Positions 1-64,000 of a stretch of DNA of 64,000 nt are shown in pieces. Under the pieces are notes generated by a model. The model had not been told where the DNA came from. It ran no database searches and saw only the letters and a program-made list of their open reading frames with translations. The stretch comes from SAR86 cluster bacterium. Lineage in GTDB: Bacteria; Pseudomonadota; Gammaproteobacteria; Magnimaribacterales; D2472. The stretch spans positions 522,315 to 586,314 of the forward strand of contig CP097971.1 of assembly GCA_023703615.1 (NCBI GenBank), given 5' to 3'. Positions within the stretch are counted from its first letter, which is position 1. Every line of letters begins with the position of its first letter. Both the position numbers and the translations under genes were made by a program.

Positions 1-294
1 AGCACTTAAATCTCCAATAATCATCCCGTTCCCTTTAAAAGCTAGGGAGTATCCGTAAACTACCCAACAAACCGATATAAGGCATGCAATAGTAAAACAT
101 TGCATTAGTACAGATAAAACATTTTTCGATCTAACCAATCCTCCATAAAATAGAGCTAACCCAGGCAAAGTCATAAATAAAACAAGTGCTGTTGATGTAA
201 GTATCCATGCGGTATCACCAGAATTAGATTCGCTAGCCAATGACAATTGTGAAAAAAAACTTAAATACAAAACTAGAAAAAATTTATGTTTCAT
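1..294 (-). CDS. amt: Ammonium transporter, AmtB type (partial, N-terminal 98 residues)
   Basis: This gene starts at 294 and runs off the left edge. The visible product has a signal-like hydrophobic N-terminus ending near LSLASES, then membrane segments with the AmtB signatures ALVLFMTLPGLALFYGGLVR and VCWVVYGYSLAF. E. coli AmtB has nearly the same residues at this point, so I read it as an ammonium channel of the inner membrane. It is a different subtype from the Amt encoded just upstream at 510-1757. The start is supported by a strong ribosome-binding site, AAGGGGAT, five bases before the ATG. It is probably the last visible gene of the minus-strand TorF-PII-Amt operon, or has its own promoter in the AT-rich 295-419 stretch. 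Confidence 0.9.
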   Translation of the reverse strand, partial: MKHKFFLVLYLSFFSQLSLASESNSGDTAWILTSTALVLFMTLPGLALFYGGLVRSKNVLSVLMQCFTIACLISVCWVVYGYSLAFKGNGMIIGDLSA

Positions 295-419
295 CGTGAT
301 CCCCTTAAATTTAGATATGATAAATATATATAAGAATTTAATAATTGAACTATATATAAAAAAAATACTAAAAAAAAGTATTTAAGTTAAATAAAAAAAA
401 TAAAGATCTTAGAAAGGTG

Positions 420-451
420 AAAAGAGTTATTGTTTGGGCAATAACTCTTTT
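420..451 (-). terminator. Perfect 13-bp hairpin between two amt genes
   Basis: Bases 420-432 and 439-451 are perfect inverted repeats with a 6-base loop. Read on the minus strand it follows the hairpin at 469-503 and is followed, about 12 bases later, by an AT-rich run. It could attenuate or end transcription between the two amt genes, or protect the 3' end of the first transcript. Confidence 0.5.
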
Positions 452-468
452 CTATTTAGTTAATTTAA

Positions 469-503
469 AAGGCAGCTAGTTAGGGGGGAGGATAAGCTGC
501 CTT
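469..503 (-). terminator. C-rich-loop terminator-like hairpin after amt
   Basis: Bases 469-477 and 495-503 form a perfect 9-bp stem. Read on the minus strand, the hairpin begins seven bases after the amt stop codon and is followed by UUUU, as in an intrinsic terminator. The 17-base loop is unusually C-rich on that strand, UAUCCUCCCCCCUAACU, and is complementary to purine-rich ribosome-binding sites. See the findings for a possible regulatory role. Confidence 0.6.
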
Positions 504-509
504 AATAAA

Positions 510-1757
510 TTATTTAAATTCTGGATATGATTCAACTCCTATCTCTGAAGCATCAAGACCCATGTCTTGCTCTTCATCAGTTGCTCTAATTGGCATAACC
601 ATATTGATTACAAATATAGTTATTAAACTTGCAACATAAGTGAATCCACCGATTGCAACTACTCCAGCAAACTGCATACCAAAGCTAGCATCTGATGTTA
701 AAGGTACAACCATAACACCAAAAATACCAACAATTCCGTGAGCAGAAATAGCACCAACTGGATCATCAATTTTAAGTGTCTTGTCTAGGAATAAAATTGA
801 AAAATAAACAATGACTCCACCAACAGCACCAATTAGCACAGCAGTACCACCACTTGGAGCACTTGGACCTGCAGTAATTGCAACTAGTCCTGCTATAGCA
901 CCATTAATAGCCATGGTTACATCCATTTTTCCTGTTAAAAAGAGACTAGTAAATAATGCAGCAACAACTCCACCTGCAGCAGCCATATTTGTATTTAAGA
1001 ATACTTGACTGACAGCAATAGCACTCGCTTCATCACTAACTATTAATTCTGAACCACCATTAAATCCAAACCATCCTAACCATAATATCCATGCACCAAG
1101 AGCTGCCATTGGAATATTTGATCCTGGCATAGCATTTGATGTGCCGTCGAAGTTATACTTACCTTTTCTAGCTCCTAGAACGGTAACAACTGCTAAAGCT
1201 GCAGCAGCACCACATAAATGCACTGTTCCTGAACCTGCGTAGTCTGAATAGCCACCTTGGCTTAAGAAACCACCACCCCAGTTCCAATAACCTTGGATAG
1301 GATAGATAAAGCCTGTAAGCACAATGGCAAATATAAAGAATGGTAATAATTTCATTCTTCCAGCAACTGCACCTGATACGATAGACATTGCTGTAGCAAC
1401 AAAGACTACTTGGAAAAAGAAGTCAGCTTGTTGTGAATAATCCATACCATACGGCATTCCAATTTCTTCGTTAGGTAACGATGTTGACAGGCTCCATGAT
1501 GTACCAATCGCAGGTAAATAACTCTCTAAAGCACCTCCAAATGCTCCACCACCTGGATACATAAGCATGAATCCACATGTTAAATACATGATACATGCTA
1601 TTGAATATAGTCCTAAGTTCTTAGTAACTATCTCTGAGACATCTTTCTTTTGAACAAGTCCTGCTTCTAGCATGGTAAAACCAGCTGCCATCCACATAAC
1701 AAGTGCTCCAGCCATAATGGCGTAGAAAGTGTCTAATGCAAATTTTACTTCTTCCAT
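510..1757 (-). CDS. amt: Ammonium transporter (Amt family)
   Basis: This 415-residue multi-pass inner-membrane channel moves ammonium into the cell. The two pore histidines are visible at H180 (SGTVHLCGA) and H340 (SAHGIVGIFG), and the cytoplasmic C-terminal tail has the usual acidic EEQDMGLDASEIG region involved in PII control. The N-terminus (WMAAGFTMLEAGLV) belongs to the Amt group lacking a signal peptide, unlike the AmtB-type partner downstream. An AGGAG site eight bases before the ATG supports the start. It lies 22 bases after the PII gene, the classic glnK-amt pair, so expression is expected to rise under nitrogen limitation (inference). Confidence 0.95.
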   Translation of the reverse strand: MEEVKFALDTFYAIMAGALVMWMAAGFTMLEAGLVQKKDVSEIVTKNLGLYSIACIMYLTCGFMLMYPGGGAFGGALESYLPAIGTSWSLSTSLPNEEIGMPYGMDYSQQADFFFQVVFVATAMSIVSGAVAGRMKLLPFFIFAIVLTGFIYPIQGYWNWGGGFLSQGGYSDYAGSGTVHLCGAAAALAVVTVLGARKGKYNFDGTSNAMPGSNIPMAALGAWILWLGWFGFNGGSELIVSDEASAIAVSQVFLNTNMAAAGGVVAALFTSLFLTGKMDVTMAINGAIAGLVAITAGPSAPSGGTAVLIGAVGGVIVYFSILFLDKTLKIDDPVGAISAHGIVGIFGVMVVPLTSDASFGMQFAGVVAIGGFTYVASLITIFVINMVMPIRATDEEQDMGLDASEIGVESYPEFK

Positions 1758-1779
1758 AATTAAATACTCCTTTATAAAT

Positions 1780-2121
<342 letters not shown>

Positions 2122-2128
2122 TTATGAT

Positions 2129-2752
2129 TTAGAGGCTTGCACCTATTGAAAAAACTAATGCATCTTCGTCTACACCGCTATATCCCTCATCAGAGAAGTC
2201 TGTATAAGCGATACTGCAGTCATATGATCCACAACCAAAACCATAAGAGATCAAGAAGTTATCTCCCATATCATCATATTGACCATATGAAACTCCAACC
2301 GCACCGATTGCATATGAGAATTCTAAATAATCAGTAAAATCATCTTGACCAGCTGCATATGTAATTCCAAAATCACCCATGCTTAGACCTAATACGATTT
2401 CTTCGAAATCATACGCATCAATTCCAGGGTATTTAAACATTACATAACCAATATCAACTCCAATGCCGCCAACTTCAGTTCCGTAACCAAAATATACGTC
2501 AAATTCGTTTCCAGAGCCGTATTCTGTTAAGACACCAGCATCATCTGTTGCATAGCCCCAATTGATGTTTGCGCCCCATACGCCTGCATAAAAACCACTG
2601 TCATTTTCATAATCAAAACCACCTGAAACAGAAATACCATCTGATTGGGTCATTCCTCTCCAAATGTAGTCTGATGTAATACCAACGTTTGCACTAACAG
2701 CAGCAAATGAAGGTAAAGACATGACAGCTAACATTAAAAATAACTTTTTCAT
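2129..2752 (-). CDS. TorF-family putative outer-membrane protein
   Basis: This 207-residue protein has a clear signal peptide (about residues 1-21, cleavage after SFAAVSA) followed by the signature NVGITSDYIWRGMTQSDG of the proteobacterial TorF/Gcw_chp family. Glycine- and aromatic-rich alternating stretches and a final SIGASL strand suggest a beta-barrel in the outer membrane. Members of this family often lie beside glnK-amt, and here it is the first gene of that operon, so it may help ammonium or other small nitrogen compounds cross the outer membrane (inference; substrate unproven). AAGGAG precedes the ATG by six bases. Confidence 0.85.
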   Translation of the reverse strand: MKKLFLMLAVMSLPSFAAVSANVGITSDYIWRGMTQSDGISVSGGFDYENDSGFYAGVWGANINWGYATDDAGVLTEYGSGNEFDVYFGYGTEVGGIGVDIGYVMFKYPGIDAYDFEEIVLGLSMGDFGITYAAGQDDFTDYLEFSYAIGAVGVSYGQYDDMGDNFLISYGFGCGSYDCSIAYTDFSDEGYSGVDEDALVFSIGASL

Positions 2753-2878
2753 ATTTTCTCCTTATATAAGAATGAATTAAGTTCAATACTATTAATGCAA
2801 GATCAATGCCAAAAAACAAAATATGTTAGAAAAAGCTATAATTTCAAAGTTATTATAAGCAAACGGAGCATTTCAAAG

Positions 2879-3649
2879 ATGATTTTAAAAAATAATGTGG
2901 CTTTAGTTACAGGTGGTGCGTCTGGTCTTGGTCGAGCAACAGTTGAACATTTTGTAAACAATGGCGCAAAAGTAGCAATCTTAGATTTAAATAAAGAAAA
3001 CGCACTGGAAATAATTGAAAATCTTGGTGAAGATAACGTATGTTTTATTGAAACAAACGTCATGGAAGAAGAGTCTGTTCAAAATGCTATTACAGCTATA
3101 AAAGATAAATACAAAAAATTACACTTTGTAATTAATTGTGCAGGAACAGGATACGGAGCAAGAATTCTTGGAAAAGATAAACCTCATCCATTAGACCATT
3201 TTAAATTTATCATAGATCTTAATCTTGTTGGTACCTTTAACGTAATGAGATTAGCTGCTGAACTTATTGATAAAAATGATCCTTCAATTGATGGTGAAAA
3301 AGGAGTAATAATAAATACTGCCTCTGTTGCCGGCTATGAAGGACAAATTGGCCAATCTGCTTATAGCGCTTCAAAAGCAGGTGTGATAGGTCTAACTCTT
3401 ACAGCAGCCAGAGATCTTGCTAGGCATGGAATAAGAGTCTGTACAATTGCCCCCGGTATTTTTGATACGCCCTTGATGAAAATGGCGCCAGATAAAATTA
3501 GAGATCCTTTATTAGACTCAACTCAGTTTCCTCATAGGTTTGGAAATCCACAAGAATTTGCACTTTTGTCAGAACACATAGTTAATAATAGTTACTTAAA
3601 TGGAGAAACTATCAGATTAGATTCTGGTATGAGAATGACACCAAGATAA
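2879..3649 (+). CDS. Short-chain dehydrogenase, 3-hydroxyacyl-CoA dehydrogenase type 2 (HSD10-like)
   Basis: This 256-residue SDR probably oxidises 3-hydroxyacyl-CoA or 2-methyl-3-hydroxybutyryl-CoA with NAD. The cofactor loop TGGASGLG is at residues 11-18 and the catalytic Tyr162 and Lys166 lie in SAYSASKAG. The stretch GQSAYSASKAGVIGLTL followed by APGIFDTPL and NGETIRLDSGMRM closely resembles human HSD17B10. An in-frame ATG at 2795 exists, but the start at 2879 fits the family N-terminus and has GGAG upstream. It stands alone on the plus strand, diverging from the TorF operon, and likely takes part in branched amino acid or fatty acid breakdown. Confidence 0.85.
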   Translation: MILKNNVALVTGGASGLGRATVEHFVNNGAKVAILDLNKENALEIIENLGEDNVCFIETNVMEEESVQNAITAIKDKYKKLHFVINCAGTGYGARILGKDKPHPLDHFKFIIDLNLVGTFNVMRLAAELIDKNDPSIDGEKGVIINTASVAGYEGQIGQSAYSASKAGVIGLTLTAARDLARHGIRVCTIAPGIFDTPLMKMAPDKIRDPLLDSTQFPHRFGNPQEFALLSEHIVNNSYLNGETIRLDSGMRMTPR

Positions 3650-3652
3650 TTG

Positions 3653-3784
3653 TTATTGTATTGCCACCCAATATGTTGCAGCGATTACACTAACAATTAC
3701 TAAAAAAAGAACTACCTTAGTATCAGATTTGCTGTCTTCATTAGCTTCTTTTGATTCGTAATATTTTTCAAATTCATCATTCAT
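3653..3784 (-). CDS. Small single-pass membrane protein (43 aa), unknown function
   Basis: This short gene is the third member of the trxB-acuI unit: it begins two bases after the acuI stop codon. The 43-residue product has an acidic, charged N-terminal half (MNDEFEKYYESKEANEDSK) and one hydrophobic C-terminal helix (VVLFLVIVSVIAATYWVAI). I do not recognise a family. The two-base spacing repeats that between trxB and acuI, which supports translation by coupling. It ends three bases from the stop of the convergent SDR gene. Confidence 0.6.
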   Translation of the reverse strand: MNDEFEKYYESKEANEDSKSDTKVVLFLVIVSVIAATYWVAIQ

Positions 3785-3786
3785 TT

Positions 3787-4770
3787 TTATACCTCATGTT
3801 TAATTACAACTCTGCCAACCTGTTGACCATTTAAAATTTTTTGTATTTCAATATCAATATCCTCAAGTGAAACTACTTTAGAATAATCTTCAAGATTTAT
3901 TTTCCATTCATTTGCTAAAAGATTCCATAATTCACACTTGAAGAGTATATCCGATTCCGCAGAATCAATTCCAACAAGTGAAACACCTCTTAAAATAAAT
4001 GGAAAAACCGATGATGTAAATTTTGCTCCTGCCACATTTCCACAACATGAAACACATCCCTTATGACATATTAAAGAAATAATTTTAGATAATATATCAC
4101 CGCCTACTGTATCGACACCGCCAGCATATTCAGCTCTATCTAGAGGTCTAATAGGATCGTGCATAAATTTGTCTCTATTTATAACACTAGACGCACCCAT
4201 CTTTTTTAATTTATTAGATTCGTTCTCCTTTGAAGTTAATGCATGAACTTTATAATCAAGCTTAGATAGAATATTTACTGCAACAGAGCCTACACCTCCA
4301 GTTGCACCTGAAACAATAATTGGTAATTTTTTAGTAACATTTGCATTACAAATAGCTTTTACACATGCGGCAGCTGTAATTCCAGCAGTACCTATTTGCA
4401 TTGATTCTTGAAGAGTGAGTTCTTTAGGCAATTTAACCAACCATTTAGAGGGCAGATGAACAATTTCTCCAAACCCACCAAAAACAGACATGCCTATTTT
4501 ATAACCAGTTGCAATTACTTTTTCACCAATCTTAAAATCGGGAGATTTTGAATCAATTATTTCTCCAGCTACGTCAATACCCGGAACAAATGGATATCCC
4601 CTTACAACTCCTTTTACGCCTGTAGCTGCTAGTGCATCTTTGTAATTTAATGAAGAATAATGAACTTTTATCAAAACATTGCCATCTTCAACAGACGGGG
4701 TGTCTAATTCTTTAATAGAGCCTGTAAATATATTATTTAACTCTTCAACCAAATAAGCTTTGTATTTCAT
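3787..4770 (-). CDS. acuI: YhdH/AcuI-family NADPH:quinone oxidoreductase, putative acryloyl-CoA reductase
   Basis: This 327-residue zinc-free medium-chain dehydrogenase matches the YhdH/AcuI family throughout: SSLNYKDALAATG near the N-terminus, PGIDVAGEI, the NADPH-binding TGGVGSVA motif and the C-terminal GQQVGRVVIK. AcuI proteins reduce acryloyl-CoA to propionyl-CoA, which detoxifies a product of DMSP or 3-hydroxypropionate catabolism. The open frame extends 15 codons upstream into trxB, but MKYKAYLVEE is the family-like start and lies two bases after the trxB stop. A DmdA-like gene at 37825 is compatible with organosulfur use, but it is distant and the substrate is not proven. Confidence 0.8.
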   Translation of the reverse strand: MKYKAYLVEELNNIFTGSIKELDTPSVEDGNVLIKVHYSSLNYKDALAATGVKGVVRGYPFVPGIDVAGEIIDSKSPDFKIGEKVIATGYKIGMSVFGGFGEIVHLPSKWLVKLPKELTLQESMQIGTAGITAAACVKAICNANVTKKLPIIVSGATGGVGSVAVNILSKLDYKVHALTSKENESNKLKKMGASSVINRDKFMHDPIRPLDRAEYAGGVDTVGGDILSKIISLICHKGCVSCCGNVAGAKFTSSVFPFILRGVSLVGIDSAESDILFKCELWNLLANEWKINLEDYSKVVSLEDIDIEIQKILNGQQVGRVVIKHEV

Positions 4771-4772
4771 TC

Positions 4773-5708
<936 letters not shown>

Positions 5709-5786
5709 TCAGATTATAATTGAATATTAAGAAAATTGTGATTGATTGAACCTATAATTTATTAATAATATAGAATAACCTTATAT

Positions 5787-8075
5787 ATGGCTTCAAGATA
5801 TATTAAAAATACTTTACTTAACTTCTTAAGTTTTTTTTTAATAGCTATCTCTTTATATATTTTTATATCTTTAGTTTCACATAATCCAAGTGATTCAGGT
5901 TTTTTTAATAAATCCTCCTCGACAACTATTGAAAACTTAGGTGGTCCACTTGGCGCAAATATATCAGATTTCTTATTCACCTTAATTGGTTTAGGTGCAT
6001 ATTTACTTCTATTTATAGGATGCGTTTGGGCGTATCAAAGTATTTTTCATCAAGATGCTTACAGTTCTATTGTGAAGTCTTTAGTAAGATTTATAAGTTC
6101 TTTTATTCTCTTATTAAGTTTTTGCTCAATATTAGAGTATTACTTTATTGGTTATGCAGGAGGCTTTATTGGCAAAGAAATATTCTTCAACTTATCAAAT
6201 TATATTGGTTTTATAGGCAGTTTAATTTTCTTTATTATTTTCATTGTTCCAGCAGCATCATTGTCTTTAAATTTTTCATGGTTAAGTTTAATAGATCATA
6301 CTGGCAGGGGCGTAATCTTAATAAACAAACTTTTAATAGAGTTTATAAAAAAAACTTATTCTTTTATAAAAAATATTGAATATCATCAACTGCAAAAATT
6401 TCTACCTTTATTAAGAAATGTTCAAATAAAAAAACCAATAAAGAAAGAGACTAAAGACTACACTAATAAAACAAAAGTAACTGATGAGCCTATTGAAGCA
6501 AATGAAGTTGCTAAAGAAAATCAACCAGAACTTTCAAATGTAATGGAACCTTTATTAAAAGAAGTTAAAAAACCAACCAATAATGAAGAACCTCCAGAGC
6601 AAACAGTTATGCCAAGTACAGAGCTTTTAGATAGAGCTCTTGATGACGGATCCTCATTAAATCAAACAGAATTAAATCAAATAGCGTCTCTTCTGGAAGA
6701 TAAACTTCAAGAATTTGGTATTGAGGCATCTGTTGAATCAGTTTTACCTGGTCCTGTTGTCACCAGATTTGAAATACAGCCAGCTCCTGGTACAAAGGCT
6801 AGTAAAATTACAGGAATTGCACAAGACATAGCTAGATCTTTGTCAGTCAGCAGTGTTCGAGTGGTAGAGGTAATTGAAGGCAAATCATATGTTGGAATTG
6901 AAATACCTAATACCAATAGAAAAATGGTTAGGCTTACTGAAATCCTTTCATCAAAAGCATTTAAATCTTCGCCTTCTAACTTGTCGTTAGCTTTGGGTCA
7001 CGACATTGCAGGTAATCCAGTAGTTGTTGATCTTGCAAAAATGCCACATTTGCTGGTTGCAGGTACTACTGGTTCAGGTAAGTCAGTCGGTGTTAACGCG
7101 ATGTTATTAAGTCTTTTATTTAAATGCGATCCAAAAGATGTTCGTTTAATATTAATTGATCCAAAAATGCTTGAATTATCTGTCTATGACGGCATTGCTC
7201 ATTTATTGACTCCAGTCATAACTGATATGACTGATGCTTCAAATGGTTTGAGATGGTGTGTTGTTGAAATGGATAGAAGATATAAATTAATGTCTATTAT
7301 GGGCGTTAGAAATTTAGCAGGCTTTAACAAAAAAATCGAAGAAGCTGCTAAAAATGGAAAGCAAATTTTAAATCCATTAAAAGAAGATGAAGAAGAATAT
7401 CTTGAGCCACTTCCTTCAATTGTGGTAGTTGTTGATGAATTTGCAGATATGATGATGCTTGTTGGAAAAAAAGTAGAGCATTTAATAGCTAGAATAGCAC
7501 AAAAGGCAAGAGCTGCAGGTATTCACTTAATTTTAGCAACTCAAAGACCATCTGTTGACGTTATAACAGGTTTAATAAAAGCAAATATTCCTACTAGAAT
7601 CGGTTTTCAAGTTTCAACTAAAATTGATTCAAGAACAATACTAGACCAGGGTGGAGCTGAACAACTATTAGGTTATGGCGATATGTTATATCTTCCACCA
7701 GGTGTTGGTGTACCAGTTAGAGTTCATGGAGCATTTGTTGGTGATGATGAAGTTCATCGAGTTGTAAATGACTGGAAGTCTAGAGCTGAGCCAGATTATA
7801 TTGACGAAATTGTATCTTCAGCACAAGAAACAGGCCCTATACCAGGATGGTCTGGTTCGGATAGTGGAAATTCTGAGGATAGTGACGAGCTTTATGACGA
7901 GGCTGTAAATTTTGTTATAGAATCAAGAAGAGCATCTATATCAGCGGTTCAAAGAAAATTAAGAATTGGATATAACCGAGCAGCAAGGTTAATCGAGACA
8001 ATGGAAGAGGCCGGTTTAGTTTCTGAAATGAGTTCGAATGGATCAAGAGAAGTCTTAGTCCCAAAACAAAATTGA
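5787..8075 (+). CDS. ftsK: DNA translocase FtsK
   Basis: This 762-residue septum-located motor pumps DNA toward dif during division. Four or five hydrophobic segments fill residues 1-170. A short charged linker (about 205-270) follows, much shorter than in E. coli. The RecA-like motor has Walker A GTTGSGKS around residues 426-433 and Walker [11 protein letters not shown] around 545-554. The C-terminal winged-helix gamma domain (about 695-762) ends the protein and would read KOPS sequences. No clear ribosome-binding site precedes the ATG. The stop TGA overlaps the TTG start of lolA. Confidence 0.95.
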
Positions 8076-8560
8076 AAAAACTTATTTCAATTTTAATATT
8101 TTTTTCACTTTCTTCATATTCTGATGCAGTTGAAGAGGTAAATAGAGTATTAAAAAAAGATTTAAGTTATCAACAATTTACTACGATTAATGATGAAAAA
8201 AAAATATCAACAGGGGTAATTAAAAAATCTGACGGTGAGACAATAATCGAAGTTATTAGTCCCTACAAAGAAAAATATGTAATTAACAAAGATAAAATCA
8301 TTGTTTATGATTTCGAATTTAATAATACATCAGAAATAGAAATTTCAAATATAGATAACTTGGTTTTCGATATTATTCTTTATGGAATTGATAAATCAAA
8401 AGTAAACATAGATTTGATTGATGATAAAACTTTTAAATTATCTTTGATTGATCACAATGACATTGAATTTAAAAATATTAATCCTGAAAGTTTTTCGGTA
8501 ACATTTGATGACAATATGAATATACAAAATTATATTATCTTTAAATTAATAAAGTCATGA
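8072..8560 (+). CDS. lolA: Outer-membrane lipoprotein carrier LolA (divergent, short)
   Basis: This 162-residue protein lies exactly where lolA sits in gammaproteobacteria, between ftsK and the serS block. A signal peptide ([19 protein letters not shown]) is visible. The mature part alternates short beta strands, including the [26 protein letters not shown] stretch typical of LolA (polar-hydrophobic strands after the first helix). It is about 40 residues shorter than E. coli LolA. The role would be to shuttle lipoproteins through the periplasm from the LolCD complex encoded at 51078. It starts with TTG, overlapping the ftsK stop by four bases. Confidence 0.75.
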
Positions 8561-8913
8561 TAAATCTTTTACTTGTGGGTATTGGTGGAAGTCTTGGAGC
8601 CATGTGCAGATATGCGCTTACAGAATTCATACATAAATATATACCAACTAATTTTCCAAGTGGTACATTTTTTGTAAACCTCTTAGGTTGTTTTCTAATC
8701 GGTGTATTTGTTGGATGTTACATGCAGAATAAAGACGGTGCTTATTTTTTATTAATTATTGGGTTTTTAGGGTCATTCACGACCATGTCAGCATTCACAA
8801 TTGAATCAGTTAATCTTTTTAATTCTAATTTTATCTTAGCCGCATCATATATAATATTGACTATACTTTTTACTTTGTTAGCAACTTACATTGGTATTCA
8901 AATTTCAAAATAG
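8557..8913 (+). CDS. crcB: Fluoride exporter CrcB/Fluc
   Basis: This 118-residue four-helix membrane protein forms a dimeric fluoride channel. Family marks are GGSLGAMCRY near the start, the SGTFFVNLLGCFLIGVF helix with the key asparagine, and GFLGSFTTMSAFT, where the phenylalanine and polar track line the pore. The ATG overlaps the lolA stop as ATGA, so there is no room for a fluoride riboswitch; expression probably follows ftsK-lolA. The same order (ftsK-lolA-rarA-crcB-serS) is known in Pseudomonas, but rarA is absent here. Confidence 0.93.
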   Translation: MINLLLVGIGGSLGAMCRYALTEFIHKYIPTNFPSGTFFVNLLGCFLIGVFVGCYMQNKDGAYFLLIIGFLGSFTTMSAFTIESVNLFNSNFILAASYIILTILFTLLATYIGIQISK

Positions 8914-10161
8914 ATGATTGATATAAAAAATTTAAGAGAAAATTTCAGTGATGTGCAAAAATCCCTTGCTAGAAGGGGTTTTGATATAGATAAAGATTTT
9001 TTTACTAAACAAGATAAATTAAGAAAAGATCTTCAAGTTGATGTTGAAAATTTAAAGGCTGAGAGAAATAAACTTTCTACAGAATTTGGCAAACTAAAAT
9101 CACAAAAAAAAGATACTAGTGAATTAAAAACACAAGTAGATTTAGTAAACGAAAAACTAAAATCAAAAGATGCTTCTCTTTCCGTTATTTTAAAAGATAT
9201 TGAGAGTTTTTTATTAAACATACCAAATCTTCCAGAAGACACCGTTCCAGATGGAGATGATGAATCTTCAAATGTAGTTCTAAGAAAAGAGGGTGATATT
9301 TATACTAAAAATAAACTTAATCATCTTGAAATTACTGAGCTAATTGATACTGATTTGGCTGCTGTTTTGGCTGGAGCTAGATTTTCTGTTTTAAAAAACC
9401 AAATAGCCAAACTTCAAAGATCACTTATAGCGTTTATGTTAGACCAAGCAATTGAGAAGGGTTATGAAGAATATTATGTTCCCTTTGTTGCAAACACTCA
9501 ATCATTGATAGGTACTGGACAACTCCCAAAGTTTGAAGAGGACTTATTTAAAGTTTCTGATAATCAATACTTAATACCAACTGCTGAAGTTCCTCTTACT
9601 AATATAAATAGAGATAAAGTAATTCCTTTAAGTGAATTACCGTCAAAACTAACATCTCATACGCCTTGTTTCAGATCAGAAGCTGGCAGTTACGGCAAAG
9701 ACACTAAAGGATTAATTCGACAACATCAATTTGAAAAAATTGAATTAGTTCAAATAACAGACTCAAAAAGTTCTTTTGATTGTTTAGAAACCCTATTAAG
9801 TGACGCTGAAAATATCCTTAAGTTACTTGAATTGCCATATCAAGTTGTAGAGTTATGTGCAGGTGATTTAGGCTTTAGTTCTTGTAAAACTTATGACATA
9901 GAGGTTTGGATACCAAGCCAAGAAAAATATAGAGAAATATCATCATGTTCAAATTTTTCAGATTTTCAGGCAAGGAGATCAAATATTAAAATTGATACCG
10001 GCAAAAATAAGGAATTTGCTCATACCATTAATGGCTCAGGCCTTGCTGTAGGTAGAACATTGGTTGCTTTAATTGAAAATAATTATGATCATGATACAAA
10101 TACTATTAGTATTCCAAAAGTCTTAGAAGACTACTTTCAATCAAATAAAATTAAACTTTAA
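8914..10161 (+). CDS. serS: Seryl-tRNA synthetase
   Basis: This 415-residue class II synthetase charges tRNA-Ser, one of which is encoded at 40167. The N-terminal coiled-coil arm (about residues 25-100, KDLQVDVENLKAERNKLS) binds the long variable arm of the tRNA. Motif 2 is visible in CFRSEAGSYGKDTKGLIRQHQFEKIELV and motif 3 in NGSGLAVGRTLVALIEN. The start codon directly follows the crcB stop with no gap, implying translational coupling. It ends the ftsK-lolA-crcB-serS unit. Confidence 0.96.
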   Translation: MIDIKNLRENFSDVQKSLARRGFDIDKDFFTKQDKLRKDLQVDVENLKAERNKLSTEFGKLKSQKKDTSELKTQVDLVNEKLKSKDASLSVILKDIESFLLNIPNLPEDTVPDGDDESSNVVLRKEGDIYTKNKLNHLEITELIDTDLAAVLAGARFSVLKNQIAKLQRSLIAFMLDQAIEKGYEEYYVPFVANTQSLIGTGQLPKFEEDLFKVSDNQYLIPTAEVPLTNINRDKVIPLSELPSKLTSHTPCFRSEAGSYGKDTKGLIRQHQFEKIELVQITDSKSSFDCLETLLSDAENILKLLELPYQVVELCAGDLGFSSCKTYDIEVWIPSQEKYREISSCSNFSDFQARRSNIKIDTGKNKEFAHTINGSGLAVGRTLVALIENNYDHDTNTISIPKVLEDYFQSNKIKL

Positions 10162-10265
10162 AAATATACATAAAATTCACAAAGATTTCACATATTTTTG
10201 TGTTTTTAAATTTAATTAAATGTATTATTATCCCTACTAACAATAATTCATCTTAAGAGGATAAA

Positions 10266-13200
10266 ATGAATAAATATTACTTATATATACTCCCTGTATT
10301 ATTTCTTTCTTTTCAGTTAATTGCTGACGTTGATACTACTTCAAAAATAAGAGGTTCTGTTAATGTTGAAGGTGCTTCAGTGCAAGCTGTTCATCTTCCA
10401 ACTGGTACTACAAAAACTGATGTAGTATCCGAATCAGGAAGATTCAACCTAAGCTTCTTGCCGATTGGCGGTCCTTATGAAGTTACTATTTCTGCTGATG
10501 GATATATTAGTCAATCAGTAACTATTAATTATCTTTCTGTTAGTGCGCCGGCAGAAGTCAAAGTAAATCTTTTATCATCTGATGACTTAGAAAATGTAGT
10601 AGTTACAGCAGCTCAACTTAGTGGAACACGTGTCAGCAGCGGTACTGCGTTATCAAGATATGCTATAGATGGAATTCCAACAGTTTCAAGAAATATTGGT
10701 GATTATGTAAAGTTTGATCCTCGAGTTTCTTTTGATGGTGAAAATAACAGAGATGCTGAAATCTCAGTTATGGGAAATAATGCAAGATTTAATGATTTTT
10801 CAATTGATGGTATTAGTTTTAATGATCCATTCGGTTTAAATGATAATGGGTTTGCAACAATGAAAAATCCTATAAGCATGGACTTTATTGAAGAAATTTC
10901 AGTTGATATTACTCCATATGATGTATCCGTCGGTGGAGCCACTGGTGGTTCAATTATAGCTATTACAAAATCCGGTACTAATGAATTTACAGGGTCTGTT
11001 TATTTTTCATCAAGGGATGAAAGTAATGTAGGGGACTTACCAAATGGCTCAGCTCCAACTGCGTTTGATGATGAACTATACTCTTTTACCTTCTCAGGAC
11101 CCATCATAAAAGATAGGTTACACTTTTTTGTTGGATTTGAATCAAGCGAGTTAACCTCATCAAGTCTATGGGGTACGTCAGACTCTGGAGCTGCAAATAC
11201 TTGGCCAGTCACTACTGCTGAAATGCAAGCAGTTTCGGATTTTATGTCTTCTACATACGGATATAACACTGGACCATTTAATATGGTCTCATACCCAATG
11301 ACACAAGAACAAACAATATTGAAACTAAACGGCATAGTAAATGACAAACATAGAGTTGAGTTTTTATATCAATATATAGAAGATTCTTTTTGGGAACTTT
11401 ATGATAATTACGCCACAGACATTACTTTTAAAACTGGTTGGTATCAAAAACCTATTGAACAAGAAAGAATTTCATTCACTTTATTCTCAGACATAACTGA
11501 TAGACTTTCTACAAGCCTAAAAATTTCTAATTACGATTTTCTTGAAGATGATGCTCAAGCAGATGGTGGTTATGGTGGATTGTTTCCTCAATTTAGAATT
11601 AGTGGCATGCCTGAAAGACATGTTTTATATGTTGGACCTGATAGATATAGAGGGGCTAATTTAATTGACGTTGAGAGTAGCTTAATATCTTTCAAGGCAA
11701 ATTATGACTTAGATGATCACCAAATTACTTTTGGTATTGATTCAGATAATTCAGATTTATTAAACGTTTTTATTCCTCGATATAGTGGTGAAATTAGATT
11801 CGCTAGTTTAGACGATTTTTATAATCATTTTAGTGTCTGGGAAGCTACGGGTGAAACTAACTATACGAGATTAAGAGCTAACATTCCTTCAACTGGAAAC
11901 AGCTTAATAGTAGATGATCCTGAAATGTTTAGACCAAGTTTTTCAATTGAAGAAACAAATATATATATACAAGATGAATGGCAAGTTAGCGATAGGTTAT
12001 CTGTTCAATATGGTATAAGGCATCAAGAATTTGAAATACCAGAACAAGCAACCATCAACACACATTTCCAATCTCGTTATGGCGTAATTAATAATTCAAC
12101 GGTTGATTATTCAATCACTCAACCAAGATTTTCTTTCAACATTGATACTACAGGCTTATGGTTTGGTGATAGAGTTGTAACCTCTTCAATAGAAGGTGGT
12201 TATGGTTTATTTGCTGGTAGACTTCCGCGTGTATATTTCGGTAATGCATTTTCACGAACCAATGTTGATTCCGATTATGTTTATAACATTGGTCAATTTG
12301 GACCAAGCGCAGGCCCAATACCAAATTTAAGCACTGGAGCGGTTACCGGAATAACAGATCCAAGATTTTTTTGGACAAGAAGCAGCCAATCTGATTATGT
12401 TTATGGTCAGAACGGATACAGGTTATATGCATTTACACATTTCACAGATCCAAACTTTGAAGGTCCTTCAACCTATAAATCTAATATAGCTTTAAATCTT
12501 CAATTTGCTAATGGGTATGATGTGAGATTTGAATATAATAAAGATAGTGTTAACAAAGCACTTTTGTGGAAAGATCTAAGTTATTCTGAAGAGGGCACCC
12601 TTGCTGATGGAAGAGCTTTATTAGATCAACGCGACAATCCATACCTAACAAACACAGGTGAAGGCGGTGGAGAAGCTTTTAGTATTATCGCAACTAAGGC
12701 ATTTGATAACGGTGTGAGTTTGTATGCTGGTTATACTAATATGGAAATGGAAGATGCTTCAAGAGTAGCGTCTGCCCAAGCTGATTCAGCTTATAATAAG
12801 CAACCGCATGATCTAGCTGGTGAGAACTTAAGAGCTGCGCCATCTGACTTTATGGTAGATGATAAGCTTATTATTGGTCTTGACTATACAACACAAATTT
12901 TTGGCACCAACGATACAAGATTCTCTGTATTGGCTAATAGAAAATCAGGAAGAAGATATAGTTTAGTTTATGAAACTGGTGATTCTGAAGCTTCTATAAC
13001 AGATGGAAATTGGGAAGCTTATGATCTGATTTATGTACCAACAGGTGTTAATGATCCAAATGTTGTTTTTGCGAGTGATGCTGTCGCTTCATCTGTTATG
13101 AATTTCTTGAATTCAGGATGTGCTGCGGGTTTCTCAGGACAAATCATGACAAGAAATGCATGTAAAGGTGATTATGCAACTAGAGTTGACTTAAGAATCA

Positions 13201-13469
13201 CTCAAGATTTTCAAGTCAATGATGATCAAAAAATAGTGATTTACTTTGATATACAAAATCTTATCAATTTCCTTGATGATGATAAAGGTTGGCAAACTGA
13301 AATTGATACAAATTCCGTCAGTAGAGCTGTATCAGTTGATCTTGATCAAACAACTGATTCAGGTCAGCTATATATAACTGGTGTTAATGAAGATGCTGGG
13401 CTTATATATTCAACTGACTATGGCCAATCTCAGTGGCAAATGAACTTAGGTATTTCTTATAAATTTTAA
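10266..13469 (+). CDS. TonB-dependent receptor, Oar-like, with N-terminal carboxypeptidase-regulatory domain
   Basis: This 1,067-residue outer-membrane receptor has a signal peptide ending near LIADVDT, then a carboxypeptidase-regulatory-like beta-sandwich (about residues 25-95, KIRGSVNVEGASVQAVHLPTG and YEVTISADGY). A plug domain follows (SRYAIDGIPTVSRNIGDYVKFDPRV), with the ISVMGNNARFNDFSIDG stretch usual for OmpA-related/Oar TonB receptors. The remainder is a long barrel ending in LGISYKF. No standard TonB box is obvious. The ligand is unknown; relatives take up large substrates or peptides. It stands alone: AAGAGGAT precedes the ATG and a strong terminator follows at 13486. Confidence 0.9.
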   Translation: MNKYYLYILPVLFLSFQLIADVDTTSKIRGSVNVEGASVQAVHLPTGTTKTDVVSESGRFNLSFLPIGGPYEVTISADGYISQSVTINYLSVSAPAEVKVNLLSSDDLENVVVTAAQLSGTRVSSGTALSRYAIDGIPTVSRNIGDYVKFDPRVSFDGENNRDAEISVMGNNARFNDFSIDGISFNDPFGLNDNGFATMKNPISMDFIEEISVDITPYDVSVGGATGGSIIAITKSGTNEFTGSVYFSSRDESNVGDLPNGSAPTAFDDELYSFTFSGPIIKDRLHFFVGFESSELTSSSLWGTSDSGAANTWPVTTAEMQAVSDFMSSTYGYNTGPFNMVSYPMTQEQTILKLNGIVNDKHRVEFLYQYIEDSFWELYDNYATDITFKTGWYQKPIEQERISFTLFSDITDRLSTSLKISNYDFLEDDAQADGGYGGLFPQFRISGMPERHVLYVGPDRYRGANLIDVESSLISFKANYDLDDHQITFGIDSDNSDLLNVFIPRYSGEIRFASLDDFYNHFSVWEATGETNYTRLRANIPSTGNSLIVDDPEMFRPSFSIEETNIYIQDEWQVSDRLSVQYGIRHQEFEIPEQATINTHFQSRYGVINNSTVDYSITQPRFSFNIDTTGLWFGDRVVTSSIEGGYGLFAGRLPRVYFGNAFSRTNVDSDYVYNIGQFGPSAGPIPNLSTGAVTGITDPRFFWTRSSQSDYVYGQNGYRLYAFTHFTDPNFEGPSTYKSNIALNLQFANGYDVRFEYNKDSVNKALLWKDLSYSEEGTLADGRALLDQRDNPYLTNTGEGGGEAFSIIATKAFDNGVSLYAGYTNMEMEDASRVASAQADSAYNKQPHDLAGENLRAAPSDFMVDDKLIIGLDYTTQIFGTNDTRFSVLANRKSGRRYSLVYETGDSEASITDGNWEAYDLIYVPTGVNDPNVVFASDAVASSVMNFLNSGCAAGFSGQIMTRNACKGDYATRVDLRITQDFQVNDDQKIVIYFDIQNLINFLDDDKGWQTEIDTNSVSRAVSVDLDQTTDSGQLYITGVNEDAGLIYSTDYGQSQWQMNLGISYKF

Positions 13470-13485
13470 TTTGTATTATTTTATT

Positions 13486-13512
13486 AAAAAGAGCGACTAA
13501 GTCGCTCTTTTT
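13486..13512 (+). terminator. Intrinsic terminator after Oar-like receptor
   Basis: A 12-bp stem (13486-13497 with 13501-13512) with a three-base loop is followed by a run of T. It begins 17 bases after the receptor stop codon and separates it from the oxygenase gene. Confidence 0.9.
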
Positions 13513-13530
13513 TTTTGTTAAAATATAAAT

Positions 13531-14433
13531 ATGAAATTCAATTCCATTCCGAAATTAAATCTTAGTGATCTTTTAAGTGGCAACAAGCAATCAATTAGAT
13601 TGCTATCTGAAGCTTTATCAGACCACGGCTTTTTTATAATTTACAATCATAAAATTGATTTACAACTTTTTAAAAAATCTTATCAAATCTCAGAATCTTT
13701 TTTTAATTTGGATGACGATTTAAAAACTCAATACGCATTTCCAGAAAATGCTGGCGCAAGAGGTTATACGCCGTTTGCAAAAGAAACTGCCTTAGGCGAA
13801 ACACAGCCTGATCTTAAAGAATTTTGGCATCATGGACCCGTTATTAATAAAAATTTTGATAACAGAGTAAAAAAAAATATACAAATTGCTGAGTTAAAAG
13901 AATTTAATAAGATTTTAGATGAATTATTTCATCAATTAAACAAAGTGGGTATAGATTTACTATCCTCTATAGCATTATCACTAAACTTAGAAAAAGATTA
14001 TTTTTTTAATTGGGTTGAGCATGGAAACTCTCTTCTTAGACTTATTCATTACCCACCTGTTAATAATGCAAATATCCACCGAGCAAGAGAGCATGCCGAT
14101 ATTAATTTAATTACATTATTAATAGGTGCTGATGAACCAGGATTAGAGGTTAAGCACAAAAGCGGTCAATGGATACCTGTTACAACAGATTTTGATGAAA
14201 TAGTTTGTAATATTGGAGATATGATGCAGCTTGTTACTGATCATAAATTAAAAAGCACAAGCCACAGAGTAATAAAGTATAAAAATCAAGAAATTAAATC
14301 AAGATATAGCATTCCTTTTTTCTTACATCCCTCACCAAACACCATACTTAAGTCTATATATAATAATAAAGACAAGGGCGTGCTAGCTGATGATTTTCTC
14401 GATGAGAGATTGAAAGCCATTAAGCTATACTGA
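13531..14433 (+). CDS. 2-oxoglutarate/Fe(II) oxygenase, isopenicillin N synthase-like
   Basis: This 300-residue cytosolic enzyme belongs to the isopenicillin-N-synthase-like dioxygenases. The DIOX_N part is at the start (SDHGFFIIYNHKID), and the iron ligands are H188 and D190 in EHADINLITLL and H245 in STSHRV. The 2-oxoglutarate arginine is near 257 in SRYSIPFFLHP. Related bacterial enzymes hydroxylate small molecules or form ethylene, and the substrate cannot be told from sequence. It follows the receptor terminator, has no clear ribosome-binding site and lies five bases before the nucleoside transporter gene, likely in one transcript with it. Confidence 0.85.
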   Translation: MKFNSIPKLNLSDLLSGNKQSIRLLSEALSDHGFFIIYNHKIDLQLFKKSYQISESFFNLDDDLKTQYAFPENAGARGYTPFAKETALGETQPDLKEFWHHGPVINKNFDNRVKKNIQIAELKEFNKILDELFHQLNKVGIDLLSSIALSLNLEKDYFFNWVEHGNSLLRLIHYPPVNNANIHRAREHADINLITLLIGADEPGLEVKHKSGQWIPVTTDFDEIVCNIGDMMQLVTDHKLKSTSHRVIKYKNQEIKSRYSIPFFLHPSPNTILKSIYNNKDKGVLADDFLDERLKAIKLY

Positions 14434-14438
14434 TACCT

Positions 14439-15674
14439 ATGATTCCATTTTTTGTTCAAATTATAATCGGCTTTTTATTTTTTATTGTTATAGCAATTCC
14501 TTTTTCAAATAACATTAAAATTATTAATTATAGATATATATTCTTAGGCATTTTGTTTCAAATTGTATTGGCGCTCTTATTACTTAAAGTGCCTTTTATT
14601 ACTGATCTATTTTCATATTTAGCCAATGGTGTTTCTGTTTTGCAACAAGCTACAAATGAGGGAAGTAAATTTGTATTTGGATTCCTAGGAGATTCACAAA
14701 GCAGTTCAGCTATCATTTTTGCTTTTGCTATATTGCCTGTGATTATAGTAATGTCTTGCATATCTGCTGTTTTATGGTTTTGGGGTATATTACCTTTCAT
14801 AGTAAATATCTTTTCTAAGATATGCCAAAAACTCTTTAATATAGGTGGTCCTATTGGTTTGGGCTCAGCAGCAAATATCTTTGTTGGTCAAGTAGAAGCA
14901 CCATTAATAATTAGACCCTATCTTAAAAATTTATCTAAGAAAGAATTATTAATAATAATGACAACAGGAATGGCTACCGTAGCAGGATCTGTCATGGTAG
15001 CTTATGTAAATATTCTTGAAGATAGTTTCAAAGATGTAATTTTGATACAACATTTTTTAACTGCATCAATCTTGTCTGTTCCGGCAGCAATTATGTATTC
15101 AAACATTATGATTCCCTCAAATGAAATAACAGATTTTGAGAACGACAATGTACCAAAGATTTATGAAAGTACTATGGATGCAATAACAAGAGGTACCAAG
15201 GATGGAACAAATATCGCAGTTAGTGTTGGCGCAATTTTAATTACATTTATTGCTTTAGTTTATATAGTTGATTCATTTTTAGGATTAATTCCGTTACCTA
15301 ATGACATTGAATTATCTCTTCAACTTATACTTGGTTATATTTTTGCGCCTGTAGCATGGTTGATGGGTATTCCATGGAATGAAGCATTGATTTCCGGAAA
15401 GCTTTTAGGCATCAAAACTGCTTTAAATGAATTTGTTGCATATCAAGAACTATCACAAATAGAAAGTGGAATTCTTTCTCAAAAATCAATGTTGATTACA
15501 TTTTATGGTTTGTGTGGTTTTGCAAATTTTGCTTCGGTGGGAATATTAATATCAGGTATTGCCTCAATGGTACCTGAAAGAAAAAATGATTTAATAGATG
15601 TGGCTTTTAAAGCTCTCGTAGGTGCAACACTTTCATCTTGCTTTACTGGTCTTATAATTGCTTGTGTTATTTAG
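14439..15674 (+). CDS. Concentrative nucleoside transporter (NupC/CNT family)
   Basis: This 411-residue inner-membrane protein imports nucleosides with sodium or protons. The core CNT signatures are present: FGFLGDSQSSSAIIFAFAILPVIIV, GPIGLGSAANIFVGQVEAPLIIRPYL and MTTGMATVAGSVMVAYVNIL, followed by the re-entrant and scaffold helices. CNT helices correspond to roughly residues 5-410, matching the NupC length. It lies five bases after the oxygenase gene. Its final four bases overlap the convergent tspO gene. Confidence 0.92.
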   Translation: MIPFFVQIIIGFLFFIVIAIPFSNNIKIINYRYIFLGILFQIVLALLLLKVPFITDLFSYLANGVSVLQQATNEGSKFVFGFLGDSQSSSAIIFAFAILPVIIVMSCISAVLWFWGILPFIVNIFSKICQKLFNIGGPIGLGSAANIFVGQVEAPLIIRPYLKNLSKKELLIIMTTGMATVAGSVMVAYVNILEDSFKDVILIQHFLTASILSVPAAIMYSNIMIPSNEITDFENDNVPKIYESTMDAITRGTKDGTNIAVSVGAILITFIALVYIVDSFLGLIPLPNDIELSLQLILGYIFAPVAWLMGIPWNEALISGKLLGIKTALNEFVAYQELSQIESGILSQKSMLITFYGLCGFANFASVGILISGIASMVPERKNDLIDVAFKALVGATLSSCFTGLIIACVI

Positions 15675-16114
15675 TTATTGATAACAATATAAAGATTTAA
15701 ATAAAAAGCAAATGACAGCCAGATTAAATAGGGTATATAAAGATATGCTGCAACATAATTCACATTAAGCATTTTTCTTAATATGTATAAATTTAAGAAA
15801 ATTAAAAGAAAAATATCTAACAAAGAAACAATCGGCATATGAAAATAAAAGAATAACCATGACCATGCTGTATTGAAAAAAAGCTGCGCTATAAATAATC
15901 TAAAGGTATCATTAAAAGTCAAATAAGCTGATATAGACATTAAGATATATAGTATTGGCCAAACAATACCAAAGATATAACCAGGAGGGTTTAGACTAGA
16001 TTTATTCAAATTGATATACCAAATATCGTCACCTGTATTCGATGATGCAAATCCACCAATTATTAGAGCAATTAATACAAATGGAAAAACAAGATACTTA
16101 GAGCTAAAAAGCAA
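15671..16114 (-). CDS. tspO: TspO/MBR-family membrane protein
   Basis: This 147-residue five-helix protein shows the TspO pattern: SLNPPGYIFGIVWPILYILMSISAYL, then QLFFNTAWSWLFF and YLIWLSFAFYLNLYIVI at the end. TspO proteins bind porphyrins and lipids and respond to stress. A TTG at 16112-16114 is the only start that gives a normal N-terminus; no ATG is nearby. It starts two bases after the stop of the 47-residue gene upstream, suggesting coupled translation. Confidence 0.85.
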   Translation of the reverse strand: MLFSSKYLVFPFVLIALIIGGFASSNTGDDIWYINLNKSSLNPPGYIFGIVWPILYILMSISAYLTFNDTFRLFIAQLFFNTAWSWLFFYFHMPIVSLLDIFLLIFLNLYILRKMLNVNYVAAYLYIPYLIWLSFAFYLNLYIVINN

Positions 16115-16116
16115 TA

Positions 16117-16260
16117 CTATCTCTTTCTAAAGAATCTTTGAACAGCGGAATTAATGTCTGATAAAAAAGTTGAGCCTTTCGGCCTTGCTTCTATAAAAAT
16201 ATAAAATCCGACAAAAACTGCCGATATTATGAAAACCCAGACTGCGTCATATTCACCCAT
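16117..16260 (-). CDS. Small single-pass membrane protein (47 aa), unknown function
   Basis: This short gene reads MGEYDAVWVFIISAVFVGF at its start, one hydrophobic helix, then a basic tail ending RFFRKR. The ATG is at 16258-16260. The stop lies two bases before the TTG of tspO, so the pair look translationally coupled. I do not recognise a family. The ends fit the gap between the KAS III-like gene and tspO almost completely. Confidence 0.6.
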   Translation of the reverse strand: MGEYDAVWVFIISAVFVGFYIFIEARPKGSTFLSDINSAVQRFFRKR

Positions 16261-16300
16261 GCTTTATTATAAATTGTTATAGCCTAATTGTTGTAAATAT

Positions 16301-17416
16301 TTATACTTTTTCAACAATCATTGAGCATAATGAATAACCTGCACCGAAAGATGCAATTACACCTTTTTGTCCTTTCTCAAGATCATTATTTAAATTAAAG
16401 GCAAACATAGAGCCAACAGATGCAAGATTTCCAAACTTTTCTAGAGGCAAAGGAACTAAGTTTTCATCAAAGTTATCGTGACCAAGCAATTTAGATACAA
16501 TAAATTTCACCATTTTTCCATTAGCCTGATGTAGCCAAAATTTTGAAATCTCTTCAGGTGCAAGATTATTTTTTTCAAGTTGTTCAAGTACAACTTTAGA
16601 AACTAAAGGACATACTTCTTTGAATACACTTTTTCCATTTTGGTAAAAAAGAAGTTCGTCTTCCGTTTTCTTATCAATAGCTACTCTATTTATATAGCTA
16701 AAATCGCTTCTTATATTATTTGAAAATTCAGTTACGAGTTTTCTATCTAAAATTTTAAAACTTTTACTAGACTTGCTATTTTTTTTAATAATAGAAGCAG
16801 CACATGCATCACCGAAAATGAAATGACTATCTCTCTTTGTATAGTTAACTCCCGGTGTTGATATTTCTGGATTTATAACTAATATTGTTTCAGCTAATCC
16901 TGAGGAAATGTCACTGTACGCATTATTTATCGCAAAAGTAGTTGATGAGCAACCAACTAACATGTCGTACGCATACCCATCAATACCTAATTCTTTTTGT
17001 ATTTCTATTGCTATTGCAGGATAGTTTCTAGCTGCATGTGATGTGCCAACTATTACAGCATTGATATCTTTAACCTCAATATTAGCTTGTTCAATTGCTT
17101 TTTTAGCTGCAATAATTCCATATTCAGCATGAATTGATAAACTCTTTTCATCTTCATTTTTTACGTACGGCATCATTCTATTAATATCAAGGATGCCTTC
17201 TTTTTCAATTACATATCTTGTTTTTATGCCTGATGCTTTTTCGATAAATTCAGAAGATGAGTGAAGTAATGGTTCTATATTACCTTTTGAGATCTCATCA
17301 CTATTTTCACTATTAAATTTATCTACGTAAGAATTAAAAGAAGCAACAATTTCGTCATTTGTTATTTCATGTTCTCCATGCCAAATACCAGTACCGGCAA
17401 TGTGAATTTCTTCCAT
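16301..17416 (-). CDS. Beta-ketoacyl-ACP synthase III-like protein (PA3286-type)
   Basis: This 371-residue thiolase-fold enzyme carries a complete FabH-type triad: C156 in DMLVGCSSTTFA, H296 in LHQAN and N330 in GNLASVG. Its long N-terminal section with SSEFIEKASGIKTRYVI matches the Pseudomonas PA3286 type, which condenses acyl-CoA primers with malonyl-ACP and shunts beta-oxidation products into fatty acid synthesis. The chosen ATG at 17416 has GAGGGGAT six bases upstream; an earlier in-frame ATG at 17431 lies on that site. A perfect TATAAT at 17449-17454 gives a short leader. Confidence 0.85.
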   Translation of the reverse strand: MEEIHIAGTGIWHGEHEITNDEIVASFNSYVDKFNSENSDEISKGNIEPLLHSSSEFIEKASGIKTRYVIEKEGILDINRMMPYVKNEDEKSLSIHAEYGIIAAKKAIEQANIEVKDINAVIVGTSHAARNYPAIAIEIQKELGIDGYAYDMLVGCSSTTFAINNAYSDISSGLAETILVINPEISTPGVNYTKRDSHFIFGDACAASIIKKNSKSSKSFKILDRKLVTEFSNNIRSDFSYINRVAIDKKTEDELLFYQNGKSVFKEVCPLVSKVVLEQLEKNNLAPEEISKFWLHQANGKMVKFIVSKLLGHDNFDENLVPLPLEKFGNLASVGSMFAFNLNNDLEKGQKGVIASFGAGYSLCSMIVEKV

Positions 17417-17458
17417 AAATGATCCCCTCATATTAAATATGTTTTATCATTATAAATT
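17417..17458. promoter_or_regulatory. Compact divergent promoter region
   Basis: Only 42 bases separate two divergent start codons. On the minus strand TATAAT (17449-17454) is followed by a leader of about 26 bases with the GAGGGGAT ribosome-binding site. On the plus strand the same AT-rich block would have to serve the hydrolase gene, which has no visible ribosome-binding site. Confidence 0.5.
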
Positions 17459-18352
17459 ATGGACAGCATATTAACTAATAAGTTTGATATTTATGAAAAT
17501 AAATCTTTAAATAAAGACATTAGAGGCATTATTCATATCAGTCATGGAATGGCAGAGCACATTAAAAGATATGAATGGCTAACCCAGAAACTAAATAGTG
17601 ATGGATTTCATGTAATTTCAATAGATCACAGGGGCCACGGGACTTGGATCAAGAGAGGTGAAATTCCTGGATATTTTAATAGAAAAAATGGTTGGAAGAC
17701 TGTTGTTGATGATCTGGAAGAATTAATTATAGTTACAAATAATAAATACCCTAATATAAAACAATATTTGCTCGGTCATAGCATGGGATCTTATGTTGCT
17801 TTGTCTTTGATTCAAAGAAAAGTAAAATTAAGTGGATTAATATTGACTGGATCATCATTCATTTCACTAAATTTAATTAGACTCCAAAAATTAATTATAC
17901 AAATTGAAATTTTTTTAAAAAAAGATACGGGCATTAGTGATATTTTAGATACCATGATAATCAAATCTTTTAATAACTATTTTAAACCTAACAGAACTCC
18001 AAAAGATTGGATTTCAACAGATGAAGAAAATGTTGATAATTATGTAAATGATCCTCTATGCGGTTTCAAAGTAACTAATAATATTTGGAAAAATCTAGCT
18101 GATGGTCTTAAAACAGTTTTTAATCAAAGGTGTTATAAATTGGCTAATAAATCTCTACCTATACTAATTATTTCAGGTGAAAAAGATCCTGTAGGTTCTA
18201 ATGGTCAAGGTGCAAAAAAACTCAGATTATTTTTATCAAATATTTTTAATAATGTAGATGCAATGATTGTAAAAAATTGTAGGCATGAGGTTTTTAGTGA
18301 TATAGATAAGGACATAATTTATAATTCATTCTTAAAGTTTATAAAAAATTAA
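17459..18352 (+). CDS. Alpha/beta hydrolase, monoacylglycerol lipase/lysophospholipase type
   Basis: This 297-residue protein fits the Hydrolase_4 family. The oxyanion HISHGMAEHIKRY, the cap-region IDHRGHG, the nucleophile S108 in LLGHSMGS, the acid in ISGEKDPVG and the histidine in KNCRHEVF are all present. No signal peptide is visible, so it is probably cytosolic and cleaves acyl esters such as monoacylglycerols. Its stop is followed with no gap by the ATG of the next esterase. It diverges from the KAS III-like gene, which also points to lipid metabolism. Confidence 0.85.
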   Translation: MDSILTNKFDIYENKSLNKDIRGIIHISHGMAEHIKRYEWLTQKLNSDGFHVISIDHRGHGTWIKRGEIPGYFNRKNGWKTVVDDLEELIIVTNNKYPNIKQYLLGHSMGSYVALSLIQRKVKLSGLILTGSSFISLNLIRLQKLIIQIEIFLKKDTGISDILDTMIIKSFNNYFKPNRTPKDWISTDEENVDNYVNDPLCGFKVTNNIWKNLADGLKTVFNQRCYKLANKSLPILIISGEKDPVGSNGQGAKKLRLFLSNIFNNVDAMIVKNCRHEVFSDIDKDIIYNSFLKFIKN

Positions 18353-19372
18353 ATGATTAAGATTAAAATTCTATTGGTTTTGTTTATATCATTTAATGTT
18401 GTCTCTAAAGATATGGTAAGAGTAGATCTTCCATATGAAAATGAAGATAGACATTATTATATATATACCCCAAACACTATAGAAACAAACCCAATTGACC
18501 TTGTGATTGGTTTACATGGATATACAGGAACTGCTCTTGGATTTGAGAGAGAAACAACAGGGGGATTTAATAAAGCAGCAGATGATTATGGCTTTATTGC
18601 TGTTTATCCCCAAGGAAAATTTTTTTATCAAAAAACTTTTTTTGGGAATGAATTTATTTCTTCATGGAATGATCTAGCAGGCTCAAAATCTTCAGGACCT
18701 TTGGGTGAGATATGTTTAGCTAATGCATTTTTTTACGCACAATATAAAAATTGTGGAGACGTTGGAAGGTGTGCATGGGCAAGTTGTGGCGATGATTTAA
18801 ATTTTATAAAAATTATTATTGATCAACTTAAAACTACAAAAAACATAAAAAACATTTATGTTGTTGGAATGAGTAATGGTGGAATGATGGCTCAAGCATT
18901 AGCTTGTGAGTATCCTGAATTATTTTCTGGAGTTATTAATGTTGTTGGTATGCAACATCTTGGTTTGAGCTGCATCCCTGAGAAACCAATAAATTTTATA
19001 ATTTACGGTGCATCAAAAGACGAAACTGTTCCTCCAATAAATATTAAAGCCGATGATGGCTATTTATATGAACCAATGGATAAAACAGCCAAAGATTGGT
19101 CAAATAAATTTCAATGTAGAAATGAAAAAACCTTAACTAATAATGAATTTGATAAGATTATTGAAAAAGAATATTTCGATTGTTTAAATGGAGTCAAAAT
19201 TATTAGTTTATTAAATACTCAAAGATTTCATACATGGCCTGGGATAGAGAGAAATACTGGATATTGCGCTTATCCAATAGATGAGATATCTGACTATAAG
19301 GATATAAGAGAGTCATGCAGTGATATAGAAAATTTTTGGGGTAATAAATACTTACTGGACAAATTATTTTGA
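18353..19372 (+). CDS. Secreted esterase of the PHB depolymerase/feruloyl esterase (LpqC) family
   Basis: This 339-residue protein has a signal peptide (about residues 1-18) and an alpha/beta hydrolase core with LVIGLHGYTGTALGFE as oxyanion region and S174 in GMSNGGMMAQALACEYPE, the LpqC/PHB depolymerase nucleophile motif. About eight cysteines (for example C121, C134, C140, C145) suggest disulfides in the periplasm or outside. A final histidine lies in RFHTWPG. Likely substrates are polyhydroxyalkanoate oligomers or other extracellular esters. It abuts the preceding hydrolase with zero spacing. Confidence 0.8.
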   Translation: MIKIKILLVLFISFNVVSKDMVRVDLPYENEDRHYYIYTPNTIETNPIDLVIGLHGYTGTALGFERETTGGFNKAADDYGFIAVYPQGKFFYQKTFFGNEFISSWNDLAGSKSSGPLGEICLANAFFYAQYKNCGDVGRCAWASCGDDLNFIKIIIDQLKTTKNIKNIYVVGMSNGGMMAQALACEYPELFSGVINVVGMQHLGLSCIPEKPINFIIYGASKDETVPPINIKADDGYLYEPMDKTAKDWSNKFQCRNEKTLTNNEFDKIIEKEYFDCLNGVKIISLLNTQRFHTWPGIERNTGYCAYPIDEISDYKDIRESCSDIENFWGNKYLLDKLF

Positions 19373-19412
19373 ATATTTATAAATTTTATACATAAATACT
19401 ACACCTAATACC

Positions 19413-19440
19413 TTGAATATGTCGTCTTTTTTAGTAATAT
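19413..19440 (+). promoter_or_regulatory. Putative sigma-70 promoter for TonB receptor
   Basis: TTGAAT at 19413-19418 and TAATAT at 19435-19440 are spaced by 16 bases. The implied leader is about 28 bases and carries AAGGGGGATA just before the ATG at 19475. Confidence 0.4.
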
Positions 19441-19474
19441 AACTAGAGTAGTATTACAAAAAGGGGGATATACT

Positions 19475-21799
19475 ATGTCTAGAATTTTATTAAAGCCGTT
19501 ATTCGAAAAAAAATCTGATCCATTAACGAACTTATTAAAAGATATTTTTAAGGAAAACAATTTTGCGCTTTCTTATTTGGGAGCACTTAGTTTGGGTATT
19601 GGTGTTTCATCAAATATTCAAGCCCAAGACAACATTGAAGAAGTTATCGTTACAGCTGCTAAGAAAGAACAGAATCTTCAAGATGTGGCTATGAGCGTTC
19701 AAGCAATATCTGCAGCAGATCTTGATGCAAAAAATGTTAAAGATTTAAGCGATATAGCATTTTTATCACCAGCAGTAACATTAGATGCAGGTGGTCCAGG
19801 AAACTCTACTTTTTATATAAGAGGTGTCTCTGATGGCGGTTTTGGAAATCCTTCAGGTGCAGCAACAACAACTGCTTTATATCTCGATGAACAGCCGTTA
19901 ACCACAATAGGTCAGACCCCAGATCTTCATGTTTATGATATTGAGAGAGTTGAAGTTCTTGCTGGTCCTCAAGGTACACTTTATGGGTCAAGTTCCACAT
20001 CAGGTAATATAAAAATTATTACAAAAAAACCAGATGTTAGCTCTGTAGACTATGGATTTGATATAGATTATGGAACAGTTAACAGTGGTGATATGGATAA
20101 ATCTTTAGAAGCATTTGTAAACCTTCCGTTAGGTGATGACTCAGCAATGAGAGTAAGTGCGTATAATTTAACAGATGGTGGATTCATTGATAACGTTCCT
20201 TCAACTATGACATTTACTAATTCAGGGGTGACTATAGATAATAACGATGTCGCTGAAGAAGACTACAATACATACGATAAGAAAGGACTAAGAACAAGAT
20301 TTTCTACATCAATTGGATCAACTGATCTTGATTTCTCTTTTCTAACACAAGAATCAAAATATGGCGGTTCACCAGAAACTGATGAGGCGGATGGACCAAG
20401 ATCTAATTCAAGATTTATAGAAGAATATTTTAATGATGATTTTGAACAAATGTCTTTAACTATTGCAGGAAACATAAGTGATGATATCGAATACATTTTT
20501 ACATCTTCATTTTTTGAAAGAGATGTTGAGTATATGTATGACTACTCGGAATATGTTGAATATTATAATTATGATGGACCAACTTATACTTGTGACTATT
20601 ATGACTATTACTATTACTATAATATTTCAGGTTGCCAAGATCCTAGAATGTCATATATGCAAAATGATAAATACGAGAGAACCTCTAATGAATTTAGAAT
20701 TCAATCAAATTCTGATTCCGGTTTTCAGTGGGTTCTTGGAGCATTTTCAGAAGATAACAGAAGAGATTATGAAATGGATTACCAATGGCCGGGTTCAAAT
20801 CCAGGCAATCTATCGTTTGGTGTACCAAATGGTAATTGGTGGAATCTTGATAATACAAGAGAAGAGGAAACTTCAGCTGTATTTGGTGAAGCCTCTTATG
20901 ACATAAATGATAAAACAAATATAACTGTTGGATTTAGAAATTATGATCAAGACACCGTTGTTGATGCAAAAGATGGATACTATGGTGTATTTGACGGTAC
21001 CAACAAAGTATATAGAAATAGTGATTCAGGAACTATCCCAAAAGTTAGTGTTTCTTACGATGTTGATGACGATATTATGATATATGGAGTTTACTCTGAA
21101 GGATTTAGAGCCAGCGGTATAAATAGAGTAAGACCAGCGCAAACAGCATTCATTCCTGAGCTCTTTGATGCTGATTATCTTGAAAGCCTTGAGTTTGGTT
21201 TTAAATCAACTTTAGCTGATGGGAAACTTATTTTAAATGGTGCTGCATATTTTATGGATTGGAATGACTATCAATCCACTCAATATAATCTTGCTTATTC
21301 AACTGTTTCATTTGTAGATAATGTAGGAAATGCAGAAATAAATGGTATTGAAATTGACGCTACATATAAGGTAGATGATACTTTAACCTTGAATGCATTT
21401 GTAATATCAAATGATCCAACATTATCTGAGGATTATTTTGATGTGTCTGGAGTTCTCCAGGCAAGTTCAGGAAATAGATTAGCATATGTACCTGAAACAT
21501 CTTACGTTTTAAGTTTAGATAAAGTATTTGAAATTATGGGAAGACCTAGTTATTTCAACTTGGATTATTCATATACTGGAGATAGATATGATTCTCAAGC
21601 TAATACTGTTACTTTACCAGAATATTCCATTGGTAATATGAGACTGGGTGTTGAGAACGAAAACTCTTCAATGGAACTCTACATCACAAACTTTACAGAT
21701 GAAGTTGCGTATTTAACTAGGTATCCTGACTTTAATAACATTAGAAGAACACCTAATAGACCCAGAGTAATTGGATTTAGAATAAGATATAGATATTAG
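19475..21799 (+). CDS. TonB-dependent receptor with tyrosine-rich extracellular loop
   Basis: This 774-residue outer-membrane receptor has a long N-terminal extension before its signal core (hydrophobic FALSYLGALSLGIGVS, cleavage after IQAQ), then a TonB box (EEVIVTAAKK) and a plug ending LAGPQGTLYGSSSTSGNIKIITKKP. The barrel ends in GFRIRYRY. Residues 353-388 form a loop in which 15 of the first 30 residues are tyrosine, mixed with Asp/Glu and closed by cysteines 373 and 387. The receptor at 30293 has a cysteine pair in the same region. The ligand is unknown. The start has AAGGGGGATA upstream. Confidence 0.92.
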   Translation: MSRILLKPLFEKKSDPLTNLLKDIFKENNFALSYLGALSLGIGVSSNIQAQDNIEEVIVTAAKKEQNLQDVAMSVQAISAADLDAKNVKDLSDIAFLSPAVTLDAGGPGNSTFYIRGVSDGGFGNPSGAATTTALYLDEQPLTTIGQTPDLHVYDIERVEVLAGPQGTLYGSSSTSGNIKIITKKPDVSSVDYGFDIDYGTVNSGDMDKSLEAFVNLPLGDDSAMRVSAYNLTDGGFIDNVPSTMTFTNSGVTIDNNDVAEEDYNTYDKKGLRTRFSTSIGSTDLDFSFLTQESKYGGSPETDEADGPRSNSRFIEEYFNDDFEQMSLTIAGNISDDIEYIFTSSFFERDVEYMYDYSEYVEYYNYDGPTYTCDYYDYYYYYNISGCQDPRMSYMQNDKYERTSNEFRIQSNSDSGFQWVLGAFSEDNRRDYEMDYQWPGSNPGNLSFGVPNGNWWNLDNTREEETSAVFGEASYDINDKTNITVGFRNYDQDTVVDAKDGYYGVFDGTNKVYRNSDSGTIPKVSVSYDVDDDIMIYGVYSEGFRASGINRVRPAQTAFIPELFDADYLESLEFGFKSTLADGKLILNGAAYFMDWNDYQSTQYNLAYSTVSFVDNVGNAEINGIEIDATYKVDDTLTLNAFVISNDPTLSEDYFDVSGVLQASSGNRLAYVPETSYVLSLDKVFEIMGRPSYFNLDYSYTGDRYDSQANTVTLPEYSIGNMRLGVENENSSMELYITNFTDEVAYLTRYPDFNNIRRTPNRPRVIGFRIRYRY

Positions 21800-22674
21800 T
21801 ATTCGTTTAGCAAAGAATTAAGAACTCTTTCTAATTGATCTGGATCTTCAAAGTATGGAAAGTGTCCAGTTCCTTCTAATGTAAATATATCTTTATCATG
21901 ATCAACGTTAGCAAAAATAGCATTGTCAGGGTTAAATCTGGCTAGTTTATCTTTATCACAAAAAATAAATTTTATATTTTTTAATTTTGCTATACCTGTA
22001 TCAGAAAGTCTAAATTTATTGCATGACTTGAGATCAATAGAACTAATCTCCTTTTCTGTTTGATTAAAAAGTCTCTTTAATGGATATAGTTTTATTTCTC
22101 TTTCTGGATCACCTTCAACAACTTTAGTCCCATAAGGTGATTTTATTTCTCCCTTCGATCGGCCATAAAAACCTGAACCTTTAACACCAAAACCAGTTGT
22201 TTTAATTTCCACATCTGGCAATTTATAAACTCCATATTTCATTAAGAATTCTACTGCTTGGTCTAAATTTCCTTTAGCAAAATCAAGTAACATGTCACCA
22301 ACTAAAAAAGGATACGCAATATTCATACAAAAAGTCATTTTATTTTTGTACTGTGTAGATAGATCGAGAGCAACTAATCCACCCCAACTATGTCCTGTGA
22401 ATATTACCTCAGGCAATTTAAGATTATCGAGAACTTCAATGCATAATTTAGTATGACTTTCTACATCATAAAAAAGAGGACCAGTAGTATACCCATGACC
22501 TGGAAGATCAATAGCTAGAATATTAAATTTATCTTCTAAACCACCAAACTTAAACATTGATAAAATTCTATGATCCATCCCAGCTCCTGGTATAAAAAGA
22601 ATACTAGTTTTAGATGCATCTATATCTTTTTTACAATAAATATGAACTTTATGATTTTTTAATTGAATAAACAT
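21796..22674 (-). CDS. Alpha/beta hydrolase
   Basis: This 292-residue protein is an alpha/beta hydrolase with FIPGAGMDHRIL as oxyanion region, IDLPGHG, nucleophile S96 in TGHSWGG and catalytic histidine in EGTGHFPYFEDPDQLE. It lacks a signal peptide. The substrate is unknown. It overlaps the upstream BCCT transporter gene by 26 bases and the convergent TonB receptor by four. The pairing with BCCT suggests it may act on an imported ester (inference). Confidence 0.85.
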   Translation of the reverse strand: MFIQLKNHKVHIYCKKDIDASKTSILFIPGAGMDHRILSMFKFGGLEDKFNILAIDLPGHGYTTGPLFYDVESHTKLCIEVLDNLKLPEVIFTGHSWGGLVALDLSTQYKNKMTFCMNIAYPFLVGDMLLDFAKGNLDQAVEFLMKYGVYKLPDVEIKTTGFGVKGSGFYGRSKGEIKSPYGTKVVEGDPEREIKLYPLKRLFNQTEKEISSIDLKSCNKFRLSDTGIAKLKNIKFIFCDKDKLARFNPDNAIFANVDHDKDIFTLEGTGHFPYFEDPDQLERVLNSLLNEY

Positions 22675-24124
22675 TTTTAATTATTGAGTATATTAAAAGC
22701 ATATTAATAAAAAGCAATGGAACTGATGCAATTACCATTATCCATTTAAAAGCATCAACTCCTCCCATGAACATTAAAAGGGTGGGTTGAACTACCAATA
22801 TAATTGCATAGACAACTCTTAAGCTTTTTGAGCTAGCTTGTTCAGAGCTTTTCATAGAAGCTCCTGCAAGAACATATGAAGTTGAATCATAAGTAGTGCA
22901 TAGAAATATAATGCAAATAATTAGAAATGCTATAAGAATATATTTTCCAAACGATAGTGTGCCAATAGTTCTAACTATTATCTCTTCTCTAGTTTGTAGA
23001 GAGTTTGATATTAAATCTGGTGCATTATAAGTATTACTTTCAAATAAGCTTATTGATAGGTTAGATAATATTGCCATGCTAAATATACATCCAAAACCAC
23101 CAATTAATATGGTTCCTAGTATCATTTGCCTTAAAGATTTATTGTTAGAAATATTTATAATGAATGCTCCTACCATCGGAGCAAGAGCTAGCCACCAAGC
23201 CCAGTAGAAAACACTCCAATCTCTGCTGATTTCAGTTCCAGTTGCTGTGCTTAATTCAGGATATTTTTTCATCATAAAAATAAAGCTTTCAAAAGAATTA
23301 GATAATATATAGCTTGTTGGACCGAGTATAAAAACAAGAAATAAAAAAATAATCACTAAAATTACATTGAAATTACTAAGTTTTTTAATGCCATTTTGAA
23401 TACCTGCATAAGCACTTGATCCAAAAATAGATAAACATAAAAAAATAGTAAAAAAGTCTAGATAAATACTTTTATCAACAGAAAAAACTTTAGATATTAG
23501 TGTTGATATGAGCGGAAAAGATAATCCAAGTCCTACTCCTGCTCCACAGATAATTGCACCTATAAAAACTATATCTAATACAAGCTCATTGAATTTATTT
23601 TTTACATTAAAAATACCAGAAAATGTAAGTTTAGATTTTGGACGAATACTTAAAGAAAGAGCAAACGCTACAGCTGGTAAACAATATATTGCCCATGCAG
23701 TAAACGACCAGTGAAATAATGGGTAGACTCTCGAATACGTAATCCTCTCTTCATAATCATAATCATCAAGAACATTATAATAATCAATCCATTCTACAGT
23801 AGACCAATATAGTAATGCTGCACCTATGCCTGCTGCAAATAACATTCCACCCCATGAGAAAAACGAGTGACTTGATTTATTATGAATATTTATTTTTATT
23901 GAACCGTATTTTGAAAGGGCAAGACCGATTAAAAATAATAATAATATTAAGCTTCCATAAACGTAGTAATTTTCAAATATTGTAGATAAATAAATATATG
24001 CTTCGTTCAAGGCTATCGTTGTTTCTATAGGATTGTAAAGAACAAAAAATGTAAGAATTAAAGAGAGCAAAATTGTTATACTTATAGTAGTTTTGTTCCA
24101 CTCAGGGTTTAATTTTGAAAACAT
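22649..24124 (-). CDS. BCCT-family transporter (betaine/carnitine/choline/DMSP type)
   Basis: This 491-residue, 12-helix inner-membrane protein carries the BCCT signatures GMLFAAGIGAALLYWSTVEW and DWSVFYWAWWLALAPMVGAFI, the latter holding the aromatic box that binds trimethylammonium or sulfonium groups. Likely substrates are glycine betaine, choline, carnitine or DMSP; specificity cannot be fixed. Its ATG abuts the ATG of the divergent TPR-sulfotransferase gene with no intergenic base. A second BCCT lies at 28561. Confidence 0.9.
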   Translation of the reverse strand: MFSKLNPEWNKTTISITILLSLILTFFVLYNPIETTIALNEAYIYLSTIFENYYVYGSLILLLFLIGLALSKYGSIKINIHNKSSHSFFSWGGMLFAAGIGAALLYWSTVEWIDYYNVLDDYDYEERITYSRVYPLFHWSFTAWAIYCLPAVAFALSLSIRPKSKLTFSGIFNVKNKFNELVLDIVFIGAIICGAGVGLGLSFPLISTLISKVFSVDKSIYLDFFTIFLCLSIFGSSAYAGIQNGIKKLSNFNVILVIIFLFLVFILGPTSYILSNSFESFIFMMKKYPELSTATGTEISRDWSVFYWAWWLALAPMVGAFIINISNNKSLRQMILGTILIGGFGCIFSMAILSNLSISLFESNTYNAPDLISNSLQTREEIIVRTIGTLSFGKYILIAFLIICIIFLCTTYDSTSYVLAGASMKSSEQASSKSLRVVYAIILVVQPTLLMFMGGVDAFKWIMVIASVPLLFINMLLIYSIIKNVYSIKKS

Positions 24125-26089
24125 ATGACTTTAGAGAATAATATAAAAGCTGCTTTTAAAAATGCTGTTGATTATTTTAATAATAATAATCTAAATGAAT
24201 CTATTGAACAACTTGATGAAATCTTAAAAGTATTTCCAAGCGACGTTAAATCATTGTCATTGCTTGCTGATATCTATGTAAAAAAAAATGATTCACATAA
24301 AGCATTGAATTTTATTAATCAAGCTTTATTTTCTAGTAGCAATAAACAAATTTTATTAGAAAAGAAATATAAAATTTTAAAATTTATCGGTGACGAAATT
24401 AACTCTTTTTCAATTTTAGAAGAGTTACATGAAAAATATCCATCAATTAATACTGCTAGAGAAATCTCGAATATACATTTATCAAAGGATAACGTTGATG
24501 AGGCTGATAATGTAATTCAAACTTTTTTTGAAACAAATGCTAATTATTCTGAATTATATAAAGGTATAAGACATGCAAAGGCTGGCCGATTGAAGCTAGC
24601 GGAAGATGTCTATAAAAAAATACTTAAAGATGATAAAAATAATATTGATGCGCTTAGGTTATTAGGTTTAATTGCATTTAGAGCTAAAAACTATGATCTA
24701 GCAGAAAAATTATTCACAAGAGCTATTTCTATTAATCCATATTTTTCTTTAGCTTGGGATAATTTAGGAAAGGTATTTAGAGTTCAAAATAAGCTGTCGA
24801 AATCTAAAATTGCTTTTAAGAATTTATTAAAAATTGATCCAAATAATTATGAAGCATTAGTTTCTCTTGGTACTTTATATGTAAAACTTGCTGAATACGA
24901 AAAGGGCATAGATTGCTATAAAGACTCTTTAAAAATAAATCCTTCAAACGCTCGTGTTTTTCTGAGCATGGGACATGCGCTTAAGACTTTAGGGAAACGT
25001 AAAGAATGCGAATCTTCTTATCATAACGCAATAAAATTTTATCCTAATTCAGGTGAAGCATATTGGAGTCTTGCCAATTTAAAAACTTACAAGTTTTCTG
25101 ATGAAGAAATTGAATCCATGGAAACAAGTCTTACTCATGAAATACATCCTGATGAGAAAATTCAAATGCACTTCGGCCTTGGTAAAGCTTATGAATTTAA
25201 TAAAAATTTTAAAAAATCTTTTTTTCATTATAAAGAGGGTAATTGGTTAAAAAGGAAATCAATTGAATACAATTCAGAGGATAATAAAAATAATACTGAT
25301 TTGCTGATTAATTTTTTTTCAGAACACGCAGCAAGCATTAACTTAAAAAGTGGTTTTCAATCAAATGATCCAATATTCATTCTTGGTCTGCCAAGGGCAG
25401 GATCAACATTGCTAGAACAAATTCTTGCATCTCATTCTCAAATTGAAGGAACACAAGAACTTCCAAATATTATGGGTATTGGAAGGCAAATCAAACTAAT
25501 TAATGATTCAGAAAATTACTTGAATAATTTATTTAAGTTATCAAATGACGATATATATAAATATGGAAAAATGTTCATTGATGATACACGATGGGCTAGG
25601 ACCAACAAACGCTTCTTCATTGATAAGATGCCTAATAATTTTGCGCATATTGGGTTAATAAAAATGATATTACCAAATGCAAAAATAATTGATGCCAGAA
25701 GAAAACCTATGGATGCGTGTTTAAGTTGTTTCAAACAGTATTTTGCAAAGGGCCAATTATTTACTTATGACTTAGATGATATAGCTCGTTACTATAAAGA
25801 TTACAAAAAATTAATGGATTATTGGAATAAATTATTTCCAAACAGCATTCATACTGTAATGTATGAAGATGTTATTCTAGACTCAAGCAATGAAATCAAA
25901 AAAATATTTAATTTTTTAGAACTAGAGTTTGAGGATGAATGCCTGAACTTTTATAAATCTTCTAGACCAGTCAAAACTGCAAGCTCTGAGCAAGTTAGAC
26001 AACCTATTTATAAGAATGCATTAGACTACTGGAAAAATTTTGATGATGACTTAAGCGATCTTAAAAGGCATTTTAATAATGATAACTAA
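24125..26089 (+). CDS. TPR-repeat sulfotransferase
   Basis: This 654-residue protein has about ten tetratricopeptide repeats (residues 1-390) followed by a sulfotransferase domain (about 417-654). The PAPS 5'-phosphosulfate loop is ILGLPRAGSTLLEQILASHS near residue 421, followed by a conserved EGTQELPNI, and the 3'-phosphate site is NAKIIDARRKPMDACLSC. No signal peptide is visible, so it acts in the cytosol. The loop resembles protein-tyrosine sulfotransferases as well as small-molecule ones; the acceptor is unknown. A paralogue lies at 32776. Its ATG directly abuts the ATG of the BCCT gene. Confidence 0.88.
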   Translation: MTLENNIKAAFKNAVDYFNNNNLNESIEQLDEILKVFPSDVKSLSLLADIYVKKNDSHKALNFINQALFSSSNKQILLEKKYKILKFIGDEINSFSILEELHEKYPSINTAREISNIHLSKDNVDEADNVIQTFFETNANYSELYKGIRHAKAGRLKLAEDVYKKILKDDKNNIDALRLLGLIAFRAKNYDLAEKLFTRAISINPYFSLAWDNLGKVFRVQNKLSKSKIAFKNLLKIDPNNYEALVSLGTLYVKLAEYEKGIDCYKDSLKINPSNARVFLSMGHALKTLGKRKECESSYHNAIKFYPNSGEAYWSLANLKTYKFSDEEIESMETSLTHEIHPDEKIQMHFGLGKAYEFNKNFKKSFFHYKEGNWLKRKSIEYNSEDNKNNTDLLINFFSEHAASINLKSGFQSNDPIFILGLPRAGSTLLEQILASHSQIEGTQELPNIMGIGRQIKLINDSENYLNNLFKLSNDDIYKYGKMFIDDTRWARTNKRFFIDKMPNNFAHIGLIKMILPNAKIIDARRKPMDACLSCFKQYFAKGQLFTYDLDDIARYYKDYKKLMDYWNKLFPNSIHTVMYEDVILDSSNEIKKIFNFLELEFEDECLNFYKSSRPVKTASSEQVRQPIYKNALDYWKNFDDDLSDLKRHFNNDN

Positions 26090-26753
26090 AACATTTGAAT
26101 ATCCAGTATTAAAAAGAGTTGAAATAGACTCGGCGAGATATTATCTTGATTCATTAGGTAATCCTGTACCAAGTGTTACAACAGTGCTATCAAAAACCTC
26201 AAATAAATCTGATGGCATTGATCAATGGAAGGTTAGGGTTGGCAATGAAGAGGCTGAAAGGATTATTAAGTTAAGTACTGATATAGGATCGGCTGTTCAT
26301 GAAGCAATAGAAAATTATTTAAATAATACACTTTGGGATAAATTTGAAGATAGTTTAGATCAAAAAATAGCGAAAAAAATTTCTCAAAAGTTTATAAAAG
26401 ACGGTTTAAATGATATATCAGAAATTTGGGGTCTTGAGGTCGGATTAATTTTAGACAACCTTTATGCAGGAACAGCAGACTGTGTTGGAATTTATAAAAA
26501 TAAAGAAAGTATTATTGATTTTAAGACAGCAAAAAAAATTAAAAAAAGAGAGTGGATAGAAGATTACTTTCTTCAGTGTTGTGCCTATGCAAATGCACAT
26601 AATGTTATGTTTAATACTAAGATAGAACAGCTAGTGATATTAATGGTTGATAGAGATTTAATTTTTAAGGAGTTTCTAGTCAAGCCCATTGAATTTAAAA
26701 CTCTTACTGGCAAATGGAAGTCAAGACTTATTAAATTCAATAAAGAAAAATAA
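26079..26753 (+). CDS. PD-(D/E)XK superfamily exonuclease (Cas4/MGME1-like)
   Basis: This 224-residue protein has the RecB-nuclease pattern: H74 in GSAVHEAIENYL, E120, D134 in AGTADCVGIY, D147 and K149 in SIIDFKTAKK, and Q166/Y170 in LQCCAYA. Those are the metal and scissile-phosphate residues of PD-(D/E)XK nucleases; the layout is like MGME1 or Cas4, but the four-cysteine iron-sulfur site of Cas4 is missing. It would process single-stranded DNA ends. It overlaps the sulfotransferase gene by 11 bases. No CRISPR array or phage genes were seen nearby. Confidence 0.75.
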   Translation: MITKTFEYPVLKRVEIDSARYYLDSLGNPVPSVTTVLSKTSNKSDGIDQWKVRVGNEEAERIIKLSTDIGSAVHEAIENYLNNTLWDKFEDSLDQKIAKKISQKFIKDGLNDISEIWGLEVGLILDNLYAGTADCVGIYKNKESIIDFKTAKKIKKREWIEDYFLQCCAYANAHNVMFNTKIEQLVILMVDRDLIFKEFLVKPIEFKTLTGKWKSRLIKFNKEK

Positions 26754-26755
26754 AT

Positions 26756-27460
26756 ATGAAAATGAAACAAATAATAGCTATTGGAGGGGGAGGTTTTGGT
26801 CGCTCAATTGTAGAGCTTAAAATTGAAAAGTATATTTTTGAGCAAGCATCTATGGCTAAACCTAATATATGTTTCATACCAACAGCTACAGGCGATGACC
26901 AAAATTACATTGAAAATTTTTATAAAGCATTTGATTCCTTAGGGGCAGAAACCTCTCATATTAATTTTTTTAAAAGAACTATAGATTTAGAAAAACACAT
27001 AGCTGGTCAAGATATTATTTTTGTTGGTGGCGGTAACACAAAAAGCATGCTCTCTGTTTGGAAAGAATGGAATTTGGATAAAATTTTACTAGATGCATAC
27101 AAAGAAGGAACAATTATGAGTGGAGTAAGTGCAGGTGCTATTTGTTGGTTTGATAAAGGAATCACTGATTCATGGGCACACGGACAATCTATTATCGAAT
27201 GCTTGGGTTTTGTTGATGGTATTTGTTGCCCTCATTATGATGAGGAACCAGAAAGAATACCTTTTGTGAAAAAATCATTAAGTTCTCATGAAATTGAATC
27301 ATGTATTGCCTTGGAAGGATATTCAGCTCTTCATATAATAGATGATATTCCAACAAAAATAATAAGTTTTAAAAATAATAAAAAATGTTTTGACGTCAGA
27401 CTGCACGAGGATAACATTTGCACAACTACAATAAATGATGCAGAGTTAGTAGTATTATGA
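26756..27460 (+). CDS. Peptidase E / S51-family dipeptidase
   Basis: This 234-residue cytosolic protein belongs to peptidase family S51. The N-terminal IIAIGGGGFG, FVGGGNTKSML and the nucleophile S125 in SGVSAGAICWF are characteristic. Classic PepE cleaves Asp-X dipeptides; this one resembles the YgaJ-type group of longer members. Start may be the first ATG or the one two codons later. It follows the nuclease by two bases and overlaps the next gene by four (ATGA). Confidence 0.85.
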   Translation: MKMKQIIAIGGGGFGRSIVELKIEKYIFEQASMAKPNICFIPTATGDDQNYIENFYKAFDSLGAETSHINFFKRTIDLEKHIAGQDIIFVGGGNTKSMLSVWKEWNLDKILLDAYKEGTIMSGVSAGAICWFDKGITDSWAHGQSIIECLGFVDGICCPHYDEEPERIPFVKKSLSSHEIESCIALEGYSALHIIDDIPTKIISFKNNKKCFDVRLHEDNICTTTINDAELVVL

Positions 27461-27834
27461 ACCCTGGAAGCATTTTATCTTTATTATTATCATTTGTATT
27501 ATTAATAATTGGTTTAAATTGGTTTTTTAATCCATTGTCTGCTGCAAATTCTCTAAATATGAATTTGTTTGATGGATATGGTTTAAATACACAAATACGT
27601 GATTTCACTTCACTTTTTTTAGCTACATCTATCTTGTGTTTTATTTCGTTTATTACAAGACAGTATCAGTGGATATTTGCATCTGGAATTATTTTTCTAA
27701 CAATAACCACTTTACATATTATCGTTAGTTTATTTTATGAAGCCCCAATAAGTGTGACGTCACTCATTGCAGAAATAATATTTTTTGTTATTGCATTTGT
27801 AGCATCTTATTACTTTAAATTTAAAGATACTTAA
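27457..27834 (+). CDS. Four-helix membrane protein, unknown function
   Basis: This 125-residue protein is almost wholly hydrophobic, with four predicted helices. Helix 1 (SILSLLLSFVLLIIGLNWFF) is followed by the short polar NPLSAANSLNMNLFDGYGLNTQIRDF stretch, then three more helices. This layout resembles DUF4345-type proteins, but I am not certain. It overlaps peptidase E by ATGA and the convergent nitroreductase by 14 bases. Confidence 0.65.
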   Translation: MNPGSILSLLLSFVLLIIGLNWFFNPLSAANSLNMNLFDGYGLNTQIRDFTSLFLATSILCFISFITRQYQWIFASGIIFLTITTLHIIVSLFYEAPISVTSLIAEIIFFVIAFVASYYFKFKDT

Positions 27835-28366
27835 CAAATTCACGCGAATTTATTTTTGGTATATTTTTTTGTTTACCTTTATTTTTACCAACATATATAA
27901 AGCCTATAATGGTTTGATTAGGCTCAAGACCTAACTTCTTATCTACAAATTTATTAAATGCAACCTTTCCTGTTCTCCATATTGAAGAATATTTCAATGC
28001 ATTAAGAGCTAAAAGAATATTTTGAACAGATGCGGCTGTTGATAGCATTTGTTCAATTTTCGGAACTTTTGGATGTTCTTTATAAGTATTTACAGCTGCA
28101 ATAATCATGGGAGCTCTGTATGGAGCATTCTTATATTTATCAATATTTTTTTGATCTACGTTTTTAGAAGCAAACTCCTCAAAAATTTTTGAAAGCTTTT
28201 CTATACCTTTATCTTTGATTTCAATAAATGATGTTGGTCTTAGCCATGCATGATCAGGTGCTCTAAGAGCTGCCTTATAAATATTATTCATTTCAACCTT
28301 AGTTGGATATGGCTCTTGAAGCAATCTAGCAGAGTTTCTTTTTAATATGTTATCTAGTTTTTTCAT
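27821..28366 (-). CDS. Nitroreductase (YdjA-like flavoprotein)
   Basis: This 181-residue protein fits the small single-domain nitroreductase group that includes YdjA. RNSARLLQEPYPTKVEM and AALRAPDHAWLRPTSF match the FMN-binding N-terminal signature (R-S-x-R ... APD-x-x-x-xP). SVQNILLALNALKYSSIWRTG and IIGFIYVGK are the later FMN site and dimer strand. It would reduce nitro- or quinone-type compounds with NAD(P)H. It overlaps the convergent membrane protein by 14 bases. Confidence 0.88.
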   Translation of the reverse strand: MKKLDNILKRNSARLLQEPYPTKVEMNNIYKAALRAPDHAWLRPTSFIEIKDKGIEKLSKIFEEFASKNVDQKNIDKYKNAPYRAPMIIAAVNTYKEHPKVPKIEQMLSTAASVQNILLALNALKYSSIWRTGKVAFNKFVDKKLGLEPNQTIIGFIYVGKNKGKQKNIPKINSREFVKYL

Positions 28367-28408
28367 TTTTATATTAATATACTGTTATTAATAATATAAG
28401 GACTTATT

Positions 28409-28558
28409 ATGCTGATTCAAATAGGATTCATTTTAATATTTGTTGTATTCGCAATTTTAATAGCTAAAAGAATTAATTCCAAAAAAAATATTGATTACAT
28501 ATATGAAGATGAAATGGATAAAGATGAACTAGATAAAATTGATGAAGAAATCAATTAA
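28409..28558 (+). CDS. Small membrane protein with acidic tail (49 aa), unknown function
   Basis: This short gene has AAGGA eight bases before its ATG and fills the gap between two minus-strand genes. The 49-residue product is one hydrophobic helix (IQIGFILIFVVFAILIA), a basic stop-transfer stretch (KRINSKK) and a strongly acidic tail (DEMDKDELDKIDEEIN). This suggests N-out, C-in orientation. I do not recognise a family. It ends two bases before the stop of the convergent BCCT gene. Confidence 0.55.
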   Translation: MLIQIGFILIFVVFAILIAKRINSKKNIDYIYEDEMDKDELDKIDEEIN

Positions 28559-28560
28559 GT

Positions 28561-30045
28561 TTATAACTCATCCTCTAGAGACTTATACAGATTTTTAATA
28601 GCAAAAATAACAATTATTGCGAAAGGAACTCCCAAAATAACAACTGATGTTTGAAGAGCAACCAAACCACCTGCTTTAAGTAATACAGCAGCAAGAACAC
28701 CTAAAAGGATAGCCCAAGTTGCTCTAGTAAAAATTGGAGAGTCATCATTAATATTAAATTGTTTTTTTGAGGAAAGCATTGATGCAACTAGAGATCCTGA
28801 ATCTGAGGAGGTAACGAAAAAAGTTACAATTAGGATTAAAGTAATTATTGATAATATTTTAGATAATGGATAGGCATCATAGAGTGAGAAAAGCGCAACT
28901 GGAAAATTATTAGAAACAATTTCACCTAAATTAGATGTTTCATTAATAACTTGATGTATTGCAGCATTTCCAAATATGCCCATCCAAATAAACACAATCA
29001 ATGAAGGAACAAAGAGAACACCAATTACAAACTCTTTAACAGTTCTACCATAGGATATTCTTGCTATGAATAAGGATACAAATGGAGCCCATGCAAACCA
29101 CCATGTAAAGTAAAAAAGCGTCCATCCATTTTGCCAAGAGCTCGTATCATATGCTTCGGTATAGGTTGCCGATTGAATAATTGAATTTAGATATGCACCA
29201 AAGTTTTGTACAAGCGAATTAAGGATAAAAATAGTAGGACCTAATGCAAAGACCACAAGAAGCATAAATAGGGCAATTATCATATTAACTTGAGATAGTC
29301 TTTTTATGCCCTTATCAAGGCCTAAACATACACTTATTAAACCTATAAACGTTATTACTATAATAATAATAAACTTATTTAAATCCGACTGAGCAATGCC
29401 AAAAATATGCTCAAGTCCAGCACTTATTTGCATTGTTCCAAGACCAAGTGAGGTAGCAACGCCAAAAACAGTAGTTAAAATTGCTATGATGTCTATGAAT
29501 ATTGAGAGAGTTTGATTGCTTGTAACTTTATCCCCAAGTAACGAGCTTACTCTAAACGGTAATTTTTTATTATAAGACGTGAAAGCAAAACATAAGCCAA
29601 GTGCTGAATATACTGCCCATCCATGAAGCCCCCAATGCAGATTAGCTAAACTTATAGCTTTTGCAGCGTTATAAGAACTATCACCGTCAATCATTTTAGG
29701 AAATGAAGATAGATGCATAACAGGTTCGCCAACCCCGTAAAACAACAACCCAATACCAAGACCCGCACTAAATAACATTGCTATCCAATTAATATAGGAG
29801 TAACTAGGAACAGCATCATAACCACCAAGACGAATATTCTTATATTTAGTAAATATTAAAAAGATCGAAAAAATTAAAAAGCCATTCGCTAAAAGTATTA
29901 TTAACCAACCAAGATATTCTGATAAAAATGTTTGTAAGTTTGTAAATAAAATTTCAGATAATTCTGAATTTAATGATACAAATACAGTTATTAATATTAC
30001 AGATAATACTGATATAAAAAAACGAGCTTTATTTATATTTTGCAT
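28561..30045 (-). CDS. BCCT-family transporter, second copy
   Basis: This 494-residue, 12-helix transporter shows GLGIGLLFYGVGEPVMH, the glycine-rich unwound helix that binds sodium and substrate in BetP/CaiT, and GWTLFYFTWWFAWAPFVSLFIARISYGRT, the aromatic-box helix. These are closer to BetP-type sequences than the copy at 22649, so the two may differ in substrate or coupling. It lies between a small membrane protein and a TonB receptor. No ribosome-binding site is clear. Confidence 0.93.
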   Translation of the reverse strand: MQNINKARFFISVLSVILITVFVSLNSELSEILFTNLQTFLSEYLGWLIILLANGFLIFSIFLIFTKYKNIRLGGYDAVPSYSYINWIAMLFSAGLGIGLLFYGVGEPVMHLSSFPKMIDGDSSYNAAKAISLANLHWGLHGWAVYSALGLCFAFTSYNKKLPFRVSSLLGDKVTSNQTLSIFIDIIAILTTVFGVATSLGLGTMQISAGLEHIFGIAQSDLNKFIIIIVITFIGLISVCLGLDKGIKRLSQVNMIIALFMLLVVFALGPTIFILNSLVQNFGAYLNSIIQSATYTEAYDTSSWQNGWTLFYFTWWFAWAPFVSLFIARISYGRTVKEFVIGVLFVPSLIVFIWMGIFGNAAIHQVINETSNLGEIVSNNFPVALFSLYDAYPLSKILSIITLILIVTFFVTSSDSGSLVASMLSSKKQFNINDDSPIFTRATWAILLGVLAAVLLKAGGLVALQTSVVILGVPFAIIVIFAIKNLYKSLEDEL

Positions 30046-30131
30046 AATTTTTAATGAATTGTTTAACTAGTGAAACATATTAATAATAAATTTTCTAGAA
30101 ATCAGACTCTTTTTTAAAGGTACTTATAAAT

Positions 30132-30159
30132 TTGCATCGAATTTTATAAGTGTTATAGT
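30132..30159 (+). promoter_or_regulatory. Putative promoter for second nutrient TonB receptor
   Basis: TTGCAT (30132-30137) and TATAGT (30154-30159) are spaced by 16 bases. Transcription would start near 30166, giving a leader of about 127 bases before the ATG at 30293, long for this window. Confidence 0.4.
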
Positions 30160-30185
30160 ATATTTAGACCGATTTAATGAAATTG

Positions 30186-30248
30186 CTGGTCTATAAATAA
30201 AGCTAAAATTCTCCAGGGGGAAACTGGGGGTTACCAGAAAGCTTATTT
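30186..30248 (+). promoter_or_regulatory. Structured, G-run-containing 5' leader
   Basis: Within the AT-rich leader of the TonB receptor lies an island with two GGGGG runs. An outer stem pairs 30195-30204 with 30240-30248 (one bulge). Inside, CCAG (30213-30216) can pair with CTGG (30224-30227), while CTGGT (30186-30190) can pair with ACCAG (30233-30237); these are alternative folds. It matches no riboswitch class I know. Confidence 0.4.
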
Positions 30249-30292
30249 GTATATGCAATTTAATATTAATTATTATATGAGGGGTCATATAT

Positions 30293-32722
30293 ATGTTTAA
30301 TTTAACTAATACAAAAGAACAGCTTAATAAGGTTCTCAATAAAGTATCTTTAGGTGTTTTAGGTTCATTTGCAGCAATTGTTCCGCAAACTGCTGAAGCA
30401 CAAGATCGTCAAATCGAAGAAGTAGTTGTTTCTGCTACTAAGAAAGACGAAAGCGCATCAAAGATACCAGTTACTGTTACAGCGCTAACTGAAGAAACAT
30501 TAAAGGAAATGAATGTATCTAACTTTGACGAATACATTGAATACCTTCCAAATGTTACAAACGCTGGTAGGGGTCCTGGACAATCAACTATCTATATTAG
30601 AGGTATGGCTGTTGATCCTGTTAATGTCTTTTTATCAGCCGCTCAAGGATCAACTCCTAACGTTGCTTTGTACTTAGATGAGCAACCATTGCAAGTTCCA
30701 GGAAGAAATTTGGATATTTATATTGCTGATATGGAAAGAATCGAAGTCTTACCTGGACCACAAGGAACATTGTATGGAGCAAGTTCACAAGCAGGTACTG
30801 TAAGACTTATAACAAATAAGCCTAAATTTAATACAACTGAAGGTGGAATAAACACTTCAGTGTTTGAAACAAAAAGTGGTGATGTAAGTAGATCATATGA
30901 TGTTTATTTCAATGCACCTTTAATTAGTGATGAATGGGCGATAAGAGGCGTATTTTATAATGCTAAAAATGGTGGTTATATTGATAATGTTCCAGGAACA
31001 TGGAGTGGTGAAGGTAGAGGTTCATTCCCATCAGGTGGAACAACTACTTTTGAAGTAGATGATAACGCTGCTTTAGTAGAAGAAAACTTCAATGATTCAG
31101 AATATACTGGTTTTAGAATTTCTTCAGCTCATTCTATAAATGATGATTGGGAAATGCTTATTACTCATTTAGATCAAGATCTGAGTGCTGACGGTGTTTT
31201 TGATTATGACCCTGCCAAAGGTGACTTATTAGTAAGCAGATTTGTTGAAGATACTCTTGATGATTCATTCTCACAAACTTCATTAACTCTTGAAGGAAGA
31301 TTGGGTAAACTTGATGCTTTATATACTGGAGCATATTTAGATAGAACTTCTAATCAAACTGTAGACTATAGTGGTTATGCAAATGTTGGTGCATGGTTGC
31401 CATACTATGTATGTAATGCATATGTTTATACATTATGTGGTTCTGCTACTGTTCAAGTAGATTTAATGGATAGTAATGAAAGAACTACCCATGAGTTTAG
31501 GGTATCTACAAATGAATTTTGGGATTCACCAGTAACTTTTACAGCAGGTGTTTTTATTGATGATAGTCAATTAATTACTCAAAACGATTATGGATACCTA
31601 GGTACACTTGATACTCCAGCTGCTATAGCAGGCTGGGGTGCATATTATATTGCTAACTCACCAATACCTGGTGCATATGCTTCAAATCCAAATCCAAGAC
31701 CAATGCAATACAGATTCTTTAATGATATTTTAAGAACTGAGGAGCAAACTGCATATTTTGCTGAAGTTACTTATCCATTATCAGATAGACTTGATATAAC
31801 TGTTGGTGCTCGTAATTATGATTTAGATGTTGACTTTAGAGGGCAATCTAAATTTGGTTATAGAGGAGCTAATGTTGCAAATGGAAGAGACTATGATGCT
31901 GGAGTTCATGGAACAGAGCCGCTAAATATGAGTGATACCATAACTAAGGTTACTGTTAGCTTTCAACAAGATGAAGATACTCTCTATTACTTTACAAGAT
32001 CAGAGGGGTATAGACCTGGTGGATTTAATAGAGGAGGTCTACTCGCTTCAAGAAACGCAGCATATGCGTCACCTCCATTAACATATGGAACAGACGATAC
32101 TATAAACACAGAGTTTGGTGTCAAAACAGTATTGCTTGATGGCTCAATGAGACTTAATGCAACATACTATGATGTTGACTGGTCTGATATTCAAACATCA
32201 AGATTTGATCCCGTTAATATTTCAATATTAACATTTATAGAAAATGCAGCTGACGCATCAGTTAGTGGTTTCGAAGCCGATGTATTATGGTATCCAACTG
32301 ATAATCTTACGTTATCAAGTGCCGTTACTGTTAATGATACCGAGGTTACACGTTTAAAAGCTCAAATTATTGAAATTGCACCTGTAGGTAGTCAGCTACC
32401 ACTATCACCAGAGGTTCAATGGAATTTAAGAATGAGATATGACTCAGAATTTGGAGGTAATCCAAGTTATACACAAATAGCAATAAAAAGTGCTGATGAA
32501 TCCTTTAGTTCACTTGAACAGGAAAAAAGATATCAACAAGATGCATACAAGATTCTTGATATGGCTTGGGGTATTCAAGTAGGAAACACAGATGTAGAAT
32601 TTTTTGCTAGAAATGTCACTGATGAAAGAGCTCAACTATACTTTAATGACCAAGATGATATTCCTAGAATATCTACTAATAGACCAAGGAATGTTGGTGT
32701 TAGAGTATCATATAGTTTTTAA
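30293..32722 (+). CDS. TonB-dependent receptor
   Basis: This 809-residue outer-membrane receptor has a long N-terminal stretch before its signal core (VSLGVLGSFAAIVPQTAEAQ), then a TonB box (IEEVVVSATKKDES) and plug ending LPGPQGTLYGASSQAGTVRLITNKP. The barrel ends GVRVSYSF. It is a clear paralogue of the protein at 19475, including matching plug residues and a cysteine pair in the loop PYYVCNAYVYTLCGS, but without the tyrosine expansion. Ligand unknown. GAGGGG precedes the ATG. A TPR-sulfotransferase gene follows. Confidence 0.92.
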   Translation: MFNLTNTKEQLNKVLNKVSLGVLGSFAAIVPQTAEAQDRQIEEVVVSATKKDESASKIPVTVTALTEETLKEMNVSNFDEYIEYLPNVTNAGRGPGQSTIYIRGMAVDPVNVFLSAAQGSTPNVALYLDEQPLQVPGRNLDIYIADMERIEVLPGPQGTLYGASSQAGTVRLITNKPKFNTTEGGINTSVFETKSGDVSRSYDVYFNAPLISDEWAIRGVFYNAKNGGYIDNVPGTWSGEGRGSFPSGGTTTFEVDDNAALVEENFNDSEYTGFRISSAHSINDDWEMLITHLDQDLSADGVFDYDPAKGDLLVSRFVEDTLDDSFSQTSLTLEGRLGKLDALYTGAYLDRTSNQTVDYSGYANVGAWLPYYVCNAYVYTLCGSATVQVDLMDSNERTTHEFRVSTNEFWDSPVTFTAGVFIDDSQLITQNDYGYLGTLDTPAAIAGWGAYYIANSPIPGAYASNPNPRPMQYRFFNDILRTEEQTAYFAEVTYPLSDRLDITVGARNYDLDVDFRGQSKFGYRGANVANGRDYDAGVHGTEPLNMSDTITKVTVSFQQDEDTLYYFTRSEGYRPGGFNRGGLLASRNAAYASPPLTYGTDDTINTEFGVKTVLLDGSMRLNATYYDVDWSDIQTSRFDPVNISILTFIENAADASVSGFEADVLWYPTDNLTLSSAVTVNDTEVTRLKAQIIEIAPVGSQLPLSPEVQWNLRMRYDSEFGGNPSYTQIAIKSADESFSSLEQEKRYQQDAYKILDMAWGIQVGNTDVEFFARNVTDERAQLYFNDQDDIPRISTNRPRNVGVRVSYSF

Positions 32723-32738
32723 GATAAACTAAAAAATT

Positions 32739-32764
32739 AAAAGGCCAGTTTATTCTGGCCTTTT
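32739..32764 (+). terminator. Intrinsic terminator after TonB receptor
   Basis: AAAAGGCCAG (32739-32748) pairs with CTGGCCTTTT (32755-32764), and the T run continues. It lies 17 bases after the receptor stop and ends 11 bases before the next ATG, so the sulfotransferase may use read-through or an unseen promoter. Confidence 0.88.
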
Positions 32765-32775
32765 TTTTATTTAAC

Positions 32776-34728
32776 ATGGAAGAAAAAACAACATTTAAAG
32801 AAGCTGAGACCTTAATTAGAAGTAGAAAATTTAAGGAAGCTCTCAATTACATAAATAAAAAAAGAAATAAAATATCGAATAAAGATTTTTTTTATTTAAG
32901 TGCTGTCTGTAATCGTTACCTCGATCATACTAAAACAGCATTAACTTGTTTAGATCAGTTAATACAAATTGCACCAGAGTATGGAAGAGCTTATCAAGAA
33001 TTTGGTCATATATATCTTAAAGAAAAGAATAAAGATATGTCATTGAAGGCGTATATGCGAGCAGTAAGGCATAACCCATCTCTTCATGCTTCTTGGTTGG
33101 GAATCCTAGCTCATGAAAATATCACAGATTCATTACGAGAATATGCAGAAAAAAATATTTTTTATCTTAAGAATCTTGAACCAGAATTAAAATCTGTTCT
33201 GAGTTTTATTCATGAAAGCAAATTAGCTAAAGCTGACAATTTATGTAGACATTTTTTGATTGAAAATCCTCATCATATTGAAGCAATGAGATTATTGGCC
33301 AAAATTGGTTCAGAATTATATATATATGATGATGCTGAGTTCTTGCTTGAAAGTTCAATGTTATTTGATCCAACAAATGTTCAAGTTAGATTTGATTACA
33401 TAACTATTTTAATTAAAAGACAAAAATATGGTGAAGCATTAAAACATGCAAAAAATTTATATAAAGATCATCCAAGCAACTCAAATGCTAAAAAAGCACT
33501 CGCAACGTGTCTTTTTAGAACAGATGGTTATAAAGAATCACTTGAGTTATATGATTCAATTCTTGAAGAAGAAAAAAATAATACAGATATTTATCTTTCA
33601 AAAGGACATTTATATAAAACATCTGGAGATATTGATAAAGCAATTTCTTCATATAAAAAATGCTATGAAATAGATAGATATTTTGGTGACTCTTATTGGA
33701 GCTTAGCTAATTTAAAAACCTATAAATTTACAGACAAAGAAATAAAAAATTTAACTAAAATGGTATTAGATGAAAATGTATCCAAAAATGAAAAGATATT
33801 TATGCATTTTGCATTAGGTAAAGCTTTTGAGGACCTTAAAGACTATCAGAGTTCATTTAACAACTATCATTTAGCCAACAAACTCAAAAAAGAATCATCT
33901 TTATTTAAATACCAAGACTATATAGATGACTGTAATAATCAGAAAACTGTATGTACAAAAGATTTATTTAGTACAAAAAATGAATGGGGTTTTACATCAG
34001 ATGAGCCTATATTTATCCTTGGTTTGCCAAGAGCTGGTTCAACTCTCATCGAACAAATCATCGCATCTCATTCAAAAGTTGAAGGAACACATGAACTACC
34101 AAATATAATCTCTACCGCACACAAATTAAATCAAAGAAGAGTTCAAGATATTAATTCAAAATATCCTGATATTTTGTTAGCTATGTCAGAACCTGAACTA
34201 GAAGTGATAGGTAAGAAATACATCAATGACGCTAGAGTTTTCAGAACAGACAAAGAATTTTTTATTGATAAAATGCCAAATAATTTTAGACATATTGGTC
34301 TAATAAAATTAATCTTACCTAATGCAAAAATTATAGATATAAGAAGAAGCTCGATGTCAGCTTGTTTTTCATGCTATAAACAACTTTTCGCAGAAGGCCA
34401 GGAGTTTACATATGACTTTAAGGATTTGGCAATTTATTATAATGAATATGTTGAGTTAATGGATCATTGGAATAATGTTTTGCCAGGCAAAATTTTGTCA
34501 ATTAAATATGAAGACGTAGTAATGGATCTGGAAAATTCAGTAAAAGAAATTTTAGATTATTGCAAATTACCTTTTGAGCAAAATTGCATAGAGTTTTACA
34601 AAAACAAAAGATCTGTTAAGACACCAAGTGCAGAACAAGTAAGACAACCTATTTATCAAAGTGGACTTAATTATTGGAAAAATTATGAATCTTACTTAAC
34701 TGAATTGAAATCAAACTTAAAATATTGA
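32776..34728 (+). CDS. TPR-repeat sulfotransferase, second copy
   Basis: This 650-residue paralogue of the 24125 gene has TPR repeats over about 380 residues and a sulfotransferase domain. The PAPS loop ILGLPRAGSTLIEQIIASHS begins near residue 414, EGTHELPNI follows, and the 3'-phosphate site NAKIIDIRRSSMSACFSC is present. Both copies share KTPSAEQVRQPIY or a near match close to the C-terminus. It is cytosolic by lack of a signal. It directly follows a TonB receptor and terminator. The acceptor is unknown. Confidence 0.88.
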   Translation: MEEKTTFKEAETLIRSRKFKEALNYINKKRNKISNKDFFYLSAVCNRYLDHTKTALTCLDQLIQIAPEYGRAYQEFGHIYLKEKNKDMSLKAYMRAVRHNPSLHASWLGILAHENITDSLREYAEKNIFYLKNLEPELKSVLSFIHESKLAKADNLCRHFLIENPHHIEAMRLLAKIGSELYIYDDAEFLLESSMLFDPTNVQVRFDYITILIKRQKYGEALKHAKNLYKDHPSNSNAKKALATCLFRTDGYKESLELYDSILEEEKNNTDIYLSKGHLYKTSGDIDKAISSYKKCYEIDRYFGDSYWSLANLKTYKFTDKEIKNLTKMVLDENVSKNEKIFMHFALGKAFEDLKDYQSSFNNYHLANKLKKESSLFKYQDYIDDCNNQKTVCTKDLFSTKNEWGFTSDEPIFILGLPRAGSTLIEQIIASHSKVEGTHELPNIISTAHKLNQRRVQDINSKYPDILLAMSEPELEVIGKKYINDARVFRTDKEFFIDKMPNNFRHIGLIKLILPNAKIIDIRRSSMSACFSCYKQLFAEGQEFTYDFKDLAIYYNEYVELMDHWNNVLPGKILSIKYEDVVMDLENSVKEILDYCKLPFEQNCIEFYKNKRSVKTPSAEQVRQPIYQSGLNYWKNYESYLTELKSNLKY

Positions 34729-34773
34729 TTAATTTTAAAAATAATTTAGGATAGTAAAAATGGAAAAATTATT

Positions 34774-35154
34774 ATGATAGAAATTATTTTAATAACAGGT
34801 ATATTTTATTTACTTCAACTTTTAACACCGATGACATTATCATTAACTAAAGTCTCTATGTTTGATTTTTTATCAACAGCTAAAGAGCCAATTAGTTATT
34901 CAGACTCAGCACTAAGAGCACAAAGGGCCTTAAATAATTTTAAAGAATCACTTCCGTTCTTTTTAGTAATTTCGGTATTGTCAATACTACTCAGTGTAGA
35001 CAACACAGCACTTGCAAGCAATTGGTTGATAGTAAGAGTAATTTACTTATTTTTAGCAATAATGAACTTTTATAAGTATCCTTATATTAGAACACCTCTT
35101 TGGTTTGTCTCAATAGGTATTTTAATTTCTATGGGGTTAAATTTAGTTGCATAA
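34774..35154 (+). CDS. MAPEG-family membrane protein
   Basis: This 126-residue four-helix protein has the MAPEG mark RAQRALNNFKESLPFFLVISVL, with the helix-2 arginine and asparagine-phenylalanine pattern used in glutathione binding. Bacterial members may conjugate or reduce lipid peroxides, but many are uncharacterised. A five-codon mini-ORF starts at 34760 and overlaps the ATG region; I regard it as chance. The hairpin at 35157 begins right after the stop codon. Confidence 0.8.
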   Translation: MIEIILITGIFYLLQLLTPMTLSLTKVSMFDFLSTAKEPISYSDSALRAQRALNNFKESLPFFLVISVLSILLSVDNTALASNWLIVRVIYLFLAIMNFYKYPYIRTPLWFVSIGILISMGLNLVA

Positions 35155-35262
35155 AAAATGCGACCTTTATATTTGAGGGGATAACAAAGGTCGCATTACT
35201 GTTTTAAGAGCTTTAAAAGGGGGATTGCCTAGATTGCTCTATATCAAAGTCCTATTAAACTT
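35151..35262 (-). ncRNA. Candidate small RNA with two C-rich anti-Shine-Dalgarno loops
   Basis: On the minus strand a perfect TATAAT (35267-35272) could start a transcript near 35260. It would hold a hairpin with a C-rich loop (35207-35240), then a 12-bp terminator-type hairpin (35157-35197) with loop GUUAUCCCCUCAAAUAU, then a U-run at 35158-35152. The architecture resembles anti-Shine-Dalgarno (cuckoo-type) sRNAs of rhizobia. No good -35 was seen. There is no transcript evidence, and the second hairpin could simply terminate the MAPEG gene on the plus strand. Confidence 0.3.
35157..35197. terminator. 12-bp hairpin after MAPEG gene
   Basis: AATGCGACCTTT (35157-35168) pairs perfectly with AAAGGTCGCATT (35186-35197) around a 17-base loop. 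The U-tract is better on the minus strand (TTTTTT directly after the stem) than on the plus strand, where ACTGTTTT follows. It could act both ways. Confidence 0.6.
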
Positions 35263-35268
35263 TGATAT
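35241..35268. repeat. 10-bp perfect inverted repeat
   Basis: ATATCAAAGT (35241-35250) and ACTTTGATAT (35259-35268) flank an 8-base spacer and touch the TATAAT elements present on both strands at 35267-35274. This could be an operator or a hairpin at the start of the candidate sRNA. Confidence 0.5.
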
Positions 35269-35389
35269 TATAATTAGATAATATATGTGAAACATTTTTA
35301 TGAAGAAAATGTCACTTTTATGTATATTAATGTGTCAAATCATATATTATTTTACAGTTACTAAAAATTTAAAATTTAAAATTATTACT

Positions 35390-35821
35390 ATGAACTTACA
35401 AAGAACACTTTTATTATTTTTTATTATCGTTATACCCTTAGAAGCAGTTAAATATGACAAATTAAAACCAAATGTTCTTTATGATAGAGCAGTCAAATAT
35501 CTTGATAACGAAAATTTTACAAAAGCACTCAAAGCTTTAAAAACTTACACTAAATCTCAACCGAACGATGCTGATGGTTGGAATTTATATGGTTATACAT
35601 CAAGAAAAATGGGTAAATTTGATAAAGCAAAAATTTATTATGATAAGGCTCTTGAAATTGATCCTAACCACAAAGGAGCGCTCGAATATCAGGGTGAGCT
35701 ATTTATACAAACAAACAGAATTGATTTAGCATATCAAAACTTAAATAAACTTGATGAACTATGCCCGAACTCATGTTTTGAGCTTGAACAGCTGAAAGAA
35801 TCATTATTAAAATATAAATAA
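35390..35821 (+). CDS. Secreted TPR protein
   Basis: This 143-residue protein has a signal peptide (MNLQRTLLLFFIIVIPLEA) and about three TPR units, such as LYDRAVKYLDNENFTKALKALKTY and WNLYGYTSRKMGKFDKAKIYYDKALEIDPNHKGALEYQGEL. It is probably periplasmic and acts as a small binding scaffold. The open frame reaches upstream to 35300, but those 30 codons are AT-rich and the ATG at 35390 restores a normal signal peptide. It precedes a hydrolase gene by 26 bases. Confidence 0.75.
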   Translation: MNLQRTLLLFFIIVIPLEAVKYDKLKPNVLYDRAVKYLDNENFTKALKALKTYTKSQPNDADGWNLYGYTSRKMGKFDKAKIYYDKALEIDPNHKGALEYQGELFIQTNRIDLAYQNLNKLDELCPNSCFELEQLKESLLKYK

Positions 35822-35847
35822 AGTTGTAACCATTAAGATTTTGTAAA

Positions 35848-36681
35848 GTGAAAAAAATAATCATCTTTTTTATTTTTATAATCTCATCTTTATACCTAAT
35901 AACCGACGAAATAGTTTTCCCTGAAGAATATTCTTATGGAGATAATATTTCTCAAAAAATTGATTTGTATAGAGGAAAATCAGATAAAGTTCTTGTTTGG
36001 ATTCACGGCGGTGGATGGTTGTTTGGTAACAAAAGAGCAGAAAGATGGATAAATAGATTTGAGAATCATTTTGTTGACAATAAGGATCATAATGTATTTA
36101 TGATAGGTTACAGAATTGGTAGAAATACTGCTCCAAATGCAGTTGAAGATGTTTTATGTGCTTATAATAAAATTCTTGAAATTAGTTTTAGTGAAGGCTT
36201 TTCAACAGATGATGTAATTGTTGCAGGTGCTAGTGCTGGAGGCCATTTAGCTCTTCTTATTGGTTTATATGATCAAAGAAACGTCAGTTTATGCAAGATT
36301 AATAATAAACCAAAGGCGGTAATAAATTTATTTGGTATAACTGACATAAAAAAAACTTCTGACTATTTAGATGCAGAAAAGTTTTTTACTGCATTAAACT
36401 ATGTTAAAACCTGGATATTACCAGATAAAGATCTTGAAAAAATTTCACTTAATTATTCGCCAATCAATATGACTGTTATTAAAGCTCCAAATTTTTTAAC
36501 TATACACGGCACCAAAGACTCATGGGTGCCATATAATCAAGCAGTATTACTAGACACTAAACTTCAGGAAAATCATAAATTGTTAACTATTGATAATGGA
36601 CGACATTATAGATTTAGTGAAAGTCAAAATGAATTAATAAGAACTGAAATAAAAAAATTTATTGATATTAACTATAATTAA
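35848..36681 (+). CDS. Secreted or anchored alpha/beta hydrolase (carboxylesterase/BD-FAE type)
   Basis: This 277-residue protein starts with a hydrophobic N-terminus (IIIFFIFIISSLYLI) that is a signal peptide or anchor. It has the HGGG oxyanion motif (WIHGGGWLFG, residues 51-60), nucleophile S129 in GASAGG, the acid in GTKDSWVPY and histidine in GRHYRF. Those features fit the BD-FAE / esterase-lipase group acting on feruloyl or acetyl esters. The start is GTG at 35848; no ATG is near. Confidence 0.8.
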   Translation: MKKIIIFFIFIISSLYLITDEIVFPEEYSYGDNISQKIDLYRGKSDKVLVWIHGGGWLFGNKRAERWINRFENHFVDNKDHNVFMIGYRIGRNTAPNAVEDVLCAYNKILEISFSEGFSTDDVIVAGASAGGHLALLIGLYDQRNVSLCKINNKPKAVINLFGITDIKKTSDYLDAEKFFTALNYVKTWILPDKDLEKISLNYSPINMTVIKAPNFLTIHGTKDSWVPYNQAVLLDTKLQENHKLLTIDNGRHYRFSESQNELIRTEIKKFIDINYN

Positions 36682-36689
36682 ATCAATAT

Positions 36690-37037
36690 TTAATTAAGAG
36701 CTCGTTCAACTCTTCTTGTTCCTCTATGAACACAGCTCAAGTTTGAAGTATCATTGTCAATAAGAGTAATTATTTCATGATTAAACATACAAAAATTCTG
36801 AATAAGATCCGTAATATATACTTTACTGACGTCAGCTTCTAAGAAACTTGTTACTGATAGAATGTCATATTTTTTACATTGTACAATTTTTTCAATTGCA
36901 TAATTATAAGGATCAAGAGAGTTTTGAAGTCTTTTGGTAATAATCACTGAACACTTATTATCAAAATCAGCATATGTGTATGCCGACAGAAATAAAAAAG
37001 AAAATAAAACAACGAAACTATAAATTTTATTTATCAT
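36690..37037 (-). CDS. Small cysteine-containing secreted protein, unknown function
   Basis: This 115-residue protein has a signal peptide (VVLFSFLFLSAYTYA) and four cysteines in the mature part (CSVII, VQCKKYD, NFCMFN, LSCVHRG), consistent with two disulfides. The product ends RRVERALN. I do not recognise a family. The ATG at 37037 is preferred over a TTG two codons earlier. It converges on the BD-FAE-type hydrolase and diverges from the PDZ gene. Confidence 0.6.
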   Translation of the reverse strand: MINKIYSFVVLFSFLFLSAYTYADFDNKCSVIITKRLQNSLDPYNYAIEKIVQCKKYDILSVTSFLEADVSKVYITDLIQNFCMFNHEIITLIDNDTSNLSCVHRGTRRVERALN

Positions 37038-37093
37038 AAACAATATTAATTATTATATACTAATGGCTTAATGATTATTAAGGATACAACTTC

Positions 37094-37795
37094 ATGAAAA
37101 ATTATCTACTCTCAATATTTATTATATTTTCTTTCAATGTTCAGGGCGATTCTGAATCTAATAAAGCATCGATTGATGAAATGTACAAGAACTTTCAAAA
37201 TGGTTCGTTAGACAGCTTTATAAATCATTATGTTGATTTGATGGATGAAGATTTCACTAGATGGAATGGAAGATATGTCGGGCTTGGCTTTACTATCAAT
37301 CAAGATGATATGACAGTTATTAGTGCCGAAAGATCACCTGCTATTGATCATTTTAAACCAGGAGATAAGTTTATAACTGTCAACGGTATAAAAGCTGAAC
37401 CAGGTGTTGATAATTTACCTTTTAAAGGCGCTGTTGGTGGAGTTGTGGATGTTACTCTAGAAAGAGGTGGCGAAATAATAAATGTTTCCATGAAGAGAGC
37501 CGTTCAAACACAAACATCTTCAAAGGATAACATGGTTGCAGGTTTTACAAATTGGTCTGAAGAAGGCTGGTCAAATAGGCCTAAAATGAAGACTATTAAC
37601 CCTTTAATAGCTGAAGATAATGAAGTTTGGGGTTCTTTTGAAATGCTATGGACAAATGCAGAGGGAAGAGAAATTAGTATGTGGACTGTAGAAAGATTTG
37701 TATTTAATGACAAAGGACTTCTTACTTTACATGCAGACTTGAGTGAAGATTTATTTGTTGCTGAACAAAATGGATATAGTTTATCTTTAGAATAA
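37094..37795 (+). CDS. Secreted PDZ protein with split NTF2-like flanks
   Basis: This 233-residue protein has a signal peptide (residues 1-18). Residues 24-58 form a helix pair like the start of a SnoaL/NTF2-like fold. A PDZ domain follows (about 58-136: GLGFTINQDDMTVISAER, FKPGDKFITVNGIKAEPG, VTLERGGEIINVSMKR). Residues 170-225 (WGSFEMLWTNAEGREISMWT and FVFNDKGLLTLHADLSED) look like the closing sheet of the NTF2 fold. It appears to be a PDZ inserted into an NTF2-like domain; function unknown, probably periplasmic. Confidence 0.65.
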   Translation: MKNYLLSIFIIFSFNVQGDSESNKASIDEMYKNFQNGSLDSFINHYVDLMDEDFTRWNGRYVGLGFTINQDDMTVISAERSPAIDHFKPGDKFITVNGIKAEPGVDNLPFKGAVGGVVDVTLERGGEIINVSMKRAVQTQTSSKDNMVAGFTNWSEEGWSNRPKMKTINPLIAEDNEVWGSFEMLWTNAEGREISMWTVERFVFNDKGLLTLHADLSEDLFVAEQNGYSLSLE

Positions 37796-37824
37796 TTCTT
37801 TTCATTTAATTTAATATATTAATT

Positions 37825-38976
37825 GTGAATGACTTTAATTCATCAAATGATTTTGGTTTTGGCACACAAATAAGAAAAAGTCCTTTTTTTGATTCAACTG
37901 TAAAATGGGGTGCCAAAGGTTTCTCAGTATACAATCATATGTATATACCCAGAGATTTTGGAGACCCAGTTCAAAATTTTTGGAACTTGATAAATGATGC
38001 TATCTTGTGCGATGTTGCTGTAGAAAGACAAGTACAGATTAAAGGACCAGACGCATCTAAGTTTGCTCAATTAATAACATCTCGTGATCTTTCGCATATG
38101 AGAGTAGGCCAGTGCAAATATGTGATATTAACTAATCAATTTGGTGGAATTTTAAATGATCCAGTTTTAATAAGAGTTGATGAAGATTGTTATTGGTTTT
38201 CTCTAGCTGACAGTGATGTATTATTTTGGGTTTTAGGAGTTTTAAATAACACTAATTATGATGTTGATATTTCTGAACCTGATGCATCTCCATTACAACT
38301 TCAAGGACCTAAATCTCGCGAAATAATGGTTTCGTTGTTTGGTAAATCTATAAATGAATTAAAATATTATTGGTTTAAAACATACGAATTAGATGGCATT
38401 AAATTATTAGTTTCAAGAACTGGTTGGTCTAGTGAGCTTGGCTACGAAATATTTCTTTTAAATTATGATCAAGGTAATGAACTTTATGAAAAAATTATGA
38501 GTTTAGGTAAAAAGTTTGGTCTCAAACCGGGTCATACATCAACGATAAGAAGAATAGAAGGTGCTATGCTTTCATATCATGCAGATATGGACATAAAAAC
38601 TAACCCCTTTGAGCTTGGTCTTGATAAATTCATAGATTTAGACAAAGACATAGATTTTATTGGTAAAGCAGCACTAATAAAAATTCAAAATGAAGGAATT
38701 AAAAGAATACAAGTAGGTTTAGAGATAATAGGTGAACCATTAAGTGGACCTAATACAAGATTTTGGGAGATTATAAGAAATAATAAAAAAATAGGAAAAA
38801 TTACATCTGCAGTATTTTCACCTCGACTTGAAAAAAATATAGGTTTAGGAATCATTGATATTAAATATTATAAGATCGGTAATGAATTTGAAGTCAATTC
38901 TGGTAAAAGATTATTGAACTGCAAGGTCGTTGAAAAACCATTCTATGACCCAAAAAAAATGATAACAAAATCTTGA
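37825..38976 (+). CDS. GcvT-fold folate-dependent methyltransferase, DmdA-like
   Basis: This 383-residue protein belongs to the GcvT/DmdA fold. Its N-terminus (IRKSPFFDSTVKWGAKGFSVYNHMYIP) and CDVAVERQVQIKGPDASKF, FSLADSDVLFW and RRIEGAMLSYHADMD resemble Pelagibacter DMSP demethylase more than glycine-cleavage T protein. It could demethylate DMSP with tetrahydrofolate, or a related O- or N-methyl compound (LigM-type enzymes share this fold). The start is GTG. A class V aminotransferase follows by 31 bases, which suggests one-carbon/glycine-serine metabolism. Confidence 0.6.
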   Translation: MNDFNSSNDFGFGTQIRKSPFFDSTVKWGAKGFSVYNHMYIPRDFGDPVQNFWNLINDAILCDVAVERQVQIKGPDASKFAQLITSRDLSHMRVGQCKYVILTNQFGGILNDPVLIRVDEDCYWFSLADSDVLFWVLGVLNNTNYDVDISEPDASPLQLQGPKSREIMVSLFGKSINELKYYWFKTYELDGIKLLVSRTGWSSELGYEIFLLNYDQGNELYEKIMSLGKKFGLKPGHTSTIRRIEGAMLSYHADMDIKTNPFELGLDKFIDLDKDIDFIGKAALIKIQNEGIKRIQVGLEIIGEPLSGPNTRFWEIIRNNKKIGKITSAVFSPRLEKNIGLGIIDIKYYKIGNEFEVNSGKRLLNCKVVEKPFYDPKKMITKS

Positions 38977-39007
38977 TATTTATCTATAAATACTAATAAT
39001 AACTTAA

Positions 39008-40123
39008 ATGAAGATTGAAGCATTTAATCCACCACAAAGAGTATTAATGGGGCCGGGTCCTTCTGACGTTAGCCCTAGAGTTCTTTCAGCCATGGCAAGA
39101 CCAACAATCGGTCATCTTGATCCATTATTTATAAAAATGATGGATGAAACAAAAGATTTACTTCAATATGTATTTCAAACTAAAAATCAACTTACTTTTG
39201 CGGTATCAGCACCAGGTTCAGCCGGCATGGAGTGCTGTTTTACGAATTTAGTAGAGCCAGGTGATAAAGTCATTGTATGTCAAAATGGTGTTTTTGGTGG
39301 AAGAATGAAAGAAAATGTAGAAAGGTTTGGTGGTATTGCAATTATGGTTCAAGATGAGTGGGGTACAGCTGTGGACCTTGAAAAATTAGAAAAAGCATTA
39401 AATGAAAACCCAGATGTTTGTTTGGTTGCATTCGTTCATGCTGAAACATCAACCGGTGTTAAATCTAATCCGAAAGAAATTGTTAAAATGGCAAACGATC
39501 ACGGTTGTCTCACAGTTGTTGATACAGTAACAGGTTTGGTTGGAACACCTTTTAAAACAGACGAGTGGGGCATAGACGCTGCTTATTCTGGTACTCAAAA
39601 ATGTTTATCAGCTTCACCTGGCTTATCACCAATTACATTTAGTGAAAATGCCGCAAATAAAATTAAAAATAGAAAAACTAAAGTTCATAGTTGGTTTTTA
39701 GACTTAAATCTAATTATGTCATATTGGAGTGGAGAAGGTGCAAGAGCTTATCATCATACAGCTCCAATAAACTGTCTATATGGATTGCATGAATCATTAT
39801 TAATAGTAAAAGAAGAAGGTTTAGAGAATTCATGGGATAGACATATGAATAATCACGTTATTCTTCGTGACGGATTAAATAATATGGGTATAAATTTTCT
39901 GGTAGATGAAGACGATAGGCTTCCTCAGTTAAATACAATACATATTCCCGATGGTGCAGATGATGCAAAAATAAGATCAATTCTTCTCAATGAATATAAT
40001 CTAGAAATTGGTGCAGGTCTTGGAGCATTAGCAGGCAAGGTATGGCGAATAGGCTTAATGGGAAACTCATCCACAAAAGAAAATATTGAATATTGCCTAA
40101 ATTCTCTTAAAGCTGTTATTTAA
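39008..40123 (+). CDS. Class V aminotransferase (alanine-glyoxylate/serine-pyruvate type)
   Basis: This 371-residue PLP enzyme is full length for the family. GPGPSDVSPRVL is the start signature, D172 in TVVDTVTGLVG binds the PLP ring nitrogen, and the PLP lysine is K198 in SGTQKCLSASPG. The C-terminal WRIGLMGNSS is the usual arginine motif for the substrate carboxylate. It converts alanine or serine plus glyoxylate to pyruvate or hydroxypyruvate plus glycine. It follows the DmdA-like gene, and glycine can feed the folate pool. Confidence 0.9.
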   Translation: MKIEAFNPPQRVLMGPGPSDVSPRVLSAMARPTIGHLDPLFIKMMDETKDLLQYVFQTKNQLTFAVSAPGSAGMECCFTNLVEPGDKVIVCQNGVFGGRMKENVERFGGIAIMVQDEWGTAVDLEKLEKALNENPDVCLVAFVHAETSTGVKSNPKEIVKMANDHGCLTVVDTVTGLVGTPFKTDEWGIDAAYSGTQKCLSASPGLSPITFSENAANKIKNRKTKVHSWFLDLNLIMSYWSGEGARAYHHTAPINCLYGLHESLLIVKEEGLENSWDRHMNNHVILRDGLNNMGINFLVDEDDRLPQLNTIHIPDGADDAKIRSILLNEYNLEIGAGLGALAGKVWRIGLMGNSSTKENIEYCLNSLKAVI

Positions 40124-40166
40124 ATTGATAAAACTCATAAACTCGATAGAATACCAGTTTAGTGTA

Positions 40167-40258
40167 GGAGGGATGGCAGAGTCTGGTTTATTGTAACGGT
40201 CTTGAAAACCGTCGTGCCTTCATCGGCACCGTGGGTTCGAATCCCACTCCCTCCGCCA
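40167..40258 (+). tRNA. tRNA-Ser (UGA)
   Basis: The acceptor stem GGAGGGA (40167-40173) pairs with TCCCTCC (40248-40254), then G and an encoded CCA end it. The anticodon stem ACGGT/ACCGT encloses CTTGAAA, giving anticodon UGA. A long variable arm and the GGTTCGAATCC T-arm fit the serine type. It reads UCA codons, frequent in this AT-rich coding. Confidence 0.97.
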
Positions 40259-40268
40259 ATTTTTAAAA

Positions 40269-40685
40269 ATGAAAAATAAATTTGCAAAATACTTAACCGA
40301 AGCACCCCCATTTTTAAAAATATTTGGTCTTTTAGATTTATATTATGATGATGAGAACGAGTTCTTTGTTTGTGAATATAAACCAAATGAAGACTTAACT
40401 CACTCAAATGGCACAATTGTTCAAGGTGGTTTTATCACAGGAATGCTTGACTCAACGATGGCTCAATTTCTTATCTTTAAATCAAAAGCAACCATGTCAC
40501 CATTAACCTTAAATATTAATGTTAAATTCTTACTTCCATGCAGACCTAGTATGGTAAAAGTAATAGCAAGCATAGAGAGAGAAGGCAAGTCTATTATTTT
40601 TACAAATGCCAAAATGTTTCAAAATAAAGAACTTATTGCTACAGCATCATCAATTAATAAGCTTATTCCAAATACAAATAATTAA
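40269..40685 (+). CDS. PaaI-family hotdog thioesterase
   Basis: This 138-residue protein has the hotdog thioesterase core with THSNGTIVQGGFITGMLDST (residues 43-62), the PaaI/4HBT signature with the catalytic acid helix, then TLNINVKFLLPCRPS. It would hydrolyse a CoA thioester in the cytosol. Its ATG is 11 bases after the tRNA end, so it may be co-transcribed with tRNA-Ser. It precedes the DUF3089 gene by four bases. Confidence 0.82.
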   Translation: MKNKFAKYLTEAPPFLKIFGLLDLYYDDENEFFVCEYKPNEDLTHSNGTIVQGGFITGMLDSTMAQFLIFKSKATMSPLTLNINVKFLLPCRPSMVKVIASIEREGKSIIFTNAKMFQNKELIATASSINKLIPNTNN

Positions 40686-40689
40686 TTAA

Positions 40690-41811
40690 ATGCCTAAAAA
40701 TGTATTTTATGAGGTTACTGAAAATGATCTTTATAAATTATTAAAGGACATTAAACCTGATTTATCTTTTGATAAAGATTTAACAATAAGAGATGTTGAT
40801 TATACAAATTTAAACAATTGGGCTGCTCATCCAAAATTAAATAATGAGCAATTTTATATACCAAATAATTCCTATAAAACTACAAAAAAAAATGACATTG
40901 ATGTTTTTTTTATTCATGGAACTGGATTCTATGGAAAAGAATGGAATTTTAATATGAATAAAGAATCAGCCGCTTATGAAAGAACAGAAATTATGATGGC
41001 AAATCAAGCATCTGTTTTTAATGACAGTTGTAACATATATGCACCTGAGTATAGGCAAGCCACTTATTTTTCATTTTTTGATAAAGAGACTAATGGCATT
41101 AAAGCATTTGATTTAGCCTATCGAGATATAGAAGAATCATTTGACTGTTTTATCAACCAATTTAACAATGGGAGGCCTTTCATTCTAGCAGGACATAGCC
41201 AAGGAGCTCTTCATTTAAGTCGTCTAATACATAATAAAGTTCTAAATAATAAACTTAAAAATAATCTTATTTGCGCTTATCCAATTGGTTATATCTTGCC
41301 AGAAATTTATTTTAATGAAATTTATCCAAATATGAGTTTCTCACATTCATACAATGATACAAATTGTATTGTAACTTGGGCAACAATTATGCATGGTTAC
41401 AAAAGAACTTGGCAAAAAGTTCCCTTATGGAAACCCTCAGGATGGTCCTCACAAAAAATGAATCAAAAACTTATATCAACAAATCCATTTTCATGGAATG
41501 ATGATGTTAATTGGCAAAAGCCTAATAATTCTCATTTATCAACAATGATTAAAACTACAAATTATAATTATTTAGATAGACTATCTCAGAATCATTCGGG
41601 TGAAAAGAAATCTATAGTCCCTTCAGCAATACAAGATTTTCAAATAAGAATTAATACTAAAACAGGATTAATTGAAGCAAAAGGTGATTTAATTGATCGA
41701 ATTAGTAAAGTACAATACTTCACTGGTGATCTTCATAGCTTTGATATATCTCTTTTTTGGGGATCTTTCAGACAAAACATTAAAGATAGAATTAATGCAT
41801 TTATAAAATGA
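40690..41811 (+). CDS. DUF3089-family alpha/beta hydrolase
   Basis: This 373-residue protein fits DUF3089, a lipase-like alpha/beta family: DVFFIHGTGFYGKEWN in the first half, then APEYRQATY and nucleophile S170 in ILAGHSQGA. The C-terminal third includes GDLHSFDISLFWGSFRQN, which carries the probable catalytic histidine. There is no signal peptide. The substrate is unknown. It overlaps the next hydrolase gene by four bases (ATGA). Confidence 0.82.
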   Translation: MPKNVFYEVTENDLYKLLKDIKPDLSFDKDLTIRDVDYTNLNNWAAHPKLNNEQFYIPNNSYKTTKKNDIDVFFIHGTGFYGKEWNFNMNKESAAYERTEIMMANQASVFNDSCNIYAPEYRQATYFSFFDKETNGIKAFDLAYRDIEESFDCFINQFNNGRPFILAGHSQGALHLSRLIHNKVLNNKLKNNLICAYPIGYILPEIYFNEIYPNMSFSHSYNDTNCIVTWATIMHGYKRTWQKVPLWKPSGWSSQKMNQKLISTNPFSWNDDVNWQKPNNSHLSTMIKTTNYNYLDRLSQNHSGEKKSIVPSAIQDFQIRINTKTGLIEAKGDLIDRISKVQYFTGDLHSFDISLFWGSFRQNIKDRINAFIK

Positions 41812-42722
41812 AAAATAATTTAAATATTTTTACAGAGGGATATGCTCATAATAAAAATATCGATATATTTTATAGAGATTATGGGCCTATTGAGGCAAAA
41901 CCAATATTATTAGTTCAGGGGCTAGGTGGTCAGTTAACTTATTGGCCTGATCATCTGCTTGAATTTTTAATTGAAAACAATTACAGACCGATCGTTTACG
42001 ATAATAGGGATGTTGGAAAATCATCTCGCATGAGTTCGACTCCAGTTACATGGATAAATTACTTAAAATATTTTGCAAGAATACCAATCAAATCTGAGTA
42101 TTTGATTGATGATATGGCAAGTGATGCCATTGCTGTATTAGATCATTTAGAGATTTTTGAAACACATTTATTGGGTCTATCTATGGGGGGAATGATTGCT
42201 CAGATAGTAGCATCAAATTATGGAGATAGAATTTCATCTTATACTCAAATTTCTTCAACTCCATACACACCATCACCATGGAATGGTCCATCAAGAGAAG
42301 TTAGAAAGTTATTAATGTCTAGATCAAAAGCATACAAAGAATCTATTGATGAAAGAATAAATCGAACTGTTAAAGTTGTCTCAAAAATTGGACTCAAAGA
42401 TTATGAATTTAATACACCTGAATTCCAAAAAGAACTATTAGATAATTTTAAAAGAGGTGGTGATGACAGAGGATTTGGAAGACACATAGCAGCAATATTA
42501 GCGTCAAAAGATAGATTGGATAAAGTTAGTAATATCAATGTGCCTACGTTAATAATTCATGGGGAAGATGATCCTTTGATTAGGGTTAAAAATGCTAAGG
42601 CTTCTCATAGATTAATAAAAAATAGCAAATTAAAAATAATTCCTAAAATGAGACATTTAATTGAGCCACCTGTATTTGATAAATTTAAATTAGATTTATT
42701 AAAACATTTGCATTCTACATAA
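41808..42722 (+). CDS. Alpha/beta hydrolase
   Basis: This 304-residue protein is an alpha/beta hydrolase with LLVQGLGGQLTYWPD, YDNRDVGKSS, nucleophile S125 in LLGLSMGGMIAQ, the acid in IHGEDDPLI, and histidine in MRHLIEPP. It resembles the aclacinomycin methylesterase-like group, but substrate is unknown. It sits in a run thioesterase-DUF3089-hydrolase-GPH symporter with overlaps or zero gaps, suggesting one transcript. Confidence 0.85.
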   Translation: MKNNLNIFTEGYAHNKNIDIFYRDYGPIEAKPILLVQGLGGQLTYWPDHLLEFLIENNYRPIVYDNRDVGKSSRMSSTPVTWINYLKYFARIPIKSEYLIDDMASDAIAVLDHLEIFETHLLGLSMGGMIAQIVASNYGDRISSYTQISSTPYTPSPWNGPSREVRKLLMSRSKAYKESIDERINRTVKVVSKIGLKDYEFNTPEFQKELLDNFKRGGDDRGFGRHIAAILASKDRLDKVSNINVPTLIIHGEDDPLIRVKNAKASHRLIKNSKLKIIPKMRHLIEPPVFDKFKLDLLKHLHST

Positions 42723-44120
42723 GTGTTATCTAATTCATTTAAATTTAATTACTCTATTGGTGCTATACCAAATGGTGTCAAAGTAGATACCTTTACATTT
42801 TTTCTTCTATTTTTCTATAGTAATATTATTGGTTTAAACCCAGGTCTTGCTGGACTAGCAATTTTCATTGCGTTATGTGTAGATGCAATTACAGATCCTC
42901 TTATGGGGACAATATCAGACAGGACCTCATCAAGTTATGGTAGAAGACATCCTTATATGTTTTTATCGTTCATTCCTATGTCCATTGGTTACATATTATT
43001 ATTTGCTCCTCGTCAAGATTGGAATATGTCTCAGGAAGATTTATTTGTATGGATGACGATCTTCACTATTTTAACAAGACTAGGTATGACACTTTTTGAT
43101 ATTCCTCATAGAGCCTTTGGTGGTGAAATTACCAAAAATTATGAAGAAAGAGCTTTGTTAATGTCTTGGAGAGAAATGATTTCCTGGATTGCAGGATTGG
43201 GAAATGCTTTTATTGGTTATGGAATTTTTTTTACATCAACTCCAGAATATCCTAAGGGACAATTAAATCCTGATGCTTGGCTGCCATTTGCAATCACAGG
43301 TGCAATTCTAATGATTTTCTCAGTTCTTTATTCATCAATATCAACAAGAAATGAATCTAAAAATTTATCAAAATGGAGAGGGTCTATTAGTATTTATGAT
43401 ATTTTCAATGAATTAAAAATAGCTCTTGGTAACAAGTCTTTTATAGTATTTTTCTTTGGAAATCTATTTTTGTCTCTAGCATGGGGACTTTCAAACTCAT
43501 TAACATTATTTGTTAATACTTATTTTTGGGAGTTTGAAGCATCACAAATTAAATATTTTTTACCTGTATACCTAATATCAACATTGTTAGCTTTTTACTT
43601 TACACCTAGATTGGTAAAATTTTTAGATAAGAAAAATATAGTTTTATTAAGTATTTTTGGTGTTGCATTTTTCGCACCAATACCACTTTTAATGTTTAAC
43701 CTTGGATATACACCAGAAAAAGGTACTTTATCTCTAGTTTTATTCATAGCCTGTTTTCTAGTATTTTTAATAACATTTAATGTTATTGGTAATATGACAC
43801 GAGACTCCATGATTGGTGACATCGCGGATCAAGTAGAGCTTGATAGTGGAAAAAGACAAGAGGGGGTCTTATTTGCAACAGTATCGTTCATGCAAAAGTT
43901 AAATACAGGCATTGGATCTTTTTTCGCAGGTCAGGTATTAAATTACATAAATTTTGATAGATCAAACAATACACCTGAACAGGCATATACCTTAGCGATT
44001 ATTCAAGGACCAGTGGTAACCTTATTATTTATGATTCCATTAATAATTTTTCTTTTTTATAGACTTACAAAAGAAAGACACACATCAATTTTAAGAAAGT
44101 TAGACATTAAGAAATTATAA
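42723..44120 (+). CDS. GPH-family sugar:cation symporter (MelB-like MFS)
   Basis: This 465-residue, 12-helix inner-membrane transporter matches the glycoside-pentoside-hexuronide family: CVDAITDPLMGTISDRTSSSYGRRHPYMF with the cation-site aspartates, TLFDIPHRAFGGEI and DSMIGDIADQVELDSGKRQEG. It probably imports a glycoside or similar solute with Na+ or H+. It starts with GTG directly after the hydrolase stop and overlaps the convergent DUF349 gene by 14 bases. Confidence 0.88.
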   Translation: MLSNSFKFNYSIGAIPNGVKVDTFTFFLLFFYSNIIGLNPGLAGLAIFIALCVDAITDPLMGTISDRTSSSYGRRHPYMFLSFIPMSIGYILLFAPRQDWNMSQEDLFVWMTIFTILTRLGMTLFDIPHRAFGGEITKNYEERALLMSWREMISWIAGLGNAFIGYGIFFTSTPEYPKGQLNPDAWLPFAITGAILMIFSVLYSSISTRNESKNLSKWRGSISIYDIFNELKIALGNKSFIVFFFGNLFLSLAWGLSNSLTLFVNTYFWEFEASQIKYFLPVYLISTLLAFYFTPRLVKFLDKKNIVLLSIFGVAFFAPIPLLMFNLGYTPEKGTLSLVLFIACFLVFLITFNVIGNMTRDSMIGDIADQVELDSGKRQEGVLFATVSFMQKLNTGIGSFFAGQVLNYINFDRSNNTPEQAYTLAIIQGPVVTLLFMIPLIIFLFYRLTKERHTSILRKLDIKKL

Positions 44121-45528
44121 TAGGAATGGTTTTTTCAATTCTTTTCCACAAATTTTTATCGCTTTTGTTTGCTTCCTTTAGTGAATAATTTTTTAAAAAA
44201 TCTCCTATTAACAATTTGATTGATTCCTTATTTTCTCCTTTATTAAATTTATTTTTTAACATATCTAATTGAATTAATTTTTTTGTTTCTAAGTCTTTTT
44301 TTGGTGAATCAAGACCAGCCATCATTTCTAGTCTTATGCATATTCTGAGAAGTTCATCATAATTACTTTTAGCATTGTTCTTACAATTTTTAATAGCATT
44401 TTCAATGCTTTTAGGAAAATCTGATATATTTTTATTGTTTTCGAGGTTTTTTAAAATAGAAATATAATTTTGAATTTTTTGATTTTTAGAATCAGCAATT
44501 AGTTTTGATTTTTTTGTAGAAATATCATTTATAAGATTTTTATATTCTTTTAACTTATTTAATTTTACAAATTGTGTTAATTCTTTTTCAATATTATTAA
44601 TATCGATATCACCGTTATTAAATTTATTATGCAAATCCTTTAATAAATTTATTTCATTTTTAACAGCATCTTTTTTTACTTTAAAAAACTTATCTCCAGC
44701 CTCATTAAATTTATCCCATAGTTTCTTATCATTCTTTCTTCCTGCACTACCAATTTTTTTCCAATGGTTTTTAATATCATTAAATTTCTTAATATTTAAA
44801 TCATTGTTATCTGAATTGATTTCAGTTACCTGACTAATTAAAGATTCTTTTAATTTAATTACTTTAATCTCGTCTTTTTTAATGTGCTCATTAATAGGTC
44901 TCTTTGCTTCGTAATAGCTTTTTTGTAAATTATTTATATCTTTATCTAGAACTGGTGCATATTTTTGCCATTTTTCATAAGTATTTTTTAGAAATAATAT
45001 TAACTCTTTAGTCGATGGCCATTTATTAGAGCACTCATTAGTATAATTATTGATTTCATCTATTATCATTTCTCTTTTTTTAGCATTTTGGACTTTAATC
45101 TCTTTAATTTCATCAAAGTATTCTTTACAGGGAACCCAAGCTTTATTTGTTAATTCTTTAAATTTATTCCATTGATCTCTTGAAGCTGGTTTGCTTGTAA
45201 GATCCAATAATTGCCATTTTGTTTGGATGCTATTGATATTATGTGCCTGTTTTCTTGGCTTTTCGTTTGGTTTTGATATTAATTTTTTAACATCATTAAT
45301 CAACTGTTCTCTTTTAGGATTTGCGGCAAAAGATGATATATCGTCATAGTATCTGGATTGCCCAATAGCAAAGTTAATCTTATGTTTGAGTTTATTAGGA
45401 ATTTTATTCATATCCCTTGAAATTTTGATTACATTCTTGAGAATCTTTTGTGCATTTTTTATTTTTCCTGTAGAAAATAAATCTTCAGCTTCTTCAAGAT
45501 GTTTAAATAAATCTTCAGTAGTTTCCAC
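44107..45528 (-). CDS. DUF349-domain protein
   Basis: This 473-residue acidic-basic protein is helical and rich in Lys/Asn/Glu. Repeats with the W-x(n)-G/K-x-K spacing, such as NKLKHKIN, KPASRDQWNKFKEL and HWKKIGSAGRKNDKKLWDKFNEAGDKFFKVKK, match DUF349. The family is present in many gammaproteobacteria, often large, with unclear function; a role in cell-envelope or nucleic-acid binding has been suggested. No signal peptide or membrane segment is seen. It is on the minus strand between two plus-strand units. Confidence 0.85.
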   Translation of the reverse strand: METTEDLFKHLEEAEDLFSTGKIKNAQKILKNVIKISRDMNKIPNKLKHKINFAIGQSRYYDDISSFAANPKREQLINDVKKLISKPNEKPRKQAHNINSIQTKWQLLDLTSKPASRDQWNKFKELTNKAWVPCKEYFDEIKEIKVQNAKKREMIIDEINNYTNECSNKWPSTKELILFLKNTYEKWQKYAPVLDKDINNLQKSYYEAKRPINEHIKKDEIKVIKLKESLISQVTEINSDNNDLNIKKFNDIKNHWKKIGSAGRKNDKKLWDKFNEAGDKFFKVKKDAVKNEINLLKDLHNKFNNGDIDINNIEKELTQFVKLNKLKEYKNLINDISTKKSKLIADSKNQKIQNYISILKNLENNKNISDFPKSIENAIKNCKNNAKSNYDELLRICIRLEMMAGLDSPKKDLETKKLIQLDMLKNKFNKGENKESIKLLIGDFLKNYSLKEANKSDKNLWKRIEKTIPIIIS

Positions 45529-45561
45529 ATTAATTCCTTTTGGTGTTTATAATTATACTAA

Positions 45562-46554
45562 ATGAATAAAAGAATTCTAACAGGCATTACAACTACTGGT
45601 ATACCTCATATTGGCAATTATTTAGGGGCTATAAAACCGGCACTAAATCTCAGCAAGGAGTATGATGAATCTTTCTTTTTCTTAGCTGACTATCATGCAA
45701 TTATAAAAAATACTTATTCTGAAGATATTTCTAAATCTGTTGAATCGGTAGCTCTTGCATGGCTTGCATCTGGTTTAGATGTTGAAAAATCCTATTTCTA
45801 TAGACAGTCTGATATTCCAGAAATACTTGAATTGAGTTGGATATTAACTTGTGTAACTGCTAAGGGATTAATGAATAGATCGCATGCCTATAAAGCAGCA
45901 ACTTCTCTTAATACGAAAGACGTTGATAAGGGAATTAATATGGGCTTGTTTTCATATCCTATTCTAATGGCGGCTGATATTTTAATGTTTAATGCAACTC
46001 ATGTTCCTGTAGGTTCTGATCAAAATCAACATTTAGAAATGACAAGAGATATCGCAAACAAATTTAATCATATTTACAAAAAAACTTTTGTTTTACCTGA
46101 GCCAATTATTCAAGATCTTAATGATACGGTTCCTGGAATTGACGGAAAGAAAATGAGTAAATCTTATGGTAATGTTATTCCTTTGCTTTCTTCAGAAAAA
46201 GAATTAAAAAAATCAATCGCAAAAATTATAACTAATTCTCTAGAACCTGGTGAAAAAAAAGATACAAAAAATTGTACCGTATTTAAATTATATTCATATT
46301 TTTCAAATGAAGATCAGATTAAAGAGCTTAAGGACGATTATATGAATGGTATAGGTTGGGGTGATGCAAAAAATAAGTTATATCAACTTATTAATAATGA
46401 GATTGCACCAATAAGAGAAAAATATTTAGAGCTAAAAGATAATAAAAAACTTATCAATGATCTTTTCTATAATGGATCAACAAAAGTTAGACCCTTAGCG
46501 AAAGAAGCATTAGATAATATAAGAGAATCTATCGGTATTTCAGATATATTATAA
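45562..46554 (+). CDS. trpS: Tryptophanyl-tRNA synthetase
   Basis: This 330-residue class I synthetase charges tRNA-Trp. The HIGH-type motif is PHIGN at residues 15-19, and the KMSKS loop is near residue 197 (GKKMSKSYGN). Length is normal for bacterial TrpRS. Its stop overlaps the next ATG by one base (TAATG). Confidence 0.96.
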   Translation: MNKRILTGITTTGIPHIGNYLGAIKPALNLSKEYDESFFFLADYHAIIKNTYSEDISKSVESVALAWLASGLDVEKSYFYRQSDIPEILELSWILTCVTAKGLMNRSHAYKAATSLNTKDVDKGINMGLFSYPILMAADILMFNATHVPVGSDQNQHLEMTRDIANKFNHIYKKTFVLPEPIIQDLNDTVPGIDGKKMSKSYGNVIPLLSSEKELKKSIAKIITNSLEPGEKKDTKNCTVFKLYSYFSNEDQIKELKDDYMNGIGWGDAKNKLYQLINNEIAPIREKYLELKDNKKLINDLFYNGSTKVRPLAKEALDNIRESIGISDIL

Positions 46555-47738
46555 TGACTCTTTCTGGATCATTATGGCTTAAGATTGGCTTATTTTCAGT
46601 TGGCTTGGGTCAATCATTTGTTTTTGTTATTGTTCCTCCACTTGCTCGAGACCTAGGCCTATCAGAATTTCAAACATCTTTAATTTTTGCAGTTTCAGCA
46701 TTGGCATGGGCATTAACTAGTGCTTCGTGGGGAAGATTAAGTGACAAATATGGCAGAAGAAATATAGCAATGTTAGGTCTCATTGGTTACGCGCTTTCAT
46801 TGATAACTATGATTACTCCTCTTTTTCTTGTTGAAAGAAATATATTAGATGTAATTTTTTTATTTCCTCTCTTAATATTTGGTAGATTATTAAATGGACT
46901 TTTAGGTTCAGCAACGAGACCTGCTTCCTTTGCATATATTGCAGATATTACAACGTCATCAAATAGAACTGTAAAATTTGCTAGGCTGGAATCAAGTTTT
47001 TTATTAGGAACTGTCATGGGACCATTAATTGGCGGATTCTTGATTTTAATTACAAAAGAAACACCATTTTATGTATTTAGTTTTCTAGCAATTATTGCCA
47101 CATGTGGAATATATTCTAGCGTTGATAATTCATCAAAAGAAAAATCAAATTCTTCAAAGACAAGTAAAATATCATGGTTATCAAATACCGTGTGGCCTTT
47201 TTTATTAGTTGCATCAATTGGAAGTCTTTGCCAAGCTTCTTTACTTCAGTCCATAGGCTTTTATGTATATGATATTTTTTCTTATCTTGATAGATTACCA
47301 GTTATAGTCAGTATGACGTTTGCCTTATTAGCAATATCAACTATCGTTAGCCAATATATTTTTACAGATTTCTATCCTCTTAACACAACCAAACTATTGT
47401 TATGTGGAGTTTTTTTAATAATATTATCTTTTTTCATTATGGCATTTTTTAATAAAATTTTAATTTATTACATATCTATAGTTATTAATGGTTTAGGCGG
47501 TGGAATGCTAAGGCCAGGCATATCATCAGCTTTGTCCTTATCACAAAATCCTTCTAACCAAGGTTCAGCAGCGGGCTACCTTGGATCTGTATATCCTATT
47601 GGACATATGTTAACACCATTTGTAGCGATGCCCATATATGCTCTAAATCCTGCATACTTGTATTATTTCAGTTCAATCTTATGTATTGTTTTAATTATAT
47701 TTATAATAGTGCATCCAATTTTTAAAAATAAATATTAG
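46554..47738 (+). CDS. MFS transporter (drug:H+ antiporter type)
   Basis: This 394-residue protein has about 12 helices. The loop between helices 2 and 3 is ASWGRLSDKYGRRNIAMLG, the MFS A motif, and GRLLNGLLGSATRPASFAYIADIT is like motif-C region of tetracycline-type efflux pumps. Substrate is unknown. It overlaps trpS by one base and is followed after two bases by hemH. Confidence 0.85.
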   Translation: MTLSGSLWLKIGLFSVGLGQSFVFVIVPPLARDLGLSEFQTSLIFAVSALAWALTSASWGRLSDKYGRRNIAMLGLIGYALSLITMITPLFLVERNILDVIFLFPLLIFGRLLNGLLGSATRPASFAYIADITTSSNRTVKFARLESSFLLGTVMGPLIGGFLILITKETPFYVFSFLAIIATCGIYSSVDNSSKEKSNSSKTSKISWLSNTVWPFLLVASIGSLCQASLLQSIGFYVYDIFSYLDRLPVIVSMTFALLAISTIVSQYIFTDFYPLNTTKLLLCGVFLIILSFFIMAFFNKILIYYISIVINGLGGGMLRPGISSALSLSQNPSNQGSAAGYLGSVYPIGHMLTPFVAMPIYALNPAYLYYFSSILCIVLIIFIIVHPIFKNKY

Positions 47739-47740
47739 AT

Positions 47741-48757
47741 ATGAAAAAAAGTTTATTAATTATTAACTTAGGAACTCCGAATACTCCATCTTATTTAGAT
47801 GTTTTTAAATACTTGAGGGAATTTCTATCTGACGAAAACGTCTTAAATATAAATCCTATATTAAGATTTATTCTAGTAAACTTTATAATATGTCCATTTA
47901 GATCATTTAGTTCTTCAAAGATTTATAAAAAAGTTTGGGATTCAAAAACTGGATCACCACTTCTTTACAATACTCAAATGTTGGCTGATAAGCTTTCAAA
48001 AAAATTACCTTCAATGGATATCGAATATGCAATGAGATATCAAAATCCATCTATAGAATCTAGGCTTAATAAATTATTGTCATCAAATCCTGATGAAATA
48101 ATTATATTGCCATTATTTCCTCATTATGCAGCAGCTACAACAGGGTCGGTTTTTAAAGAGATTGCAAGATGTTTATCAAAAAAATGGGTTGTACCTAAGA
48201 TAACATTCATTAATCAATTTTATGATAATTCTAAATTCATTGATGCTTGGGTAGATAAAGCTTCAGCATTTAATATGGATAATTATGACAAAATAATTTT
48301 TAGTTATCACGGTGTACCAAATAGTCATGTAGATAATGTATACCCTGATTCACTTTGTATGGATAATAATTGTGAAGATGTGATTACCAATGAAAATAAA
48401 TTTTGTTATAAAGCTACCGTCTATGAAACAACAAAATTAATTGCTAGGAAGTTAAATATTGATGAATCCTCCTATGTAGTAACTTTTCAATCTAGACTTA
48501 CTAACAAGTGGTTAGAACCTTTCACAGATAATATCTTAAAAGAAATGCCTACTAAAGATGTTAATAAAGTACTAATCTTTTCGCCAGCTTTCACAGCTGA
48601 TTGCCTTGAGACAATAATTGAGCTTGGCGATGAATATAAAGAATTATTCATTGAGTCCGGTGGAGATACATTAGATTTTGTTCCGTCATTAAATTATTCT
48701 GAAAAATGGACTGACGCAATTGTTGATATCGTTTCATCTAAATCAGATAATAGCTAA
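47741..48757 (+). CDS. hemH: Ferrochelatase
   Basis: This 338-residue enzyme inserts iron into protoporphyrin IX, the last step of heme synthesis. The start LLIINLGTPNTPSYLDVFKYLREFL is a family signature. The metal-site histidine is H190 in FSYHGVPNSH, and ETIIELGDEYKELF holds the second conserved acidic site. It lies two bases after the MFS gene and directly before the dienoyl-CoA reductase gene. Confidence 0.95.
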   Translation: MKKSLLIINLGTPNTPSYLDVFKYLREFLSDENVLNINPILRFILVNFIICPFRSFSSSKIYKKVWDSKTGSPLLYNTQMLADKLSKKLPSMDIEYAMRYQNPSIESRLNKLLSSNPDEIIILPLFPHYAAATTGSVFKEIARCLSKKWVVPKITFINQFYDNSKFIDAWVDKASAFNMDNYDKIIFSYHGVPNSHVDNVYPDSLCMDNNCEDVITNENKFCYKATVYETTKLIARKLNIDESSYVVTFQSRLTNKWLEPFTDNILKEMPTKDVNKVLIFSPAFTADCLETIIELGDEYKELFIESGGDTLDFVPSLNYSEKWTDAIVDIVSSKSDNS

Positions 48758-49627
48758 ATGTTTAGAAAAGATTTGCTTAAAGATAAAAGAATTTTAATTA
48801 CTGGCGGTGGAACTGGTCTTGGAAAAGAGATGGCATTTCATTATGCAGAACATGGCGCTCATTTGTTTATATGTGGAAGAAGGCTCAATATGTTGGAGGA
48901 AACTGCCTCAGAAATATTTAAAAAATTTGGTACAAAAGTAGAATGTAAAGTTTTGGATATAAGAGCTTCAAAAGACGTTGATGACTATATAGAAGATATT
49001 TTTACAACTGGTCCACTTGATGGACTGGTAAATAATGCAGCAGGTAATTTTATTTCACCAACAAAAGATCTTTCACACAAAGGATTTGATGCTATTGCTA
49101 ATATTGTTTTTCATGGAACTTTTTATATAACACATTCAGTTGGAAAAAGATGGATTGATACAAACCACAAAGGAACAATCATTTCAATATTAACTACATG
49201 GGTATGGACTGGATCACCATATGTTGTTCCATCAGCAATGTCCAAGTCTGGTTTAAATGCTATGACTAAGTCGCTTGCAGCTGAGTGGGGAAAGTATGGC
49301 ATAAGAGTCAATGCTATAGCACCAGGACCATTTCCTACTAAAGGAGCGTGGGAAAGACTAAATCCAGGTGACGAAGATGAAGCAATGATGGGCAAGGTGC
49401 CTTTGGGAAGAACTGGTGAAATGAATGAATTACAAAATCTTGCAACATTCTTAATGGCTGATGGTTGTGATTATTTAACAGGCCAGACTATTGGTATAGA
49501 TGGAGCTCAATATCTTACAGGTGGGGGAACTTTTTCTGAATTAGACAGATTGTCAGATTCAGATTGGGAACAAATGAGAAACATGATAAGGTCAGCAAAT
49601 AATAAAGATAAAGCAGATAGGAAATAG
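48758..49627 (+). CDS. SDR-type 2,4-dienoyl-CoA reductase (mitochondrial DECR-like)
   Basis: This 289-residue SDR has TGGGTGLG at residues 15-22 and NNAAGNF. The usual Tyr of YxxxK is serine: S159-x3-K163 in VVPSAMSKSGLNAM, followed by KSLAAEWGKYGIRVNAIAPGP, exactly the pattern of animal DECR1. It would reduce dienoyl-CoA with NADPH so unsaturated fatty acids can be oxidised; E. coli uses the unrelated FadH. It lies between hemH (zero gap) and the aldehyde dehydrogenase (one base). Confidence 0.85.
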   Translation: MFRKDLLKDKRILITGGGTGLGKEMAFHYAEHGAHLFICGRRLNMLEETASEIFKKFGTKVECKVLDIRASKDVDDYIEDIFTTGPLDGLVNNAAGNFISPTKDLSHKGFDAIANIVFHGTFYITHSVGKRWIDTNHKGTIISILTTWVWTGSPYVVPSAMSKSGLNAMTKSLAAEWGKYGIRVNAIAPGPFPTKGAWERLNPGDEDEAMMGKVPLGRTGEMNELQNLATFLMADGCDYLTGQTIGIDGAQYLTGGGTFSELDRLSDSDWEQMRNMIRSANNKDKADRK

Positions 49628-49628
49628 T

Positions 49629-51071
49629 ATGGAAAATATTGAAACAACTGATTCTAAGATGAATGACGTGCTTGAAATGCAAAAGGATTATTTTATAAAA
49701 AATGGTCCACCTTCACTTGAATTGAGAATTGATAGATTAAACAGACTCAAGAATTTAATTCTTAATAACAAGACAGAAATAATAAAATCAATTAATGATG
49801 ATTTTGGAAATAGGTCAGACAATGCCTCTTTATTGAGTGATATATATATGATCATTCAATCAATTAGTTATGCTAGTAAGAATTTAAATCATTGGACTAA
49901 GTCAGAAAAAAGATCGTCGAATTTTCCATTTAATTTATTCGGAGCAAAATCATACATCCAATATGAACCCTTAGGAACTGTTGGTATGATTTCGCCATGG
50001 AATTTTCCTGTTAATTTATCATTAAACCCACTTGTTGCTATTTTTGCTGCAGGAAACCAGGTTATGCATAAACCAAGTGAAATAACACCAAATACTGCTG
50101 CACTAATTAAAAAACTATGTGATGAAAATTACGATGAGCATGAGCTTGCAACATTTTTAGGTGGTCCAGATATTGGAGAGGAGTTTTCAAATCTCAAATT
50201 TGACCATTTGTTATATACTGGAAGTAGTAATGTTGGCAGACACGTAATGAAAGCAGCATCTAATAATCTAGTTCCAGTGACTTTAGAATTAGGAGGAAAG
50301 TCTCCAGTAATAATTAGTAATACTGCTGATATTAAAACTTCTGCAAAAAGAATAATGTTTGGTAAAACACTTAATGCAGGTCAAATATGTCTAGCTCCAG
50401 ACTATGTAATAGTTCAAAAACAAGTAAAAGACGATTTCATAGCAGAGGCAAAAAATGTTGTAACTGAGTTTTTTCCAGATATAAAAAATAATAATGATTA
50501 CACTTCAATAATTAATCAAAAACACTATGATCGAATAAATGAATTAGTTACAGATGCAAAAGAAAAGGGTGCTAAGGTTATAGAAATTAATCCAGCTGAT
50601 GAAGATTTTACCCAACAAGAGTTCTATAAAATACCACCAACTCTTATAGTAAACGCAAATGATAGTATGAATATCATGCACGAAGAAATATTTGGACCAG
50701 TTCTCCCAGTTGTTTCCTATGACGAATTAGATGAAGCTGTTGAATTAATTAACTCAAAAGATAAACCTCTTGGACTATATTATTTTGGTAAAGATAACAA
50801 AGAGCAAGCAAATGTTTTATCAAAAACCTCATCTGGCGGCGTAACCATAAATAATGTTGTTGGACATATACAACAAATGGATCTTCCTTTTGGCGGTGTA
50901 GGAAATTCTGGAACAGGCAGATACCAATCTCATGATGGTTTTAAAAATTTCTCAAATGCTAGAGCGATATACAAAGATGTTGATTCAAGATGGGATAAAT
51001 TATTACTTGGAGCTATAAGGCCTCCTTATAAACAAAGCATTGAAAAAATATTAAAAGTATTAATGAAATAA
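49629..51071 (+). CDS. Aldehyde dehydrogenase (coniferyl aldehyde/class 3 type)
   Basis: This 480-residue NAD(P)-dependent enzyme has general base E220 in TLELGGKSP and nucleophile C254 in NAGQICLAPDY. The start QKDYFIKNGPPSLELRIDRL fits the coniferyl-aldehyde dehydrogenase subgroup, and the C-terminal GAIRPPYKQSIEKILK is like class 3 ALDH. It oxidises fatty or aromatic aldehydes to acids. It lies one base after the dienoyl-CoA reductase gene, in line with fatty acid use. Confidence 0.88.
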   Translation: MENIETTDSKMNDVLEMQKDYFIKNGPPSLELRIDRLNRLKNLILNNKTEIIKSINDDFGNRSDNASLLSDIYMIIQSISYASKNLNHWTKSEKRSSNFPFNLFGAKSYIQYEPLGTVGMISPWNFPVNLSLNPLVAIFAAGNQVMHKPSEITPNTAALIKKLCDENYDEHELATFLGGPDIGEEFSNLKFDHLLYTGSSNVGRHVMKAASNNLVPVTLELGGKSPVIISNTADIKTSAKRIMFGKTLNAGQICLAPDYVIVQKQVKDDFIAEAKNVVTEFFPDIKNNNDYTSIINQKHYDRINELVTDAKEKGAKVIEINPADEDFTQQEFYKIPPTLIVNANDSMNIMHEEIFGPVLPVVSYDELDEAVELINSKDKPLGLYYFGKDNKEQANVLSKTSSGGVTINNVVGHIQQMDLPFGGVGNSGTGRYQSHDGFKNFSNARAIYKDVDSRWDKLLLGAIRPPYKQSIEKILKVLMK

Positions 51072-51077
51072 TTCATT

Positions 51078-52313
51078 GTGATTTCTTTGCCGTTTGAACT
51101 TGCTCTTAAATACTTAAAATCCAACAAGGGCGGATTATTCTCTTTTACATCAATACTAGCAATTGTTGGTCTATGTGTTGGTGTCTCAAGTTTAATTATT
51201 GTTACATCTGTAATGAATGGTTTTGAAAAGGAATTGCAAAATAGAATACTTGGTGTTGTTCCCCACACATTAATAACATCAAATGAACCAATTCAGAATT
51301 ATGCATCTATTATTACAGATCTTGAAAAACAGGATAATATTTTACAAGCATCACCGTATATATCATTTCAAGCCATAAGCTCATCTGAATATTCGAATAG
51401 AGGCGTTATGGTAACTGGAATTGATCATAAAAAAGAAAAATTAATATCCATAATTCCTCAATACGTCATTGATGGATCAATAGAATTTTTAGAAAAACCT
51501 AACTCTATAATTATTGGTTCATGGTTAGCTGCCGATTTAGGAGTTTTCTTAGGCGATAAAATAAATATAACCACAACAGATATCAAAACTTCAATTATTG
51601 GCTCTTATCCAAAATCAATAGAAGTTGAAATAGTTGCTATTTTTGAATTAAGGGCTGAAATAGATCAATCTCTTACATTCATTTCTCATCAAACAGCTCA
51701 AAAATTAAAAGGATTAGATACTAGTACTCAAGCAATAAGATTAAAAACTTCTAACTTATTTGATGCAGATAAAATCTCAATAGAAGCTATATCAAGTCTT
51801 GATAGATCAAATCAAGATTTTGGTTATATTTCATGGAAAGAAACACATGGAACATTGTTTGAAGCAATTAAATTTGAAAAATTATTAATAGGAATGATGC
51901 TTTTTTTAATAGTATTCGTCGCATCAATAATGGTTCTGTCTACAATCTTAATGACAGTTAAATCTAAAGAAAAAGAAATAGCTATATTAAAAACTATTGG
52001 TACAGATGACAAAACTCTAATATTAATATTTTTTTATCAAGGACTTATCATCAGTACTATTGGAGTTTTTATAGGTATATTAATTGGCCTATTAGTAACA
52101 CCAAATATTACCTACTTGGTTGAATTTATTGAAAATATTTTAAATAGAAGTCTCTTGGCTGAATATTTTATAAATTATTTTCCTTATAGTTTTAATAATT
52201 CTCAAATCGTGACAGTTGCATTTTTTTCACTACTGTTTGGAATAATTTTTTCTATAATTCCAGCAATAAAAGCAACAAGCATAATTCCAGCAGAAATTCT
52301 TAGACATGATTAA
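51078..52313 (+). CDS. lolC: Lipoprotein-releasing transporter membrane subunit LolC/LolE
   Basis: This 411-residue permease has an N-terminal helix, a large periplasmic domain (about residues 45-265) and three C-terminal helices of the FtsX type. LALKYLKSNKGGLFSFTSILAIVGLCVGVSSLIIV is the family start. With LolD it lifts outer-membrane lipoproteins from the inner membrane. No second LolC/E gene follows, so it probably works as a homodimer (LolF-type). The start is GTG. It overlaps lolD by eight bases. Confidence 0.92.
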   Translation: MISLPFELALKYLKSNKGGLFSFTSILAIVGLCVGVSSLIIVTSVMNGFEKELQNRILGVVPHTLITSNEPIQNYASIITDLEKQDNILQASPYISFQAISSSEYSNRGVMVTGIDHKKEKLISIIPQYVIDGSIEFLEKPNSIIIGSWLAADLGVFLGDKINITTTDIKTSIIGSYPKSIEVEIVAIFELRAEIDQSLTFISHQTAQKLKGLDTSTQAIRLKTSNLFDADKISIEAISSLDRSNQDFGYISWKETHGTLFEAIKFEKLLIGMMLFLIVFVASIMVLSTILMTVKSKEKEIAILKTIGTDDKTLILIFFYQGLIISTIGVFIGILIGLLVTPNITYLVEFIENILNRSLLAEYFINYFPYSFNNSQIVTVAFFSLLFGIIFSIIPAIKATSIIPAEILRHD

Positions 52314-52989
52314 TCTCGAGGCAAAAGATATTTCAAAGTCATTTTTTATTAAACATGATGAACTTAAGATACTTAAAAATATTAATTTATCGATTAATCA
52401 AGGTGAGCTAATAGCAATTACAGGCGCATCAGGATCAGGAAAATCTACCTTATTGCATATTCTTGCTTCTTTAGACTCTCCAACAACTGGCAGTGTTTAT
52501 TTTAAAAACAAACAAGTCAATAATATGTCTAAATCTATGTTAAGTAGTATCAGGTTGTTGAACTTTGGTTTTGTTTATCAATTTCATCATTTATTGGCTG
52601 ACTTAACTGTTTTAGAAAATATAATATTGCCAGGAAAGATCTTAGGTACAAAAAAAGAAGTTTTATTGGAATATGCATATTTTATTATTAATTTTCTAGA
52701 TCTGGAAAAAAGACTAAATCATTTACCTTGGAAATTGTCTGGAGGTGAAAGACAAAGGGTTGCTGTTGCAAGAGCATTAATTAATAAGCCTAATATTATT
52801 TTTTTAGATGAACCTACAGGCAACTTAGATATTAAAAACTCAAAAATTTTACAAGAACTAATTTTAAAAATTGCCAAAGATGAGAATATTTCGATCATTG
52901 CTGCTACTCATGATCAAGATTTTATGACTAAGTTTAAAAAACTATATAAAATAGAGAATTCTAATCTTTATGAGGTTGAAAATGTCTGA
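52306..52989 (+). CDS. lolD: Lipoprotein-releasing ABC ATPase LolD
   Basis: This 227-residue ATPase has Walker A GASGSGKST at residues 40-48, LSGGERQRVAVARAL and the Walker B IIFLDEPTGNLD. It powers lipoprotein release to LolA (8072). It overlaps lolC by eight bases and exbB by eight bases, so the three are coupled. Confidence 0.95.
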   Translation: MINLEAKDISKSFFIKHDELKILKNINLSINQGELIAITGASGSGKSTLLHILASLDSPTTGSVYFKNKQVNNMSKSMLSSIRLLNFGFVYQFHHLLADLTVLENIILPGKILGTKKEVLLEYAYFIINFLDLEKRLNHLPWKLSGGERQRVAVARALINKPNIIFLDEPTGNLDIKNSKILQELILKIAKDENISIIAATHDQDFMTKFKKLYKIENSNLYEVENV

Positions 52990-53581
52990 ATTTATAATAG
53001 CAGGAGGGCCGTTCATGTGGCCTTTGCTGATTTGTAGTGTTTTGATAATTTCAATAACAATTGAAAGGTTGTGGTTTTTACAAAATAGATTGGTGCAACC
53101 CAAAGGATTAACCAATCAAATCATAAACTTGTTTCATAAAAATCTTATTTCAGAAAAACAATCCTTAGAAATTATGCAACTTTCATCCCTTGGATATCTT
53201 TTAATAAATTGTATTAAATATAAAGATTTACCAAGAGAAAATTTAGAATCAAAACTAGAAGAAAAAGCTATTGAGGTTAAGTATACCCTTGAAAGAAATC
53301 TTACAATGCTTGGAACAATTGCAATGATAAGTCCATTACTTGGTTTGTTAGGTACTGTAGTTGGAATGATAACAGCTTTTACTAGCTTGACTGAAGTATC
53401 AGGTGCTAATCCTGATTTATTAGCATCAGGTATTTCCCAGGCATTAATAACAACTGCGTTAGGCCTGTTTATCGCTGTCCCAGGTTTAATACTTCATAAA
53501 TATTTTGAACAAAAAGTTTCATATCACTTAATAGCACTTCAAACGGAAGTATCAAACTTTATCGATGTTATTAATAAATGA
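52982..53581 (+). CDS. exbB: ExbB/TolQ-type proton channel
   Basis: This 199-residue inner-membrane protein has three helices. The MotA/TolQ/ExbB core is LERNLTMLGTIAMISPLLGLLGTVVGMITAF and SGISQALITTALGLFIAVPGLI. With ExbD it uses proton flow to energise TonB or Tol. Three TonB receptors in this window would need such a complex; no tonB was seen. The ATG at 52982 is preferred over an in-frame ATG at 52970 because the shorter start gives the normal N-terminus and overlaps lolD by eight bases. Confidence 0.9.
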   Translation: MSEFIIAGGPFMWPLLICSVLIISITIERLWFLQNRLVQPKGLTNQIINLFHKNLISEKQSLEIMQLSSLGYLLINCIKYKDLPRENLESKLEEKAIEVKYTLERNLTMLGTIAMISPLLGLLGTVVGMITAFTSLTEVSGANPDLLASGISQALITTALGLFIAVPGLILHKYFEQKVSYHLIALQTEVSNFIDVINK

Positions 53582-53979
53582 AATTCCTTAATCAAACTAA
53601 ATCTAATTTCAGTATTGAAATAACACCTTTAATTGACATCGTTTTTTTATTAGTAATTTTTTTTGTTGTAACGTCTAAGGTTGGAGATTCCCAATTTTTA
53701 TCTTTAGATTTACCTAAAACTGAATCATTTAAGTACAACTCTGTCCAAACCTACAATGAAATTACTATAACATCTGAGGGATCTGTTTATATTAATGATA
53801 ATTTTCAAGATATAAATAATCTTGAAATGATTGAATCTTTGATATTTGATATTAATAATGATAAATCAATTATCTTAAGTGTTGATGCAAATGCATTTCA
53901 TTTGTGGGTTATTCAAATTATGGATATTTTAAATAAAAATGGTTTTAATGAAGTTCAAATAAGAACTCTTGAAAAATGA
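53578..53979 (+). CDS. exbD: ExbD/TolR-type protein
   Basis: This 133-residue protein has one N-terminal membrane helix and a periplasmic domain. D20 in TPLIDIVFLLVIFFVV is the conserved proton-carrying aspartate. The C-terminal part (ILSVDANAFHLWVIQIMDILNKNGF) fits ExbD. It starts inside the exbB stop (ATGA) and is followed by msbA-lpxK in the same way. Confidence 0.93.
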   Translation: MKFLNQTKSNFSIEITPLIDIVFLLVIFFVVTSKVGDSQFLSLDLPKTESFKYNSVQTYNEITITSEGSVYINDNFQDINNLEMIESLIFDINNDKSIILSVDANAFHLWVIQIMDILNKNGFNEVQIRTLEK

Positions 53980-56747
53980 AAAAAAGTGATCTTAGAAGAC
54001 TATTTGAATACACATTAAGATATAAGATATCTTTTTTTATAAGCATTATTGGTTTTATTTTATTTGCATCTGCAGATATTGCAGCAGTTGAATGGATTAG
54101 AAGAATTATTGGATATATTAGTTCAGATGAAACTAATTTTAGTTCAATATTGGCTTTGTCATTAATTTTTATTGGAATTGGAAGAGGTGCTGGATTTTTT
54201 ATTGGGAATTATTTTATGTCTAGAGTAGGTTTTGGAATAGTTCATGATATGAGGGGCGAGCTATTTAAAAAATTACATTCTTTACCGAAAAGTTATTTTG
54301 ACGATAATCAGTCTGGTCAACTTATTAATAGAATTACATTTACCACAACACAAGTATCAGGCGCTGCCTCTAATGCGGTAAAAACCATTGTTAAAGAAGG
54401 TTTTTTATTAATTGGTTTATTTTTCTACTTGTTGTTTCTTAATTGGAAATTAACATTATTATTAATTGGTACTGCACCGCTAATTGCAATAATTGTTTAC
54501 TTTGCTGGCAAAAGATTAAAAAAATTAGCCACAAGAATTCAAACAGCAATGGGTGATGTTACGCACATAGCATCGGAAGCAGTTGATGGTCATGTTGAGA
54601 TCAAATCATTTAATGCAGAAGAATACGAAAATTCTAGATTTAAAGATGCCAATCAATCAAATAGGAAGCAAAATTTGAAGTTAGAAGCTACTGGAAATCT
54701 TGCCACTCCAATAATACAGATATTAGTATCAGTATCATTATCATTAGTAGCATATTTTGCACTTGGTCAACAGCTTGGTATAACATTAGATCCTGAAACT
54801 TTTGTTGCATTTTTTTCTGCTGCTGGATTAATGGCTAAACCAGTAAGACAACTATCAAATGTTAATATTGTTATTCAAAAAGGACTAGCCGCTGCTAGTG
54901 AAATTTTTGAACAACTTGACCAAAATGAAGAGAAAAATCTTGGTGAATTAAAAGATCCTATCATGGGTAATATATCCTTTGAAAATGTTTCTTTCTCCTA
55001 TGATTCCAGTAAACAAGTTCTTAATAATATTAATTTTGAAATTAATACAAATGATACAGTTGCGATCGTTGGTAAGTCTGGCTCGGGAAAAACTACTCTT
55101 GCAAATCTTATTCCTCGTTTTTATAACAATAATTCTGGAAATATTTTTATTGATGGAATACCTATAGATAAATATGATCTCGAATATTTAAGATCTTCTA
55201 TATCTATAGTTAATCAATCTCCAACATTATTCAATGACACAATAGCTAAAAATATTGCCTATGGTGATAAAAATATAGATTTTGAAAAAATTTATGAATC
55301 GGCAAGGTTGTCTGGTTGTACAGAATTCATTGAAAACTTACCAGAAGGCTTTGAATCAGAAATTGGAGATGATGGAGTTTTATTGTCCGGTGGTCAAAGA
55401 CAAAGATTAGCAATTGCAAGAGCATTTTATAAAAACTCTCCAATCATAATTTTAGATGAAGCTACTTCATCACTTGATTCAGAATCTGAACTTATTGTTC
55501 AAGAGGCATTAGAAAAATTAATATCAGACAGAACCACTATTGTTATCGCTCATAGACTATCAACGATAGAAAATGCCTCAAAAATTTTAGTCCTTGATAA
55601 TGGCAATTTGGTTGAATCTGGTTCACATAAGGAATTATTAAATAGTGATGGTATATATAAATCACTCTATAAAAATGCATTTGAGGATTCATCACCAAGT
55701 AAAGATACAAAAAATAAATCTAATCAAATACTTGTTCCTACTTATGAAAATGAACCATCTTCTAGTTTTGTTATAGATAGCTGGTATAAAAAAAGTATTT
55801 GGCTATACATCCTTTATCCTTTTTCACTAATTTTCTCTTTTTTAATAAAAAGTAGAAAACAAAGAATACTTAAAAATACAAAATCTACATATAGATCAAA
55901 GATACCATTAATTGTCGTTGGTAATATTAATATAGGTGGAACAGGCAAAACTCCATTAGTAAAATATTTAGCACAAAAACTAATTGATCATGGTTTTAAA
56001 CCAGGGCTCGTGAGTAGGGGTTATGGAGGCAAATTTAAAGAAACATTAAAAGTTGATATGAGTACACCAGTTAAAAAGACTGGTGATGAAGCACAGATTT
56101 TATCAAAACTAAATGTGCCATTTTATATTGACAAAAATAGGGTTAGAGCAGTTAAAAAACTAGAAAAAGAAAATGATTGTGACTTAATAATTTCAGATGA
56201 TGGTTTGCAACATTACAAAATGCAAAGAGACTTAGAAATAATAGTTGTAGATGGGAATAGGCGTTTTGGAAATAACTTATTATTCCCGGCAGGACCCCTA
56301 AGAGAACCTGTAAATAGACTTAATGATGCAGATTTTATTGTTAATAATGGCGGCCCAACTCAAGAAAATGAATACTTAATGAGTATCACTCCATCAAAAT
56401 TTGTTCACTTAAAATCTGGTAAATCCTACTCGATTGATAGTTGGCCTATGCATAAACAAGTCCATGCCATAGCAGGATTAGGTAATCCGGGTAGATTTTT
56501 TGACTTATTGGAGCGATTAGGGTTTGATCTAATACGCCATCCATTTCCTGACCATCATAATTTTAATGAAAATGAACTACATTTTCTTGATCATTTACCC
56601 ATTGTAATGACTGAAAAAGATGCCTCTAAGTGCAAAACAATTGATAACAATAAAATTTGGTATCTTGCAATCGAAGCTGCAGTAAATGATAAGTTTATCG
56701 ATTCAGTTATAGACAATCTATCTTTAACAAATTCTTCAAATGAATAA
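53976..56747 (+). CDS. msbA-lpxK: MsbA-LpxK fusion: lipid A flippase joined to tetraacyldisaccharide 4'-kinase
   Basis: This 923-residue protein joins two lipid A enzymes in one open frame. Residues 1 to about 570 are MsbA: six helices, Walker A GKSGSGKT (366-373), LSGGQRQRLAIARA from 470, and Walker B IIILDEATSSLD. After a short Ser/Lys-rich linker (about 572-595), LpxK begins with an amphipathic helix and has its P-loop at GNINIGGTGKTP (649-660), then SRGYGGK and DDGLQH. No Met, GTG or TTG codon lies in frame near the junction, so LpxK cannot easily be made alone. LpxK phosphorylates lipid A precursor at the inner leaflet and MsbA flips it. It overlaps exbD by four bases and kdsB by eight. 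Confidence 0.9.
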   Translation: MKKSDLRRLFEYTLRYKISFFISIIGFILFASADIAAVEWIRRIIGYISSDETNFSSILALSLIFIGIGRGAGFFIGNYFMSRVGFGIVHDMRGELFKKLHSLPKSYFDDNQSGQLINRITFTTTQVSGAASNAVKTIVKEGFLLIGLFFYLLFLNWKLTLLLIGTAPLIAIIVYFAGKRLKKLATRIQTAMGDVTHIASEAVDGHVEIKSFNAEEYENSRFKDANQSNRKQNLKLEATGNLATPIIQILVSVSLSLVAYFALGQQLGITLDPETFVAFFSAAGLMAKPVRQLSNVNIVIQKGLAAASEIFEQLDQNEEKNLGELKDPIMGNISFENVSFSYDSSKQVLNNINFEINTNDTVAIVGKSGSGKTTLANLIPRFYNNNSGNIFIDGIPIDKYDLEYLRSSISIVNQSPTLFNDTIAKNIAYGDKNIDFEKIYESARLSGCTEFIENLPEGFESEIGDDGVLLSGGQRQRLAIARAFYKNSPIIILDEATSSLDSESELIVQEALEKLISDRTTIVIAHRLSTIENASKILVLDNGNLVESGSHKELLNSDGIYKSLYKNAFEDSSPSKDTKNKSNQILVPTYENEPSSSFVIDSWYKKSIWLYILYPFSLIFSFLIKSRKQRILKNTKSTYRSKIPLIVVGNINIGGTGKTPLVKYLAQKLIDHGFKPGLVSRGYGGKFKETLKVDMSTPVKKTGDEAQILSKLNVPFYIDKNRVRAVKKLEKENDCDLIISDDGLQHYKMQRDLEIIVVDGNRRFGNNLLFPAGPLREPVNRLNDADFIVNNGGPTQENEYLMSITPSKFVHLKSGKSYSIDSWPMHKQVHAIAGLGNPGRFFDLLERLGFDLIRHPFPDHHNFNENELHFLDHLPIVMTEKDASKCKTIDNNKIWYLAIEAAVNDKFIDSVIDNLSLTNSSNE

Positions 56748-57456
56748 TGATATTTTTATCATTATTCCTTCTCGAATTGGATCTACAAGACTAAAAAATA
56801 AACCACTTGCAGATCTGAATGGCAAAACTTTAATTCAGAGAGTATTTAACAAAGCAAAAGAAGTTACCAATAATGTAATTATAGCTACTGATTCGAAAGA
56901 AATTATTGATCATTGTAAGCAATTCAATGCTGAATGTATTTTAACAGACAAAAATCATATTTCTGGAACAGATAGAATTTTTGAAGCAGCTACAAAATTA
57001 AACTTAAAAAATGAACAATTTATAATTAATTTACAAGGTGATGAGCCATTCATGAAAAGAGAATTAATAGATCAAATTATTCATGATTTTTATCAATACA
57101 AATGTGATGTAATAACAGCATCTCATAAACTTGATCAAGTTGATTTTATAAATCCAAATTCCGTAAAAGTTTATGCCAAAAAAGGCTATGCGGATAATTT
57201 CTGTAGATTGCCAGCAAAATCAAGAGATTATCAAAAACATATTGGAATCTATGGATATTGTTTTAAAACTTTAAAACAAATAGTTTTATTAGAACCAACA
57301 GCAAATGAAAAAGAACATAAATTAGAGCAATTAAGATTTTTGGATAATGGAATGAGTATTTACGTGAGTGAATTTTATGAAAATATTGTTTCTGGTATAG
57401 ATACACAGGACGACTTAAATAATGCTATTGAGTATATAAAAAATAATGAAGATTAA
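56740..57456 (+). CDS. kdsB: CMP-KDO synthetase
   Basis: This 238-residue enzyme activates KDO for lipopolysaccharide as CMP-KDO. IIPSRIGSTRLKNKPLADLNGKTLIQRV is the family start, and INLQGDEPFMKRELI and HIGIYGYCFKTL are later motifs. It is in the usual lpxK-kdsB order, overlapping the fusion gene by eight bases and murB by 11. Confidence 0.94.
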   Translation: MNNDIFIIIPSRIGSTRLKNKPLADLNGKTLIQRVFNKAKEVTNNVIIATDSKEIIDHCKQFNAECILTDKNHISGTDRIFEAATKLNLKNEQFIINLQGDEPFMKRELIDQIIHDFYQYKCDVITASHKLDQVDFINPNSVKVYAKKGYADNFCRLPAKSRDYQKHIGIYGYCFKTLKQIVLLEPTANEKEHKLEQLRFLDNGMSIYVSEFYENIVSGIDTQDDLNNAIEYIKNNED

Positions 57457-58435
57457 AGAAAATGCAGTTATACAAAACTCATTAAAATTAAAGTCTAGAG
57501 CTAAGTATCATTTACTAGTTAACAGCGTTGACGATTTTGATGAGTTGAGTGAATTTGTCTTATCAAAAAAATTAAATTATTTTATTTTAGGTGAGGGCAC
57601 TAATATTATTCCTTCTGATTTTTTTAATGGTATTGTTATTAGAAGCAAATTTAACAATCTTAAGTTAAGTAAAAATAAACTTGAGTGTGGATCATCAATA
57701 AATTGGCATAAATTAGTTCTTTATGCAATTGATAATAATATTTATGGTTTTGAGAATCTTTCTTTAATTCCTGGCTCAGTAGGTGCTGCTCCAGTTCAAA
57801 ATATCGGTGCGTATGGTGCTGAAATTTCTAATTTAATAGATAGCATAGATTGTTATGATATTGAAAATAAAAAAATACTAAATTTGGATAGTTTTGACTG
57901 TAAATTTTCTTATAGAGATTCAATTTTTAAATCAAAAAAATATTTAATTTATAATATCAATTTTCATATAAATAAACTAAAGAAATTAAATTTTAAATAT
58001 CAATCTCTTACTGATTATATAAGCGTGAATAGGATTGACCCCAACAAAATTACACTTAAAACTATGTCTAATATAATTTGTTCTATAAGAGAATCAAAAC
58101 TACCAGATCCAATAAAATTACCAAATGCTGGAAGTTTTTTTAAAAACCCTATTGTATCGATTGAGACTTTTAAAAAATTAGAAAAATATGATATTGTTTT
58201 TTGGAAGATCAATAACTCAACATTTAAAATCGGTGCAGCTCGATTAATAGAACTTATAAAAGATGAGTTACCAATAATAAATAATGTAGGTATTTATGAA
58301 AAACATTCCTTAGTAATTACAACTAACGGCAATGCATCATTTAACAATTTAATCAAATATATCCAGCTTATTAAAAACAAGATCTTTGAAAAATTTGAGA
58401 TTAATCTTGTGGTAGAACCTCTTATATTAAAATAA
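57446..58435 (+). CDS. murB: UDP-N-acetylenolpyruvoylglucosamine reductase
   Basis: This 329-residue flavoenzyme reduces the enolpyruvyl group to make UDP-MurNAc for peptidoglycan. GEGTN (49-53), ENLSLIPGSVGAAPVQNIGAYG (from about 103), FSYRDSIFK with Y156/R157 and NAGSFFKNP, with the catalytic serine, are present, as is the final VEPLIL. It overlaps kdsB by 11 bases and the LysE gene by one (TAATG). Confidence 0.93.
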   Translation: MKIKENAVIQNSLKLKSRAKYHLLVNSVDDFDELSEFVLSKKLNYFILGEGTNIIPSDFFNGIVIRSKFNNLKLSKNKLECGSSINWHKLVLYAIDNNIYGFENLSLIPGSVGAAPVQNIGAYGAEISNLIDSIDCYDIENKKILNLDSFDCKFSYRDSIFKSKKYLIYNINFHINKLKKLNFKYQSLTDYISVNRIDPNKITLKTMSNIICSIRESKLPDPIKLPNAGSFFKNPIVSIETFKKLEKYDIVFWKINNSTFKIGAARLIELIKDELPIINNVGIYEKHSLVITTNGNASFNNLIKYIQLIKNKIFEKFEINLVVEPLILK

Positions 58436-59028
58436 TGTTTTTGTGGTCAACAATTGCACATATGATAGCAGTATCAAGTCCTGGTCCTGATACTGCTATA
58501 GTAATTCGTCAGGTAAATATTTATGGAAGGAGCTCTGGTTATCGAGCTTCACTAGGTATATCTATAGGAGTTTTAATTCATTGCTTGCTAGCAGTTAATG
58601 GTATTTCTATTTTAATAATTAGCAGTGATATAAACAAATTTTTTATAACTCTTATAGGAAGCTTCTATCTTATTTTTATAGGTCTTAAAACACTTTCGTT
58701 TGATGAAAATAACAATTCAAATGAAAATAATAGCCTTTCAAATAGTTTTCTTGTTGGTCTTATTACAAATATTTTTAATTTCAAAGCTTTTTTATTTTTT
58801 ATATCTATATTTACAATTTTAATCGAGCAAATAAGTGGCATTTATCTTATAATTTTCCCATTATATTTTTCTTTTTTAACTTTAGTTTGGTTTTGTTTTT
58901 TGAGTTACTTATTAACTATTAACGAAAATATTAATTTATATAAAAATAAAATTTTTAGATATAGCACTTCACTTTTTTTATGTTTATTAGGTTTATTTAT
59001 TTTCATAAATTTTTTATATGAGTATTAA
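58435..59028 (+). CDS. LysE/RhtB-family exporter
   Basis: This 197-residue membrane protein has about six helices and the LysE start signature SSPGPDTAIVIRQVNIYGRSSGYRASLGISIGVLIH. Such proteins export amino acids or similar small solutes. The specific substrate is unknown. It is joined to murB by TAATG and overlaps the DUF1285 gene by 11 bases. Confidence 0.87.
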   Translation: MFLWSTIAHMIAVSSPGPDTAIVIRQVNIYGRSSGYRASLGISIGVLIHCLLAVNGISILIISSDINKFFITLIGSFYLIFIGLKTLSFDENNNSNENNSLSNSFLVGLITNIFNFKAFLFFISIFTILIEQISGIYLIIFPLYFSFLTLVWFCFLSYLLTINENINLYKNKIFRYSTSLFLCLLGLFIFINFLYEY

Positions 59029-59557
59029 TAAAATTATTAACGATATAGGTCAAATAGATGACTCTGACTTTCCTCCAGTAGATAAATGGGATCCTGAATT
59101 ATGTGAAGGGCAAGAAATAAAAATTGATAGAGATGGTAATTGGTTTTTTAATCATTCTTTAATAGAAAACCCTAAATTAGTTTATTTATTTTCAAAAGTT
59201 CTTAAAAAGGAAGATAACGAATATTTTTTGGTAACACCATATGAAAAAGTTCCAGTTACTGTTGATATAGCTCCTTATATGATAGTTGATTTTGAATTTA
59301 ATAAAGATGATTCGTTAAAATTAATCACAAATTTAAACTATTCATTTATTTTAAAATCATCTAATGAATCAAAACTTATTCATAATAATAATTCTTTAAT
59401 ACCTATTGTAAAAGTCAGAAACGAAATCGAAGGTTTTTTCAGTAGGTCTATTTACTATAAACTCATAAATCTATCTATTAGAAATAATCACTATAAAAAG
59501 GATATCCTTATCTTGAGAACAAAGCATAATGATTTAGTAGTAGGAAAAATTGCATAA
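59018..59557 (+). CDS. DUF1285-family protein
   Basis: This 179-residue protein matches DUF1285: FPPVDKWDPELCEGQEIKI, RDGNWFFNHSLIENPKLVYLF and FLVTPYEKVPVTVDIAPYM. There is no signal peptide. The function is not established. It overlaps LysE by 11 bases and the DUF2256 gene by eight. Confidence 0.85.
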   Translation: MSINKIINDIGQIDDSDFPPVDKWDPELCEGQEIKIDRDGNWFFNHSLIENPKLVYLFSKVLKKEDNEYFLVTPYEKVPVTVDIAPYMIVDFEFNKDDSLKLITNLNYSFILKSSNESKLIHNNNSLIPIVKVRNEIEGFFSRSIYYKLINLSIRNNHYKKDILILRTKHNDLVVGKIA

Positions 59558-59684
59558 AAAAGAGCACCTTCCAAAAAAAATATGCCTAACATGTAATAAA
59601 AGCTTTTCATGGAGAAAAAAATGGAAAAGAGATTGGCCTAATGTACTTTATTGTAGTGAGAGATGTAAAAGATCTAAAAAGTAA
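59550..59684 (+). CDS. DUF2256 small zinc-ribbon-like protein (44 aa)
   Basis: This 44-residue gene starts with TTG inside the end of DUF1285 and reads HLPKKICLTCNKSFSWRKKW, then WPNVLYCSERCKRSKK. The pattern CxxC at 12/15 and CxxxC at 35/39 with the central FSWRKKW is the DUF2256 signature, likely binding one zinc. It ends eight bases from the stop of the convergent ETF-QO gene. The function of the family is unknown. Confidence 0.85.
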   Translation: MHKKEHLPKKICLTCNKSFSWRKKWKRDWPNVLYCSERCKRSKK

Positions 59685-59691
59685 ACAACAT

Positions 59692-61314
59692 CTACATGTT
59701 AGGATAATTTGGCCCACCTGGGCCCTCTGGACTAACCCAATTTATATTTTGCGATGGGTCTTTAATATCACATGTTTTGCAATGCACACAGTTTTGTGCA
59801 TTTATAACAAATTTTTTCTCATTGTTTTTTTCAACAACCTCATATACACCAGCAGGACAATACCTTTGTGCTGGTTCATCATACATAGGTAAATTTACTA
59901 ATATGGGTATACTCGGATCTTTGAGTTGTAGATGACAAGGTTGATCTTCTTCATGATTTGTATTGGAAAGATAAACTGATGAAAGTTTATCAAATGAATA
60001 AATACCATCTGGTTTTTCATATTCTATTTTAGGCATTTCATTAGCTTTTTTAAGACAGGCGTAATCAGGAGTAGCATGACGCATAGTGATAGGCATGTTT
60101 CCTCTAAATATAAATTGATCTATTACATTAATGGCTGCACCTAACAAAGCACCAAATTTATGAAAGATTGGACCAAAGTTTCTTGATTTATATAGTTCAT
60201 TATATATCCAAGATTCTTTTATGACTGAATCGAAACTTGTTTCAATGTTATTATGAATTTTATCAAAGGCATGCTTACCTGCTAATTCACCTGATTTCAT
60301 TGCTGTATGAGAGCCTTTTATTTTTGAGAAAACTAAAGTTCCAGCATTACATCCAATCAAAAGACCACCTGGAAAATCCATTTTAGGCAATGACTGAAGA
60401 CCTCCTTTAATAAGTGCCCTGGCACCATATGATAATCTTTCTCCATTTGTAAGATATTTTTTTATTACAGGATGTTGTTTCCATCTTTGAAACTCATCAA
60501 AAGGACTTAGATGTGGATTTTGATAATCTAATGGGATAACAAATCCTATATATGCTTCATTATTTTCACCATGATAAAAATATGATCCAGCAGCTATGTC
60601 TGGAGTAGGCCAACCATTTGTATGGATAACCAAGCCTTCTTCATGAAGTTTAGGATCAATTTTCCACACTTCTTTAAAACCAATACCATAATGTTGAGGA
60701 TCTTTATCTTCAGATAAATTATATTTATTTATAACTTCTTTACCTAAATGACCTCTACATCCCTCACCAAGAATAGTCAGTTTAGCTTTGATATTAATAC
60801 CAGGTTCATTTGCTGGTTTAAGTTCACCATTTTCTGATATGCCCATATCTCCAGTTTGAACTCCAATAACCTTATCATTTTCATATAAAAGTTTACTTGC
60901 AGGAAAACCAGGAAAAATTTCGACACCAAGTTGTTCTGCTTGTTCACCCAACCATCTACAAAGATTTCCTAAACTAATAATATAATTACCATGATTATTC
61001 ATAGCAGGCATAACAAATGGTGGGACGGGTATACCCATATTTTTTAGGAAATAAAAAATTTTATCTTTTTTTACAGGAACATTTAGAGGAGCATTCAATT
61101 CTTTCCAATTGGGTATTAGTTCATCTAATGCATTAGGCTGAAAAACATTTCCTGAAAGAATATGAGCACCTATTTCTGATCCTTTTTCAAGAAGACAAAT
61201 AGAATAATCAGTATTATTTTCTTTATTGAGTTGTGCAAATTTTATGGCAGTAGCAAGTCCTGATGGCCCACCACCAACAATTACTACATCATATTCCATC
61301 TCTTCTCTGTGCAT
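59692..61314 (-). CDS. Electron transfer flavoprotein-ubiquinone oxidoreductase
   Basis: This 540-residue membrane-associated flavoprotein passes electrons from ETF to quinone. The FAD motif is VVIVGGGPSGLATAIKFA near the start. The 4Fe-4S ligands are C486, C509, C512 and C515 (YCPAGVYEV and NCVHCKTCDIKDP), and it ends EGPGGPNYPNM, typical of ETF-QO. Either of two ATG codons (61314 or 61299) may be the start. It diverges from etfBA, its electron donor. Confidence 0.95.
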   Translation of the reverse strand: MHREEMEYDVVIVGGGPSGLATAIKFAQLNKENNTDYSICLLEKGSEIGAHILSGNVFQPNALDELIPNWKELNAPLNVPVKKDKIFYFLKNMGIPVPPFVMPAMNNHGNYIISLGNLCRWLGEQAEQLGVEIFPGFPASKLLYENDKVIGVQTGDMGISENGELKPANEPGINIKAKLTILGEGCRGHLGKEVINKYNLSEDKDPQHYGIGFKEVWKIDPKLHEEGLVIHTNGWPTPDIAAGSYFYHGENNEAYIGFVIPLDYQNPHLSPFDEFQRWKQHPVIKKYLTNGERLSYGARALIKGGLQSLPKMDFPGGLLIGCNAGTLVFSKIKGSHTAMKSGELAGKHAFDKIHNNIETSFDSVIKESWIYNELYKSRNFGPIFHKFGALLGAAINVIDQFIFRGNMPITMRHATPDYACLKKANEMPKIEYEKPDGIYSFDKLSSVYLSNTNHEEDQPCHLQLKDPSIPILVNLPMYDEPAQRYCPAGVYEVVEKNNEKKFVINAQNCVHCKTCDIKDPSQNINWVSPEGPGGPNYPNM

Positions 61315-61471
61315 AGGATCTTATATTGTAATAGTTAAAAGAAATACATTATAATTATACTGTATTATAAGTATTATTTATATTAAAATCATAGATTAAT
61401 AATCATAATTTATATTAAATTTGCGTAAAAATAAGTACAATTTGCAAAATAAATAAATCTATAACAACATC
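61315..61471. promoter_or_regulatory. Divergent promoter region of ETF genes
   Basis: This 157-base AT-rich gap separates ETF-QO from etfBA. It contains several TATAAT-like elements (for example near 61342-61363). A direct repeat AATTTGC occurs at 61418-61424 and 61439-61445, 21 bases apart, or two helical turns, compatible with a regulator site. No known operator was recognised. Confidence 0.45.
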
Positions 61472-62224
61472 ATGAAAATTTTAGTACCAATTAAAAGAGT
61501 TGTCGACTATAACGTAAAGGTAAGGCCTTTATCTGATAATTCAAATGTAGATCTAAATAACGTAAAGATGTCTGTAAATCCATTTTGTGAAATCGCACTT
61601 GAAGAAGCTGTTAGATTAAAAGAAGCAGGTACTGCATCTGAAATAATTGCATTATCTATTGGTAAAACTGAGTCCCAAGAACAATTAAGAACTGCTCTTG
61701 CCTTAGGAGCTGATAGAGCAACTCTGATTGAATGCGATGATTTACTTGAACCACTTGCATTAGCAAAAATTTTGGCTAAAGTTGTTGAAGATGAAAAACC
61801 AGAAATTGTTATTTTAGGTAAACAAGCAATTGATGGAGACAATAATCAAACAGGTCAAATGTTAGCATCTCTTTTAGATTATCCTCAAGCAACTAATGCA
61901 TCAGAAGTAAAAATCAATGGTGATACAGTTGATGTAACAAGAGAGATAGATGGTGGATTGCAAACGCTTAAACTTAACTTACCAGCAATTATTACAACTG
62001 ACTTAAGATTAAATGAACCAAGATATGCGTCATTACCAAACATCATGAAAGCTAAGAAAAAAGAATTAACTATTAAGCCTGTCTCTGAAATGGGAATTGA
62101 TGTGTCATCCCGAACTGAACTGATATCAGTTGATCTTCCTCCCGCAAGAGATGCAGGAATAATTGTTGAGTCAGTAGATGAGTTAGTTGATAAATTAAAA
62201 AATGAGGCAAAAGTAATTCAATGA
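61472..62224 (+). CDS. etfB: Electron transfer flavoprotein beta subunit
   Basis: This 250-residue subunit binds AMP and pairs with EtfA to carry electrons from acyl-CoA dehydrogenases. [19 protein letters not shown] starts it, and [22 protein letters not shown] is the AMP-binding signature. The C-terminal recognition loop near [12 protein letters not shown] is normal. It overlaps etfA by ATGA. Confidence 0.96.
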
Positions 62225-63150
62225 GTATTCTAGTAATAGCAGAACATAACAACAAAGAAATAAAAGGAGCTACTTTAAGCACTATAGCTGCAGCCTCAAA
62301 ATTGGGTTCTGATATAGATTTATTGATTGTTGGTGACGATATATCAACTATTATTGAAGAATCAAAAAACATAGATAGTATTAGTAAAATTGTATCTTGT
62401 GATGATTCTTTATATGCCCATAACTTAGCAGAAAATCTTTCAAAGTTAGTTTGTACTATTTCATCCGAGTATTCATATATTATGACATCAGCTACTACTT
62501 TTGGTAAAAACTTGTTACCAAGAATTTCCGCTAAATTAGATGTTCAACAAATATCAGATATTATTTCTGTAGAATCAGAGGATACATTTAAAAGACCAAT
62601 ATATGCTGGTAGCTGTATTGCAACTGTTAGATCTAATGATGATGTGAAAGTTATATCTGTAAGAGCTACCGCATTCGATCCTGTTCAAAAAAATAATTCC
62701 AATGTACCAGTCTCAACTATAGACGTAGCTGGTTCAGCTGGAATAAGTGAATTTGTATCAGAAGAATTAGCTAAAAGCGATAGACCTGAACTAACGGCAG
62801 CTTCAATTATTATTTCAGGTGGAAGAGGGATGCAATCTGGTGATAATTTTCATTTATTAGATTCAATAGCTGATAAGTTAGGCGCTGCAGTCGGAGCTTC
62901 TCGAGCTGCTGTTGATGCTGGATTTGTTCCAAATGATTATCAAGTTGGTCAAACCGGAAAGATTGTTGCACCAGATTTATATATTGCTGTTGGTATTTCT
63001 GGAGCTATTCAACATCTTGCAGGAATGAAAGATTCAAAGGTAATAGTTGCTATAAACAAAGACGAAGATGCACCTATCTTTCAGGTAGCAGACTACGGTC
63101 TTGTCTCAGATTTGTTTACTTCTCTTCCAGAACTTGAAGCTAAACTATAA
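62221..63150 (+). CDS. etfA: Electron transfer flavoprotein alpha subunit
   Basis: This 309-residue subunit binds FAD. The C-terminal domain holds [57 protein letters not shown] and [10 protein letters not shown], all FAD contacts in the family. It overlaps etfB by four bases and forms the ETF dimer with it. Its stop is 33 bases before the partial secreted-protein frame. Confidence 0.96.
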
Positions 63151-63182
63151 AATATTTTGATAACAGTAATTTTTTAGGTAGA

Positions 63183-64000
63183 ATTCATTCTATCAATAAG
63201 ATATATTTTTTATTATTATTCTATTCTTTAAATATCAGTGCTTTAACTGGTTATGTTGAAATAAATTCAAATATTGCAGATAAAGACTGGGATTTTATAC
63301 CTAAACTTACAAACTCTTTTAGTAGCAGTTCTAATTCAAGTGTTAATATTTTTTTAAATAATGATTCGTATGGCGTAAGAATTTCATCTGCTAAATACGA
63401 GTTAGATCTTGAAAGATCTGTTGAACCAAAACTTGTTAATTTAACTGCAAATACCTTTGAGTCAGAATTTTATTATATTCTATCTCATGACACTGCTATC
63501 TCACTTTTATTGTCAACTCAAAAAGCCGACACACAATATTTTGATTGTTATACATTTTCCAGTCTTACAATTGGTTCATGTGCTAATGCCACAATTAACT
63601 TAACTAGCTCAAGAGATAAATATAACAGAATGAATGATTCAATTTTTCTTATTGAAGGAGAAAATTCATCAGTAGGTTTAGCTTTTTATAAAGCACTCGA
63701 TAGTGTATTGATCGACGAGATTAAATTATTTATTAATGTCACTGAGAATGAATTTGATTGGTTATCACCAGTAGAGGACATAAAATCAGGTTTTCTCTAT
63801 AATTTGACTTATCGTGGAGAAAAATTAGGTAATATAATTGAGTCTATTCTAACTAATATGCCTCAAAGAACACCTTGGAATACTTATATATATGGAATAG
63901 ATATAAAAAAAGATTTTATTTTTTATAAAAATCTTATTTTTTTTAATGAATATTCATTTTTAAGTATTGAACAGTCTGATTACGACAAGATTAATAATAT
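63183..64000 (+). CDS. Secreted protein of unknown function (partial, start uncertain)
   Basis: An open frame runs from 63144 to the window edge without a stop. It encodes a signal peptide (INKIYFLLLFYSLNISA), then a mature, serine/asparagine-rich region (WDFIPKLTNSFSSSSNSS) with later cysteines (FDCYTFSSLTIGSC). There is no ATG, GTG or TTG codon near the signal peptide; the candidate is ATT at 63183 with AGGTAG just upstream. Alternatives are an ATA start, a real frameshift or a sequence error. I do not recognise a family. Confidence 0.55.
   Translation, partial: MHSINKIYFLLLFYSLNISALTGYVEINSNIADKDWDFIPKLTNSFSSSSNSSVNIFLNNDSYGVRISSAKYELDLERSVEPKLVNLTANTFESEFYYILSHDTAISLLLSTQKADTQYFDCYTFSSLTIGSCANATINLTSSRDKYNRMNDSIFLIEGENSSVGLAFYKALDSVLIDEIKLFINVTENEFDWLSPVEDIKSGFLYNLTYRGEKLGNIIESILTNMPQRTPWNTYIYGIDIKKDFIFYKNLIFFNEYSFLSIEQSDYDKINN

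Follow-up and report, generated by a model that had tools for sequence, protein, structure and literature searches.

In bacteria, tyrosine sulfation is known for RaxX of Xanthomonas, and a review regards TPSTs as sparse in these organisms (PMC9372746). The sulfotransferase RaxST acts in the cytoplasm, before RaxX is exported (PMC9372746), and homologues of raxST have been reported without raxX (PMC6637879). An unpublished observation cited in the review holds that bacterial TPST genes often adjoin genes for extracytoplasmic proteins (PMC9372746). The receptor-sulfotransferase pairing described here agrees with that observation. It was found in a window of 64,000 nucleotides (31% GC) from the genome (1.23 Mb, one contig) of a SAR86 bacterium, an abundant ocean organism whose lineage is among the most abundant in the sea, and it joins TonB-dependent receptors (TBDTs) to sulfotransferases with a TPR domain (TPR-STs). 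In open-access papers, the coverage of which is limited, we found no link between the two. As a whole, the observations are best explained if TPR-STs sulfate loop tyrosines of their partner TBDTs and the anionic loop captures a cationic ligand, a reading to which we give a probability of about 0.52.

The receptor in question, a 774-aa TBDT encoded at 19475-21799 (+ strand), contains barrel (PF00593) and plug (PF07715) domains, both over their Pfam cut-offs. Its AlphaFold2 model, made with 43 homologues (pLDDT 81, pTM 0.80), has a 22-strand barrel, and the best Foldseek match of the model is FyuA (4epa, TMt 0.88). SAR86 orthologues and a tree assign the receptor to subfamily A of a TPR-ST-linked clade. 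As the sequence-only reading of this stretch had reported, 15 of the 30 residues at 353-382 (20531-20620, + strand) are tyrosines, with C373 and C387 as bounding cysteines, and this is exact on translation; 20522-20644 (+ strand) reads DVEYMYDYSEYVEYYNYDGPTYTCDYYDYYYYYNISGCQDP, residues 350-390. The protein has no further cysteines, and no other long open reading frame in the window exceeds 7 tyrosines per 30 residues. TBDT barrels alternate short periplasmic turns with long loops outside. In the model, residues 357-392 (20543-20650, + strand), which hold most of the cluster, form a long loop, L4, between strands 338-356 and 393-411. Because L4 is on the side of the barrel carrying the long loops, it is modelled as extracellular, with a low pLDDT of about 57-65 within the loop itself; the extracellular position first proposed from the sequence thus agrees with the modelled barrel.

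The tyrosines of the loop have been kept in near and distant relatives alike. All SAR86 orthologues of 47-74% identity retain 14-19 tyrosines in the loop region, and the core DYxxY...Y persists in more distant proteins. In an alignment of 43 ST-linked TBDTs (24-74% identity to the window protein), which defines the core motif D356-Y357-S-E-Y360 (20540-20554, + strand), Y360 is invariant, Y357 and Y371 (20585-20587, + strand) are each 95% conserved, and D356 occupies the position before Y357 in 98%. For the acidic context that protein-tyrosine sulfotransferases prefer, the picture is mixed. Net acidity within five residues is moderately higher around loop tyrosines than around other tyrosines of the linked TBDTs (0.93 versus 0.58; 1.72 versus 0.90 in SAR86) and is not raised in control TBDTs (0.47 versus 0.56), but beyond D356 the acidic residues are not conserved. 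The tyrosines are better conserved than their acidic surroundings, which rules out acidic context as the conserved feature. In two genera, a tyrosine run such as YTYDYTQYVYYYGYDYYAAYYYEYDYYASTD (locus L037) persists although the cysteines are absent and several of the acidic positions have been substituted. The paralogous receptor of the window (30293-32722, + strand; subfamily C) shares the core DYxxY...PYYxC...C with the first receptor, in the form DYSGY...PYYVC...C. It was said to have the cysteine pair and to lack the tyrosines; the pair is present, but so are 7 tyrosines in the corresponding loop.

Both of the TPR-sulfotransferases previously noticed nearby are real, each combining TPRs with a PF13469 (Sulfotransfer_3) domain. 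TPR-ST1 (654 aa; 24125-26089, + strand), in which the TPRs form a superhelix, is the partner of the tyrosine-rich receptor, a position kept in SAR86 synteny, and TPR-ST2 (650 aa; 32776-34728, + strand) begins 53 bp past the paralogous receptor. The PF13469 match (E 2e-44) and the invariant 5'-PSB arginine R424 (25394-25396, + strand, in TPR-ST1; aligned to TPST1) place them among the PAPS-dependent sulfotransferases, and inspection of their N-termini by eye revealed no apparent signal peptide. A third PF13469 gene of this genome, located elsewhere, encodes 372 aa, and short copies resembling it occur in most SAR86 genomes. The TPR superhelix, a protein-recognising architecture, is nearest to that of O-GlcNAc transferase in sequence and, by Foldseek, in fold. 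TPRs dominated the Foldseek hits, and the catalytic domain was placed instead with a profile of 12 catalytic domains, for which the nearest solved relative is human TPST1 (E 1e-13). The likeness to TPSTs rather than small-molecule enzymes that had been suggested holds up in this search, as TPST1/2 and other TPSTs (down to 1e-9) match far better than the small-molecule SULTs (only about 5e-3); the polyketide sulfotransferases CurM (2e-12), which is comparable, and OLS (5e-10) match as well.

Four residues, R424, E445, K501 and S620, are invariant in 34 TPR-STs and align with R79, E100, K159 and S286 of TPST1, positions whose catalytic roles are established for TPST2. This set shows TPST-like chemistry. 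It gives no indication of the substrate, because distant TPR-STs without a TBDT beside them conserve it just as strictly. Two of the TPR-STs are very long (1204 aa at L196 5890-9504 and 1725 aa at L200 4680-9857); each gave two matched stretches in the genome search, and no TBDT was found beside either.

The sequence-only reading had noted sulfotransferases within reach of the receptor in a single window, and comparison across genomes reveals a pairing that is far stronger than this, near-constant in the clade. Three related TBDT subfamilies in SAR86 (A, B and C) each lie beside a TPR-ST of their own: one or two opposite-strand genes separate the tyrosine-rich subfamily A from TPR-ST1, whereas subfamily B directly precedes its own ST and subfamily C directly precedes TPR-ST2. 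Five SAR86 genomes that are at least 85% complete and lack a long TPR-ST (G005, G012, G048, G052 and G106) also lack any strong match to the TBDT family of the window receptor, as read off the match lists, and one genome (G015) has a family-C TBDT with no ST within the 16 kb fetched. In the class-level sample, a TBDT adjoins 10 of 12 close TPR-ST loci and none of eight more distant ones. Likewise, at the phylum level a TBDT accompanies almost every close-clade ST, in most cases no more than 0.4 kb away, and the distant TPR-STs are mostly without one, although those of Pseudoalteromonas and one of Asticcacaulis nevertheless adjoin TBDTs. The linked clade's pairing spans Alpha- and Gammaproteobacteria, and outside SAR86 no other near-universal gene family was found beside the pair. 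Distances among the receptors correlate with those among their STs (r = 0.77, permutation maximum 0.20, n = 43), a correlation to which shared organism history contributes.

Several arrangements around these genes deserve separate mention. A 224-aa protein that matches no Pfam or NCBIfam family (26079-26753) is kept beside the pair in SAR86 at 55-72% identity. In G249, an orphan linked-clade TBDT (L143 6508-8907) and an orphan close-clade TPR-ST (L100 2682-4688) look like the two halves of a pair that came apart. A plasmid of Asticcacaulis sp. DW145 (L272 1477-9345) carries in tandem a TBDT, a Sulfotransfer_2 gene, an aspartyl/asparaginyl beta-hydroxylase, a TPR-ST and a further sulfotransferase, an array that looks like a receptor-modification operon, and on a plasmid of Lelliottia amnigena (L284 5016-11196) a family 8 glycosyltransferase and an autotransporter, which is a surface protein, come after a TPR-sulfotransferase. 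A search for tyrosine-rich partners other than TBDTs beside orphan and distant TPR-STs found none.

The tyrosine cluster itself follows ST linkage. The maximum number of tyrosines per 40 aa is 8.1 in 39 linked and 4.6 in 59 unlinked TBDTs, the latter drawn largely from the same genomes (p = 2e-15, a value that assumes independent sequences where the linked TBDTs are kin), and the pattern DY[STA]xY occurs in 31 of the 39 and in none of the 59. These 59 unlinked receptors rule out the cluster as a general TBDT feature. At the extreme, 18 TBDTs reach at least 9 tyrosines per 40 aa, the distant receptor L154 among them, and every one is ST-linked; none of 61 unlinked TBDTs has so many. The receptor of the window has the loop core D-Y-x-x-Y together with Y371 and groups with the linked TBDTs even when the loop is omitted. 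In a quick tree computed without the loop columns, 47 linked TBDTs and one orphan, from a sample collected around STs, form a single clade (SH-aLRT 100). Because the linked TBDTs form one clade, pairing and motif may represent one inherited event. In Novosphingobium pentaromativorans US6-1, the tyrosine-rich TBDT WP_007014627.1, with the loop DYSYYSVAYDSYTYEYDGVTY, is encoded beside the TPR-ST WP_239000627.1. On plasmid pLA3 of this strain (L275 3210-10076), two TBDTs flank the TPR-ST, and only one of them has a tyrosine-rich loop.

A scheme that joins the observed loop and its constraint with the pairing seen throughout the clade and with catalytic residues resembling those of TPSTs would run as follows. 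The tyrosine-rich receptor and TPR-ST1 would be one functional pair, and the paralogous receptor and TPR-ST2 a second. The TPR-ST would work in the cytoplasm as a TPST-type enzyme that depends on PAPS, and its TPR superhelix may recognise the receptor chain that has yet to be exported. Its catalytic domain would then sulfate at least one loop tyrosine, the best candidates being Y357, Y360 and Y371, with more in the expanded SAR86 version, and this would probably precede Sec export and barrel assembly. Outside the cell, the finished loop, anionic and aromatic, would serve as a lid or a bait for a cationic ligand, possibly a quaternary-ammonium compound or something that carries such a compound. 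Of the mechanisms considered, we infer sulfation of loop tyrosines as the likeliest, at about even odds. Several observations weigh against it: the variable acidic residues, the single clade to which the linked receptors belong, the ST-linked receptors that have no tyrosine cluster, and the missing recognisable route to PAPS in the window genome.

The ligand in this scheme comes from the neighbouring genes. A BCCT transporter gene (22649-24124, - strand; PF02028) lies between the receptor and TPR-ST1 in conserved synteny, and a second (28561-30045, - strand), whose closest NCBIfam model is a glycine betaine uptake BCCT, below cut-off, is divergent from the paralogous receptor, so that BCCTs flank both receptor-ST pairs in SAR86. 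Outside SAR86, BCCT genes are present at 14 of 39 linked loci (including L097, L163 and L171-L175) and at 0 of 40 control and 0 of 20 other TBDT loci, the control loci being shorter (9.3 kb versus up to 16 kb). BCCTs transport quaternary ammonium compounds, for which aromatic cages and anionic aromatic groups are both good binding partners. Because BCCTs recur beside the pair, there is a hint that the receptor takes a quaternary-ammonium ligand.

The same BCCT association would also fit a reading that we consider rather unlikely but of some weight, in which the loop tyrosines are unmodified and form a cage of aromatic rings around the ligand or a surface on which it stacks, while the substrate of the TPR-ST is the imported ligand or some other cell component of that pathway. 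Proteins that bind betaine or choline hold quaternary ammonium groups by such cation-pi contacts. The stronger conservation of tyrosines than of their acidic context speaks for this reading, and so does the absence of the cluster from some ST-linked TBDTs. A further point on its side is that the window genome offers no clear PAPS route. A Pfam search for the ATP sulfurylase PF01747 found none there, with CysN and unusual enzymes outside its scope; the single PF01507 match belongs to a PP-loop protein of TilS type, and the single APS-kinase match is weak (E 1e-5), to a 136-aa kinase that adjoins a nucleotidyltransferase-like gene (G000:C1:918797-919592; L263 1498-2293; L273 7798-8593). This kinase is kept in 52 of 57 SAR86 genomes, some of which have no PF13469 genes, and the two genes could possibly represent an unusual PAPS route or something unrelated. 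The missing recognisable route weighs on every PAPS-dependent reading of the SAR86 sulfotransferases, not on the tyrosine hypothesis alone. Against unmodified tyrosines, the neighbourhood outside SAR86 varies except for the BCCTs, found at about one-third of loci, and no pathway common to the loci emerged that could handle an imported substrate, as nothing else recurs. Moreover, the TPR superhelix and the similarity to TPSTs indicate a protein substrate, and the receptors of extreme tyrosine content are without exception ST-linked.

It is also conceivable, and in our judgement improbable, that the TPR-ST modifies the receptor elsewhere, at a few tyrosines, at serine or threonine or in another loop, with the tyrosine cluster an independent ligand-binding feature. 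TPR-STs do adjoin TBDTs without tyrosine clusters, as at L148, L150, L276, L279 and L272, and such receptors were also found at L187, L188 and L193, the whole set including Pseudoalteromonas and Asticcacaulis loci; the motif, moreover, is explicable by one clade. This account sits poorly with a motif that tracks ST linkage across very divergent receptors and is absent from unlinked members of the surrounding clade. It also has to contend with L154 (3272-7397), where a distant TBDT with ICAYYGYYYYVDNCSDYFDYWQAYYDN lies beside a distant TPR-ST and has its tyrosine cluster elsewhere in the protein, apparently an independent case of the association. Repeated independent origin of ST and tyrosine loop is unsupported as the main pattern, since one clade dominates and L154 is the sole clear exception.

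The cysteines invite a different idea, namely that the cysteine-bounded acidic and tyrosine-rich loop binds metal or carries other tyrosine chemistry, such as crosslinks or DOPA. Fe(III) can be coordinated by Asp, Glu and Tyr, and TBDTs often take iron chelates. C373 (20591-20593, + strand) and C387 (20633-20635, + strand) are proposed to be disulfide partners, being the only pair in the protein. The pair was originally regarded as a bounding feature of the loop, but it is dispensable: the loop has exactly two cysteines in 32 of 43 relatives, none in 11 and never one, a pattern that fits a losable disulfide. With both cysteines missing in two genera, an obligatory disulfide or metal site is ruled out. 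Whole genera that lose the cysteines and change acidic positions keep their tyrosines, and neither a dedicated oxidase gene nor a metal gene is a recurrent neighbour of the pair, which leaves this chemistry very improbable.

The loop was compared codon by codon with that of nine orthologues of about 73% identity. Of its 45 codons, 16-25 show synonymous differences, 5-8 of them TAT/TAC switches, and only 1-2 amino acids have changed; this ratio argues for strong purifying selection on the protein sequence of the loop. Such synonymous-only divergence rules out chance or AT bias as the origin of the run, and a functionless low-complexity stretch, for which the low GC of the window and AT-rich tyrosine codons might speak, is already refuted by this conservation, which extends across genera while unlinked TBDTs of the same genomes have no such run.

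Sulfation of partner receptors remains our preferred reading, and the pairing across Pseudomonadota suggests that bacteria may sulfate their own outer-membrane receptors. A broader form of it, somewhat short of an even chance in our estimate, is a widespread receptor-maturation system in which dedicated TPR-STs would sulfate extracellular-loop tyrosines of partner TBDTs and thereby tune ligand capture. If so, these receptors would be the first tyrosine-sulfated outer-membrane transporters, tyrosine sulfation would be a general bacterial surface modification across Pseudomonadota, TonB receptors would be chemically tunable after translation, and many TPR-sulfotransferases now annotated by domain only would gain a function. 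Culturable hosts, N. pentaromativorans US6-1 among them, would allow a direct test of the pair.

Among described systems, RaxST-RaxX is similar in having a cytoplasmic, TPST-like PAPS sulfotransferase encoded beside an exported protein that is sulfated before export (PMC6637879, PMC9372746). In contrast to RaxST, whose substrate is a small secreted peptide and for which no TPR domain has been described (we liken the two by description), the enzyme here has a long TPR superhelix and its proposed substrate is a 22-strand outer-membrane receptor. The RaxX-RaxST system also includes the RaxAB exporter, and its small substrate has a double-glycine leader. A RaxAB-type exporter was not found among the scanned neighbours, and the receptor itself would be the substrate. 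Animal TPST1 and TPST2 are the best profile match, and their R/E/K/S catalytic positions align with those of the TPR-STs, but they are Golgi-anchored and have no TPR domain, whereas the TPR-ST is apparently cytoplasmic with its TPRs at the N-terminus. The sulfotransferase domains embedded in polyketide synthases, CurM and OLS, are related too. These act on carrier-bound acyl chains and, unlike the TPR-STs, have neither a TPR domain nor a receptor partner. The receptor resembles siderophore-type TBDTs (FyuA, FhuA and CirA) in plug, barrel and fold, yet no NCBIfam TBDT model matches it at the curated cut-off, and its tyrosine-rich L4 is absent from the unlinked TBDTs sampled here. In overall architecture, the TPR-STs are like O-GlcNAc transferase and SPINDLY, in which a TPR superhelix likewise precedes a protein-modifying transferase domain; the difference is that the catalytic domain here is a sulfotransferase and not a glycosyltransferase.

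Follow-up and report, generated by a model that had tools for sequence, protein, structure and literature searches.

A MAPEG-linked RNA element with C-rich loops in SAR86 bacteria, a second small RNA of the same kind, and G-rich ribosome-binding sites of TonB-dependent receptors

The cuckoo RNAs of alphaproteobacteria carry anti-Shine-Dalgarno sequences in hairpin loops, occur in several copies per genome, and are recognized by a CCUCCUCCC motif and a characteristic genomic setting. In Xanthomonas, a design in which CCCC loops are directed against G-rich target sites has been established experimentally for the small RNA sX13 (PMC3771888). HPnc5490 (RepG) of Helicobacter pylori, as described there, directs a UCCCCCU loop at a G-run of the tlpB leader (PMC3771888).

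We analyzed a 64,000-nt stretch of DNA (the window) from the genome of a member of SAR86, a lineage of marine bacteria that are uncultured and have small genomes, together with genomes of its relatives, and describe a candidate small RNA in the window (type A) and a second one in the same genome (type B). The original prediction had likened the type A locus to a cuckoo-type RNA; the design of anti-Shine-Dalgarno hairpin loops, with several copies per genome, is indeed shared, whereas the CCUCCUCCC motif was absent from the type A loops (AAUCCCCCUUUU and UUAUCCCCUCAAAU) and from the type B loop (CUCCUCUCCCC, which comes closer to it than type A does), and the cuckoo genomic setting was not found for the SAR86 RNAs. 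The cuckoo RNAs are a looser parallel than sX13 and HPnc5490. sX13 is likewise a short, strongly structured gammaproteobacterial RNA with CCCC/CCCCC hairpin loops, and its targets, like the candidate SAR86 targets, carry GGGG at the ribosome-binding site or close to the start codon; however, it has three stable stems of other make-up, and its regulon (motility, virulence, hfq) differs from the SAR86 receptor set (PMC3771888). The UCCCCCU loop of HPnc5490 is almost the SAR86 loop core, but this RNA comes from a distant phylum and has one main target (PMC3771888). The SAR86 RNAs share the design of sX13, and no common descent with sX13, HPnc5490 or the cuckoo RNAs is claimed. Conserved hairpins with an apical loop of CCCC or longer, as expected of this functional kind, were present in both types; G-runs near the start codons of candidate targets were also present, and genomes lacking the RNA have them too. 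None of 4227 Rfam families exceeded its gathering score on the window or on the element (the latter searched to E 10), and by sequence the element fits none of the described families open to comparison. In titles and abstract openings, a literature search on SAR86 small RNAs and SAR86 TonB-dependent receptors found no SAR86 small RNA, and one on C-rich RNAs acting on TonB receptors found no description of this system.

The type A element is located between a MAPEG-family gene and a TPR gene (35300-35821, plus strand; start uncertain), and its features are listed in Table 1. The TATAAT, the two hairpins with C-rich loops and the U-run that had been predicted on the minus strand were all found in the sequence, and the element folds on this strand with -36.3 kcal/mol (z -6.96), a stability reached by none of 200 dinucleotide shuffles. 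The arms of the terminator hairpin (35197-35186 and 35168-35157) enclose a loop of 17 nt, whereas the preceding weak hairpin pairs AGAGC (35240-35236) with GCUCU (35211-35207) around a 24-nt loop. Promoter prediction called nothing before the TATAAT, and no good -35 was seen there. The inverted repeat overlapping this box is possibly an operator or, given a transcription start further upstream, a 5′ hairpin. Since the plus strand of the element folds almost equally well (z -5.36), folding does not assign its strand. Hairpins of at least 8 pairs with a CCCC loop numbered only 3 in 444 kb of the genome (the window and 19 stretches of 20 kb), and a covariance model of the element had exactly 3 matches at E <= 1 in the whole 1.23-Mb genome, a count that omits a second type B copy, which the model misses. 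The other C-rich-loop hairpin of the window, at 469-503, sits behind an amt-like gene (510-1757, minus strand) and between two such genes, the second of which has a AAGGGGAU site; its loop may act on the neighboring amt-like gene in cis.

Table 1. Features of the window and, where a contig is named, of the rest of its genome (G000).
Feature	Position	Strand	Remark
AGGGGAT before ATG (294) of amt-like gene; candidate target	299..305	-	gene name from original prediction
Second C-rich-loop hairpin of window, loop UAUCCUCCCCCCUAACU	469..503	-	same hairpin kind; found by hairpin scan and covariance model
GAGGGGAT before ATG (17416) of KAS III-like gene; candidate target	17422..17429	-	gene name from original prediction
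AAAAGGGGGAT, ribosome-binding site of TonB-dependent receptor (19475-21799); candidate target	19459..19469	+	11-nt complement of loop 1
GAGGGG in ribosome-binding site of TonB-dependent receptor (30293-32722); candidate target	30279..30284	+	
MAPEG-family gene	34774..35154	+	stop codon abuts element
U6 run of intrinsic terminator	35153..35158	-	read from sequence
Terminator hairpin, 12 bp, loop GUUAUCCCCUCAAAUAU (35169-35185)	35157..35197	-	core UCCCC retained in relatives
Weak first hairpin, 5 bp, C-rich loop AAUCCCCCUUUU (35215-35226)	35207..35240	-	
Inverted repeat ATATCAAAG...CTTTGATAT	35241..35268	-	overlaps -10 box
TATAAT, candidate -10 box	35267..35272	-	no convincing -35
Type B copy 1	G000 C1:61541-61615		
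Type B copy 2	G000 C1:790880-790950		at C1:790889; missed by model R3

A DNA search with the element in 107 genomes of the family returned only the element itself and two chance pieces, because the stems diverge too fast; synteny with the MAPEG gene, whose stop codon abuts the element, was therefore used instead. A MAPEG-like match was obtained in 89 of the 107 genomes, and the scan of the downstream region covered 30 of these loci and 40 further stretches (one of the latter a dummy and one repeating a genome). A minus-strand hairpin with a CCCC loop was found directly behind orthologous MAPEG genes in 21 SAR86 genomes, namely the window's genome, G077, nine genomes of genus g9 and ten further genomes of genus g8, while many MAPEG loci had no space for the element because the next gene abuts. 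Stems varied among relatives and the loop core UCCCC was kept: double changes occurred at 9/9 stem pairs, and 98.1% of cells were paired as compared with 29-57% in slid versions of the alignment, which was fitted to the model, and so biased towards it, and held 12 diverse hairpins (11 of type A and one of type B). The compensatory changes that the original prediction had proposed to look for are present in this alignment, and the loops, which could have varied freely in close relatives, retained CCCC in the 21 genomes. From this combination of compensatory stem changes and a preserved CCCC loop, we conclude that the MAPEG-linked hairpin is a real RNA element.

In genus g9, the position of the window's weak first hairpin was occupied by a 7-bp hairpin with a CUCCU(C) loop, and a promoter-like block (TTAACA-16-TAATAT) was invariant in 6/6 genomes next to a variable linker. 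A U-run right behind the stem was seen in only some relatives. Model R1, built from the g9 type, gave strong scores in g9 and weak matches otherwise; none of the weak matches inspected (L070-L086, two of them empty) contained a C-rich-loop hairpin. At an unrelated site in genome G053 (L238, C2:234345), whose MAPEG locus is without the element, a CCCC-loop terminator hairpin with a U-run was observed; the element is possibly mobile or of repeated origin.

Type B appears, from its sequence, to be a newly found second small RNA, better conserved than type A. It consists of a promoter (TTGATA, 16 nt, TATAAT), a 5′ hairpin (TGTCAGCA / TGCTGACA) with a near-invariant CUCCUCUCCCC loop, read as CUCCUCUCCCC(C)UAUU, and a terminator (loci L166, L272 and L286 in the window's genome; further loci, L265-L305). 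Of 40 genomes searched with the general hairpin model R3, 19 had a match at E <= 1; its three matches in the window's genome were the type A element, the hairpin at 469-503 and C1:61541, the last being itself part of the R3 alignment. Counterparts of C1:61541 in genera g7, g8 and g9 have all the parts of a well-formed gene for a small RNA. The loop pattern of type B was detected in 90/203 genomes of the order, as compared with 39 for the reversed control pattern, and by genus in 7/7 genomes of g7, 31/34 of g8, 16/18 of g9 and 20/21 of g22, which belongs to another family. Type B is widespread: most members of three SAR86 genera have it, and it recurs in a further family of this order. Inspection of 50 of the 106 loci matching the loop pattern showed the anatomy of promoter, hairpin and terminator in 38 and its absence in 12. 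Among 30 aligned copies, double changes were present at four stem pairs and the loop was nearly invariant, a constancy that stems partly from their selection by the loop pattern. Type B was located near gpx in G000, G053, G049 and G190; the names of gpx and of the adjoining fatty-acid gene are presumed from the protein sequences. An Rfam search of 10 loci of both RNAs gave only a tRNA over the cut-off.

We favor, with moderate confidence, the interpretation that type A is a minus-strand, trans-acting small RNA with a C-run seed, which together with type B belongs to a SAR86 set of C-rich-loop RNAs pairing with GGGG/AGGGGA sites. The predicted gene would be short, producing an RNA of about 105-110 nt that ends at its own intrinsic terminator, with the seed in the loop of the terminator hairpin and a second C-run in the preceding hairpin. 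The C-loop would pair with GGGG/AGGGGA ribosome-binding sites, above all those of TonB-dependent receptors but also that of amt, and would block translation, as sX13 does in Xanthomonas. The complements previously noted before the KAS III-like gene and amt do exist ahead of their ATGs; as bare strings in the window neither is rare (AGGGGAT, 4 seen and 4.58 expected; GAGGGGAT, 2 seen and 0.82 expected). The best pairing, missing from the original prediction, is between loop 1 and the ribosome-binding site ahead of the TonB receptor at 19475, with complementarity over 11 nt (AUCCCCCUUUU). In an energy ranking of 415 genes of the window's genome, the four best partners of loop 1 were all receptors, and the best partners of loop 2 were receptors, the KAS III-like gene, an FtsZ-like gene and others. 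Dinucleotide-shuffled loops came close to the same separation of receptors, with the observed value reached by 38, 22 and 12 of 200 shuffles. The ranking does not show that the exact order of the loop matters.

In eight SAR86 samples, GGGG was present at the ribosome-binding site of 44/80 TonB-dependent receptor genes as compared with 20/592 other genes, a pooled comparison whose p value overstates the case because related genomes share ancestry; in the window's genome alone the figures were 9/17 and 11/398 (p 3.6e-9). Receptors (loci L185-L201 and L306-L365) were defined by Pfam Plug hits, with starts picked by script and uncurated, and receptor-like frames identified by pattern but without a Plug hit were excluded from both classes. 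For the other genomes, the count covers those Plug hits that were both listed and retrieved, and 30 further receptors (L202-L231) were viewed but remained uncounted. The 3′ end of the 16S rRNA is ordinary (GGATCACCTCCTTA), and the common ribosome-binding sites are AGGAG-like.

The same signature was found in 13/26 receptors of three sampled genomes without either RNA (G006, G010 and G033), as compared with 31/54 in the rest, and its occurrence does not track that of the RNAs. It is conceivable, although we think it somewhat improbable, that the RNA exists but has other targets, and that GGGG before receptors simply enhances the translation of outer-membrane genes with strong expression. Canonical strong sites are also somewhat commoner in receptors (22/80 vs. 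53/592 other genes), and G-rich motifs of Xanthomonas enhance translation by themselves (PMC3771888). Against this alternative, the preference for GGGG over canonical sites is far stronger in receptors (44:22) than in other genes (20:52), and loop 1 matches one receptor site over 11 nt. A search for a C-loop RNA in lineages without type A or B, covering 400 kb from genomes G010 and G033 together with 26 loci (<=6.4 kb) of genera g3/g5, yielded none with both promoter and terminator; the matches there look like coding sequence only, so the GGGG sites of these lineages are so far without a partner. Since the signature is equal without the RNAs and shuffled loops do nearly as well, specific targeting of receptors by these RNAs is unproven; the match is one of C-runs with G-runs, which does not prove that the RNAs act on receptor messages. 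The silencing of many messages put forward in the original prediction would fit the strong enrichment of G-rich sites before TonB-dependent receptors, but this enrichment is equal in SAR86 genomes without the RNA.

It is unlikely that the element is only a terminator without trans action, either of a minus-strand transcript or shared by convergent genes. A convergent minus-strand gene does adjoin the element in relatives, and a similar terminator stands elsewhere in G053 (L238); in the window, however, TPR and esterase-like genes (35300-36681, plus strand) separate the element from this direct neighbor (36690-37043, minus strand), so that there it cannot be merely the tail of the neighboring gene. 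Moreover, a plain terminator has no reason for keeping UCCCC while its stem changes, and the genome has very few hairpins with a CCCC loop. The U6, the TATAAT and the promoter-like block of g9 all favor the minus strand. The occurrence in 21 genomes and the covarying stem with its retained loop give good support to a conserved RNA on the minus strand whose loops are anti-Shine-Dalgarno. The most improbable alternative is that the element acts on the plus strand, either as CsrB/RsmY-like hairpins whose AGGGGA/GAGGAG loops would capture a CsrA-like protein or as the 3′ end of the MAPEG message: it always lies directly behind the MAPEG stop codon, has GGA in its plus-strand loops, folds well on that strand and lacks a clean U-run on the minus strand of several relatives, but the window has its U6 on the minus strand and none on the plus, the g9 block is on the minus strand, stem mismatches read as G-U 4 times on the minus strand and once on the plus (identical hairpins entered once; not significant, p 0.375), and the loop of type B, which is similar in kind, has its C's on the transcribed strand. 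The CsrB-like interpretation was ranked lower, the strand evidence favoring minus; a pattern search for CsrA, which covered roughly one third of the window's genome, found none.

Returning to type A as a minus-strand, trans-acting RNA, its relation to type B may extend further. The two RNAs, unrelated in sequence and linked to MAPEG and gpx, respectively, might, through the C-run seed that they share, jointly restrain the TonB-dependent receptors, and the sites of these receptors would have become GGGG across the order; we regard this as a tentative idea that is rather less probable than the small RNA itself. If it is true, the outer-membrane uptake regulon of a streamlined genome would be written in its ribosome-binding sites. 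Independently of any RNA, the presence of GGGG at receptor sites is itself a finding, one that has to be explained even should the RNA not be its cause. Type B, as a clean and widespread gene, can be searched for at once in existing ocean metatranscriptomes. The GGGG-type site is especially common before the nutrient-receptor genes of SAR86, and a C-run loop could switch such messages off; if the pairing is true, small RNAs would be linked, through these receptors, to the uptake of dissolved organic matter.
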